A program made the position numbers and the translations under genes. Positions 1-64,000 of a stretch of 64,000 nt of DNA are shown here, piece by piece (position 1 is the stretch's first letter; every line of letters starts with the position of its first letter). The stretch comes from Spirodela intermedia (Eukaryota > Streptophyta > Magnoliopsida > Alismatales > Araceae): assembly GCA_902729315.2 (NCBI GenBank), contig LR746268.1, positions 2,501 through 66,500 on the forward strand, written 5' to 3'. The notes under the pieces are model-generated. The model was given only the letters and a program-made list of their open reading frames with translations. It did no database searches and was not told where the DNA came from.

Positions 1-107
1 AATATCTTTCTATTGACTGGGTGAAATTTCATTATTTTTAGTTCAATAGAATCGTATTTGCCTCGTTTACCATTCTCTCTTCTATATCATTTTTATTTGA
101 TGCTTAG

Positions 108-2858
108 ATGATGAGTAGTTCACAGATTTCATCGGGTGACCTCCGTCGCCCAGATGAAAAATCGCCCGACGAATGCGAGCGAACAGGAGGCCGACACGTG
201 GCAGTAACGGCCTCCTGTCTTCGCCTTCTCTCTCCGCCGGTTGATGTAACCGAGGAGACGGCCGTAACCGAGGAGCTGAACGGTCGAACCACGGACGTCC
301 GTGATTCGCCATCAGCTGGCGTCTTCCCGAGACCCGAATCGGAGGGGACAGCAGTTGACGCCGTCCACTCTCTCTTCGGGAACGAGGCGACGGCAGGCGA
401 AGAGGCCCCCTCTGATCCAACCATTGATCGTATGATCAATGGTCAGAATCAGCCGGCTATAAAGGCGTCAACAGCCGTTACCGAGGCACCGCCCTCGGAC
501 GGCCACGGCCATAACGCCGAACCAGATCCAACCGTTGATCTTGAGATCAACGGAGGGGATCACGTGGCCATAAAGGCGCCGCAACTTTTTGCGATCGCCG
601 ATGCCTCGGCTGGGACGCTGGTGACGTCATCAACGTCAGACACGGTGGACGTAGCGCCACCTGAGGTCGTTTTAGCCCAGGTCATGCCGGCCCAGCCCAG
701 CGAGGCTGCGCTGGCTCAGGACGTACAGGCACAGGCCCAGGTGGCCCAGGCCCAGGCCCAGGTGGCCCAGGCCCAGGCCCAGGTGGCCCAGGCCAAGCCT
801 GAACAGCCGGCTCAGGCTGCACCGGTCCAATCTCTTGCCCAGGCAAGGGGCAAGAGCCTGCGGCCCAAAAAGAAGATAGGACGCCGACTTTTACGTCCCC
901 CCTCGGCTACGTCCTCTAAGCCTACCTCGAGTCAACAAATCGAACCAACTAGGATCCCAACACTAGTTGAGACACCTATATTGACCCCAAACGCATCCAT
1001 TGGGCACACTATTACACCTAGTGGGCTAGACTCTACTGTGCCCCATAGGCCAAACCCGACTATACCCACTAGACACCTATCATGGGCGCAACGAGTGTCT
1101 AACCCCTTTGTCCCCTCCACAAAGACTGTCACACCACAGGAACCGCTACGTCATGTACTATTCCCAATCTATGATACCACTGTCCCAGTGCGAAGCTATA
1201 GCGATGATGATGGGAGGAGGACAATAGCTTTTACTTATGAGGAGGTCTCCCAGATGGCAGCCGCATTCCAATATACCTTAGTTGGTCGTTTCACTACGAA
1301 ACGACCAACCATAGGTGACATAGAGAAGATTTACATGGCACCTGGAAATTTTCAGGGCCGAGTCTCCATCGGAGCTCGAGACTATCGTAGCATATACATC
1401 CGCTTTGAGCTAGAAGCGGATTATCGCCGAGCATGGAGCCGACCCACTTGGAGAATGGGGGAGTCTACCCTCCATACCCACAGATGGACACCACAAAATG
1501 ACATAGGGCACCAAGCACATCAGTCTCATGTGGTTCCATTATGGGTGGGCTTCCCTGGCCTACCTGCTCATTTATTTACGCCAAAGGCACTTGAGTCTTT
1601 GGCAAATGCGGTGGGAACATTCATATGCCTTGATCCAGGCGTAAAAATGTTCAACCGACCCGGATATGCACGAGTTTGTATAGAGGTGGACCTAATGGCT
1701 CCCCTCCAGAGGACTCTCGTTATACGTAGTGGAGATGATGAACTTTATCAGCCCATCATTTATGAGAGACTACCGTATTTCTGCACACACTGTGCGATCT
1801 TGGGCCACACTGTCAGCACATGCCGTCAGAAGGCATGTACACCACAGACGACCACACGAGCCTTTCTAGTACCGATCTCATATGACGATTACCTCGTCGA
1901 AATGAGAAAGGATGCTCAGAGTGCTCGTCATCCTCAGAGGTCGATTGCCCCTATGGCGGCTCCACCTTCCTTACCTCGGAAGGCACAAGAGAAGCCTAGC
2001 TCACTGATTGAGACACAGCATACACGGCGAAAGCCGGCAGCTGGACGCCCTTCTTCCACCTACACAGGGGGGAAGAAAGGAACACGAGAGGCTACACCTT
2101 CCCCTTTGAGCAAGGGAAAGCAACCCCTAACCTCAAACACCTTCGAGGTCTTAGGGGCTTTAGATGAGAGAGACTTTGAGGGACCTGCACAAAGGGGAAC
2201 TAGGCCTTCCAAAGGGCTAGCATCCTCCACTACGAGGGACTCACCTAGTCCAACCCCCCATACTAGATCCCCCCGGGTTATCCGACCCCCCATACTCACC
2301 CACCCCACTCCACCCATTAGTGTCTCTCCACCACCCAGCTCCTCCCCGCCCATTCACTCGTCCCCACGTAGAAGGAGTCCTTCACCTCTTAGTCCCCACC
2401 GACCGAGGTCTACCCCTTTCTCTGAGGGTATAGGCTTGGGCCCTATCCATCCGCCTCAAATCCCCGTTGATGATCTATTAGGAGGGTCTACCCCCAGCAT
2501 ACTTCCTATTAGTACATCTTACATAGCCCCCCATTCTGATTCTTATACCCTCCCCCCCTCTCCCCTATTACAACCGTCAGATCAGTTTCCTATACTTGAT
2601 CCACCACCCGCTGATTCTAGGGAGAGCCCCGATAGAGGACAGTGCTTAACGAATCGTCAAGCACCACACCCATCCTCCTCATCTAGTGCTCATGATACTA
2701 CGGGCCACACGACTAGTACCCATGAGGATGGTAGCTCTGAGACTGACATTGAGACTACCTACCCAGAGGAGGGATATCAGACAGAGGTTAGGACCACACG
2801 ACTCACTAGACGCTCACCTTACTCCACGAGATCTAGGACTCGTGGGGCCACTCACTAG
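108..2858 (+). CDS. LINE ORF1 protein (DUF4283 and zinc knuckle)
   Basis: 916 aa, intact. It is the RNA-binding partner of LINE ORF2 in the ribonucleoprotein. An N-terminal low-complexity half includes an Ala-Gln repeat of seven residues, about three copies, near residues 208-230 (bases 729-795). A DUF4283-like domain follows at about residues 370-540, then a CCHC zinc knuckle near 560-575 (C-x2-C-x4-H-x4-C, CTHCAILGHTVSTC). The C-terminal third is rich in Pro and Ser, as is common in plant LINE ORF1. The start is the first ATG of a tandem ATGATG. The stop TAG is followed after one codon by the ORF2 ATG in the same frame. Confidence 0.93.
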   Translation: MMSSSQISSGDLRRPDEKSPDECERTGGRHVAVTASCLRLLSPPVDVTEETAVTEELNGRTTDVRDSPSAGVFPRPESEGTAVDAVHSLFGNEATAGEEAPSDPTIDRMINGQNQPAIKASTAVTEAPPSDGHGHNAEPDPTVDLEINGGDHVAIKAPQLFAIADASAGTLVTSSTSDTVDVAPPEVVLAQVMPAQPSEAALAQDVQAQAQVAQAQAQVAQAQAQVAQAKPEQPAQAAPVQSLAQARGKSLRPKKKIGRRLLRPPSATSSKPTSSQQIEPTRIPTLVETPILTPNASIGHTITPSGLDSTVPHRPNPTIPTRHLSWAQRVSNPFVPSTKTVTPQEPLRHVLFPIYDTTVPVRSYSDDDGRRTIAFTYEEVSQMAAAFQYTLVGRFTTKRPTIGDIEKIYMAPGNFQGRVSIGARDYRSIYIRFELEADYRRAWSRPTWRMGESTLHTHRWTPQNDIGHQAHQSHVVPLWVGFPGLPAHLFTPKALESLANAVGTFICLDPGVKMFNRPGYARVCIEVDLMAPLQRTLVIRSGDDELYQPIIYERLPYFCTHCAILGHTVSTCRQKACTPQTTTRAFLVPISYDDYLVEMRKDAQSARHPQRSIAPMAAPPSLPRKAQEKPSSLIETQHTRRKPAAGRPSSTYTGGKKGTREATPSPLSKGKQPLTSNTFEVLGALDERDFEGPAQRGTRPSKGLASSTTRDSPSPTPHTRSPRVIRPPILTHPTPPISVSPPPSSSPPIHSSPRRRSPSPLSPHRPRSTPFSEGIGLGPIHPPQIPVDDLLGGSTPSILPISTSYIAPHSDSYTLPPSPLLQPSDQFPILDPPPADSRESPDRGQCLTNRQAPHPSSSSSAHDTTGHTTSTHEDGSSETDIETTYPEEGYQTEVRTTRLTRRSPYSTRSRTRGATH

Positions 2859-2861
2859 ATC

Positions 2862-5800
2862 ATGATACCTAGCATCATATGGAATTGTCGAGGTATAGGC
2901 AACCTCGAAACCCAATTCTATATCGCTAGCCTTATCAGACAGTATCGACTAGGTATAGTAGGCCTCATTGAGCCTATGATATCACCAGATCGTATCCAAC
3001 CCTTACTTAGGAGGTTAGGTATGGATCATTTTCACTCCAACCCCACGAATCATATTTGGATCTTTTGGACTAGACCATACTCTATGGAGTTGCTAGTCGA
3101 GGGACCCCAGCATATCACTATGACGGCTCGAGATCTCACCCAAGAGTTCACCTTCTCGGTCATCTATGCATCACATAGATCCGAAGAAAGAGAAACTCTT
3201 TGGGCGGACCTAGTTCAATACGTGAGGGATTACCCTACACTAGTTGAGTCTCCTTGGTACCTAGCAGGTGACTTCAACTGTGTCCGTAATACTAGTGAAC
3301 GTCAAGGTGGGCGAATCCCTAGGGCCCGTAACATGGAGATGTTCAATGATTGTATTTTTCGATTAGCTCTTATTGAGCCACCTACATCAGGCGAGGCATG
3401 GACGTGGAGCAACAATCGAGGGGACGCTTTGATTTATGAGCGTATCGATCGTTGTTTCATCAACAGCATCGCCATGATGCGACATCCCATATTAGTCACG
3501 ATATTACCCCGTTATAGGTCAGATCACACCCCGATCCTCATACTCCCTAAACAGAGTATGAGCACCCACAGACCCCCCTTCAGATTTCAAACCATGTGGC
3601 TCCAACATGAAAACTTTCAGAGTTTCGTACGGAATCACTGGTACGGACAGATCTCAGATTCTCCTATGGAGAACCTTAGCTATAGGTTAAGGAATCTCAA
3701 ACTCCACCTTAAATGGTGGAACCGACATATCTATGGGAATGTCCATACCCAAGTTGATGCATTGCAAAAAGAGTTAGCAGAAGTTGAAAGACTACTGCAA
3801 GCTAGATATTCAGATGCTGCTTGGGAAAGGAGGAGTAGAGTGAGTGACCAGCTTGATGAGGTTGTGCGACGACAAGAGTTATTCTATCTCCAGAAATCAC
3901 GCATCCAGTGGTTACAAGAGGGTGATAGAAACACTCGTTTCTTTCATGCCTCGGTCGCTCATCGCTCACGTTCAGATTATACCTCTCTTTTAGAGACATA
4001 TGATCATGACCTTTCCCGCATGCAGGAGGCAGGGGTTGAGTACTTTCGTACTCTCTTAACCTCTCAGCCGATTGAGATTTCTGATGATATGCTCACTTCG
4101 ATCCCATCATTGGTCACTCACCGTGAGAACTCTCTCATAACAGCCATACCCACGGGAGAAGAGATCAAGGAAGTAGTTTTCTCTATGAGCAGACATCGTG
4201 CACCCGGGCCAGATGGTTTCTCAGCTGATTTTTACATTTCATGTTGGGATATCGTTGGCACTGATCTCATCCAGGCCATCAAGGAAATCTTTCGTCGTAA
4301 ACTCTTTACACGAAGTTGGAAGGCCACCTTCCTTGCACTTATACCGAAGGTGACTACCCCAACCTCATTTAGAGACTTTCGACCTATCAGTTTGTGTAAC
4401 GTGTGTTATAAAGTTGTATCTAAGATCGTTACACGTAGATTGAGTAGTTTCCTTGATAGACTTATATCTCCAGAACAATGCGGATTTGTCAAGGGACGGT
4501 ACATTCACGATAACATCATGCTAGTACATGAACTAGCACAGTCCCTTGGCCATGATTGTCGAGGCTCTAACATCATCATCAAATTAGACATGGAGAAGGC
4601 CTTTGATAGGATAGAGTGGAGTTTCCTCATTAAGGTTCTTAGATGCTTTGGGTTCACCGACGACTTCATTGACTTAGTCGATGCATGTGTTAGGGAGAAT
4701 CATTTCTCTTTATTAGTGAACGGTAGCTCCACACCATTCTTCACGGCCACGAGAGGTCTACGACAGGGCGATCCACTATCACCCACCCTCTTCATCTTAG
4801 TTGAAGAAGTCCTCAGTCGATCCCTCACCCGAGCGATCAATCAAGGACTTATCCGACCATACTACTCGAAGAGGGGTTGCCCGATCATCTCACACTCCCT
4901 CTTTGCTGATGATGCGATACTCTTCCTCAATGGATGTGAGACATCCATTAGAGGGCTCATGAGTATTATCTCGAGGTATGAGCGAGCTGCAGGTCAACTC
5001 GTAAATGCCTCGAAGAGTAGCTTCATAGTAGGCCCTTCTACCCCCATAGGGACCATACGACGCATCTAGGGCCTAACAGGGTTCTCTCGTGGACACTTAC
5101 CTTTTGACTATCTAGGATGTCCTATCTTCCTCGGCCGTAGGCGCATACACTATTTTGACGTCCTAGTGGGCAAGTTGAGGAAGAAACTAGCAGGATGGAA
5201 GTTACAACTTCTATCCCCTGGAGGACGGATCCAGTTGATACGCCATGTCCTCATGAGCATACCATTACACCTTTTGGCAGTCCATGAGGTACCAGACACC
5301 GTCTTACAGACTATTAGACGGATATGCACGTCCTTCCTTTGGGATGGACAACTTGAGGGACCTCGTCGTCAACGCCGAGTTTCTTGGGAGAAAGCATGTC
5401 GACCTACGGATGAGGGTGGCCTAGGTATTAGGCGCCCTCAAGATGTACTTAACATGCTTCAAAAGAAACTCATTTGGAGGATGAGGACCACACCATCGGT
5501 GCTAGGTACTTTTGTGTCAGCCAAATATGGTGAGTGGGCTCGACAGCCGGCTGACATCAAAGGAGTCAAACGATGGGCAGACTGGCAGCGACATTGGTTG
5601 GAGATGGTGCCTCTTATTCGTTGGCGAGTGGGGCGAGGCGAGATCAGTGCCTGGTACGACACTTGGCTAGAGGACACACCATTGGCCTGTTTTACCACTT
5701 TCACATCTTCTTGGCCTCGCTTGACGGTAGCCCAGCTTCTCCAAGGAGACACTCGTCTACTTATTGAGAGGCATGGACTACCGTTGGACTTGTTACCAGC

Positions 5801-7058
5801 CATCACCATGATTGAGATGAGTTTTACTGAGGACCAACCCATCTGGACACTTACCATAGATGGCAGTTTCTCTTGTAGCTCTTCTTGGGAGCACTTTAGA
5901 AACCGCTCCCCAAAGACATTTTGGGGAAATCTCATATGGCATCCGGCCATCACACCTCGTGTTTCATTCTTCCTGTGGAAGTTCATGCACCGAGGACTAC
6001 CCACCGACGATCGAGTGATTGTCACCGATCAGGAGGTGGAAAGGAAATGTCATTGTTGCTCCATCACGACAGACGAAAGTATGGAACATTTATTTTTCCA
6101 TAGTGATATCACTGTCGAGTGTTGGCGTCAACTTCTAGCGAATTGGCTTCCAATGCTCTCGTACAGACCTACGAGACCACCACTAGAGGTCTTTAGAAGA
6201 GTCTTTGACTCACCGACGAGTGTCAAGGTTTGTCCTTTCATCCGTATCTCCATAGCATATACGTTATGGGAAATATGGAAGGGAAGTAACTCATCTCGAT
6301 ATGCAGGCCAAGTGATGCGTGCCACAGAGATTATGAGGCACGTAACACAATGGCTTCGGAGTACTCATTCCTTAGTGTCAAATAAAACGAAACGCTCGCG
6401 TTCTATTTGTGAGGCTTTTGGGCTTTGGGGACTCCATATCATACCTACACAGACCTGGACTACTGTCCGATCTGTTAGATGGACACCACCGAGGGCTGGA
6501 CAGTGGAAACTCAACGTCGACGGAGCATCTCAAGGCAACCCAGGATCATCTGGAGGAGGCGGTATCTTACGCGATAGTACAGGATGCATTCTCTTTGCCT
6601 TTTCGAACTTTTATAATATACAAACTAACACTGTGGCAGAGGCTATGGCAATACGGGATGGTTTGTTTCTTTGTGAGGAGCAAAATATTACTAACATTGT
6701 CTTAGAATCTGATTCCAAAGTGTTAGTGGACATGTTACGTGCAGACTCTTGTCCTCATTGGAGGCTCAAGAATATCTGGGCAGACATCATGCGATGTCGA
6801 GGACGCATCACAACTATTACGCATCAATTCCGAGAAGGGAATCAGACAGCTGACGCCCTTGCTGCGCATGGAGTCAGATCGCATCGGAGGACAGTCTTCT
6901 CTTTTTGGCAGGACATGCCCCTGGAAGCCCGAGGTGCTCATAGACTTGAGCGACTCGGCATACCCTCTTTACGCATACACCGCACTCCACTACCGACCTC
7001 TCCACGACAGTGGCGTATTGCTTGGAGGAGATCAGGGGTGGTTACTATTGGCCGCTGA
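2862..7058 (+). pseudogene. LINE ORF2 polyprotein (EN-RT-RNase H), one nonsense codon
   Basis: 1399 codons in a single frame, broken only by TAG at 5067-5069, where copy 2 has CAG. Domains in order: APE-type endonuclease at residues 1-230 (NCRGIGN, AGDFNC, YRSDHTP); reverse transcriptase at about 420-750 (APGPDGF, LIPKV, LDMEKAFDR, GLRQGDPLSP and the catalytic FADD box); an HHCC-type zf-RVT region near residue 1050 (FFLWKF, CHCC, EHLFFH); and RNase H at the C-terminus (NVDGASQGNPG, AEAM, ESDSK, TADALAAHG), with all four acidic residues present. The stop falls after the FADD motif, so the protein would be cut before the zinc region and RNase H. The change CAG to TAG is a single transition. Confidence 0.95.
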
Positions 7059-8226
7059 AGACCACAATGGAGATACAGCACAACACGGACAACAAGGCAC
7101 ATCGTAATCCACTCGGGTACATTACTTCCAATCATTACTCTCCTCATAATCACATCACATCTACTATCTATCATGCTTAAGTAGTGAGGACATAGAACTA
7201 TCAGCATATGTTGGCATCGGCCCACTTTTGAACTATAGGTCTATAGCACATCAGATCTGCCAAACTAGTTGTGAATCGGCAACCTAGCACCTCTCTCAAG
7301 ATCTTATTAGTACCATCAGCCAGCTTGAACCCATGAGAAGGTAAAGATCTATATCCATAGGATTGACCCTCTCTCCTCTCTCTCTCTCTCGATTCTCTAT
7401 TTCTTTCTCCCTCCCTTTCTCTCTCTAGGAAAAAAAAAAAAAAAAAAAAAAAAAGACAGCCTACTTCTTTTCCCGGAATCACTAGCCCATCATAGACAAT
7501 TAGTGGAGGGTGAGGGAAAGGGCCCTAAAACCAAAAAAAAAAAAAAAAAAAAAGGGCAACCTTTTTCCCTTCCCTTAATCACTAGCCTAATGTACACCAA
7601 ATAATGGGCATTAGTGGAGGGTAAAAGAAGAGGCCCTCAAGGAGAGAGAAAGAAGAGAGAGAGAATAAGAGAAAAGAAAAGAGTTAGAAAAAGAGACCAA
7701 GTCATTCCTCGTGGGGTGAAAGGTCCCTTATCTACTTAGAGGAAGTACGGCAACTGATGGTACTAACAAGATCTTGGCTAGAGGGATTAGACGCGTGCAA
7801 CACTAGGAAGGCAAGTTCATATTTGGGCTTATTGTCATACTCTAGCATAGTTCTATCTTCCTCACTGCCCTAACAACTATTTTCTCACCACTTTATATCA
7901 TATTATTTATTTCTTAGAACCACTTACTGCAGCAAACTCTTGTCTTGCAGGAACACCTCATGGCGCACAACATGGAGGTCTACACGTCCTACTACTGTTG
8001 AAAAGATCTTCCACCTTTCATGAACTCAAAGGCTCTTTCAGCCCAATGCAAATCAACCGCCTTCTTCAAATATGATGAGCACGCTAGAGTCTATCTCCAG
8101 TATTATCACATCCCCTCTTCAAAAGAGGTCTTTAATTCTCCATGTCATCCTCGCCCATTGTGCGAATGAGATCCCACTTATGTAACCTCAAAATGAGGTC
8201 AAACTTTTATCACTCAATCAAATTTA

Positions 8227-8258
<32 letters not shown>

Positions 8259-8260
8259 AA
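7059..8260 (+). other. LINE copy 1 3' untranslated region with internal A-tracts
   Basis: About 1.2 kb of non-coding 3' sequence. It holds a CT-rich tract (7371-7428), an internal A-tract (about 7431-7454) and a second (about 7533-7552). Each A-tract is followed by a related block containing 'aatcactagcc', 'attagtggagggt' and 'gggccct' or 'aggccct', so the middle looks like an imperfect tandem duplication that includes its A-run. The element ends in T-rich then A-rich sequence (8226-8260). The same layout recurs at 11741-12963 in copy 2. Confidence 0.8.
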
Positions 8261-8418
8261 CCCTAAACCCTAAACCCTAAACCCTAAACCCTAAACCCTA
8301 AACCCTAAACCCTAAACCCTAAACCCTAAACCCTAAACCCTAAACCCTAAACCCTAAACCCTTAAACCCTAAACCCTAAACCCTAAACCCTAAACCCTAA
8401 ACCCTAAACCCTTAACCC
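8261..8418 (+). repeat. Telomeric repeat tract 1, (CCCTAAA)n
   Basis: About 158 bp of plant-type telomere repeat, C-strand on the plus strand, with one or two CCCTTAAA variants. It abuts the poly(A) of LINE copy 1 on the left with no spacer. On the right it abuts the truncated 5' end of LINE copy 2. Confidence 0.97.
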
Positions 8419-11400
8419 GAATGTCCATACCCAAGTTGATGCATTGTAAAAAGAGTTAGCAGAAGTTGAAAGACTACTGCAAGCTAGATATTCAGATGCT
8501 GCTTGGGAAAGGAGGAGTAGAGTGAGTGACCAGCTTGATGAGGTTGTGCGACAACAGGAGTTATTCTATCTCCAGAAATCACGCATCCAGTGGTTACAAG
8601 AGGGTGATAGAAACACTCGTTTCTTTCATGCCTCGGTCGCTCATCGCTCACGTTCAGATTATACCTCTCTTTTAGAGACATATGATCATGACCTTTCCCG
8701 CATGCAGGAGGCAGGGGTTGAGTACTTTCGTACTCTCTTAACCTCTCAGCCGATTGAGATTTCTGATGATATGCTCACTTCGATCCCGTCATTGGTCACT
8801 CACCGTGAGAACTCTCTCATAACAGCCATACCCATGGGAGAAGAGATCAAGGAAGTAGTTTTCTCTATGAGCAGACATCGTGCACCCGGGCCAGATGGTT
8901 TCCCAGCTGATTTTTACATTTCATGTTGGGATATCGTTGGCACTGATCTCATCCAGGCCATCAAGGAAATCTTTCGTCGTAAAGTCTTTACACGAAGTTG
9001 GAAGGCCACCTTCCTTGCACTTATACCGAAGGTGACTACCCCAACCTCATTTAGAGACTTTCGACCTATTAGTTTGTGTAACGTGTGTTATAAAGTTGTA
9101 TCTAAGATCGTTACACGTAGATTGAGTAGTTTCCTTGATAGACTTATATCTCCAGAACAATGCGGATTTGTCAAGGGACGGTACATTCACGATAACATCA
9201 TGCTAGTACATGAACTAGCACAGTCCCTTGGCCATGATTGTCGAGGCTCTAACATCATCATCAAATTAGACATGGAGAAGGCCTTTGATAGGATAGAGTG
9301 GAGTTTCCTCATTAAGGTTCTTAGATGCTTTGGGTTCACCGACGACTTCATTGACTTAGTCGATGCATGTGTTAGGGAGAATCATTTCTCTTTATTAGTG
9401 AACGGTAGCTCCACACCATTCTTCACGGCCACGAGAGGTCTACGACAGGGCGATCCACTATCACCCACCCTCTTCATCTTAGTTGAAGAAGTCCTCAGTC
9501 GATCCCTCACCCGAGCGATCAATCAAGGACTTATCCGACCATACTACTCGAAGAGGGGTTGCCCGATCATCTCACACTCCCTCTTTGCTGATGATGCGAT
9601 ACTCTTCCTCAATGGAGGTGAGACATCCATTAGAGGGCTCATGAGTATTATCTCGAGGTATGAGCGAGCTGCAGGTCAACTCGTAAATGCCTCGAAGAGT
9701 AGCTTCATAGTAGCCCCTTCTACTCCCATAGGGACCATACGACGCATCCAGGGCCTAACAGGGTTCTCTCGTGGACACTTACCTTTTGACTATCTAGGAT
9801 GTCCTATCTTCCTCGGCCGTAGGCGCATACACTATTTTGACGCCCTAGTGGGCAAGTTAAGGAAGAAACTAGCAGGATGGAAGTTACAACTTCTATCCCC
9901 TGGAGGACGGATCCAGTTGATACGCCATGTCCTCATGAGCATACCATTACACCTTTTGGCAGTCCATGAGGTACCAGACACCGTCTTACAAACTATTAGA
10001 CGGATATGTACGTCCTTCCTTTGGGATGGACAACTTGAGGGACCTCGTCGTCAACGCCGAGTTTCTTGGGAGAAAGCATGTCGACCTACGGATGAGGGTG
10101 GCCTAGGTATTAGGCGCCCTCAAGATGTACTTAACATGCTTCAAAAGAAACTCATTTGGAGGATGAGGACCACACCATCGGTGCTAGGTACTTTTGTGTC
10201 AGCCAAATATGGTGAGTGGGCTCGACAGCCGGCTGACATCAAAGGAGTCAAACGATGGGCAGACTGGCAGCGACATTGGTTGGAGATGGTGCCTCTTATT
10301 TGTTGGCGAGTGGGGCGAGGCGAGATCAGTGCCTGGTACGACACTTGGCTAGAGGACACACCATTGGCCTGTTTTACCACTTTCACATCTTCTTGGCCTC
10401 GCTTGACGGTAGCCCAGCTTCTCCAAGGAGACACTCGTCTACTTATTGAGAGGCATGGACTACCGTCGGACTTGTTACCAGCCATCACCATGACTGAGAT
10501 GAGTTTTACTGAGGACCAACCCATCTGGACACTTACCATAGATGGCAGTTTCTCTTGTAGCTCCTCTTGGCAGCACTTTAGAAACCGCTCCCCAAAGACA
10601 TTTTGGGGAAATCTCATATGGCATCCGGCCATCACACCTCGTGTTTCGTTCTTCCTGTGGAAGTTCATGCACCGAGGACTACCCACCGACGATCGAGTGA
10701 TTGTCACCGATCAGGAGGTGGAAAGGAAATGTCATTGTTGCTTCATCACGACAGACGAAAGTATGGAACATTTGTTTTTCCATAGTGATATCGCTGTCGA
10801 GTGTTGGCGTCAACTTCTAGCGAATTGGCTTCCAATGCTCTCGTACAGACCTACGAGACCACCACTAGAGGTCTTTAGGAGAGTCTTTGACTCACCGACG
10901 AGTGTCAAGGTTTGTCCTTTCATCCGTATCTCCATAGCATATATGTTATGGGAAATATAGAAGGGACGTAACTCATCTCGATATGCAGGCCAAGTGATGC
11001 GTGCCACAGAGATTATGAGGCACGTAACACAATGGCTTCGGAGTACTCATTCCTTAGTGCCAAATAAAACGAAACGCTCGCGTTCTGTTTGTGAGGCTTT
11101 TGGGCTTTGGGGACTCCATATCATACCTACACAGACCTGGACTACTGTCCGATCTGTTAGATGGACACCACCGAGGGCTGGACAGTGGAAACTCAACGTC
11201 GACGGAGCATCTCAAGGCAACCCAGGATCATCTGGAGGAGGCGGTATCTTACGCGATAGTACAGGATGCATTCTCTTTGCCTTTTCGAACTTTTATAATA
11301 TACAAACTAATACTGTGGCAGAGGCTATGGCAATACGGGATGGTTTGTTTCTTTGTGAGGAGCAAAATATTACTAACATTGTCTTAGAATCTGATTCCAA

Positions 11401-12913
11401 AGTGTTAGTGGACATGTTACGTGCAGACTCTTGTCCTCATTGGAGGCTCAAGAATATCTGGGCAGACATCATGCGATGTCGAGGACGCATCACAACTATT
11501 ACGCATCAATTCCGAGAAGGGAATCAGACAGCTGACGCCCTTGCTGCGCATGGAGTCAGATCGCGTCGGAGGACAGTCTTCTCTTTTTGGCAGGACATGC
11601 CCCTGGAAGCCCGAGGTGCTCATAGACTTGAGCGACTCGGCATACCCTCTTTACGCATACACCGCACTCCACTACCGGCCTCTCCACGACAGTGGCGTAT
11701 TGCTTGGAGGAGATCAGGGGTGGTTACTATTGGCCGCTGAAGACCACAATGGAAATACAGCACAACACGGACAACAAGGCACATCGTAATCCACTCGGGT
11801 ACATTACTTCCAATCATTACTCTCCTCATAATCACTCACATCTACTATCTATCATGCTCAAGTAGTGAGGACATAGAACTATCAGCATATGTTGGCATCG
11901 GCCCACTTTTGAACTATAGGTCTATAGCACATCAGACCTGCCAAACTAGTTGTGAATCGGCAACCTAGCACCTCTCTCAAGATCTTATTAGTACCATCAG
12001 CCAGCTTGAACCCATGAGAAGGTAAAGATCTATATCCATAGGATTGACCCTCTCTCCTCTCTCTCTCTCTCGATTCTCTATTTCTTTCTCCCTCCCTTTC
12101 TCTCTCTAGGAAAAAAAAAAAAAAAAAAAAAAAAAGACAGCCTACTTCTTTTCCCGGAATCACTAGCCCATCATAGACAATTAGTGGAGGGTGAGGGAAA
12201 GGGCCCTAAAACCAAAAAACAAAAAAAAAAAAAAAAAAAAAAGGGGCAACCTTTTTCCCTTCCCTTAATCACTAGCCTAATGTACACCAAATAATGGGCA
12301 TTAGTGGAGGGTAAAAGAAGAGGCCCTCAAGGAGAGAGAAAGAAGAGAGAGAGAATAAGAGAAAAGAAAAGAGTTAGAACTAGAGACCAAGTCATTCCTC
12401 GTGGGGTGAAAGGTCCCTTACCTACTTAGAGGAAGTACGGCAACTGATGATACTAACAAGATCTTGGCCAGAGGGATTAGGCGCGTGCAACACTAGCAAG
12501 GCAAGTTCATATTTGGGCTTATTGTCATGCTTCAGCATAGTTCTATCCTCCTCACTGCCCTAATCACTCTTTTCTCACCACTTTATATCAATTTATTTAT
12601 CTCTTAGAACCACTTACTGCAGCAAACTCTTGTCTTGCAGGAACATTGCATGGCGCACAACATGGAGCTCTCGTCCTACTCCTGTTGAGCAGATCTTCCA
12701 ACTTTCATGAACTCAAAGTTCAACCCAATGCAAATCAATCACCTTCCTCAAATATGATGAACGCCTTGGAGCCTATCTCCAGTATCATCACATCCCCTCT
12801 TCAAAAGAGGTCTTTCATTCTTCATGTCATCCTCGCCCCTTGTGCGAATGAGATCCCACTTATGTAACCTCGGAATGAGGTCAAACTTTTATCACTCAAT
12901 CAAATTTCTTCTT

Positions 12914-12963
<50 letters not shown>
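8419..12963 (+). mobile_element. LINE copy 2, 5'-truncated
   Basis: A copy of the same LINE family starting at the position equivalent to 3737 of copy 1. It lacks ORF1, the endonuclease and the start of the RT region. It runs through the RT, zinc, RNase H and 3' UTR to a long poly(A) (about 12916-12963). The 5' junction is blunt against CCCTTAACCC repeat and the 3' poly(A) runs straight into telomere repeat. No target-site duplication can be assessed because both flanks are telomeric. The 3' UTR differs from copy 1 at more sites than the coding region does. Confidence 0.95.
8420..11740 (+). pseudogene. LINE ORF2 fragment (RT, zf-RVT, RNase H)
   Basis: The open frame equals copy 1 ORF2 from its mid-region to the C-terminus, with the same RT motifs (LDMEKAFDR, GLRQGDPLSP, FADD) and RNase H motifs. 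It has TAA at 8447-8449 (CAA in copy 1) and TAG at 10958-10960 (TGG in copy 1). It keeps CAG where copy 1 has its own stop. Being 5'-truncated with no promoter or ORF1, it is a dead copy. Confidence 0.95.
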
Positions 12964-12966
<3 letters not shown>

Positions 12967-13096
12967 AAACCCCTAAACCTAAACCCTAAACCCTAAACCC
13001 TAAACCCTAAACCCTAAACCCTAAACCCTTAACCCTAAACCCTAAACCCTAAACCCTAAACCCTAAACCCTAAACCCTAAACCCTAAACCCCCCTA
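12964..13096 (+). repeat. Telomeric repeat tract 2, (CCCTAAA)n
   Basis: About 130 bp of CCCTAAA repeat between the poly(A) of LINE copy 2 and the first 5S-derived unit. The first two or three units are imperfect (CCTAAA, CCCCTAAA). The rest are regular, with one CCCTTAA. Confidence 0.96.
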
Positions 13097-13647
13097 AGTG
13101 GGAGAGTTGCCACCGGATCCCATAAGAACTCCGGAGTTAAGCGTGCTCGGGTGGGAGCAGTCACCGGATGGGTGACCTCCCTGGGAAGTCCCAAGGTACA
13201 TGTGCAAGCGTTGCGAGACGCTTGCTCTGCATGTGCTGAAAGGCGCCGCTGCATTATCGTGCCACCAAGCACATGTTACGAACCCCTCCAACACCATGCC
13301 AAGATGCCTCAAGTTTCGAAGAACGTGTCGAGAGACACCCCTGCCACCATGCCGAGAGGCATATGTGGCAACCATCTCACCATGCCAAGACGCCCTCAGC
13401 TCCGAAGAATGTGCCGAGAGGCACCCCTGCCACCATGCCGAGAGGCATATGTGGCATCCATCTCATCATGCCAAGACGCCCCAGCTCCGAACAATGTGCC
13501 GAGAGGCACCCCTGCCACCATGCCGAGAGGCATATGTGGCATCTATCTCCGAAGAATGTGCCTGAGAGGCATCAAAGTGCTTGGGGATGTGAAGTACCGG
13601 GATGAGTGACATCCCGAGAAGTTCGGCCCAAGACAGTTATCCCAAAA
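13097..13647 (+). mobile_element. 5S rRNA-derived SINE-like unit 1
   Basis: The unit starts 'agtgggagagttg' and continues into 5S rRNA-like sequence (13110-13195): ACCGGATCCCAT, the A-box-like AGTTAAGCGTGC and the C-box-like GGATGGGTGACCTCC then GGGAAGTCCC. A non-5S middle follows. Near the 3' end (about 13577-13630) is a second 5S-like 3' half (gtgcttgggg, gggatgagtgac, gagaagttcgg). It ends in a short A-run (five A) before CCCTAAA. The 5S internal promoter elements, A-tail and repeated occurrence fit a Pol III-transcribed short retroelement. The first 26 or so bases of normal 5S rRNA are not recognisable, so it is not a 5S gene. Confidence 0.75.
13325..13557 (+). repeat. 86-bp tandem repeat inside unit 1
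   Basis: Copies begin at 13325, 13411 and 13496 (spacing 86 and 85) with a shortened fourth junction at 13558. The repeated core includes 'gtgccgagaggcaccc' and 'ccgagaggcatatgtggc'. Units 2 and 3 have only a single copy, so this is an expansion within unit 1. Confidence 0.85.
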
Positions 13648-13733
13648 ACCCTAAACCCTAAACCCTAAACCCTAAACCCTAAAACCCTAAACCCTAAACC
13701 CTAAACCCTAAACCCTAAACCCTAACCCCCCTA
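13648..13733 (+). repeat. Telomeric repeat tract 3, (CCCTAAA)n
   Basis: About 86 bp of CCCTAAA with one CCCTAAAA variant. It lies between the 3' A-run of 5S-derived unit 1 and the start of unit 2. Confidence 0.95.
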
Positions 13734-14124
13734 AGTGGGAGAGTTGCCACCGGATCCCAAAAGAACTCCGGAGTTAAGCGTGCTCAGGTGGGAGCAGTCA
13801 CCAGATGGGTGACCTCCCTGGGAAGTCCCAAGGTACGTGTGCATGCGTTGCGAGACGCTTGCTCTGCATGTGCTGAAAGGCGCCGCTGCATTATCGTGCC
13901 ACCAAGCACGTGTTACGAACCCCTCCAACACCATGCCAAGATGCTTCAAGTTTCGAAGAACGAGAGACACCCCTGCCACCATGCCGAGAGGCATATGTGG
14001 CATCTATCTCCGAAGAATGTGCCTGAGAGGCACCAAAGTGCTTGGGGATGTGAAGTACCGGGATGGGTGACCTCCCGAGAAGTTTGGCCCAAGACAGTTA
14101 TCCCAAAAAAAAAAAAAAAAAAAA
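13734..14124 (+). mobile_element. 5S rRNA-derived SINE-like unit 2
   Basis: Same architecture as unit 1: a 5S-like head (13747-13830 with AGTTAAGCGTGC and GATGGGTGACCTCC), a middle with only one copy of the 86-bp motif, a second 5S-like 3' half (about 14034-14090, GATGGGTGACCTCCC) and an A-tail of about 20 A (14105-14124). The tail is followed directly by CCCCTAAACCC. Confidence 0.78.
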
Positions 14125-14210
14125 CCCCTAAACCCTAAACCCTAAACCCAAAACCCAAAACCCTAAACCCTAAACCCTAAATATTAAAACCATAAACCCT
14201 AACCCCCTTT
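14125..14210 (+). repeat. Degenerate telomeric repeat tract 4
   Basis: About 86 bp of CCCTAAA with several decayed units (CCCAAAA, CATAAACCCT, ATATTAAAA). It is less regular than tracts 1 to 3. Confidence 0.9.
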
Positions 14211-14559
14211 AGTGGGAGAGTGGCGACCGGATCCTTTAAGAACTCCGGAGTTAAGCGTGCCCGGGTGAGAGCAGTCCTTGGATGCATGACTTCCTTGGGA
14301 AGTCCCTGGGTACGTGCACGTGTCGCGTGACGCTTGCTGTGCATGTGCTGAAAGGCACCCCCACCATGCCAAGACACCCCCAGCTCCGAAGAACGTGCCG
14401 AGAGGCACCCATGCCACCATGCCAAGAGGCGCTAGTGGCATCTATCTCCGAAGAATGTGCCTGAGATGCACCAAAGTGCTTGGGTGTGTGAGGTACCGAG
14501 ATGGGTGACCTCCCGAGAAGTTCGGCCCAAGAGAGTTATCCCCGAAAAAAAAAAAAAAA
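14211..14559 (+). mobile_element. 5S rRNA-derived SINE-like unit 3
   Basis: The most diverged of the three: the 5S head reads ACCGGATCCTTTAAG and 'gatgcatgacttcc' replaces the C-box consensus. The 3' 5S-like half (GATGGGTGACCTCCC near 14498-14512) is well kept. It ends in about 15 A (14545-14559) and then CCCTAAA. Divergence rising from unit 1 to unit 3 agrees with unit 3 being the oldest. Confidence 0.75.
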
Positions 14560-14578
14560 CCCTAAACCCTAAACCCTG
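14560..14578 (+). repeat. Telomeric repeat tract 5 (short)
   Basis: About 2.5 units of CCCTAAA immediately after the A-tail of unit 3. To its right the sequence becomes AT-rich gypsy-derived DNA, so this marks the inner end of the telomere and retroelement array. Confidence 0.9.
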
Positions 14579-14639
14579 TTTCCTAATTTTACTCACCACC
14601 TTATTTCCTTGTATATGGTATTTATGTTGGCTAAAAAAA

Positions 14640-17345
14640 TTCTAGAGTATTTATGCTGGTTAAAAAAGAGAATGTTTCTTCGAATTATTCTGGTGTTATA
14701 CTTGAGGCAGCACAAAATATGTTAAATGAATTTTCTATCACAAAAGATTCTCTTATAAATCTTCTTCAACTCAAGGACATACAACATCATATAGACTTGA
14801 TTTCTGGAACAAGTTTACCAAATTTACCTCATTACACAACGAGCCCTAAGGAGAATAAGATTTTACAACAACAAGTTGAAGAGCTATTAGAGAAAGGATT
14901 AATTTGTGAAAGTATGAGCCCATGCTCAGTACCTGTATTATTATTTCTAAAAAAAGATGGAACCTATCGAATGTGTGTAGGTAGTAAAGCAATTAACAAA
15001 ATCACAGTAAAATATAAATTTCCAATTCTAAGACGATGATATACTTGACATGTTGTGTGGTTCCATAATTTTCTCCAAAATTGATCTTAAAAGTGAGAAT
15101 CATCAAATTCAAATTTGTCCAGGTGATGAATAGAAAACTACTTTCAAGATGAAAGTAGGACTGTATGAATGATTGGTTATGCCATTTGGCTTATCTAATG
15201 CCCCAAACACTTTTATACAAATGACGAATTAGATATTGAAGTCTTTTATTAGAAAAATTGTTGTTGTCTATTTTGAGATATTTTGATATACAATTCACAA
15301 AAGAAGAACACCATCATTATTTTAGATCTGTATTGACTATTTTACAACAAAATGAGTTATTTATCAACTTGAATAAATGTAAATTTCTTACTTCAAGTTT
15401 AGTTTTTCTGAGATATACTGTAAGTGCAGATGACATCAAAGTGGATGAAGAAAATATTGAAGCTATTAAAGACTGGCCAATTCCAAAGAATATACATATA
15501 TTCTTAGTTTTCATAGCTTAGCATCTTTTTATAGAAGATTTATTTGAGATTTCAGTTCAATTATGGCTCCCATCACTAAGTGCATGAAAAGATAAAACTT
15601 TCAGTGGACAGATGTAACATATAGAAGTTTTATTCTAATTAAAAATAATAATAAGTTATGCCCCTATACTAACATTGGCAAATTTTGATAAATTATTTGA
15701 AGTGGAATGTGATGTCTCAATTATTAAAATTAAACTTGTATTATCCCAAGAAGATCGTCTAGTAACTTTTTATAATGAGAAGTTAACAAAAGCTAGAAGA
15801 AAGTAAATTACATATGAGTTAGAATTTTATATTGTGGTTAGATCATTACATACTTGAGAACACTACTTGATTCAACGAGAATTTATTTTATTTACTGACC
15901 ATCAAGCTTTGAAATTAGTCAATAGTCAGACCACTATCAATAGAATACATTCTAGATGGATTTCATTTATTCAAAAGTTTTCTTTTGTGATAAAGCACAA
16001 ATCAGAAAAATCAAACAAAGTGGTTGATGCATTGAGCCGAAAATCAACATTTTTTATTACAATGAGAGGAGAAGTTAATGGTTTTGAATATTTGATAGTA
16101 CTCTATGCAGAAGATGAAGATTTTGCTGAAATATGGTATATGTGTAAACAAGGCAAACCATCTAAAGGATTTCACATTCTTGACGATTACATAGTTTGAG
16201 AAAATCAATTATGTATCCCTTGAACTTCTTTGTGTGAGAAGTTAATTCGAGAACTACATGTAGGACGACTTGGGGGGCATTTAGGCTGTGACAACACTTT
16301 GAAAATGATGGAAGAATGATATTATTGGCCACAGCTTAAAATAGAAGTTGAAAGTTTTGTATGAAGATGTCAAATTTGTCAAGCTAATAAAGGACAGTGC
16401 CAAAACACAGGTTTGTACACTCCACTACCCATTCCAAATAAAGCATAGATTGACATTTCTATGGATTTTTTTTTGGGACTACCATGTACCCAAAGAGAAG
16501 CATATTCTATTTTTGTGGTTGTGGATAAATTCTCAAAGATGGCACATTTTATTTCATGTAAAAAGACTATTGATGTTGTTCTAGTAGAAAATTTACTTTT
16601 CAAGAAAATAATTTGTTTGCATGGAGTGCCTAAGACTATTACATCTAATAGAGACTCAAAATTTTTGTCTCATTTCTGGTGTACTTTTTGGAACAGATTT
16701 GACTCATACCTAAAATTCAGTACTACAAGTCATCCACAAACTAATAGTCAAATAGAAGTGGTTAACAAGACACTTGGTAATTTAATCCGTTGTATTTTAG
16801 GAGACAAACTAAGACAATGAGATCTTGTCCTAGCTCAAGCCAAATTTGCATATAATTCTATGGTAAACTGGTCTTCAAGTTACTCTTCATTTTTTATTGT
16901 CTACTATTTTCTAGCAAAAGTCCATCTTGACTTGATTGAAGTACCAAGAAAACTTGGTACTAGTGTAGTAGTAATAACATGGCAGAATACATCCAAACAA
17001 TACATGAGAATGTGAAGAAATATCTTACAACCAATTATGCAAACTATAAGGAAAAGGTAGACAAAAAAAGAAAGAAAATCTTTGAAGTTGGTAATTTGGT
17101 TATGATATACTTGAGAAAAGAACGATTGTCATCAAAAAATTATCACAAATTCAGTTCACAAAAGTATGGTCTATTTAAAGTCCTTCAAAAGATTGATTGA
17201 TGACAATGCATATGTCATTAACTTACTAGAGACAATGGGAATATCATCTACATTCAATGTTATAGATATCTATGAGTATTATCCAAAGCAAATTACAAAC
17301 TCCAAGATGAGTCCTTTTCAAGAAGGGGAGACTGATGCAGCCCAA
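14640..17345 (+). pseudogene. Degenerate Ty3/gypsy pol (RT, RNase H, integrase)
   Basis: Pieces of a gypsy polyprotein in several frames with many stops. RT: NLPHYTTSPKENKILQQQVE, MCVGSKAINKI, then MPFGLSNAP (15181-15207) and a damaged VVYFD box. RNase H: LFTDHQALKLVNSQ and a conserved VVDALSR. Integrase: an HHCC zinc region near 16250-16400 and a core near 16461-16820 ([33 protein letters not shown]). A C-terminal tail follows (LRKERLSSKNYHKF, then ISSTFNVIDIYEYY). No LTR pair, primer site or gag was found nearby. It cannot encode an active element. Confidence 0.92.
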
Positions 17346-17500
17346 ACCCTGAAGCTCTTTATTGAAGAAGCTTGAAGCCTAGTATTGATGCACCTTGAAG
17401 CCCATTACTGTTGCAACTTAAAGCCCACTTTACTTGATGCACCTTGAAGCCCATTATTGTTGCAGCTTGAAGCCCACTTTACTTAACTGGCCCAATTATG
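17346..17500 (+). repeat. Short tandem repeat, 'cttgaagccca' family
   Basis: Repeated blocks of 'cttgaagcccattattgttg' and 'agcccactttact' alternate about twice, just after the gypsy remnant. It is likely part of the decayed 3' end of that element. Confidence 0.55.
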
Positions 17501-17519
17501 AAATTAAGCCCATATATCT

Positions 17520-17645
17520 ATTTTTATTATTTTTTGAATTTCATTTGAAATTCAAATTTTTATTTGAAATCTAAATTTCATCAAAAATTTAAATTTCAGT
17601 CAAAATTTGATTTCAAATTTAGATTTCATTTGAAATTCAAATCTT
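17520..17645. repeat. AT-rich inverted-repeat cluster
   Basis: A dense run of 'tttgaaattcaaat', 'aaatttcat' and 'aaatttaaattt' motifs in both orientations that can fold into several hairpins. No coding sense. It is possibly part of the gypsy LTR or a small foldback insertion. Confidence 0.5.
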
Positions 17646-18069
17646 GGCACCCAAATCAAGATTCTTTAACCTATTTTAAGGCACCCCCTATAGCCTAGAG
17701 GCAAATTACCTTTTTTTTAATACAATCTCGTGAGTTTCTTCTCTTGAAGTTCTCTTTTACTACTGGTGAACTCTAGCACCCCTATGGACTTAGGGAGCCC
17801 AATTCTTGATTCTGTGGATTCAGAATCACCCTCTTGTGGACTCAAGGGACCTATCCTCTTCAACATGTGGATTCAGAGCAAAAGGACAACAATTGGAGCA
17901 CGTTTTTTAAGGATTCAAGATGTGTCTTCGACCCCCACAACATCAAAGTTGATTACAACTTGTTCAAGTCATTCCCTCCTCAAATTTCACTGCGTCAAAA
18001 GTGGAGCATACATAAATGCAGCTTGAGCAAACAATTATGTTAATAGATAAAGAGGTTCAAGGGAACATC

Positions 18070-18560
18070 TTATGAACCCTAAAAGCTGCTAGTACAAAGT
18101 AGTGCAATGTTGACACAACATGGCATAGGATGCCATGAGTGGTATTGAACAATGCAGTACAGCTTTAGGTGGCATGGGCCTATACATGTGTTGTGTGATC
18201 ACACATAGGCATCTATACATCCGCATGATAGGACAAGGTATAACATGTACAAAGGTGCGCATTGACACAACACAACACACGACCACTTGCAAACATGCGT
18301 ATCAGCACCTGAGATACATGTTGGCATGATGCAAAATATGTGGCATCTACAAAAGTGAATATTACACAACGCGGCACAACATGACACAAAGGACACATGT
18401 ATCTAGACATAGTGTACAATGATAGCACAGGATGTATGCACATAGAGCCCACATTGGCACAATGTGGGACAACAGTAACAAAAAATGACACATAACAACT
18501 TTGACACTGTATACATCAGAATTGCATAACAGAATTATAAAACATGTGCCCACATGCGAA
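18070..18560. repeat. Degenerate repeat rich in 'gacacaacatggcac' motifs
   Basis: Related motifs such as 'gacacaac', 'ggcacaac' and 'gcataggatg' recur near 18106, 18259, 18358 and 18452. Spacing is irregular (about 95-150 bp). This looks like an old, decayed tandem or a transposon end. No gene is visible. Confidence 0.35.
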
Positions 18561-20200
18561 GTCACTCAACATCATAATCAGTAATAAGTGAGAATAAGAG
18601 TGTCACCTCATCTTGAGTGAGGGCTGTTATGTTGATGTTACACCAACTGTCGACGTAACCAACACCATTCCATAAGCACCCATGGAGTTAGAAGGACGGT
18701 TATGAGGCTTAGACAACCCCTTGTAAAAGGTGTGAGCTTAGACAAAGGAGAGAGGTTCTCTAGGTGGTGTATTGTTCTAAAAGAGTGAGGAATACATATC
18801 TTGTAACTATTTTTATATTTATGCAGATTGCTAAGTTGGGATGGCTGGTGAAAGTCACATGCATGGGCAAATGATTATTCATTCGAAGGAATGGATCATT
18901 ATGTTATCACCTTTATAGAGTCTTTGGAGGCCTATTTCTAAGCCACAGAGCGGCTCTGGCTATTGGGGGACAAACAAAATAAGTGGCAGTAGTGGTCGGC
19001 TGCTCTCAAGTAGGAGTAGCCAGAAACACAGTGTGCTGACCATTATTCACACGGCATTGTGTCCACATACAACAGTAGCCTGGAGGAGTATAACAAGGCT
19101 AGATGAGGAGGGTGTTTAACAGACGGCCAATCATGAAATAAGATTCTCTGTGTGTTCAAAAGTCAAATCAGGTGTCCCCCACAAGTATCTAACTAAAAGG
19201 GCTAATCCCCATAAATACAATACATGGACATAAAAGGGCCTCTTGAGTAGCCGTTTTGCACCACATGTGAAAATGCCGTCAGATGTAACTGAGATGAACA
19301 GGTCGTTTATGTTCAATGCCATGTTCAGATGGAACTGAAATAAACAAATTGGCACCACGGGTGGCCAACGTCGCTGATTGGGATCCTCCACATGTCACGT
19401 GTCATATCATGTTCACCTTTATTTGTGATCCATGGAATTCACCGCACCATGAAGTTGGTTCATCAACCAGTACGCCATGCCACGCCCCACCCTAAGAAAG
19501 GCCAGGAGCACCCGAGGCCTGAAATTGAACTGATTCCACCGCATCTGTAGAGCACACGACGCCTCAGGGCGTCTGACTCGTGCAGGACGTACTGGGGATG
19601 CACAGGGCATCATGACCAGCTGCCACTCACCCATCTAGTAGGAGGGGAGAGCCAGAGTCACGTCGTCTGTGTCGTGAGATTGTGACGTTCCAACTATAGA
19701 GGGTATTGACCAGTGGGAGATAAGAGAGCGCTCCAGCCATCGAGTGATCGTGGTGCAAGCTGTGACGGCGTTTGACTGCACTTCAGCAGGGGCAGCCACA
19801 GACAGAATTGCCAACAGCTACTCACCCCGTTACATGCGTGCGGTGACCTAGCGTTGCACCCGCATGCATTTGGCAATAGAGGGCCAGGTAGACGGCAGGA
19901 TGCTGTGCACGAAGCCAAAGATCAATGGGGACGTCGCCCACAATTACTCGGGGTGGATCCCCACAAATGCCAATGTATATCTATTCAATATTAAAGAATT
20001 AATTTTGATTTAGAATCGATTGAATCTCATTGCCTCATTTACATTTCCATTTTGGCCTAACAAATTTCATGACAAAAAAGAGCATCTTGCTGTAAGTATA
20101 AGAACCGATGTCATCTCTCTTTTGCATGTAGAGATGTAGTGAAAGCAGAATCCATCAACTCCTGGAAGATGGTAAATGTGATTTCCATGAACCTCAGATT
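18561..20200. other. Intergenic, no gene recognised
   Basis: Mixed composition with a moderately GC-rich patch at about 19380-19960. Short open frames exist on both strands, but none matches a family I know and none has an exon-like pattern. Confidence 0.5.
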
Positions 20201-20206
20201 TTTATT
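20201..20206 (-). terminator. Putative polyadenylation signal of the DCD2 gene
   Basis: TTTATT on the plus strand, so AATAAA on the coding strand, about 45 bases past the DCD2 stop codon. The position is typical of a near-upstream element. It is weak evidence alone. Confidence 0.4.
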
Positions 20207-20250
20207 TGCCACAACTTAGCAACTCAACCTGAAATCAATCTACGATGCCA

Positions 20251-23200
20251 TCAAACTTGAAAGTGGGGTTTGTATCTTTGGGCCAGTCCAAACATGTTTA
20301 GTGTCCCTCCAGTGTGGAGCATAATCACATTAGACCTATCCTCTGCTTCCGGTCGGCAAAGACACACAGCATGCTCCCAAGCTGCCAAAGTGTAGATAGG
20401 ATCCAAAAGAATGCCAGTTTGTCTGGCAATATGTCTGCACATCTCAGCTTCTCCTTTTTTAACACGGCCGAACCTGGAAATCATTCTCATTCAAAGCAGA
20501 CTAAAAAAATAAGAATCATTAAGTTCGAAAGTAACATACAAAAATAAATGTACAAAAAATAAAAAGACTGAATTAGAAGAGCATTCTTAAACATGCAATC
20601 ATGGATTGCCAAAACCATACACCCAACCACAAACTGAGACTCAAGATCCCGAAATGATGCATGAGTTACAATCCCCCAAATTGCATCTGAAAGATAGGTA
20701 GATCTTCTCTCTGCGGCAAATGAATTTCCGAGCCAACTCAATTTAAGGCATGTACATTTTTAATCTGTGTTTTAGGAACAATTTATGCCAGGCTTTCTTT
20801 TCCAGCTCAGAAAAGTCAAAAACCAAGCAGGATTGGATGAACTCAGTCCAACTCACGCAACTCACATAATGAATAATGTTCTAAACAAAATTAGAGTAGA
20901 TAATTTTTATTTCAGGAACCTCTCTTTCATGCACTCTTTTGATGCCGATGAGGCAGGAAGGGAGGCGGGGGGGGGGTGGGGGGGGGGGTGGGGTTGTGGT
21001 CGTAAGGCGAGAGGACGATTATTGTGCACCCTTTGAGATACTTCTAAGGCCGTTTTAGGTGACACTAGTAGCATTTACTTTTCCTTATTATTAACTAAGC
21101 GCCATCAACCTATAGTGAGTATTCAATTACTGATAAGGACTTCAACTATATAACCGAATCTGAGATAATAATAATAAGTCGACCATTAGTGCCAATGGCA
21201 CTCAATCAGCCTGCTATTCTAACATCACCTGGCATTCTACAGCCTGTCGCTGCAGATCCTATGACATTTATTTTAAAATTTTGATGTATTATCATATCTA
21301 GATAAGAAAAGAACACAATGAGTTTTCAGAATAAACTTCACGCCCCAATTTACCTTCAACCCAATCAGGGCAGTGTGGCTGAACAAAAGACAGGACAGGG
21401 GAGGAAATGTCTAGCACCGCTAGGAGTTTTAAATGAATTAGTGAAAACCAGTCTGGGTTTGCAAGTCCCAATGAATTGACAAAAACCACAATATAAGTTG
21501 CTCTATCTAAAACCAAAATGTGGCGGAGGGATTGTTAAGCAATACAACTTCAAACAGAAGGATTCAGACTTTAGAAATTAAGCAATCATTAATATGATCA
21601 CTGACGTCCAAAATTCTAAGACAATCAGCATGTCATTCTCTTTCAATTTATAAAAAAAGATTAACTACAGATACCTTTTAGTTCAAACATTATTTTCGTC
21701 AACTGGAGATATCCAGATATAACTTTTATCAAACTCTTTTCCCAACTTTATTGATTGCAATTTTGGATCCATTCTCGTATAGAATATACGGAGCTAAACT
21801 GTGTGTGACCTCTATTGGTATGCTTAAAAAAAACGAATGAATACTACATTACAGTGAGAACAAGAAAATATTCACGTAGTCAATTATTGAACATCTGAGA
21901 TAAAGAGAAAAAAACGAAAAAAAAAACAGTAACTACCTTCTTGGATAGATACGATCAACCCACTGAACCATGCCATCATCTAAGCCATTTAATGCAGATG
22001 CCTGATATTTTGGTTCACAAATCCTTTTGAAATCACTAATCAAGACCTTCTCCCTTCTTTTGTAACCTTCAATGGTCTCTGCAAGCATCACTGCAACTAC
22101 TTTCCAAGGTAACCTGTCAGCATTGCAGCACAAATTATCAAAACTGCATAAATCATTAAACAATGTTACATTGTGCCCACGTAACATGAAGAAAAACACA
22201 TCTCCAACATGAAAAGATTTCAAGCAAATATCCAGCACATGAAAATACCCTAGACATACGGCTCCAATCGCTAGACCCACAGCTGTTGTTCCTGTACCAG
22301 CATCTAAAACAATGGTAACTTTTTCTTCTTTTCCAATTACATAGTTCTCAGAAAGACATTTCACCAGTCGTATGACACCTGTAACAGAAATTTCACTCCT
22401 AAGGATTGACGGTCTTTGACAAGGAAAATGGCACTACATAAGAAATTTTATTTTTGAGTCTAAAGTGAGGACATGAAAAGATGCTCCATCATGAAGCTTC
22501 GAAATCACCATGTATAAGAAAAAAACTCCAAATACAATCAAAAGAAGTCAATGAAAGCACAAGATGAAAAACAGATGGACATAGACATCTCAGAACTGTG
22601 AAACTTAAAGCAGTTATCTTTAAACAATCCCTGGTACCAAAATGTAAACGGTCATCCATTTCAACATTGTGGTAAAACTCCCAGGAAGCCTACAAAAAGA
22701 AGTAAGCAACATGCACTCTGATCGTGTTAATTCTGGAATAACTGTTCAGATTAACTCAAAAAGAAGGAATTCGCAATGTACGGACATTAGATGCAGCAAA
22801 TGAACGAGTGGTAAACAATAACTGAGAGTATCTAGAAAAAATAGTGAGTAATGAAAAAGACAATTACTGAAGTCAAGCAAGGACACTATTTGGCATTAGG
22901 GATAGGCCTGGTCAATGATAGCTGTGTCAATATAATTTTCAAACACAATAGGACAAAAGAGCCAACAGTTCGGGGAATCAGAAGGCAACAGTAAAAAGGT
23001 GAAAGTTTATTCAAGAGAACCGAAAATAAAAGGGTATAGTCTAGAGAGACTAGTGTGACAATACACAAGAGCCACTGCCTTGAAAATCTGAAATCTTACA
23101 GCTAATGTTCAGAAAGTGTCTTCAAAACAGCAGTCCTTCGGAAATGGTCATAGGAATGAAGAGTCGCCATGGATAAGGTAAACATTTAAAAATAAAACAC

Positions 23201-25354
23201 ACACATGGGGGGGGGGGGTTACACACATACCCATGCATTATGCCAAAATAACGGAGCTGAAAAATATCTCAACATGATGAAAAAAGTGACAATGGAATCA
23301 TCAAAAAATTTCACGCGTGCAACCAAGTGCCCACTGTCTAGAAAACTTCATCCTTGTCCTCCTATAACATGTACAACATTATACGAGCAAGTATAATAAC
23401 ATATGCGGCATGCCTAATATAAAACAATCATGCACACATACTTTAAAGTTTTAGTATTTAAAAAATAATAACTTCAAAAATAATTTGACATGACAAATGA
23501 GCTTGATCAAAACCTACAAGAGGGAAAGTAAGGTGAAGAGCAGTAGATATCAAGAAGACAATATTCCAAAAATTGATATAAGCGAAGAAAAGTAAACCAG
23601 GCTCACATAATTGCCTTAAAAAGGAGAAATCTTCTCAAAACATGCAGAAGCTGTAGTTATTTTTTGAGTAGCTTATGCAACCAGAAAGGCACAAAAAAGA
23701 TAGAAGATGCCGGATTTCCAATCTCACCTAACAATCCCACAACATCTCCCGATCCTTCACTGATAACCACAACTTTTCTTAAATCTTGTCCAACTTTTGA
23801 AAAAGTATATGTTGATTCTTTTGCTTCCAAAAATCTTGCAGCAGAGTCATAATCATCAATCGATTTTTTGAAAAGATCATTCAACCAAATGACAGAACCA
23901 TCTTGACCTCCCACCAGACTAGCGTGCATGCTAAGCATCTCATCTCTCTTTGCATACTCTGATCTTGGGATATAGGTGATATCACCATACAACATGGATA
24001 TCAAATTGTAGCCAGTTGAGATTTCAGGCTGTTCTCCCCTTAAAAGTAAATGTGGCCTAATTCCTCTCTCCGAACAAGCAACAGCTATATGAAATACGAC
24101 AGTAGTCTGAATAATTTGCATTCTTATCTACAAAAAAAGTTGATAAAAACAACCTAATCTAAATGTAGAAAAATGAATATTAATATCAATGAAACAAACT
24201 CATACCGACAGCAGCTGCATGAGCACTTTGACATCCACCACAGGTGACCTGTGAGATTCACATGATTTGTTAAATGGAAAGTTTGGTAACGCAGGAAGAT
24301 TCTCGAGAACACAAGCTGCCAATTTTCTTGCTGATTCTTGTCCATTATATACCCACCGTCAAGGGTTTCATTTATGTGGAAAGGCAGATTAAAGCAGGCA
24401 TAGCAACCTTAATTGTTACTGCAGGGCCCAGATGCTCAACTTCTAGCCTAGTACCATAACGTGGCTATAAATTATTGTAATCGTCGGAGGCTCTAGGATG
24501 GGAAAAGAGAATAGTTTTGAATTCTGATGCGGAATGGTATCAGAGATAGTTGCGTCAGAGTGACAACCATTGATTCCATGGTTGAAAATTGCATCTGACT
24601 GCCATGTCATTGAAAACATCTTACGACAGAATTTCGCAATAGATATACGAGCGTCGTACAGAAAGAGCAGAAAACAGTGAATCGGTAATCTCACCACATC
24701 AGTGACAGAATTTTCTTGCAATATGGGCATGACGGCATCAAGCTTTCTCGCTTTGTTCCCATTCAGTACTGGGTGTAACAAGTCATCCCGGACAACATAA
24801 AAAGAGAGATCCTTGAACTTATTATCCGAGAGTGGACGCGGACACAAATCGTTGGAAAAGGAAGTGTGAGACAACCCTTCTCCTGGATGCCCATTCCTAA
24901 GTGAAATTTGGTTGATTATGGCACCAGGATCGGACCGCATCCACTTTCTATCAAGCAATTCAGATAGAGTATCCCTGCAAGTGCGTAAACATATGTTATT
25001 ACGAGGACAGATACATCTGCACCATTAGAACTTGAAGAACACGGCGTTAGACAAGCAGCAAAGCAGATGTCATCAGACTCAAACGAATAGAAGTTGGGCC
25101 AAGGATTTTCAAAGAAAGAATGGGGCAACTGGGAAACGCAAATGGACCGGGAAGGGGGGGAAGATAGAGAGAGAGCGCAACCGACATAATGACGGCGATT
25201 ACCCAGAATGTGAAAAGTTCCTGGCGAAGCCAAAGCAAAGGCCTAGCTGACGAGATCTCGGGCAGAAGTAGAGGTGCAGCCCTAACCGCACCCCAGTTTC
25301 TCCTGCCCCTAGTTTGGCGGGGGCAACGACAGGAAGGAGAAGAGACTGCCCCAT
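20251..25354 (-). CDS. DCD2: D-cysteine desulfhydrase 2-like, PLP enzyme (seven exons)
   Basis: A PLP enzyme of the ACC-deaminase/D-cysteine desulfhydrase family. It resembles plant DCD2, which converts D-cysteine to pyruvate, H2S and ammonia in mitochondria. Exons: 25203-25354, 24695-24974, 24206-24248, 23728-24084, 22249-22378, 21937-22113, 20251-20473. They total 1362 nt (453 aa), all introns GT-AG. Visible signs: the putative PLP lysine in [10 protein letters not shown] (K near 125); [32 protein letters not shown]; the glycine-rich phosphate loop [10 protein letters not shown] (near 303-312); and the C-terminal [15 protein letters not shown]. The Arg-rich N-terminus fits a mitochondrial transit peptide. 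The start is the first ATG after an in-frame stop at 25427-25429. The most similar family member could also act on ACC. Exon 1 is least certain. Confidence 0.88.
20966..20996 (+). repeat. G-rich tract in DCD2 intron 6
   Basis: Runs of G interrupted by single T over about 30 bases on the plus strand, the template strand of the gene. It can form a G-quadruplex in principle. A shorter G-run is at 23206-23218 in intron 5. Confidence 0.6.
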
Positions 25355-25600
25355 GCGAACTGCACTGGCGGTAGCGGGACGGCTCCCGCTTGTTGATATG
25401 GCGATTTGTAACTTGTCCCGACCCACTCAAACCGCGCCTCCCCTCGGGAAAAGGAGATTAATCCATCAAATTTCCAAGCAGTTAATATTTTCTGACAGTA
25501 TTCAGCTTTGGGACTTGTAACCAGCCTCAAGCTATAATGAACATTTCCATGCATACCTTAAACTTCGTTCCCCGCTCGCCGCAGTACGTGAAGTAACATA
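25355..25600 (-). promoter_or_regulatory. Probable 5' UTR and promoter-proximal region of DCD2
   Basis: A GC-richer stretch immediately upstream of the DCD2 start, unlike the AT-rich DNA further right. No clear TATA box was found, so the extent is a guess. Confidence 0.3.
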
Positions 25601-25985
25601 GGACGGCGAATTTGATTAAGTCGCACTTATGATAATGGTGTATACTTTTGTATTCAAGGCGATTTTATAGTATGAGAAATGGATATTTAATAGCCTATAA
25701 ACACCTACTTTGCCTCTGTTCTAGAAAAAAAAATAGAAAAAAAAATAGAAAAAAAATAGAAAAAAAGAAAATATGGAATCTTTATGTTAAGAAGAGGATA
25801 CCGTCGTTTTAAAAATGAAAAATGTTCTTGAAAAGAGTGGTGTTTCCACCATTCTTGGATTTCTTCTCTACAAATGGGGAATGAAAAACTCTAGTACTTT
25901 TTTTAAAAGAAAGAAGATAACCCAACGACAATATGGTGGTATGAGATGATTATTTTGAGTGGTAGATTCTAGTAATCCATAAGAA

Positions 25986-26815
25986 CATGGGAGGAAATTA
26001 AGGTTAAATTAAGAGAAAAATATATTCCTCCCAACTATCAATTCAAATTAGTTGATCAATAGCAAATGATTCAACAAGGCAATAGGACTGCTCTATAATA
26101 TGTCACTGAATTTGATGAATTGACGATGACATGTGGCTTTCAAGAGGATCCTACTCTCACCCTCTCTAGATTTATAATTGAAATAAGGAATGAAATTATG
26201 AGAGAAATCACCTTTAGAGATGTGAGGACATTGAAAGAAACATATAGGGCATTCATTGATCTAGATATATTTTTCAAATCAAACCCTAAATCCTCACCAT
26301 CTCCTCTAGGAAATTTTAGGTTCTCTCATAGGACAACTTTTCTTAGTTATATAAATCGTAGGAATGATAATGGACAAATGGTCCCTAGGTCAACCTTCCC
26401 TAGAGCTAGTCCCCCGATAAACAATAAAGGAAAAGTAGTAGTAAAAGTATACAAGCAAAACCCTAATCGTGAAGTATGTTCCAAATGTGGAAAATTTGGC
26501 CACATCACATCTAGATGTCCATCTAGGCACCTCCCTTTAGAAGAAATCAAAGTCTCACAAAAAGGAGACCATGACGAGCAAGTTGAAGAAGAGGAATATA
26601 GGGTTGACCCTAAATTAGATGAGCAAGAAGAGTCTAGAAAATTTATCCAAGTCATGAGAAAGATCCTTGTAAAACCTTCTCATAAGGACCCTTAGAGGAC
26701 TTCCATCTTTTTCTACTATGTCAAGATAAGTCCACATTACAATAAGGTCATTGTAGATAATGGTAGTGGTTTGAATGTCATCTCTCAAGATGTTGTTCAA
26801 AAGATTAAATTTAGA
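25986..26815 (+). pseudogene. Ty3/gypsy gag and start of protease, decayed
   Basis: It starts with a retrotransposon gag domain (TWEEIKVKLREKYIPPNYQ), interrupted by stops at about 26060 and 26097. An open part of 191 codons follows (26120-26695) with FDELTM-type sequence just before it and a CCHC zinc knuckle CSKCGKFGHITSRC. After its stop, the next frame reads KVIVDNGSGLNVIS near 26740-26790. That resembles a retropepsin active site with Asp-Asn-Gly in place of Asp-Ser/Thr-Gly. No RT follows. It may or may not be related to the pol remnant at 14.6-17.3 kb, which lies about 9 kb away. Confidence 0.85.
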
Positions 26816-27899
26816 AATTCAAAATCATCTTAATCCTTATGATGTGTCTAACAAATTTTATTATTCTAACAAATTTTCTTTTCTAGATAGATGGTGAATT
26901 GTTCAGTAATGATGTCAACAATGTCCTTGATGTCATCAGAATTCTTATAATCATGTTGATCTGCAACAATTTTGTGCGAACTAAAAGATGATCCTACTCT
27001 TTGATAGCATAGAACTAGTAAGTGCACTAGATATAACTTTGTTTCTATTGAGTAAAAAACATCTTGTCACTCATAGTCCTAGTGGAGAAATCTCTTACAT
27101 AGCCTAATCTCAAGATGAAGATGCACTTGTCATTTTTCTTTTGAGCCACACCTTTTGCCCCCTTATGGCATTTTTAGAAGTATTTATTTATTTATTTCAC
27201 TTGATGTGTCGTACTTGAAATTACTAGACATTGGGACATACTAAAGTTCATTAGCTTGGATTCAGTGATGATTATTCAATCTTTTAGATTGTGGGGTCGT
27301 ATTGACTAAGGATCTTGTTGTTGCAGTTGAAGAAAGGTACTCCTAATGAATTTCTATTTTCAGTTTTAAGTTTTTTTTTTTATTGTGTTTGTTGCTTGAT
27401 GTTCTAGAATCCTTATTTCAATATTCAAATACACTATCTGAAGATTTACCCTGCAATGTCTTGCAAATAAACTCTTGGTCATTTCTAATGAAAGTCTATT
27501 GAGTAGATTTATTTAATTAAACTAGAAGGGTTTGAGGAGAGAGAAATGAGAAAAAGTGATGATTCTCACTCGAAATCACTCAATTTTTAAGCAACTTGAC
27601 TACTAATAGCCCATTATGATTTCCGATTATGGCCAAAATATTCAATTTAGGGCAAAAAATGATTATTTTCTTCTTCTTGGTGACATTGACAGTGACAACA
27701 ATTTGGCGTCAAAGATTTGTTAATGTTTAATCTAGTTTAATATTTTTTAATATTTTATTATCTTAAAATTAATTTTAAACTTATCTACTGTTTTATCCTT
27801 TAACTTTTTTGTGTGGATGTAAGCTAAAAATTACTATCAAGTGCAAAAGAACAAACCACCTCATCCATATACAGATTGGCTTGAGTTTCCGGGCACATT
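26816..27899. other. AT-rich intergenic, nothing recognised
   Basis: Low-complexity AT-rich DNA with frequent stops in all frames. No motif or repeat stands out. Confidence 0.5.
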
Positions 27900-28265
27900 A
27901 ATATGGGCTCGGCTCTTTGGAGGTAGAATGTAGGGCCTTGGCTGATGGATTGGCCATGTGCTTAAATTACCAATTATCTAGTATGGAAATTGAAACGAAT
28001 TCCCTAACCCTTGCATCCATACTACACTTCAAAGGTATGCAGAATATGAAAATTATATAAATGGTGGTATCTAAATTGTGGCATCCATACTACACTTCAT
28101 GTTGTCTATAGGATTCATCACCAATTCAAGGAAGAAAATTTGCCATGCAACAAAATGATGGCCTATTCACTACCATCGAGCTCCCATGGGAAGCAAGAGG
28201 CCTATACAACCTAGATAAATGTTGCTTCCCCAACATCAGGGGAAATAATGTATGGAAAGCGTAGC
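27900..28265 (+). pseudogene. Relic LINE RNase H domain
   Basis: Broken frames read EVECRALADGLAMCLNYQ and SSMEIETNSLTLASIL, then near 28150-28255 TTIELPWEARGLYNLDK. They match the pattern of the C-terminal RNase H of LINE ORF2 (compare AEAMAIRDGLFL, ESDSK and DMPLEARGAHRLERLGIPS in copy 1). The acidic residue of the ESDSK-like motif is now ETNS, so the site is lost. It is older and of a different family from the two LINEs at the left end. Confidence 0.65.
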
Positions 28266-31200
28266 ATACAAGAGAATCTTTAGTCAATTCTGTGCATCAA
28301 GGATGAATGAAGATGCTCAAGAGGAGGAGATGGATTTGGCAATTGTGAATGTTCCTCTACATCCATTCTCCAACGTAATTCCCCAAGCCTGCTAGATATG
28401 GGGCAAAGGAGATGGGCATAGGTGACCTATCCAAAGTGACTAGGCTAGTATGGTGAGACCCTCGATCCATTTACAGCATCTAATTGTTTGGAGCTATGAC
28501 CCAACATCTGCAAGAAAAAAAGGAGAGGAGGAAAGTCTAGGGTAGTTGAGTGAAAGTACCAAAAGTCAATAATCTCCCCTATTAAAGCTAGAATTTTATT
28601 TTTTAGCTAGTTTTATTGTTTTATTTTTGTATATTAACTTGTAGAATAATTATAATAATATATTATTAAATTAAGAAGTTTGAATTTTAAAGAGAGCATA
28701 ATTTTTTATTTTAGCAAAATATAATAATAAAATATAAAAATATCACTACCCACTAGCAAGTTGACACTCAACAATTGACCTGGGTCGGTGCTGCGCTTGA
28801 GTGGGTGGACCTAAATTGGGGAAGTCACGAGTAGCAAAGGACTTGCTTCACACACGTGTGCATCACTCCCTTGCCACATCTTGATGGCCAAACGGTCATG
28901 GAGCAAAGAGTGTCTACACACGTGTGCACATGAGGGCAGACTATTTATTATCTTCTCCCAAGATGGTCCTAGGCATTGTTCTATTCAAGAGAAGAGATCT
29001 TTGTTTACAAGATGTAATTTTGATATATATTCAACTCAATTCCTCAAATACTTCTGATGTGGGACTAAATTTTATTGTGTGTTCAAGATAATAATCAAGG
29101 ACAGTGTGATCCCGTGGCACTTAGTGAGTCATGTTATTAATAAAGTAGATTCCACAACTGGTGAATCATCACGATACTTGAAATGTGAAGAATTATGTTG
29201 ATGATTTATGAACTAATATCATTCAGCATATATGTAACTAGAAATGATGATTTGACAATTAGTGAAGCACCATAGTATCAAGCACTTAAGTTTCTAATCA
29301 GTAGTGGTTCATGTTGAGTTAATCTTTTGTCGCTCAATGTGTCATACAACTAAATACATCTGATCTATTGGCACATGAAATGTGATGATAGTAGGAACTT
29401 AAGTTACTGCACGTATCGCCATTACAAATATAAAGATAATAATTAATTATTGTTTGGTAAAATAGATATTATCAATTATCTTTAAAAACCCAATGGTAGT
29501 CACAAATACGGAGTCTGTTTTTTTCTCCTTCTTTGCAATCAACACCTCCGACAATCAACAAGGCCATTCCTTCCTCCCACAACTACACTCAAGGTCTCTA
29601 GCAAGTAGTCAACTCTTCTCTTCTTCCTCCAAATAATGATGACAATATGGTTAACCCCTCTTTTTGGTGGATCTCTCCCACAAGCGACATAGTATTTTTG
29701 AATGATACTTTTACAACTTTTAGGGTGGTGTGACACATCCAAACAAAACCAAGTCTCTACACTAGTGTATCCAATTGTCTAAGAGGTAGACTAAATTGAG
29801 GTAATAATTTTTTTCCTACTTTTGTCATTTATTTACATACTTTTAATATTTATTTATATTTTCATTTCATATATGTTTCAATTGAAATGAGTATAACTAA
29901 TTCAAATCCTAATGAATGATCTTTTTTTTAAAAAAAATCATTTGAAACTCATCTCAGATCAAGCTAAGATCATGTCCAACTTATTTTTCATTGATTTCCA
30001 TAGTCAAAACTTGAAGTATTCATAATCATGGTGTGTCATGAATGATAAATATTTTTTTATTTCTGAATATGAAATCAATGAGATTAAATGTTGATTAATG
30101 AGCATTGATCTATTAAAATATAGAGATATTCACAACTAAACTCATGTCGTGTGTGAATTCTTAAGCACACATTTGTCTGAGAACCATGGTCATTGTTAAA
30201 ATGAGTTGACTGTATTTCTCTCTCTTTATTATTATCTTATTTCTCTCTCTCTCTCCTTCACCTTTTCACTTCCCTTTCTTTATTCTTCTCACCTCACCTT
30301 TTTATTTTATTATTTTTATTAAATAGTGATAAAATATTAAAATCACTCTATATATAAACTAAATTAATTTTGATGATGTATTAATCAATCTCTTAATGAG
30401 ATTTTTATCTATATTAATACCTTATTAAGTTTTAGTTATAAATATTATTAGATAAAAGGCATTTAAACACAACGACAAGTGAACATCACCCCTCTCCCTC
30501 CCCTTGCCCCAAAACCTCTAGAAAAAAAGAAAAAAAAACCACAATAGGAAGAATGAGAGGCAAGGAATAGAAGGGGTAAGTATGTGAGGAAAAGGCTACC
30601 CACCTCACTTAGACCTTCACCTACTAATAAAAAGTAGTTTAGTTAACAGTGAGATGGACAATTACAAACAAAAGAAGAGGGAATAAAGAATGTCTCACAA
30701 ATGGAATGGTTGTGGAGGAAAGGAAACCAAAGCACTTCCCAAGCCCCAGCCCACAAGGAAAAAAGGAGAACAGTGAAATGATAAGGTGGAAAACCACAAG
30801 GCCAATCCTGATACCATAATCTAGCTCTAGAAGGTGTGGAGACATATGCCCCCCCCAAATTGAATAGAACACTCAACCATGCCACATCAACAAAAAAAAA
30901 ATGAGTCAATTAGAAATAACCATGCCACATCACTCGTGTACAAAAACAAAATGAGTCATGGTTTGCTTAAAACCAAAAAAAAAAATCCTAAACCCTAAAT
31001 CATTAGAAGTCAGTATTTTTATGCCACGTCAACAACCATGCCACATCATTCATGTACACATCATCTTTCATGCTCTATTTTTGGCCAGTAAAACGATCAG
31101 AGATAAATCCGGATTTCACAATGGTTGTTGAGATATTATTGCATGAAATTTGGAAGAAAGTTCAAGGGAAGAGGTACGAAGCTTTCTGGATGATAAAAAT

Positions 31201-32098
31201 GAGAAGTTTTGAGTATAAGTCCTTGGAGCCAATTTCACTCCAGGTGACAGAGACAATGGGATAAGGCATTAGTTTCTTTTTTTTACCACTTTTGAGATGA
31301 TTTCGCCTTGATTTTCCGGTACTCTGTTTTCCGGTGACAGACAAACGAATCGACAGATGGTGATTGCGAATTAGATTTTCGTTTTGATTCAATTTTGTTT
31401 TCTTTTTAGCTTATTTCTTCATCTAGGTCACAGGCAGAAGATCCCAGGATGATTGTCCTACAATACATGCACTCCTGATCCTTTTTGTACCGTCGTTGAC
31501 TATTTGGGCTTATTTTTTAAAAAATCAAAGTTATTTAGAGTGACGATTTCATGCCCGCTTGTCCTTACACTTTCCTGTAGAAGGGTGCCTACAGAGGAAG
31601 CAAGCTTGACTTGCTCGTCGAAGTCAACTCCATGCCACCAAAATCCAGTGAATCGGTGTCTCAGTGTTGGTGGGGAAATGAGAAACGCAGCTTAGTGGGG
31701 ATAATGTGGACCCGTAATGAGAGCTGAAAGTGGAATCTTACTGCTAGCCGTCTTATCAAAGCACGGAGATAGAAGTCAATGATGATCAATACGGAGCAGG
31801 TGATTTTTTTCTAAGCAGCTTGGATCCTAGAACTTGCCTCAAATATATTTTAAGAGATAACAAACAGCGTCGGTAGAATTCTTTCCAGCTGTAAAGGAAG
31901 TTAAGAAGTGTACCGTGAGCCCTTTTACTGAAAATGCTGAGTTTCTTTGGGAGGAAGATTCCCAGAATAGCGATGTGCACCTGGCAGCTGATTTCTCCAG
32001 CAGAGGTTGAAGTTAACGCTGCCCAAAAGTAGTGGACTGCTTCCAAACCTTACCTGGGCTTTGAATCTTGATTTCTTGTGGAGGAAAATCCGATGAAA
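28266..32098. other. AT-rich intergenic with minor repeats, no gene
   Basis: About 3.8 kb without a credible gene. It contains CT-rich tracts (about 30217-30262) and a loose tandem of 'aaccatgccacatca' motifs (near 30874, 30919, 31035). A two-unit CCCTAAA-like fragment lies at about 30987-31000. The last part (about 31050-32098) lies directly downstream of the UreD stop codon and may hold its 3' UTR. Confidence 0.5.
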
Positions 32099-32977
32099 TC
32101 ACCCATAAATGGGCGCACCAAGAAGAGGCTCCATGTCGGCCAGATGAAGTCGGAGAAACTCGTAGACCGAATCCGTCGTAAGCGCCGCTTTCCGAACCAC
32201 AACACGCACCACCTGCCCACAACCGAGAAAAGGCCAACGACATCAAGACGAAAATAAAACGAAAGAAAAAAGTCTACAAGCAAGAGCTTGAATGAAAGAA
32301 CCGGAAACTGGGGGGCATTGACCTCAAAATCAGCTGACAAATAATCTGAGTAGGGTCAAAAGTCCAAGCTGTAGATTTATCATCCATATATCATTCCATT
32401 ACTAGTTCAGTCTTGCATGGCTCTGCCGCGTGGTCATACAAACCATGCACATGGAATGGAAAAAGGAGGAGACCCCAGACTTTCATCCACCCACGAAGGA
32501 AAATTAAAACGGTGGCGCCGAGATATTTTCATTCAAACCCGTCCAGAAGGGGCAGTAGGCTGACCTTGGGGACAAAGGAGCTGCAAGAAGCAATCAATGG
32601 AGGTTTCTCTGGGACATATTTGGCTCGTGGGTTTGAGTAAGGTCCTCCAGCGTGACTTGATTTGCGGATGCATCTGGACATCAGTTTCTTCATGTCCTCT
32701 TGGAGTTGGCCTTGGATGTGTCTCAACTTGGGCCTGAATTCCCTCACCAAAAAGCCTCAGATGAAGAAATCCAAGCACAAAAGAGATTTATACCCCTTTT
32801 TATTTTATTTTTCCTCTCAGCCTTCCAAAAAAAAAAATTATAAAAAGGATTTAGATTTTCATCAAAGATCATGCTTAACGAGAGCCTACCCTATCAGTAC
32901 GACCATGGCAATGACTTGGTAGGCCTGCATACGCTCGGCGATGCTTGATGTGCCTCCTCCTTGTTCTAGGAGCCGAC
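32099..32977 (-). pseudogene. URED: Urease accessory protein D, 3' exons (separated part)
   Basis: The C-terminal part of plant UreD, which with UreF and UreG loads nickel into urease. Three exons are clear: 32890-32977 (SSIAERMQAYQVIAMVVLIG), 32565-32733 (PKLRHIQGQLQEDMKKLMS to LIASCSSFVPK) and 32099-32212 (ending LADMEPLLGAPIYG, stop TGA at 32099-32101). Phases join cleanly through the last two introns and their GT-AG sites are intact. The first of these exons has lost its acceptor and carries a 2-base shift at its 5' end (GTCGGCTCCTAG where the other copy has GTGCTCCTACAG). The 5' exons of the gene lie 7 kb away at 40.3-42.2 kb, beyond the isopropylmalate dehydrogenase gene. Confidence 0.88.
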
Positions 32978-34586
32978 CTTAATGGATACTTTTGAGTCTC
33001 CTGCATGCAATCATAATTACTCACTGATAAGAACTTGATCAGGTTTTATCAACATATGGTCCCTCTGGGGGCAAAACAAATTCAGCGCAGATATGATTTA
33101 GTGCAAAAAAAAAATTAACAGGATGAGAGAAATTTCAGTCCTCCTGTAGTTGATTCGTTTTTCGTTTTAGATACTGATTGTATCCATGTGATTCTTATTT
33201 CCCACCTGAACCAATAGTCCTGCTGCCTAGTGATCATTCACAAAGTGTCCCAATCGTCGTGAACGGATATTGATTATAATAACCCTATGAACCTGTTCTG
33301 AAGCATGCTCCGGTTAACTGTGCTATAGAGTGACCGTTAACTCCAGAGCATCTCAACTTTCTTGACGAGACATTCATTGTATCCATCGGAATTTTGATTT
33401 TTAAAACCTACGCCACTAATCACTCAAACAAGTGATCAGTAACAGAGTATCTCAAGTTTCTGATGGAGAAATCGATGAAAAACCTGCACTGATAGTCACG
33501 TCATAGGTTGATCATCACCAAAGTGTCCCAACTTTCCTTAAGAGGTTTCGTTATTACTTTATAGCTTTTTTTGTTGAAAACCAGTGCCAGTAATCATCCT
33601 GCAGAGTAGTCATTGAAAAAATATTTTAACGAGCATGTCTGCAGAATTGGGTTGTTGCACCAAGAAAATCAGTATTATGGTTATTATTCTGGTATTATAA
33701 TCACTTTTTTAGCCTTTTTTTCGTTAGTCTCTGTCCATGATATGGCCCCATTATCATTGAAGAGTTCATGTTCCTGGCGGATGTTGAGATGGCTGATAGT
33801 GACTGCCTTTCAATTCTATAAATAATTTATAGAGTTGATGTCTTTCCTTTTAGTCCTATTTGATACTAGGCAGGAAGATTTTATTTTTTATATATATATG
33901 CATATGTACAAAGAAATGATTTATTTTTAGAATTTAATACCAGATGTTAAGTTACCAGCATGTTCTTTCAAGTTCCCGCTTCTTTTCTTTTTTCTTCCAC
34001 GATTTCTAGGGCCCTTGAGGAAGAGAAAGCATCACTCAAGTCAAGAAATGATCTGATCCAATATTTCATTATATGTTGCCAAGATGGTATCTTTATTGTG
34101 TAGTTCTTACATATGCATGAACACCTCTTATCTTCAACAACAAAAACCCTACTCATCTTTTGAATGCTAGACAGACATAATGTCATGTAACTGCAACTAA
34201 TGGTGATCACATCATGACTCAAACATTAAGAATCTTGATCTACAGTAATTATTTCAGCATCTCTCCACCGGCTTTCTGGTAGGAAAACAAAGAAAAAATG
34301 ACATACAAACAATAACTTTGCTAACTTATTTTATTTATTTGCTACGAATTTAGGAAAAAGATCATTTGATCGCACTAAAATAGCACCAAGTGGGACAAGA
34401 AGTTCAACTTTGAAACGACCCTTTTTTACCACAACACAATTCATGATGATCTTCCTAGTTTGATACTCACTCAATTTTGGACCTCTTGTCGCTCAAAATC
34501 CTAATCGGATGGAAGCCTCAGATAACAACAGCAACCAAATTGAACACTAGTTTACAGCAGCAGTAAGCATCTCTCACGCTATTGGC

Positions 34587-39559
<4,973 letters not shown>

Positions 39560-40040
39560 TCACCGACGGCCTCTCTGTTACTCCGTCTCTTCCAGTTGGG
39601 GAGCGGGTGGCCGAAGAGGATGACGACGGCAGTGGGGGAGGCGGAGATTAGACCTTGGGAGCCATCTCTTCAGCCCTACTGATTCCGGGCTGATCTGGGT
39701 CCGGCACAAAACCCCCATGACTCTTCTGTGAGACCCCCGGAACCTCTCGACCGGGTTGAACTGGGAGAGACCACGTGAGACCCACGCGGAGGGAGGCGGG
39801 CTTCTCAAACGCGTAGCTGAAGCACGGGCTACGCGGTAAAACCGGAACTCGGCGGAGCGAGTCTCCCGGATCTGGACGGTCCCGCCGGATCTACGAGAGA
39901 TCCGGAACAGATGGACGAAGTCGTCTGTACGAAGAAGAGAGAAGCAGGAGGGCGAGGGAGGATAATGCGGCGGGGGTTATTCCCCTCACGTGTGCACGAC
40001 CACTCCTTGCGGGCCCGGCTGGCCGGCGGGTCCCCCATTT
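39560..40040 (-). promoter_or_regulatory. GC-rich 5' region of IPMDH
   Basis: CpG-dense DNA immediately upstream of the IPMDH start codon, contrasting with the T-rich DNA that begins near 40040. It is probably the 5' UTR and core promoter. No TATA box is obvious. The sharp change near 40040 coincides with the start of UreD-derived sequence, so the promoter probably ends here. Confidence 0.4.
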
Positions 40041-40141
40041 TTCTGTATTTTTATTTTTTTTTTATTTTTTTATTTTATTTTATTTTATTTCTCTTCATTT
40101 ATCTCAAAAACATGATTATAAAATGAGAGCCTACCGTATCA

Positions 40142-40289
40142 TGCCTAATGATAGGGTATGAGAGCCTAAAATTTATTTTCTTTTTATGTAATAATTTATT
40201 TTACTTTTTATGTAATAATTTATTTTTCCGGATTTCACATCGTCTTTCACGCTGAATATAGAAATGAAGTGGTAGCCGATGACTTGGTA
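40142..40289. other. Scrambled filler insertion within the UreD intron/exon edge
   Basis: Compared with the other UreD exon copy (32878-32905), the right-hand copy is split by about 148 bases just past its exon end. Left flank: 'gagagcctaccgtatca'. Right flank: 'cctacgtatcagtacgacc'. The insert holds pieces that echo its neighbours ('gatagggtatgagagccta', 'gatgacttggtag') and a tandem of 'ttttatgtaataatttattt'. This looks like template-switched repair filler, not a transposon. Confidence 0.55.
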
Positions 40290-40295
40290 GCCTAC

Positions 40296-42246
40296 GTATC
40301 AGTACGACCATGGCAATGACTTGGTAGCCCTGCATACGCTCGGCGATGCCTGATGTGCCTCCTCCCTGCTGTAGGAGCACCTGCAACCAGAACACGTCAT
40401 GGATACTTCTGACATACTCACTGATAAGAACTTGCGAGGTTTTATCAACATACGGTACACGGCTTTTCTAGGGAGTGGTGAGTCGGTGCTATTTTGACCT
40501 TCTAGAACCGGGCATAGGGTTGACTTCCAGCAGCAGGAGACACTGCAGACCTCTTTTAACAAGATTTCAGAGTCATCTCCTTCAGCGCCACTTAGAGCCA
40601 TCTAGTTTAAGTCTCTCAGTTTGCATATAAATTGCAGAGCAAACACCTCCATCAACAACAAAAAAAGTCAAACAACGAATATAACATGCATGCACCCCCA
40701 CTAGCTCTCATCAACTTTATATATTACTGGCTCCAAATCTGCCTAATTTCATGCAAATGACAGCTCGCCTAGATTGTGTTCTTATACGATTAAAAAAAAA
40801 AAAAGAATTAGAAAAAAGTTTCTGTGGAGTTGAGGGTGTGGTTGAAGAGGGGCATTACCGAATCAAGAAACAGGGGCTAGTTTCCTTCAAGAAATATATT
40901 ATTGGTGCTCTTGTAGGGCCCAAAGTCCCACCACTCGCCGCTCTCACGCCGCCCACTTGTGAACCAGTCAACGACAAGGAGATTGGAGTCGGAGCTGATC
41001 CTGAACACCTGGCTCTGGGAATACCTTGCTGTGGAGAAGCAGGTCACCGGATGAGGAACAACCGCCAGAAGAGATCCTCCCTGATACAAGCCTACTGCAG
41101 CACGCCACCAAAGAATTTCATTCGAATGGTCGAATCGACCGACGTCGAGCAATTATTGCAAAAATTTCATCAAAGTCAGAAAAAAATTGAATACCTGTAC
41201 TGAACATTCAGATCCTGTAGATTTGTACACCTGAAGAATGAGAAGGAGCACTGCTTTTCAGACGAAAATAGTAAAATCTGATGGATGAATTTTATGGCTC
41301 CCACTGTCCAGAATCAAACCGCAGAGGAAAAACAATAATGATAAGAATAATAATAATGAAATATGAAGATTGTGAAATCTGAAGAAACTTGTCAAAATGA
41401 GGTTCTCTCGCTGTTATATCTGTCTTCAGACAATGATCAATCTCGTATCTCCAGTTCTGAGGTTGTTCGTGGTCTCGATCCGGAGAAGGGACTGCTCTAT
41501 CTGAATTGAAGCCATGATTATTCTGCTCTCTCCAGTTCTTAGATTCTGTAGCTTGTTCCTATCGGAAGAGGAGGATATTTCTGAGGGAGATGAGAGAAAT
41601 TAAAAACTGCAGGGATTTGATGTTCGATCTCTCAACCATCCACACTTTAGAAACGAATGAATTCTATGATCGGACTAGCAGACACTGGCAATCGAAATCT
41701 CAAATGGAGAGAGAGAGAGAGAGAGAGATCATCCTCCGAAGTTCTGGCAATTGAAAACTGCAGGGTTTCAATGTCCGATCCCTCAATCATCCATACTTCA
41801 GAAACGAATGAATGCTGTAACCGGACTACCAGACACCAGCAATCGAAAGTTTGAAATGGAGAGAGAGAGAGAGAGAGAGAGAAGGGGCATGGAGCCGGGG
41901 AAACCTTGGTAGAAGCCTGGGTGGTGAAGAGGGCCGGGCAGCCATCACCAATGATCATGTCGCACCTCCCGCAGTCTCCCTACGCCAGGAACAAGAAATT
42001 CCATCATCATCATTAGAAAACTACGCGGGAAGTTGAGGTACTCCCAATTATCTCCCCCAATCAGAAGCATATCGTATCGAAATTGAAGGCGAATCAGACA
42101 AAGCAGATTAGATCGAAATAGCTGGGGGATTACGCACCAAATCGGTTAATTTCAAGTTTCTAGTCCAGATGACTCACCAAGACAATGCCGCCACCATAGG
42201 AGAGGGCGTAGATCTAGATGGTGTCGACTCCGGAGTAGGCAGCCTG
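40296..42246 (-). pseudogene. URED: Urease accessory protein D, 5' exons with two stops
   Basis: UreD exons recognised: about 42178-42246 (GVDTI-stop-IYALSYGGGIVL), 41905-41979 (CDMIIGDGCPALFTTQASTK), 41195-41230 (VYKSTGSECSVQ), 40859-41080 (LLAVVPHPVTCFSTARYSQ, LLVVDWFTSGR, ending PLFLDS) and 40296-40380 (IAERMQGYQVIAMVVLI). Phases agree between the internal exons. Nonsense codons: TAG at 42214-42216 where UreD normally has Trp, and TAG at 40877-40879 where Gln is expected before PLFLDS. The last exon has lost two bases at its donor (ATAC, then GTAGG). The N-terminal exon was not found. The exons downstream of 40296 are displaced to 32.1-33.0 kb. With these breaks this gene cannot make UreD. 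Confidence 0.88.
41602..41884 (+). repeat. Tandem duplication of about 151 bp with (GA)n, in a UreD intron
   Basis: Two units begin at 41602 and 41753 with 'aaaactgcaggg'. They share 'gatc(t/c)ctcaa(c/t)catcca' and 'gaaacgaatgaat', and each ends in a GA microsatellite (about 41706-41729 and 41859-41881). Confidence 0.85.
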
Positions 42247-42350
42247 CTCATATTCGATGATCAAAGTAGCATCATAGGTCAAAGCTTTAGAGGATGATCC
42301 AATGATCACACTAATGGTGGAAACGAAGAGTAGAGAAGTCATGTGACAGA

Positions 42351-42773
42351 TGTTGAAATTAATCTCAATGTGGACAATGATATATATAAGTTATATATTA
42401 TGGGACTATCATTGAATTAATCTCACTTAAAGTAATTCATTAGAGTTTAAGTATTTAGGAGTATGACCTCTCTCATAAGTATGGGCATGAATACAAATAT
42501 GTGTAGATATCATGTCTTATTCTAATTTTATGATGGGCTAAATTGAAAAAAACACCAAGAGGCTAACCACCTCTTATCTATAAATAGAGGGTCATGGTCC
42601 TTGGGTCACACATCATGAGTCACTTTTAGAGCATCCCATCTCTTTAGAATAAGTGATTGGATGACTCCCTCGTGTTGATCCAAAAGGCCATCATCATATT
42701 TGCATCTTTATAGATTCAAGTATGATTTCAACCCATTCTCATTATGTTTTGTCATTCTTCATCTGTCTCAACA
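42351..42773 (+). mobile_element. Possible solo LTR
   Basis: A 423-bp stretch that begins TGTTGA and ends TCAACA, perfect inverted ends of the type found in plant LTRs, with AT-rich interior. The flanking five bases are acaga on the left and taaga on the right, which do not match, so there is no clean target-site duplication. It lies about 105 bases upstream of the first recognisable UreD exon and may have removed or displaced the true exon 1. Confidence 0.35.
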
Positions 42774-45343
42774 TAAGATACTTCAGATTCAAATTGAGCA
42801 AAGATCAGTCAATATGCAATTGTTTACCATGTCTTATTATTAAATAAAATAAGCATGATCTCACCATGTCATTTTTTTTCCAAAAATGAATTAATCATTC
42901 ATAAATGCCCCGATACTACAGGTCATTTCTCTATTTCCTCCCACTGAGTTAATAGCTTATAATGTGGAAAAAAATAAATATTAATAATAAATTTTGACTT
43001 TTTACTCTCTTCATTTCATGTGTCAAATGCCGATTGTTATCTCGATAGGACATTCTTGAGTCCAACATTTACTTGAGCTAGCAAGCAAGTTTTTGATTGG
43101 ATGAAGGTCTGGTTGTAAAATGTTTGTTATTTGGCAAGCTTTTATTTCCTTTTGCTTCATTTTTGATTGCCATAACTTAAGTACAATAATTGTTACTATA
43201 GATGGGTGGATCAAATGGGCAACGTACATGGGCAAGTTGATGGTGTGAATGCAAGTATGGAAACCCTAATAATTGGTTCTCACAGTCACTATTTCTCATT
43301 CTCTACTTTGAATTCAGTGTGTAAGAAATTTTTAATATTTTGATGGTTAAAAATTTTATGGTTGAAGTAAGACACAATAATTGATGTCAGATTTTACAAT
43401 TGGACATTAGGTGTGATTCAGCAATAATTTTTAAATCAATATAATTATTGTACTCAAGTTTTGGCAATCAAATATTCTCAAAGTTAAACTTGAAGAGCAG
43501 CTACTATTAAATCTAAATTAAAGAGGGAGATTACTAAAAGACAACATGTATAACACATTATGGGTTGTATGAATTCACTATTATGTCTTCTAGATTAACA
43601 AATGTCCATGTCACTTTTTGTGTCCTCATGAATTATATTTTTTGAATTTTTTTGAACAAGTTTATCATTTATATTTGGGCAACATTTTAATATATAGTTA
43701 GCACTCTGCAAGAATGCTTGTTACATTTGCAATAAGCATTAGAGACATTGCAGGATCATCAATTATACTTGACCCTAGTAAAATATACCTTTGTAATTCT
43801 AGAGGTTGAATTCTTAAGCCATGTGGTAGATAAGGCCAAGTGAGGATGAATTGGAAGAAGGTGATCATGATCAACCAGTGGCCAAAGGAGGTGCTGGAAC
43901 GAAGATCATTTCTAAGACTTGTGAATTATTACTATAAATTCATTCGAAGCTTATCACATATTGTTGTACTACTTACCAAAGTTCTGAAGAAGGATCAAAA
44001 GTGGACGTAGACCAAGACATACCAACAAATGTTTGACACCACCATCAAAGTGCTACAAATTAGCCATACTCAATAGAAAACTATTACAAATCTCTCTCTC
44101 TCTCTCTCTCTCTCCCTCTCTCTCTCCCAACATCATTAAAACTTTTGAGGCCTCAATTAATTTTACTATATAACTACTTACTATTGAGGATATCCTCAAG
44201 AAAAAAGAAAGGTTAGGACATAACAAAATCATTATAAATTGGTATTGATATTGTAAGGTTCATTTTTGCTTAAATATATTGTTTCAAGGGTATGATTGTC
44301 CTTTGGCCTCATGTGTCTCCAAAACTTCATCATATAAGAGGATTCTAATTAGTAAGTGTGAATGCTGAGCATAGTATTGTTTGTGTTTGCTGAGTACTAG
44401 GCATTGTGTTGCTTTCTGCATTGTGCTACCACGTCAAAAGTTGCATTATGTGGTAAGATGATGCTCTCCTAGGAAGAGTGGATAGGAGAACCCTATGCCA
44501 CCATGGACATAGAACAATTCTTCAAGCCGCGCATCTATTGTCTTCTTTTCTTCCCCACTGTCACTTCTTTCTTTTTGGTTAGTATTCAATTGTCTAAGAA
44601 GGAGATGCTTGTTCGTCACCCTAACAATTTCTTCCATTATTGTATTTGTATCAATTTGACTTTATTTACATAACATTTGGTATCAAAGATAAGTTATTAT
44701 TGCCTTGCCAAATTTAATATTGTAATTACGTCAACAAAAGTATAGTGAAGCCAATCAACAAAAAATTCATAAAGCTTTTTATGAAAAGGAAAAGGTAGAA
44801 AAAATAAATGATGAAATATATTTATAATGAGTTAGATTTTGAAGGTGAGTAAAATTCATTTATATTTAGCTGATAAGGTAATAGATAACATTGTCATACT
44901 ATTGATTTAAGGAAGAAACATTACTATTGTCAAAATATCTTACCAAAAATTAAATTTTCAATCATTTATATAACTACGATTCTATAGTAGAAGAAATTTG
45001 TTAGAGCATATAAATACATTCAGTAAGTCGATCTCAAATTTTAGTAGATTTAAGGTTAAAATGGCAGAAGAAGATCAAAGTATTATTCTCTTATTACTGC
45101 TAGAATCCTAAGACTACTAGGTTACACTACTATAGAAGAGATAATTTGAAGACAGCGTAGGTCAAATATATATTATTCTCAACGGATGTTAGAAATCAAA
45201 AAATTATTTAGACGTATCAGGAAATCACGGTTTATTTGCCTCTCCTTCCCCTTAATTTTTTGTACCTTGACTTCTCCAAAACATTCCGAACGCAAATTTC
45301 TGGCAAATCTTTGTACAAGGCATACCGTTGACAAGGATTAAGC
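42774..45343. other. AT-rich intergenic, no gene recognised
   Basis: No credible exon or known domain on either strand. It contains a (TC)n microsatellite at 44091-44128. The right edge is the 3' flank of the myosin gene; no strong polyadenylation signal was seen there. Confidence 0.5.
44091..44128. repeat. (TC)n microsatellite
   Basis: About 19 TC units with one interruption. Confidence 0.9.
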
Positions 45344-48300
45344 TCAGTCAGAGTGAGGCAACAAGAACACGAAGCCCGAGTTCTCACGGATCAGAGGCGG
45401 TGGTTCTACGTCTGAGATATCAACCTGTTCTATGGACTTGGAAAAATCGTCCACGGAAAACGGTATGCTGCAGGCAGGGGAGGAGGAACGAACCAGTGAG
45501 CTAATATGTTATGTCAAAAAGAAAAACTAAAAGGGTCTTACCTGGAATCGTCGTCCAGTAAGAAAGAGTTGCTGACGGCATTGTTCGAGTCCTCGGTCAT
45601 CAGAATCCTCATGTTGGATATAACCTGGAGAATAGGAGGGGTGCCATGGACGAGGGAACGTCTAAGCAAAGTCAGGGAGTCGTGAAGACCAGCAAACACC
45701 CTTGTGTAAATGAAGAGGCGGGTCCGACTCGTCTTACATCTGAGGAGACGCTCTGGGTTCCGTACTTGTCGTCCCAGTACATTGTGCTGATCCGGTACAG
45801 CTGCTGTATGCTGAGGACCTGCAGACCACCGGGGCGTAGTTAGGGTGCAAGGGCTGGCTCAGGCGAAGAGAACCCACGGAAGCAATGAGAGGAGAAGGAG
45901 GAGTCCGCTCACGGGGCAAAGGTCGTGACTTATTTCATCCAGCGTCTTCTTTGGCTTTTGGTGGATGACCTAGTAAGGCAACAGGTTTTACGGAGGTTCA
46001 GAAGCAGAAATGTGCAAATCCGTGCTCACAGAAACAACGATTCGACCGGGCAGATCCTAATTTTTTCAGCATTCAAGAAAAACATAGTTCCAAATGTCTC
46101 CGTATCTCAACGATGCCTTGGGAAACCTGGCACCAGGTAAGGAAAAATGGTAAAGAAAATCGGAGGACAAACATCCCCTGTAACTTTCCTACCCAGCAGT
46201 AACCCATGTTGTCAGGGAGAGTCGCCTGTGTCTCGAGTCCCCATCGTTCTGTCCTATCACATGATCCGGTGACAACAATCCAATAAAATTCGCTGCCCAC
46301 TATGATGGTTACCATCTATCCCAGTTAAGTCAAAGAGTGTATTTCAAGTACAGAATAGAGCCGCGGTAGTGATTACCAGAAAACCAATAGCCTGCCTGAT
46401 ATGCCTCAGCTCATCCCATGCAGAACCTGCATACTGCAATTTTGCACTTGGCTCAGGAGACAAGAAAATTTGTTAAAAAAGTAAATCCAGCAATTCATAG
46501 ATTCCTAACATACCACTAATATGCTACGATAAGTATCTAGATTTTGTATCATTCACACTTTCCAATCTTTCATAATGGTAACTCTCATTTAGCTATTCAA
46601 ACTTGAAAAAAATCGTATTCATAGATTCATATAGATAGAATCAAAGCCCCATCCACGTGTTTTAATTGTCATCAGATAGATTCATATTCAGCAATCTTAT
46701 CAACCAGGTACCTCATCAGTCGCTTTGTAGCACCAATGCTCTAATTCTGCTAGCCCTGCTTTGACATATTCGCCATTGCTGAAGGAGCAGCATTCTCGCC
46801 TTAGCAATAAGCTATAGTTGTCAAGGAAAGAGGAGCATCAGAGTGACTGCTTGAACACAGCTAGCTCTCATGTTAAAACTGTTGTAGGAAAGATGTACCT
46901 ATTGAATAGTTGCACATTGATAAATGAAAATATCTGTGTGAACACTTTTCTAACTAAAAAGGGAGGAACCTGGCATGAAGATAAATGAAAACCATCAGAT
47001 ACGGCTTCCAAGCTCAAGTTTATAAATTTGAAAGATCACGGCATGAAGAAATTATTTATTATATTCACTTTCTTCGCATAAATAGCTATGCAAAGATAAG
47101 AGGAGAGACTACTGACATGGTTACACTTGAGTGTTTCCAGAAAACTTGAAAGACTCCTCACAATCCCTTGCCAGTGAGCGATCAAAGCTTGCTGAGTCGT
47201 CACATTTGCAAGTGAGCGAACAGAACCTTTTACTAAACTTGCCCGTGATGTTCTTGGTGCCTGTCCGTTCGATAAACGTTAATGCCTTCACCAACAAACC
47301 TCTTGCCAAGTCAAGAAAATGATGCTAAGAAGACCACAGGTGCAAGAGATGCGAGGAAACTGCCCTCTTAGCTAGGCAAAAGAATAAAACACAGGTGCAT
47401 TTCAGAATTTCTTGATTACCTGAATACACAGGCCAAGTAAAGGAGAAATCTCTTTCTTCAGATTGTCCCGGATCATTCCATATATTTTCTCCACATAAGC
47501 AGTAAGTTGCTGCTTGAACAACAGAGCAGGATACTTGGCTTCCACTTGGCGTATATCCACTCCACCAGCCAAGGTCCCATTTAAGAAAGAAAGGTTCACA
47601 TCCGGAGATACTCCCCTAAAACTCTAAGTCCAAAGTGAATAAAAGAGTGTTAAGTGATCTAAAGATGCAGCAGCCATCACGAAGAATTACAAATGTGGGC
47701 ACAAACTAGTATACAATCGCAATGAATTCTAACTTGAGTCATTCTCCCAAACAGAGTCACTGATGATGATCGACGGCGTTGTGGAGCCATTCCTGCAGCA
47801 CCACTTGCTTTCAGGGTATGTTGCAGCAGCAAGAGCAAAGTAGCAGCATTTGACAGCCAGTACGCTAAGATATCATTGTTCTCCTGAGTCTTCAGTGCAA
47901 TAAGTGGAAATTAAAAGGAGCCTTATGGTTTCCAAAAGAGAATGAAAAGGTAGATCCTGAGATACAAACCTCAATTGCATGGCCTATCGCCTGAATAATA
48001 CGATCAAAAACACTAGTTCTCTCGACTTCAAAGGATCTCCATTGAAGAAGGCATTTATAAATGATACAGGCAGCGATTGGTCTTCCCTGTGAGAAGCCTA
48101 AATGTTGTGCAATACATCTGATCAACAGGTCTTGATTCTCCTGGGTACCAATAGAATTTGAAAGATACTACACCTCAGTACATATAATAAACATAATGAT
48201 GAAGGAACAGAGAAACTTCACAACCAAATAGGAGGCTATGTTTTACCTGTTGTTTCTCATTGAGTGATCTCTGTGGTCTGTCCTCCGCCTCAGGAGGTTC

Positions 48301-51300
48301 CTTCGGGGTGGATCCAATTCCATGCGAGTCCTAAAACTTACATTTTTCAGATGCTTCCAGAACACAACAATAATCATATCACTTTTGTCTGCAAGTCATA
48401 AAGCCCAGTGTTGACTAACCGGAGTTGCCTTTGCATCGGTATTTACAATGTGACCATTCTCCACATTCCGCTGCCAAGCAACAAAGGAACATCATCACGA
48501 TTACAAGTTCAAAAATTCTGACCGACATCCGCTGGCGTGGTCTAAGCACCTGAAGTATTGATCTAGAACGTCCAGAAAGAAACTTATTGGGAGCCATAGA
48601 CACAGCTTGCTGGCGGAAGACTTTATTTTCCGATTCCAGGTTTGCAAGTTTCTCTTCTAGTCTGGTTAGAAAACAAGAGATTATATTAGTAATCTCTAAG
48701 AAAGAGAGGTAATCAAGAGATTATTCAGATAAAATATTGATCCTATCTTATAACATCTAAACTTTTATCATTCCTCAGGATCAACCAATTCACTCACAAT
48801 GTCAAACAACGACATGATGATGGATTCTTCCCTAAAATTCTAATAAATTAACAAATTATATTCCAGATATAGATGGAAAATAAACCATCAACATGATGGG
48901 AGTTTACAGTCCCGTAAGTAGAAGACCATATTGAAAATGATCTGATATCTGGATTTAGTAATCAAAATTTATGCCGAAAAAACATGGATAATCACCGGAA
49001 ACTAAGAATGTTGATAAAGAATGAATGCCATTTTCCTCACCAGGCAAAATCAGATCATTAATTTCACGATATTTGTTGAAGGAATCCAAGAATGAAAAAA
49101 TTTGAGAGAACAACGAAAGTAGTAAGGTTGCCACCAAAATTTTCTCTCATTTGAGGAAAACTCTTTCTAGGCATCTCATTATCAGTCGATCAGAAATTTC
49201 AACACTACGAGCACAGTCATAGTTGAATGCAAATCATCCCTAGGATGGTGTGCCTAAATGAAACGTCATGCACTTCGGTTGTTAACAGCTAAAAAAACAA
49301 GTGCCTGCTGTCAAAACAAGTTAAAAGCTTCGTAAATCACTAACAAGCAAATATTACCTGTTCAATGACTCCTGAAGACCAATGGCTTTTCTTTCTATTT
49401 GTTCAATCTTGGCTTCTCTTTCTATGATTCCATTTTGAGCTTTAGTCAGCGTCTTATCAGAATCATCCGCTCTTTGTTTTTCATTCTGCAGTGAGACCTG
49501 TAAACATCCCAAACAGGTTAACGACATTTAACGACTGAGACATCTAATTCCATACATTCATACAGGAAAAATAATAACAACGCAGTAGTTATACTTAGTT
49601 CCCCATCTTTCTCTCTCACATATTGGTTAACCTTTAATGTTTCATCAGAGATGAAATTCTGAGTCCCTTTAGGATGTAAATGATCGACTTTATGAAATGT
49701 ATCTCACCTGGCATGCAACCTCATTAGGGAACCTCATTGCTGCCTAGCAAAAGCGCTCAACTCAAGAAGAAAAGTGGTAATTGAACTTATTCTAGCGAGG
49801 GAATGATGGATGTGGTACCCACCATACGTACCTCGTTATCGTCTTGGGCTCCTTTCAATTACACACAATTTAGGAGTTACAAATTTTTAGTTTCCATGGT
49901 TCAGCAATGCCATCCCATGAAGAATAAGCTTTACTAAACACCAAAATATTATCCCCAATAAACGAAAAAATAAAAATTAAATAAGTGAATAATGATATAA
50001 CGCACAGTACTTGGTCTCAAGGATGTTTCGAAAAATCACCTTCAACTGCTCCACATCTCTTTGCAAACTTTCCACCCTTTTGGTGTCCTCCACCAAAATT
50101 TGTGTTTCTTTCACAATTTGGGGGGCATTATTGATAGCATTTTGTGCAGCTTCTCGTTCCTTGGCCAACATCGCATTTGCCTCATTGACTTTGATTTGCA
50201 TATTTTGCAGAGAGTGTTGCAACTTCGCCACCTCTTGTCCTTTTGCTTCCTCTAAGTCAGTCTACAGTAATACACGCCAAAAATCAGTATTTACAGATTC
50301 CCTACGATTAAGAGAAAACTGATAAAGATTTAACATCAAGATATTGTGTAACGGAATACCCTTAATCGTTTCTCCAATTGCAAACGCCAGGTGAGTTCTT
50401 CCACCTTCTTTTCAAGTTTGTCCTTTGCTTCTTTCAGTGCACCTGTTTCTCTAGCAGCCTGAGAGAAAAAAAACTCATGAACTTTAAAATGTTAAGTTGG
50501 CATGCACACAATAAGCCATGGTCGTGAAACCAAAGATGCGTGCATCCCTAAGAAGTAACCTACTGACTAGCTATAAACTATTAGTAATTAGATGAGGAAA
50601 TTAAAAAAAAGATTATCTTGTTACCAATCCATAACGAGCGAAGGGGAATCCTGAGCCTATTAATGGAGGAATTTTGATTCCATCGTCGAGCTTGGATTAT
50701 GGAAGAAGGAACCGAAAAGCAGGCATGAGCAACATTTGTGCAGAATATTTTTTTCCATTTCCAAAGGTTCTTTCCAATTTTGCAAGAGTCTTACTAAAAG
50801 TTCAACACGCCTAAGCGGAGAAACATGACCTTCAAGTTCAAACGGATAAAGAGATGTTCGATGATTTCTCAAGGATCAAGCTAAAGTCTCTAGATTAACT
50901 GAATAATGAGCTAACTGCTTCATAAAAAACCCCAACAACCCCCAAAATAGGAAGTTACGACTATATTCCGTTCAGAATAACTTCTACTTATTTTTACTGA
51001 TTCTAGCATTTAAAGAAGGGAAAGAACAAATATTTATACACTTGCTAGAAACTGATTAACTTGTATCACTTTTCCCTTTTAATTTGCGTCAATTTTTCCT
51101 TTTTACAATTCAGGAATGATTATTCTTACACATGTACCAACTGAAAGTAGATATTTGATCACCAAAACCCATTTCCGATGAGTCCAATAGCATGAACCTA
51201 TGTTAGCGTACTTTAATAAAGAATTCAATAACCATTTGGACTCGTCACGCAGTGTGATGGTGCCGTTGATTTCCTCCTGGTAAAACTGGCCTCTCATGTT

Positions 51301-54300
51301 GATAACAACTCTATTGACATGAGCAAACCAATATCTAGATCATAAAAGTGAGCAACTATAAAAGTGCTAATTAATATCTACATTATTGACACAATCTCCA
51401 GATCGAATTCAATATTTATAAGTCTGTGTGAAACTGCCATCCAATTACCCATACACAAAATTTTCATAATACTTAATACAAGGTCACTCCCTTTATTACT
51501 AACCAGTTTCAGCTTCCTTAGTTCTTTTCTTGCGATTCTTCCCCTCCAATGAGTTTGAGAAACAATAGATGCCAGTTTCAGCTTCTTATACTCCGAGGAA
51601 GCTCTGTGACAACGCCATTTAGCCTGCATGTACCGTCAACTTTGTGCCCAAGGCGCTTGTAACTTAAGAGATGCAGCACGACGAAAAGATATACCTGTAT
51701 AGCGGTCGCTGCTTTTGTTTCCTTTCTAAATCTGAAATTTTTATGGGCAGACATCGCCCTCAAACCTATTTGCAGGATCAGGGCCGATACCCTCAGTTGT
51801 TTATATGCTTTCTTAGCCTCATATCTTCGCAAATTCTTCTGAATTTTTATTGAAGCAGCATCCCTCCTCATGCTTTGATAAAGCTTACAAGCCAATTTTC
51901 CTGAAACCAAATTATTAGGGATGCAAAATATTGCTTTTTGAGGCATATAATGACATTAGCATGAAAATTCCATTCACACAACGGATGAACTAACCTCTCC
52001 ATAATGACTGCACCAAGACACATGCTTTCCGCAATGCAATGAACTGTTTCCGAGCAACATGTGTTCGGATTTTGCGTTGAATAGCTTTTGCTGCATTACT
52101 AAGGACTTCTGCCCTTCGAGCATCCAACTCAGCCATCTGACCGGCTCTTAGAAAGACCTTAGTTTTGCCTATCTACGAATAAGGTGACACGAATTGCTAT
52201 TAGCATGATAATAATTAGCAAGAACCAAAATATTAAGAAATGCTTCATGTCAATCCAAGTGGAGTTGACTAACAGGTATAATATTGCATCAGCCATTAAA
52301 TATGTTAAAGAGTCACCTGAAATCCTTTCAAGCCCTTCTTTTGTAAAAGCTTCTCACATGCAACCTTTTCATCGCAGCTGCCACAGGAGATCATATCAGT
52401 GGGACAAAAATTTCTTATATAATTGACTAAGAAATTCCCAGAAGGTAACAGGTACGATAATACAATAACTTGGTGGATAATTAAGTTGAATAATAATATT
52501 TGTCCATTATACTTACTTCCCTTCCAGAACATCCGCAGCAAGAATGCCAAAGCGATGCAAAAACTCATAAAAGGTACGGCGTGTTGGATATCCAGCACAG
52601 CTAATTCTTATGGCCTCCAAAACACCCTAAGAAGAAATTTGAGATGTAAAGAGAGTAAGGTCAATATAAAAAATGAAAGTGGAGCTACAGAAATATCAGA
52701 GCTCCAGGAAACATTAGAAAGTATTATGTGACACATTTTGTTCTTACTTGTTTGCCTTTGTCATTCAATTTATTTCCTCTTTCTAGGCATAATTCCTTCA
52801 TACATGATTTCACTATTCATGCATACAAAAAATCCAATTTCATCCTTTAATGCATCATCAGTATGCTCTAATGGAATTTCAGATGTCGCTAATACAAAAA
52901 GATTACAGGATGTTCGCTTTAGTGTTAGCTTGGCAGGAAACTATGTCACACAAAGAAGGTAAATTCAACTTTAATTATTTTATTTTTCTGCCGACAGGCC
53001 AAAATGACGTTTGACGTGTCAATTATCCTTTATTATGGATGGGGGGAACATATTGTATAGGACAGAGTTGAAAATGGACTCATTTTGATTGTACGTTCTT
53101 AGGCTAAGACGAAGCATTAGAAAGAAGCTAGAAGTACTATATAAATTTTAAATGATTTTCACATTTGATAAGATTCGATAGACAAGTTTTCAAATATATA
53201 AGCACACCATATCAAAGAAGTGAGGAGAAAATCAGAATAACGTTGAATAATGTACTCACACCACAGCGCAGTTGTTGCATGATGTTCACATTTTCAAATA
53301 TGGAAGGCTTCAAAAGATTGTTGGGTTTCACACATCTAATGTAATGAGGCTCTGTCGAGTTCAATGTCTCCATCAGAGTCTGTAGTTGTAGCTGCATAAG
53401 AGATGGACAAACGAGAAGATAAGCAAAGGAACGTACTTCTGGATATATAGGATACGAAGTGAATGTCTGAAATAAGTATTAAATACCTTAAAACGTGAAC
53501 CAATGGAAGAAAACTTGGAGGACTTGCTTGCTTCTTCTCGTAAAGGAGGGAAAAGGCCCGAGACAAAAGCACATTTTGAAGCACTTAAAAGATCTTGGTG
53601 TTCTGGCACAATGTAGTCTTTATTCTTGTCAAGAAACTGATCTGATTGATACACAACCTGACAAAGAGGAAAACATGAACACTCAAAGACTTCCTTTTGG
53701 CTATCATCTGGAAATTACTCCTGTATTAAAGCTTACCTCTCCGGCATAATGGGCAATTGTAAAATCAGTCCTTGATAGCTTTGGTTTGATGAAACGTTTG
53801 TGCGCTTTGAAGATCTGATAAAGCTTCTGAGAAAAGGTTTCATGTGTTGACTTTGGAAACATACTGAAATTAGAGAAGATAAAAGCCAGTAAAACAGCTA
53901 CAATCTAGAAATCCGAACTGTAATTTTCTAAAACTCCAAACTTCCATTTCCAAAATCACTCAAACGATCTATTTTCCAAAAGCCATTTTGTCATACCATG
54001 CTTCATCAAGAAGAGCAATAATTCCGCCAGGTTTCTGCAAAGGAAAGAAAAATAGTTCAGGTTAAAGTTATCTCTGAGATTCAACTTTCTCCAAGCACAT
54101 TCGAAGATTGATGGCCTACGACTTATTGGTCAACCATAAATGAGGAAAGATCTATCTACTGGTAGCTCTGTTTTATTCACTGATGGGATGGCTACTTTAA
54201 TTCATTTAGCTAATGTCGACCAACAATATTCTGATACGACATGGCTAACTGAAAACGAATCTTTCCCTGATTAATGATTATGAATTCAACATCTGTTGTG

Positions 54301-57300
54301 TAGAATTCAGAAAAGCCCATTACGAGGAACAACAGTGATTGAATGGGAAGAGAAGAAGATTAGAGGGACCATTTTGAACTGACGATCGGTTGAAGTCCAA
54401 ATAATTCATTGACTTTCAAAGATAACACAGACCATTTCCGCTCCATCCTTGGAATGCTATTGGCTCCCCCTCGAAAGCAGTCTGGTGAAGCCTAAGGAGA
54501 TCACCAAATGGCTTCGCCAATCAATAGCTTTCAAAAGTATGTTCTTCACAAACAGAGGATGTTGCCATAACACCCTTCTCAACGTTATGATTATCCATCC
54601 GAAAATTTTCATTCAGGAGTTTTCATTTGTGTACACTATGTAAAACATATGTTATGAACCATTATCCATTGATAGAATATGTTCAGAATTTGAACAGCTT
54701 AAAATTCACAAAGACTAAACGTTTCTCCTAGTAGCTCACTCGATCTCCTAGTAATTGACAGAACACTATGTAGCACATACTGCAAAAATCATATCTAATG
54801 GCCGGTTCATGTTTCCCTTTAGAACAAAAGTGGTTCTCCAGAAAACAATAGTAACGAGCATTTTAAATTACATGCTAGAAATGCTGGACGTAAGATAAGA
54901 GTCATCTCTTGACCTTTAATCATGGGACATGAATAAAAGAGCAAACACCTTCTCAATGAGATCCAAGACATCCTGATTATCAACAAATTCAATGTAGCTC
55001 CAGTCAATTGCTTCTTTCGTGTACTCCTCTTGTTCCATCTTGAAAACATGCTGAAGCACAGAAAATCAATTGAAATAATGTCTTATTACTACTACTGAAA
55101 GGGAAGAAATCAAGCTTAAATTTCTTCTAGGACGACGAAAAATACCTGATTAAAATGTTGTTGCAACTTCTCATTTGTATAATTAATACAGAACTGCTCA
55201 AAACTTTTTAGAGTAGAGAGCATGCATTAAAACGTTATCAAATATGGACAGCATAAGAAAAAGCTTGGACAGGGAAGTAAATTTTCTCAGATGAAGTATT
55301 ACCTGTTATGCTTGAAACTTTCAAATCCGTATATATCAAGGACACCAATCAACGACCTAGATGTTGGATCTTGTCCAATTGACACATTAATTTTATCAAC
55401 AATCCTGCAGATTTAACGGTCATGTGCCTTTGTTTCCAAATTAATTTTCTCTCGGAATTGGAGCAAACCCTCACCAAAAATACAGTCATAAGAGACTCCC
55501 AGGTAAAATAATTATTATAATATCATCTCACCAATCAAATAGACGGGAGTAGATAGTTTTTGCCAAACCATCCCTACTAACAACTGCACTCAGAGGATCC
55601 AGAGTCCTCTGAATAACTTCTTCTGGAGTTACCATCACACGTTTGCATAGGGCATCTTCCAAGGCCTTTGGTTCACACCTAATAGAAAATAAAGCCTAAA
55701 AATAAATTAACACAATTATATAAAATATCGTTTATAATTCCAAAGTAATGAGTGATCAAGAGGTACATGAGAAGTTCAGCTGTCATTTGGAGATGGAACG
55801 TAGATTTTTCATCTTTTGGGATGGAGGAATCGATTTCCTTCCCTTTGGTGAAATCAATGTTTCCAAGATGAAGAATTGCAGCAACTACTCGAAAAATTGC
55901 ATCCTGAAAGAATAATCAGGGACCACAAAGTTCATCTTCCAGTGTCTATAAGTTGCAAGTACATTGAAAAACATTGAAAAATATTTCAAATTACCTGTTC
56001 TTGGGCACTGATCCCAACAATGTCCATCGCCCTTCTAGTGGAAAGATATTCATGAGCATCATTCACACCAACTAGCTCATAGCAATTCGATTGGTTCAGA
56101 TAGTGAAATGAACTAGGACTTCCCAGCTTATACTTATCGATCTCCTGATGAAATCATTAATCAATTTATGAAGAACCTTCAGACTACTATCGAAACTACT
56201 GTCTAAACCTATGAAATACTAAGGTCAATAGCGAAATTGTTCAATTAGACAAATACCTCCTGTGGTGCAGCACAAAGAAGGTAAAAACAATGGTAGTTAC
56301 GCTCAGGGTCAGAAATCTGGCAAACACGGGAACGCTCTAGAAGGTATGTTCTAATAGCAGCTCCTGAAATTCTCCCATGTTTATCGAATTGAATCTCAAC
56401 AAACTTCCCAAAGCGGCTGCATGAGGAATATAATTATTAATGTAAATGGCTAAGTCTTCAAAACGAGTTCATTTTATGATTGAAAATCAGGAAAAATCCC
56501 TGATATGATTCATTAATTGTGTAGCTCACAAAGGATACTCAAACCATAAAGACGAAAAAGGTTGAATACTTAATACCACTCCATCAGACAACGCAAAAGT
56601 TACCTCGAGTTGTTATTTCTCACAGTCTTTGCATTGCCAAAAGCCTCAAGAACAGGATTGGACTGCAAACGAGAATAAGAGAAACTTTGCATGAAACTCC
56701 AGCTCGTTTCGAAAAAGTATTCCCTAGTTTATGCCCAAAATTTAACCACAGAAAAAAATAGAAACATCATTCACTTGAGACAGCTGTTAAGCATGAAGAA
56801 CATAGAATTTCTAAAGAGATAAAAGGGCATCACTGAGAAGAACTGAATCCCAAAAGTCAAAACAAGCATATTACTTCCAGAACTTGTTGTTCTACCGTCC
56901 GTCCTTCTGTTGCCACTCGCCCACCCAAGTAGGCAAGATAACGCATGAGCATCTTTGTAGTTTCAGTTTTACCGGCACCACTTTCACCACTTACAAGGAT
57001 TGAATTGCTTTTCCCCTCATTGATCATTGCCCTGAGACAGCGAAAAATACTATAAATCTGATGCTCATAAAGAATATAGAGCATGCAACAATAGAAAACG
57101 GGATCATCAGATAGATTCTCTTCTCAGGACATCAACGGCAAAATACTACACGAAAGGCAGACAGATGTGTCATTGAATGACATTAAAGTATAACTAAATT
57201 AGTTAGCAACGAAGGGATAAAAGGGAAGAAAATAATACCCCAAAATTAGGTATGTTCGCAAAAAAAAAAAACATTCATCAAACGACAACAGGACACAATG

Positions 57301-60300
57301 AGGTACTCACATACACTGAGATCAGCCCTAAAAAACAGCACCACATTAGCAAAAACATTAACAGGAGAAAAAAAACTTATTTTTATAAAACATTGGTAAT
57401 TTTGTTAGTAAAAGGTAGGAAAATATGCGATTTAAAATTTTATGCAGAAAAATCCTTTATAAGAATCCTATATCTTTTCTACCAGACAAGCTTTGCAAAC
57501 GCAAAAGGAAGAAAAAATAATCAATAGAGCAGTGGAGTCAGAGGTGGAGAAAGAAAATGAGACAGCAAGGCGGGAGACAGAGACATGCTTCTCTTCTTTC
57601 TTCTTCCTCTGCATCTTTCCTGTTCTTCATCTCTTTTTCATTTCCTCATTGTTATATATCCCTGACCAACATTCATTCCCACAGTATAGCCCGGCCTTCA
57701 GACAAGTGGGATCAGGCAATCCTCAATAATATTTTCCCAATTTTAAAGGAGGACAATAGATCTCCTTGAAACCAAATCAGGAAGGGTCAATTGAATGACA
57801 ATGAGAACCATTCCATTTGGAAAAAAAATTCAAACTCTAATCGATGCGACTTTTATTCTCAACATGCTAGTTATGATAGGGGGACATCTTCAAAGTTTTG
57901 AATAGAAATGTGTGCATTCAACTGCATTGGTGCTTTAACATTTCCATTCAGAATGAATGTACTTTATGCAATTAAACCAAGAGGAAAAGCAGGATCATCA
58001 CCTGTAAGCAACATCTGCGACAGCAAAAACATGAGGGCTAAGCTCCCCAAGACATGCTCCTTTATATTGTGCCATCATGTGAGAATCATAGAGATGAGGC
58101 AATCTTTGAAATGGATTTACAGCAATAAGAATGTTTCCTGTATAAGTCTGTCACAAATTTAGGAGTAGCAATGTTAATAGAATTAAAATCAACTAAAGAT
58201 TCAACACAGCAAGCATTTTTCGAAAGTTGTAAATAAATAAAACAAAAGGGAAGATAAAATAGCCTACATAAATTTCGTTGAGTTCATATCTTGTTGACAA
58301 ATTCTGCAAAACGCCAGGTTCATGCAAATATGAAAGCTTTGTCATGTCATCGACTCCACCAGGTGGAGCTTCCATATCCTTCGGGAATACTTTTGATAAA
58401 TGTAAAATAACCTAGAATATCGAAAATACTGTCACTGATATGGTGAAAAAAATAATTTAAATATAATATAAACAACAATGGTAATAAGTAGATATGATAG
58501 GAATCTCCTTTTCATGTGCTAAACTCTCAAGCAATATCACTATCATCATTGAAAGTAAGAACAGCTTCTACAAATGTAAACTGATCATACATGTCTAATG
58601 AAAAAAAAGAGCATTCACCAAGGGCGGGAAAACATAAGCCACAATGCGAGAACTGAATGATTCTAGTTCATGATTAAGGCGTCAAAAATAGTTGTTCCTA
58701 TTTGACATTGTACAAACCTGAAAGCATCAACTACTCATCTGTAGATTAGTGATAGATACGATGACACTCATCAGAACACAGCAATGACAAGGAAGTGAAG
58801 GGATTTAATTCAACATCATTCGTGGGGGTAACAAATTTCATGTTTTATCTACAACATGCGATCCCTCAAGTTGTTTCCGTTAATTAATACTCTGGTAAAC
58901 CCTAGCATGCAAACCATCATCATATCAAACGTTTTCCTACATATCGTTATTTTCGTGTCAGCCTCTCTCTCCTTCAATATGTTGGAGTTTGCTAAAATAT
59001 GTTAGACAACGTGGCATAAAGGACTATAATAGAGAGCGCTATAGACATTAATTGTATCCACCAATTTCTAAAGTGAGAGAACATCTCGTATCAAAAATCT
59101 TTAATGGAGATAAGAAATGACCACACTAGTGAATAAAAAATTAGAGGGTGCCTTTCGGGTAACATATTCAGACAGGATATACATTCTGAATAAGGTATAT
59201 GATAATGGGAAAAAGTGAGAGATCCCTAAGAAAGAACAGATGATGAAGACTGGTGATTATAAGAACCATGACCAAAAATTGAAAATGTACCTTCTTCCCA
59301 TTGCTTGTATGAATTTCAGCCTCTTCACCATTAATCAGTGTAACTTGACCATCTATCCAAGCTAAAGTTGGGTCTTCAACCCAAACATGGGATCCCACAG
59401 CAATATTAGCAGAATTTCCCTGTAATATTTCAAAGTAAAAGTTGGTAGCTGAAAAGTGTGTGGCACTTTCTAAGATGAAGATAAAATCTTGATCCAAGGA
59501 TAAAAAGTGCATGAATTTGTGATAATCGAGGGCCATCACCCGAGCAATAAAGCATATTACGAAGAAAACAAAGTAAACTAAAAACAAAATCTTCATAGTG
59601 CAAAGTTAGGGAGGATATATGCGCCATTCAAATGAGATGACGTCTACTTTGTATGCCTAAATTCTTCCAAAGAAATTCAGGTTGAACGGAGGATGTGCTT
59701 CATGATGGCATGTCTACTTCTCCGAAGCCTAATGCTCCAGTAGATCACGGCAAAAAAACTTCTTCGAATATTTTACCGTCTCATCATATCCTAACCAATC
59801 TGTCTGCACTCGACTAGGGAACCATCTTCCTGGTGATGAAATTTATTATAATAAAAAGAGCCACTGCAACATGAAGGAAAGAATATCTCCCCTCAAGCAA
59901 CAAGGTTCGCCGAGATTCTGTTTGTCTAAACCGGACAAAGAACGAAAATAAGGGAGACGCTAGAACAACGACAAGAAGAAAACAGCCGTCGCATATTTCA
60001 TGGACAAAAAGAAAACACAATTCAGCGATGAAGTGACTCCATTTATCCATTATTTGATGGAGTTATCCATTTGTCCATGATGACAATGGTGGTCAAAGAG
60101 CGATGAAGGTCGGTGTGGGCATGCGTGACTGGCAGGTAAACTAATGGCATCCGTGGAAAGTGAAGGTCACTGAACGAGATATTTTGCCCTCAGCCTAGGC
60201 GTACGGACCCTCAAAGCCAATGGTGCAAAAGATTTTCAGAGGAGCACGCAAGAGAGCTCCTCGACCAACAGCTTTGATAATTTTCCTTTTTTTCCCCAGG

Positions 60301-60349
60301 GAGTTTAGGGTGGCTGACCAGATTGGACGGAGGAGGAAGATGGAACCAT
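45344..60349 (-). CDS. Class XI myosin heavy chain (39 coding exons proposed)
   Basis: An actin motor for organelle movement and cytoplasmic streaming. Exons (5' to 3'): 60347-60349 (ATG, tentative), 59291-59419, 58268-58411, 58002-58147, 56875-57031, 56604-56662, 56256-56415, 55995-56144, 55767-55903, 55532-55678, 55303-55404, 55146-55203, 54949-55050, 53997-54034, 53737-53863, 53487-53657, 53260-53391, 52517-52626, 52317-52377, 51995-52172, 51695-51900, 51504-51623, 50360-50458, 50040-50261, 49358-49497, 48550-48661, 48420-48470, 48247-48330, 47970-48140, 47734-47889, 47420-47623, 47117-47260, 46899-46969, 46712-46811, 46377-46433, 45913-45969, 45738-45818, 45542-45624, 45344-45467. About 1530 aa, normal for class XI. 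N-terminal SH3-like region (GSHVWVEDP); P-loop GESGAGKT near 156-163; [10 protein letters not shown]; actin-binding region near 555-650; six IQ motifs (about 735-880); coiled coil (880-1070); DIL/cargo tail (about 1115-1440). Frame is continuous throughout. Confidence 0.93.
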
Positions 60350-60445
60350 GTCCCTCCTTCCGTAGACACCCCCTTTCCTCCCTCGTCCATCGGATCCTCT
60401 CCGAGACCAGTGGGATCACCCAGAACTCCTCCAGAAAAAATAATA

Positions 60446-60457
60446 ATATATATATAA
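60446..60457 (-). promoter_or_regulatory. Candidate TATA box of the myosin gene
   Basis: TTATATATATAT on the coding strand, about 100 bases upstream of the proposed ATG at 60347-60349. The sequence between them is purine-rich, as in a 5' UTR. It depends on the tentative first exon. Confidence 0.35.
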
Positions 60458-60569
60458 AAGCTCTAAGAGAGGCAGGCGACTGGCGCTGCCACGGTGGTTG
60501 TGTGTGCATGGCACTGCTTTGAAGGCAGAGAGACTCCCCCCAGAGCGGAGGGAAGGCCGCAGAGGTCTT

Positions 60570-63400
60570 TATAAGGACATGCAGGGTGGCTCTTATATTG
60601 TTCAGAAAATTGGTTCACCCAAAAGGTCAAGCAACACAAGCCATGGCCAAAAAGGATGATTGCATAGATCAAATCTATCATGTTCAGGAAGCAATTGAAA
60701 CATCTCATAAGATCGATATGTTATTGACCACAGCTTCACATGAGAATACTGTTTGATCAGATAACTATTCTAGAATATGATAGATCAAGAAATAAAAGAT
60801 TCAATCATACAGCTACCTCCATGGCAATTTTATTTAGTAGATATTAATATTAATTGATTCAAAACAATATACCAAGAGCACCTCAGAATAACATTTATGA
60901 TGATCAGTACATTCTGTCAAACAGAAAAAAAAACTCCTGTTTTTTGAGTTGGGAGCCCAATGTGATTTCAAATTTTTTTTTTAAAGTTATTATAGATTGG
61001 TAACCAAGGTCATTTTATATTACTTTGTTACTTTCATTACCACTCAAAAGTATTCATAAGTTATCTAGTAAACCCCAGAAAAGCCTCACAAAATATTTGA
61101 ATGATTTGACACATTTTTTGTTTGTAGTATAAAAAAAAGAAAGTGGTTCGACTCACTTTCATACGAGGAACAAAAAATAACTGAATAGAAAAACCAATTG
61201 CACTAATTACCTAATCCACAGTACAATCATCAAATTCATGCAAAAATGATTTAAATAAGGCTATTTTGGCTTGGCTTTGTGCTATGGCACATTGAACCTT
61301 TGTCATTGCTCCCAAAACTTGCATGAGTTGACACTATAATAATGGATCATAAGCTCATTGTTAGACTAACAAGTTACAATTGGAATGGTAAAAAAAACTA
61401 GTTTGTCGACTCATCTGATGTATTAAACATCAAAACTCAAGGTCCTCATCTCACACTTCAAAAAGTTTCATTAAACTTCAATCTTAAACACATGTTCTAA
61501 GTGAATAAAAACTACTTTTAGAATTTTGTGCAACTTTAAAGAGTGTAGGGTAAGGAGAGAAAACAAGATTATTATTTATCTTAGTGAAAAATTAGCTGAG
61601 GCATGTTGGATTTTGGTGCCTTCATAACATATATATGATGGGTAAATTGGTAAAAGGATAAATCTCAAATTTTTACCATATAATAATTATGTTGAAATGT
61701 ATTTTCTCAACCCTTGAAATAAACCCACATGATTGCAGAATTGATTTTATAATATATACTCTCTTATACTTTCAAGATAAAACCTTGATAGTTAGATGAG
61801 TTTTATAGACAAGAAAAACACTATCAAAGAATTATATGATATTTAATATAATAAAAAATTAATAGGTGAAAGCACTAGTTGAGAATAAGCATTCTTACAG
61901 TATAAAATATTCAACCCATCTTCATAATCCTTGAAAACAATTCATTGCACTGAAAATCCTCTAATATGATTCAACTAACTTTTCATAATTTTTAAAACTC
62001 ACTTTATATATTGTTTTTGTTTACACTATATAGTGAGTTGGTGTGTTTTATGGGAGAGTAAAGTAGTTAGGGACTTTCTTTGCAAATATTATTGGTTTTT
62101 TAAAAGTAAAATTTGAAGATTTAGTGGAGAGCCAAAATCAGTGAATCCCTCTCAAGTATTCTAAGTGACTCATAACTAAAAGTTCTGTACTGAAAATTTA
62201 AGAGCATTATCTTTTTCTTGATTTATTGTTGAATAAAGCTATGAATGTCAAAAAAAATAGTTCGGTGATAACTGTTTTGGCCTTCTAAAGCTAATTAAAA
62301 ATAAATTGCATGGTCGCTGACATGTTTTTGCCCCTTAAAGCTTTAGATGTGAAAAAAATAGTTCTAAGAAACACTTGAGTTGGCTAGAACTCTAGTTGAA
62401 ACTATTTGAAGCCTCGATCTCCAAGGATTTTACCATTGTGATTGAGTGGAACCTAAGAGCAAGATTCATAGAAAGTGGATGAGGACAAGTGGGTAAAATC
62501 TTTAAAATTCTGAGTAGCATAATTAGATATAATACTAGGCATAATTTTAATTTAAAAAACATCACTTAAACCCCTTTTTATTTCTTCTTATAGCCTCATT
62601 AAAACTAGTAGATGTAACATTATTATCTCACTAAATATTAAAAACCTTTATCTAAATTCCAAATCATTAACACGCTTGAATAAATATTTTTCTGATTTTT
62701 ATATCACATATTGTTCAAGTAATATGAGTTAAAAGAAAAAAATGCCCTTCACCTAAGCATGATTAATGCATACAATTAATGGTATAGGAAAATCAGTTTC
62801 TTTTACCTCAGCATGATTAATACATAAAATTAACAAAAATATGTAGGTAACTTTGCATACCACGGCTTAAAGGAAAGGTTTAGTCACTTTACATCACTTA
62901 TCAAATGCTAAATGTCCTCTACGCTGATGTATTAACTCTTGAAATTCTTAAACCACCATCATCAAGACAATTAATTTGTAGGCTTTCTTAACTACTATTC
63001 ATTTATTGAAACACAATTATAACCTTCACTAATAGTGAAGAAATGTCATTGAATTGATCATAATAATTTTTTAGAGCACACTTTGTTTGATTGATGATAA
63101 AATAAACATGCCAATAAAACAATAATTTTCCATAAGCAAACTATGGTGCATCAATATAAAATTATTGGTAATATGATATATTAAATATTAACAGGTTATT
63201 TTTTGTGAATTTCTACTCTTATCTTATGAGTAATTTCTGGATGTTGGCAATTAACCATTGGAAATGATTGCAACCAACCATTGTAGAACATTTTTCAAAT
63301 ATTAAGCACAAAAAGGTGAAAAAGTACAGCCATGTAATTGAGTTATGGTTACAATCTTTAGAACTAAATTAAATGTAAGAAATATTAATTATTGGAAGAT
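60570..63400. other. AT-rich intergenic, no gene recognised
   Basis: About 2.8 kb of AT-rich DNA. No open frame longer than chance, no transposon motif and no repeat structure seen. Confidence 0.5.
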
Positions 63401-63476
63401 TAAGTTTAATGAAATCAGGATCCCACCATAGCAGATGCCACCATAGTCCCCGACATGTCGCTGATCCTCCAGCTGA

Positions 63477-63695
63477 GTGGCTTCAAAAAAGAGAATCCGA
63501 ATTTTAAAGTATGCACCAGCTTTCTCACTGATCAAGAAGGATCGGAAGAACATTTTCAAGAAGGAGAGCAAAAGGGCATGTCTTCACCTCAATCGTGTAG
63601 TTTGGTCTAAATTTCAACGGGAAGGGAATGGATTCATCATTGTGCACAACAATATTGAGGATGAGAAGCAGGACACACCACTGGCCTTAGACTAG
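63477..63695 (+). other. Unassigned open stretch
   Basis: A 72-codon open frame (MASKKRIRILKY at the start, REGNGFIIVHNN in the second half) in DNA that is clearly less AT-rich than its left flank. The adjacent frame is also open from about 63420 (DPTIADATIVPD onward). I do not recognise either product. It could be an exon of a gene continuing to the right, a decayed transposon or chance. Confidence 0.25.
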
Positions 63696-63879
63696 AAACA
63701 CGGCGGCGAGTCTAGTCCAGACAGCCACAATCAGCGAAGAAAAACTAGGTGTGTGTAACAAATGTCCAGAGAAACCCACAAGGCATAATTAGGATGTGAA
63801 CAGGAATATAAGTCATAGGATAATCTGAGACAACGTCGAAGACTGCAATAGTGAGTGAGCAAGCTAAAGAGAGAGAAAT

Positions 63880-63904
63880 AGAGAGAGAGAGAGAGAGAGA
63901 GAGG
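63880..63904 (+). repeat. (GA)n microsatellite
   Basis: About twelve GA units. Confidence 0.9.
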
Positions 63905-64000
63905 TAAGCCAACAAAGAGAAGGAGAGGGAATCCTTTCAACACCTTTCCTTCACATCGTTCGATGTCATCTCATGACAAGAATGATGACAATCGGGCAGC

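Follow-up and report, generated by a model that had tools for sequence, protein, structure and literature searches.

The HeT-A, TART and TAHRE elements of Drosophila lie head-to-tail with their 3′ tails toward the centromere, the chromosome's own 3′ end primes their addition, and the ends they form lack telomerase repeats. A paper on barley, where it touches on telomere-specific LINEs, mentions them for Drosophila only and describes the Drosophila telomeric elements as targeting the 3′-OH (PMC5738225). TRAS and SART, which belong to the R1 group (PMC10088271), are LINEs stacked within telomerase-made repeats and carry an endonuclease that cuts between the T and the A of the repeat (PMC4700185). 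One account lists telomere-stacked retroelements from insects, Giardia, a fungus, rotifers, a lizard and an alga, and the only case it gives for Viridiplantae is Zepp (PMC10088271). A general LINE, human L1, is also described as priming on telomere ends, where a 3′ overhang is needed and T-ended primers are preferred (PMC3649969, PMC4700185).

Here we describe an array of two plant L1-type LINE copies and three 5S-rRNA-derived SINE-like units in a stretch of 64,000 nucleotides (the window) that begins 2.5 kb inside contig C5, counted from its left end, in a 136.5-Mb assembly, which we infer to match Spirodela intermedia clone 8410, a duckweed with n = 18. A first-pass annotation had proposed that the array arose by retrotransposition primed from the chromosome end. 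All five elements that it named are present in a single orientation with their 5′ ends toward the tip, and position 1 of the window faces the tip, the array being at a chromosome end. Each of the five A-runs passes into CCCTAAA repeats, although in 5S unit 1 the run is just five A's long. The tract after LINE copy 2 opens with CCTAAA, and CCCCTAAA opens the one that follows 5S unit 2. LINE copy 2 is truncated, and its 5′ end directly adjoins a CCCTAAA tract, as claimed. Exact (CCCTAAA)2 occurs 43 times in the window, against a maximum of 0 over 100 shuffles, and these repeats are therefore not due to chance.

Table 1. Elements and telomere-repeat tracts of the array, in window coordinates.
Feature	Coordinates	Strand	A-run
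LINE copy 1	1..8260 (begins before window)	+	A22 (8239-8260)
CCCTAAA tract between LINE copies 1 and 2	8261..8418	+	
LINE copy 2, 5′-truncated, begins at equivalent of ~window 3737	8419..12963	+	A49 (12915-12963)
CCCTAAA tract, first repeats degenerate (CCTAAACCCCTAAA)	12964..13086	+	
5S-derived SINE-like unit 1, ~three copies of 86-bp internal repeat	13087..13648	+	A5
CCCTAAA tract after 5S unit 1	13649..13723	+	
5S-derived unit 2	13724..14124	+	A20
CCCTAAA tract, degenerate, after 5S unit 2	14125..14200	+	
5S-derived unit 3, most diverged	14201..14559	+	A15
Innermost CCCTAAA tract; unrelated DNA beyond	14560..14577	+	

LINE copy 1 had been taken to start at position 108, which is only the start of its ORF1 (108-2858); comparison with another copy (L027) places the start of its 5′ leader ~241 bases before the first base of the window. 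ORF2 begins at 2862 and is broken by an in-frame stop, with a second piece at 5166-7058, and is followed by the 3′ UTR and the A-run. The two copies are 97.8% identical over their overlap, and A-tails at other loci range from A13 to A44. Matches to Exo_endo_phos, RVT_1, zf-RVT, RVT_3 and DUF4283 exceed the Pfam cut-offs, while zf-CCHC_4 and RNase_H score slightly under theirs. By this predicted domain content, with DUF4283 in a separate ORF1 and, in ORF2, an APE-like endonuclease and reverse transcriptase followed by zinc-binding and RNase H-like domains, the family is of plant L1 type and would stand apart from the insect R1 group. An exact search for full-length LINE 5′ junctions found them only on C30 (four matches, two distinct places); the search needed one exact leader, of which that at C7L is a variant, and the outermost stretches of several ends are unreadable. 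The outermost readable piece at C10L is a minus-strand fragment of 146 bp.

5S rRNA-derived SINEs of fish, moths and fungi have a 5S-like head and a 3′ A-tail. The duckweed units share both features, with a predicted internal promoter region in the head, but are concentrated at telomeres. No Rfam family reached its gathering score in a scan of the window; 5S_rRNA (RF00001) matched over its full length in unit 1 (35.2 bits, E = 3.6e-05) and unit 2 (30.8 bits, E = 5e-04) with a cut-off of 38, and unit 3 gave no 5S_rRNA match at E ≤ 1. Piece by piece, identity to unit 1 is 90-95% for unit 2 and 72-89% for unit 3. The units start with AACCCCCCTAAG (units 1 and 2) or AACCCCCTTTAG (unit 3), which had been read as telomere repeat abutting the element. 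These heads do look telomeric, but they are conserved between units and are probably the element's own 5′ end. This telomere-like head blurs the point at which capping would start. A literature search by title found no plant 5S rRNA-derived SINE family.

Many other ends, belonging to both arms, have a junction and an orientation like those of the window. In a search of the whole assembly, A10 followed by (CCCTAAA)2 was matched 218 times, with 3 matches for the reversed control, and A10 followed by (TTTAGGG)2 gave 7 weak matches, each with 3 mismatches and no intact A10 (control, 3). Among the 100 of the 218 matches that were listed, 81 are no more than 30 kb from a contig end, with the tail pointing inward in 78 of these 81, on 29 ends. 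The elements themselves are distributed similarly: 29 of 69 LINE 3′ ends fall within 30 kb of a contig end, a 50-fold excess, with the tail inward in 28 of 29, on 21 ends, as do 68 of 95 5S 3′ ends (tail inward in 63/68, on 24 ends), the other 27 lying deeper. When the zone was widened to 60 kb, more elements had the opposite orientation, 4 of 36 LINEs and 6 of 76 5S units. Fetched junctions start A(n)-CCC in 39 of 46 rows (38 of 45 without one doubled row), where 4/7 is expected. The excess of A-runs joined to CCCTAAA, together with the inward orientation, therefore indicates that the tails were copied from the telomere G-strand.

A few loci depart from this pattern. L034, ~29 kb in on C9, is a terminal element in the opposite orientation. 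An old LINE (L031) and a 5S unit (L033) are intrachromosomal, flanked by a short tract at the tail but not at the other side; they are perhaps displaced old ends. L032 was discarded as a LINE or 5S junction, being an A-run beside two telomere repeats that matches neither element, and it may be a telo-box, a promoter motif.

Copies of recent origin are found mainly at chromosome ends. Taking as youngest those LINE bodies at least 98% identical to window positions 4600-5050 (18 of the 40 scored, from 103 candidates), we found 15 of the 18 to be terminal, on 12 ends, all 15 with the tail inward. The expectation that elements grow older inward was borne out by the 5S units of the window but only faintly by the LINEs: the outer copy scores above the inner at C16L, C10L, C6L and C4R, with the order reversed at C9L and C30 (C5L was left out because the query was taken from it), so that an age order along single LINE arrays is weakly suggested. 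Ends differ from one another in the tails, truncation points and inner neighbours of their elements, and thus many of the events were separate.

The family is telomere-biased, not telomere-exclusive. The first-pass annotation had held that copies lying mostly in non-telomeric DNA, with target-site duplications, would speak against its reading, and this is found in part: for 40 of the 69 LINE 3′ ends the nearest contig end is more than 30 kb away, with unbiased orientation (19 plus, 21 minus), and duplications are plausible in three of four interior LINE copies whose flanks were read by eye. They measure 15 bp (exact) at L038, 12 bp with one mismatch at L039, and 5-13 bp at L040, depending on where the element is taken to start; L041 showed no clear duplication in the same reading, nor did L033, the single interior 5S copy read. 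None of the four LINE copies has a telomere repeat at its junction. One young interior LINE copy is 97-100% identical along most of its length. As interior insertions of this family carry ordinary short duplications, and one interior copy is young, the LINE nuclease looks unspecific, and if so the terminal excess is not explained by the nuclease alone.

How, then, would the arrays form? A LINE RNA, or a 5S-derived SINE RNA presumably served by the LINE enzymes, would pair through its A-tail with the T's at the G-strand 3′ end (...TTTAGGGTTT-OH). The LINE reverse transcriptase would copy the RNA outward, so that the tail comes to lie inward and the 5′ end on the side of the tip. Telomerase would then add TTTAGGG repeats onto the new cDNA end, after which the cycle could repeat. 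The usual primer would be the 3′ terminus of the chromosome itself, as opposed to a nick within the tract. The genome contains a telomerase RNA-binding-domain gene (one match, 109 bits), and the junction matches the product of cDNA synthesis primed by a T-ended G-strand 3′ end, as the first reading had argued. We consider it highly probable that these are products of retrotransposition primed from the G-strand, whether at the end or at a nick. The narrower proposal, that head-to-tail products were primed by the physical chromosome end, agrees with the junction, the orientation and the terminal position of recent copies, but the phase of the junction fits an end and a nick in the tract equally, and no molecule bearing an uncapped new element was seen; we lean toward it with slight confidence.

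The closest competing account is target-primed insertion into double-stranded telomere repeats, much as for TRAS and SART, in which a G-strand nick made by the LINE endonuclease at TTT/AGGG within a tract would start cDNA synthesis and the excess at ends would reflect attraction to telomere chromatin. The endonuclease domain makes nicking possible, a TTT/A nick in the G-strand yields an identical junction and orientation, nick-type insertion is ordinary at interior copies, and the nick deduced by eye at L039, one of the four read, is telomere-like (TTT/AG). The inner tracts, spanning 12 to 866 bp, would likewise suit insertions that kept an intact telomere outside the element, and the longest, at C14R, means that insertion did not need a short telomere. 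The short inner tracts (12-224 bp), which might have seemed decisive for end-priming, lose force beside this 866-bp tract. Yet most inner tracts do fall in that short range, far below the longest distal tracts (1.3-1.4 kb at C9L and at least 1.1 kb at C13L, among long CCCTAAA tracts at C9L, C11L, C12L, C13L, C3R and C16R), which is unlike random insertion along a long telomere. In addition, a nuclease that is not telomere-specific, as the interior insertions suggest, would need some extra attraction to telomeres. Insertion at nicks is a possible explanation that we hold to be somewhat doubtful, and the chromosome end is favoured as primer because ordinary interior insertions make the nuclease look unspecific.

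Recombination among ends adds to the pattern, and some arrays have been amplified or mixed. LINE copy 1 is mosaic, being 100% identical to C4R over its final ~650 bases and ~92% identical there to other young copies; an identical T12A22 tail occurs at C5L, C4R and C14R; C9L holds a near-regular 5S array with a period of ~555 bp; and C1R and C6R have a block in common, with matching spacing. It is nevertheless unlikely that the arrays are mostly a few old telomeric insertions spread between ends through shared tracts or elements and multiplied in place, as A-run lengths, truncation points, subfamilies and inner neighbours vary between ends, and the interior copies with target-site duplications indicate that the family does retrotranspose. 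Chromosome ends are also difficult to assemble, and many here read N in their outermost stretch, so that repeats might have been misjoined at contig ends. However, the orientation is as predicted on both arms, the sequences are distinct at each end, and the published matching assembly is described as built from Nanopore reads at 191× coverage with telomere sequence at both ends of 18 of 18 molecules (PMC7645714). We regard such an artefact as very improbable.

The duckweed arrays resemble those of TRAS and SART (silkworm, Tribolium) in that LINEs with an endonuclease are stacked in telomerase repeats. TRAS and SART target the telomere repeat specifically, whereas the many interior copies of the duckweed LINE, with their ordinary duplications, mean that insertion is not confined to telomere repeats. 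The head-to-tail arrangement with tails inward is that of HeT-A, TART and TAHRE; unlike in Drosophila, each array element stands on TTTAGGG repeats in a genome with a telomerase domain. Zepp is likewise a LINE accumulating at telomeres in the green lineage, but its host, Chlorella vulgaris, is an alga and not a flowering plant, and we know of no SINE partner for it. The endonuclease-independent priming of human L1 at dysfunctional telomeres is an effect seen in mutant cell lines, in contrast to the repeated natural arrays of duckweed. Among open-licence papers in PMC, titles and the starts of abstracts gave no telomeric LINE from a land plant.

As a tentative model, duckweed may have hybrid telomeres, in which a generalist L1 LINE and a 5S-derived SINE extend true 3′ ends and telomerase re-caps them, the SINE 5′ end AACCCCCCTAAG giving a cDNA that could serve as a telomerase primer. 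A flowering plant that stacks LINEs and a SINE on many telomerase-type ends would mean that telomeres are open to a generalist L1 even if it lacks a nuclease specific for them. As a clonal, fast-growing plant, duckweed would lend itself to studying how telomerase and retrotransposons share chromosome ends, and LINE priming from the chromosome's own 3′ end, long discussed, would become testable in nature.

ORF1 of the window LINE carries DUF4283 and ORF2 carries endonuclease, RT, zf-RVT and RNase H-like domains, an order that, on sequence, is the usual plant L1-type layout; a stop codon splits ORF2 in LINE copy 1. Its closest protein relative among the 76 matches listed has 76% identity at 83% query coverage and lies on an 8.8-kb ENA contig, the remaining 75 reaching at most 44% identity. 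Two of the three window 5S units match the 5S rRNA model full-length, with scores under the Rfam cut-off. Directly inside the array, window 14820-17300 resembles, on visual inspection, a degenerate Ty3/gypsy retrotransposon containing numerous stops.

Elements of the window array (tract lengths include up to four tail A's each), outermost elements at left contig ends, and interior LINE copies
Feature	Location	Description	A-run and tract
LINE copy 1	window, outermost	leader from ~241 bases outside window	A22, then 161-bp tract
LINE copy 2	window, second from tip	5'-truncated	A49, then 132-bp tract
5S-derived unit 1	window, third from tip		A5, then 84-bp tract
5S-derived unit 2	window, fourth from tip		A20, then 81-bp tract
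5S-derived unit 3	window, innermost element	unrelated DNA beyond	A15, then 21-bp tract
Plus-strand LINE	left ends C1, C2, C4, C5, C6, C8, C11, C12, C14, C16, C18, C30	outermost	
5S units or older fragments	left ends C7, C9, C15, C17	outermost	
Minus-strand LINE fragment	left end C10	outermost; 146 bp, then plus LINE	
Minus-strand LINE fragment	left end C13	outermost; 190 bp, 78%	
Interior LINE L038		duplication 15 bp, exact	
Interior LINE L039		duplication 12 bp, one mismatch	
Interior LINE L040		duplication 5-13 bp, varies with assumed element start	
Interior LINE L041	C12:1.97M	no clear duplication	

The window (G000:C5:2501-66500) belongs to an assembly of 136,496,439 bases in 32 contigs, of which C1 to C18 are as long as chromosomes would be; the published clone 8410 assembly of Spirodela intermedia is described as Nanopore/Illumina, 136.6 Mb in 18 chromosomes, with Si09 (13.4 Mb) the largest scaffold (PMC7645714). 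The A-run joined directly to CCCTAAA, which the first-pass annotation proposed to seek throughout the assembly, recurs: A10-(CCCTAAA)2 has 54 exact matches against 0 for the control and, with up to 3 mismatches, 218 against 3. The opposite A10-(TTTAGGG)2 gave 7 against 3; each of the 7 had 3 mismatches, and in none was A10 intact. Zone and orientation were counted for the 100 of the 218 matches that were listed, of which 81 fall in the terminal 30 kb of a contig and 19 deeper. The single orientation claimed for the window largely holds at chromosome ends, as the tail points inward in 78 of these 81 terminal places, on 29 ends; with a 60 kb zone, the matches listed comprise 84 in the predicted orientation, 4 opposite and 12 deeper. 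Because matches within one array are not independent, p-values of the zone tests overstate the significance, and counting separate ends is more reliable. A few terminal matches are also counted double, since C1 and C6 have a block in common at their right ends (C1:11404979-11446527 and C6:10108313-10149861, with equal match spacing), which is either segmentally duplicated or was copied in assembly.

LINE 3' ends, searched with one 31-base pattern at up to 3 mismatches (older copies are missed), number 69; 29 of them fall in the terminal 30 kb of contigs, a zone of 0.84% of the genome, which amounts to a 50-fold excess. Tails point inward in 28 of the 29, spread over 21 ends, and the 60 kb zone holds 32 predicted against 4 opposite, with 33 deeper. 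For the 5S units, 68 of 95 3' ends are within 30 kb, 63 of them tail inward over 24 ends (60 kb zone, 70 predicted against 6 opposite). When 40 of 103 candidate LINE bodies were scored against window:4600-5050, 18 showed at least 98% identity; the zone count covered these 18, of which 15 are terminal, on 12 ends and all tail inward, and 3 interior.

At 19 left contig ends (C1-C18 and C30) we inspected the outermost 10 kb; many of these ends start with a stretch of N. The outermost readable element is a plus-strand piece of the window LINE family at 12 of them, and at C3 the readable part of these 10 kb held no element. Right-end pieces at C3, C4, C5, C9, C14 and C16 carry elements on the minus strand, matching the prediction, and older LINE and 5S pieces in opposite orientation at the C17 left end (L025:6750-9999) form an inverted subtelomeric block. 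At the C9 left end, ~3.9 kb of a ~66-bp GC-rich tandem repeat (GGCCTG-like; L017:1399-5293), weakly similar to a repeated stretch of LINE ORF1, sits between terminal telomere and 5S array. Within a long telomere tract at the C8 right end (C8:6030709-6034257), A10TTTT and A12TT precede TAAACCC or AAACCC; these are possibly very short insertions of A-tail only.

The youngest LINE bodies are mostly terminal, but the family as a whole is not confined to telomeres: 40 of the 69 LINE 3' ends lie more than 30 kb inside, without strand bias (19 plus, 21 minus), and duplications are seen. The duplications among the four interior copies inspected with both flanks (L038-L041) thus indicate that the family also inserts by ordinary target priming. 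Across most of its length L041 matches the window LINE copy at 97-100% identity; the same kind of dispersed repeat follows it and another young interior LINE, L042 (C9:5.28M), as one composite copied twice or as a common target. Deep inside chromosomes, an old LINE (L031:1240-1261; C6:5.65M) and a 5S unit (L033:1164-1183; C11:8.29M) have a short CCCTAAA tract next to the tail but none on the other side, and perhaps mark displaced former chromosome ends.

In the extracted loci, 39 of 46 junctions have the form A(n)-CCC, 6 the form A(n)-CC and 1 the form A(n)-T, against a chance expectation of 4/7 for A(n)-CCC (p 6e-5 for 46 rows); one row is doubled (L007/L008), giving 38/45. The set includes three interior rows (L031, L032, L033), counts the trio C5L, C4R and C14R (L and R denoting left and right contig ends) once, and leaves out junctions whose A-run is shorter than eight or whose first repeat is more degenerate, among them window 5S units 1 and 2. 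No A-run passes into TTTAGGG among these junctions. These junctions are as expected when the primer has one, two or three T's at its 3' end, and human L1 particles are described as requiring a 3' overhang and extending T-ended primers best (PMC3649969). Such a primer could come alike from the free chromosome 3' end or from a TTT/A nick within the telomere tract. A nick is in keeping with the endonuclease domain that the LINE encodes and with the inner tract of 866 bp beneath a young LINE at C14R. The chromosome end is favoured because young copies are terminal for the most part, even though the interior insertions reveal a nuclease without telomere specificity; most of the inner tracts, at 12-224 bp, also fall short of the longest distal tracts (1.3-1.4 kb at C9L and no less than 1.1 kb at C13L), which counts for priming from the end. 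A10 followed by at least 70 nearly clean tract bases gives 21 matches; the 10 with 0-1 mismatch include junctions at C1L, C4R, C5L and C14R, and the remaining long-tract matches are mostly within terminal tracts. We consider priming from the chromosome end somewhat likelier than from a nick, though not proven.

The 5S unit starts had been said to abut CCCTAAA; a telomere tract does lie outside them, but the adjoining telomere-like bases are, judging by the heads compared, probably the element's own. In 38 distinct starts, the ten bases ahead of GTGRGAGAG are most commonly ACCCCCCTAA (14) and ACCCCCCTTA (5), and the outer tract meets the units in several phases (CCC, CCCT, CCCTAA, CCCTAAA). With up to 2 mismatches the head occurs at 76 places; 14 are over 60 kb away from an end, and one of the 14, at C15:4.11M, matches exactly. 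It is this conserved head, variable tract phase and interior copies that point to the element itself, although the bases could be leftovers of capping carried inside. The cDNA of a 5S unit would finish ...TTAGGGGGGTT, a sequence that telomerase could plausibly use as primer.

LINE copy 1 has a mosaic structure: the body shows ~97-100% identity to C1L, C4L, C8L, C16L, C18L and C30 (one bin 95.7), but the final ~650 bases match C4R without a difference and those six at ~91-93%; C14R likewise matches the final 326 bases in full and shares the T12A22 tail. In the C9L 5S array, 5 of 7 spacings are 552-559 bp, a regularity better explained by tandem amplification. On C30 (L027:8498-9041), a LINE 5' leader, the 3' half of a 5S unit and a second LINE leader form a chimera, the last two without a tract between, which may reflect template switching. 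Recombination therefore reshapes the arrays, but the differences in tail, truncation point and neighbours speak for many separate insertions.

LINEs make up 0.37-0.49% of Spirodela intermedia sequence, and the parts of the genome paper on LINE, SINE and telomeric sequence do not mention LINEs at telomeres (PMC7645714). Telomeric retroelements are reported from insects, Giardia, Chlorella, a fungus, a lizard and rotifers, a list from which land plants are absent (PMC10088271), and no land-plant case was recognised by title or abstract start among the papers listed. The duckweed LINE/5S arrays resemble TRAS/SART, HeT-A or end-primed L1 in mode of working, whereas the features compared set the LINE apart from membership of TRAS/SART and HeT-A. 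What would, going by these papers, be new for land plants is an L1-type LINE, together with a 5S-derived SINE, that is telomere-biased and not telomere-exclusive.
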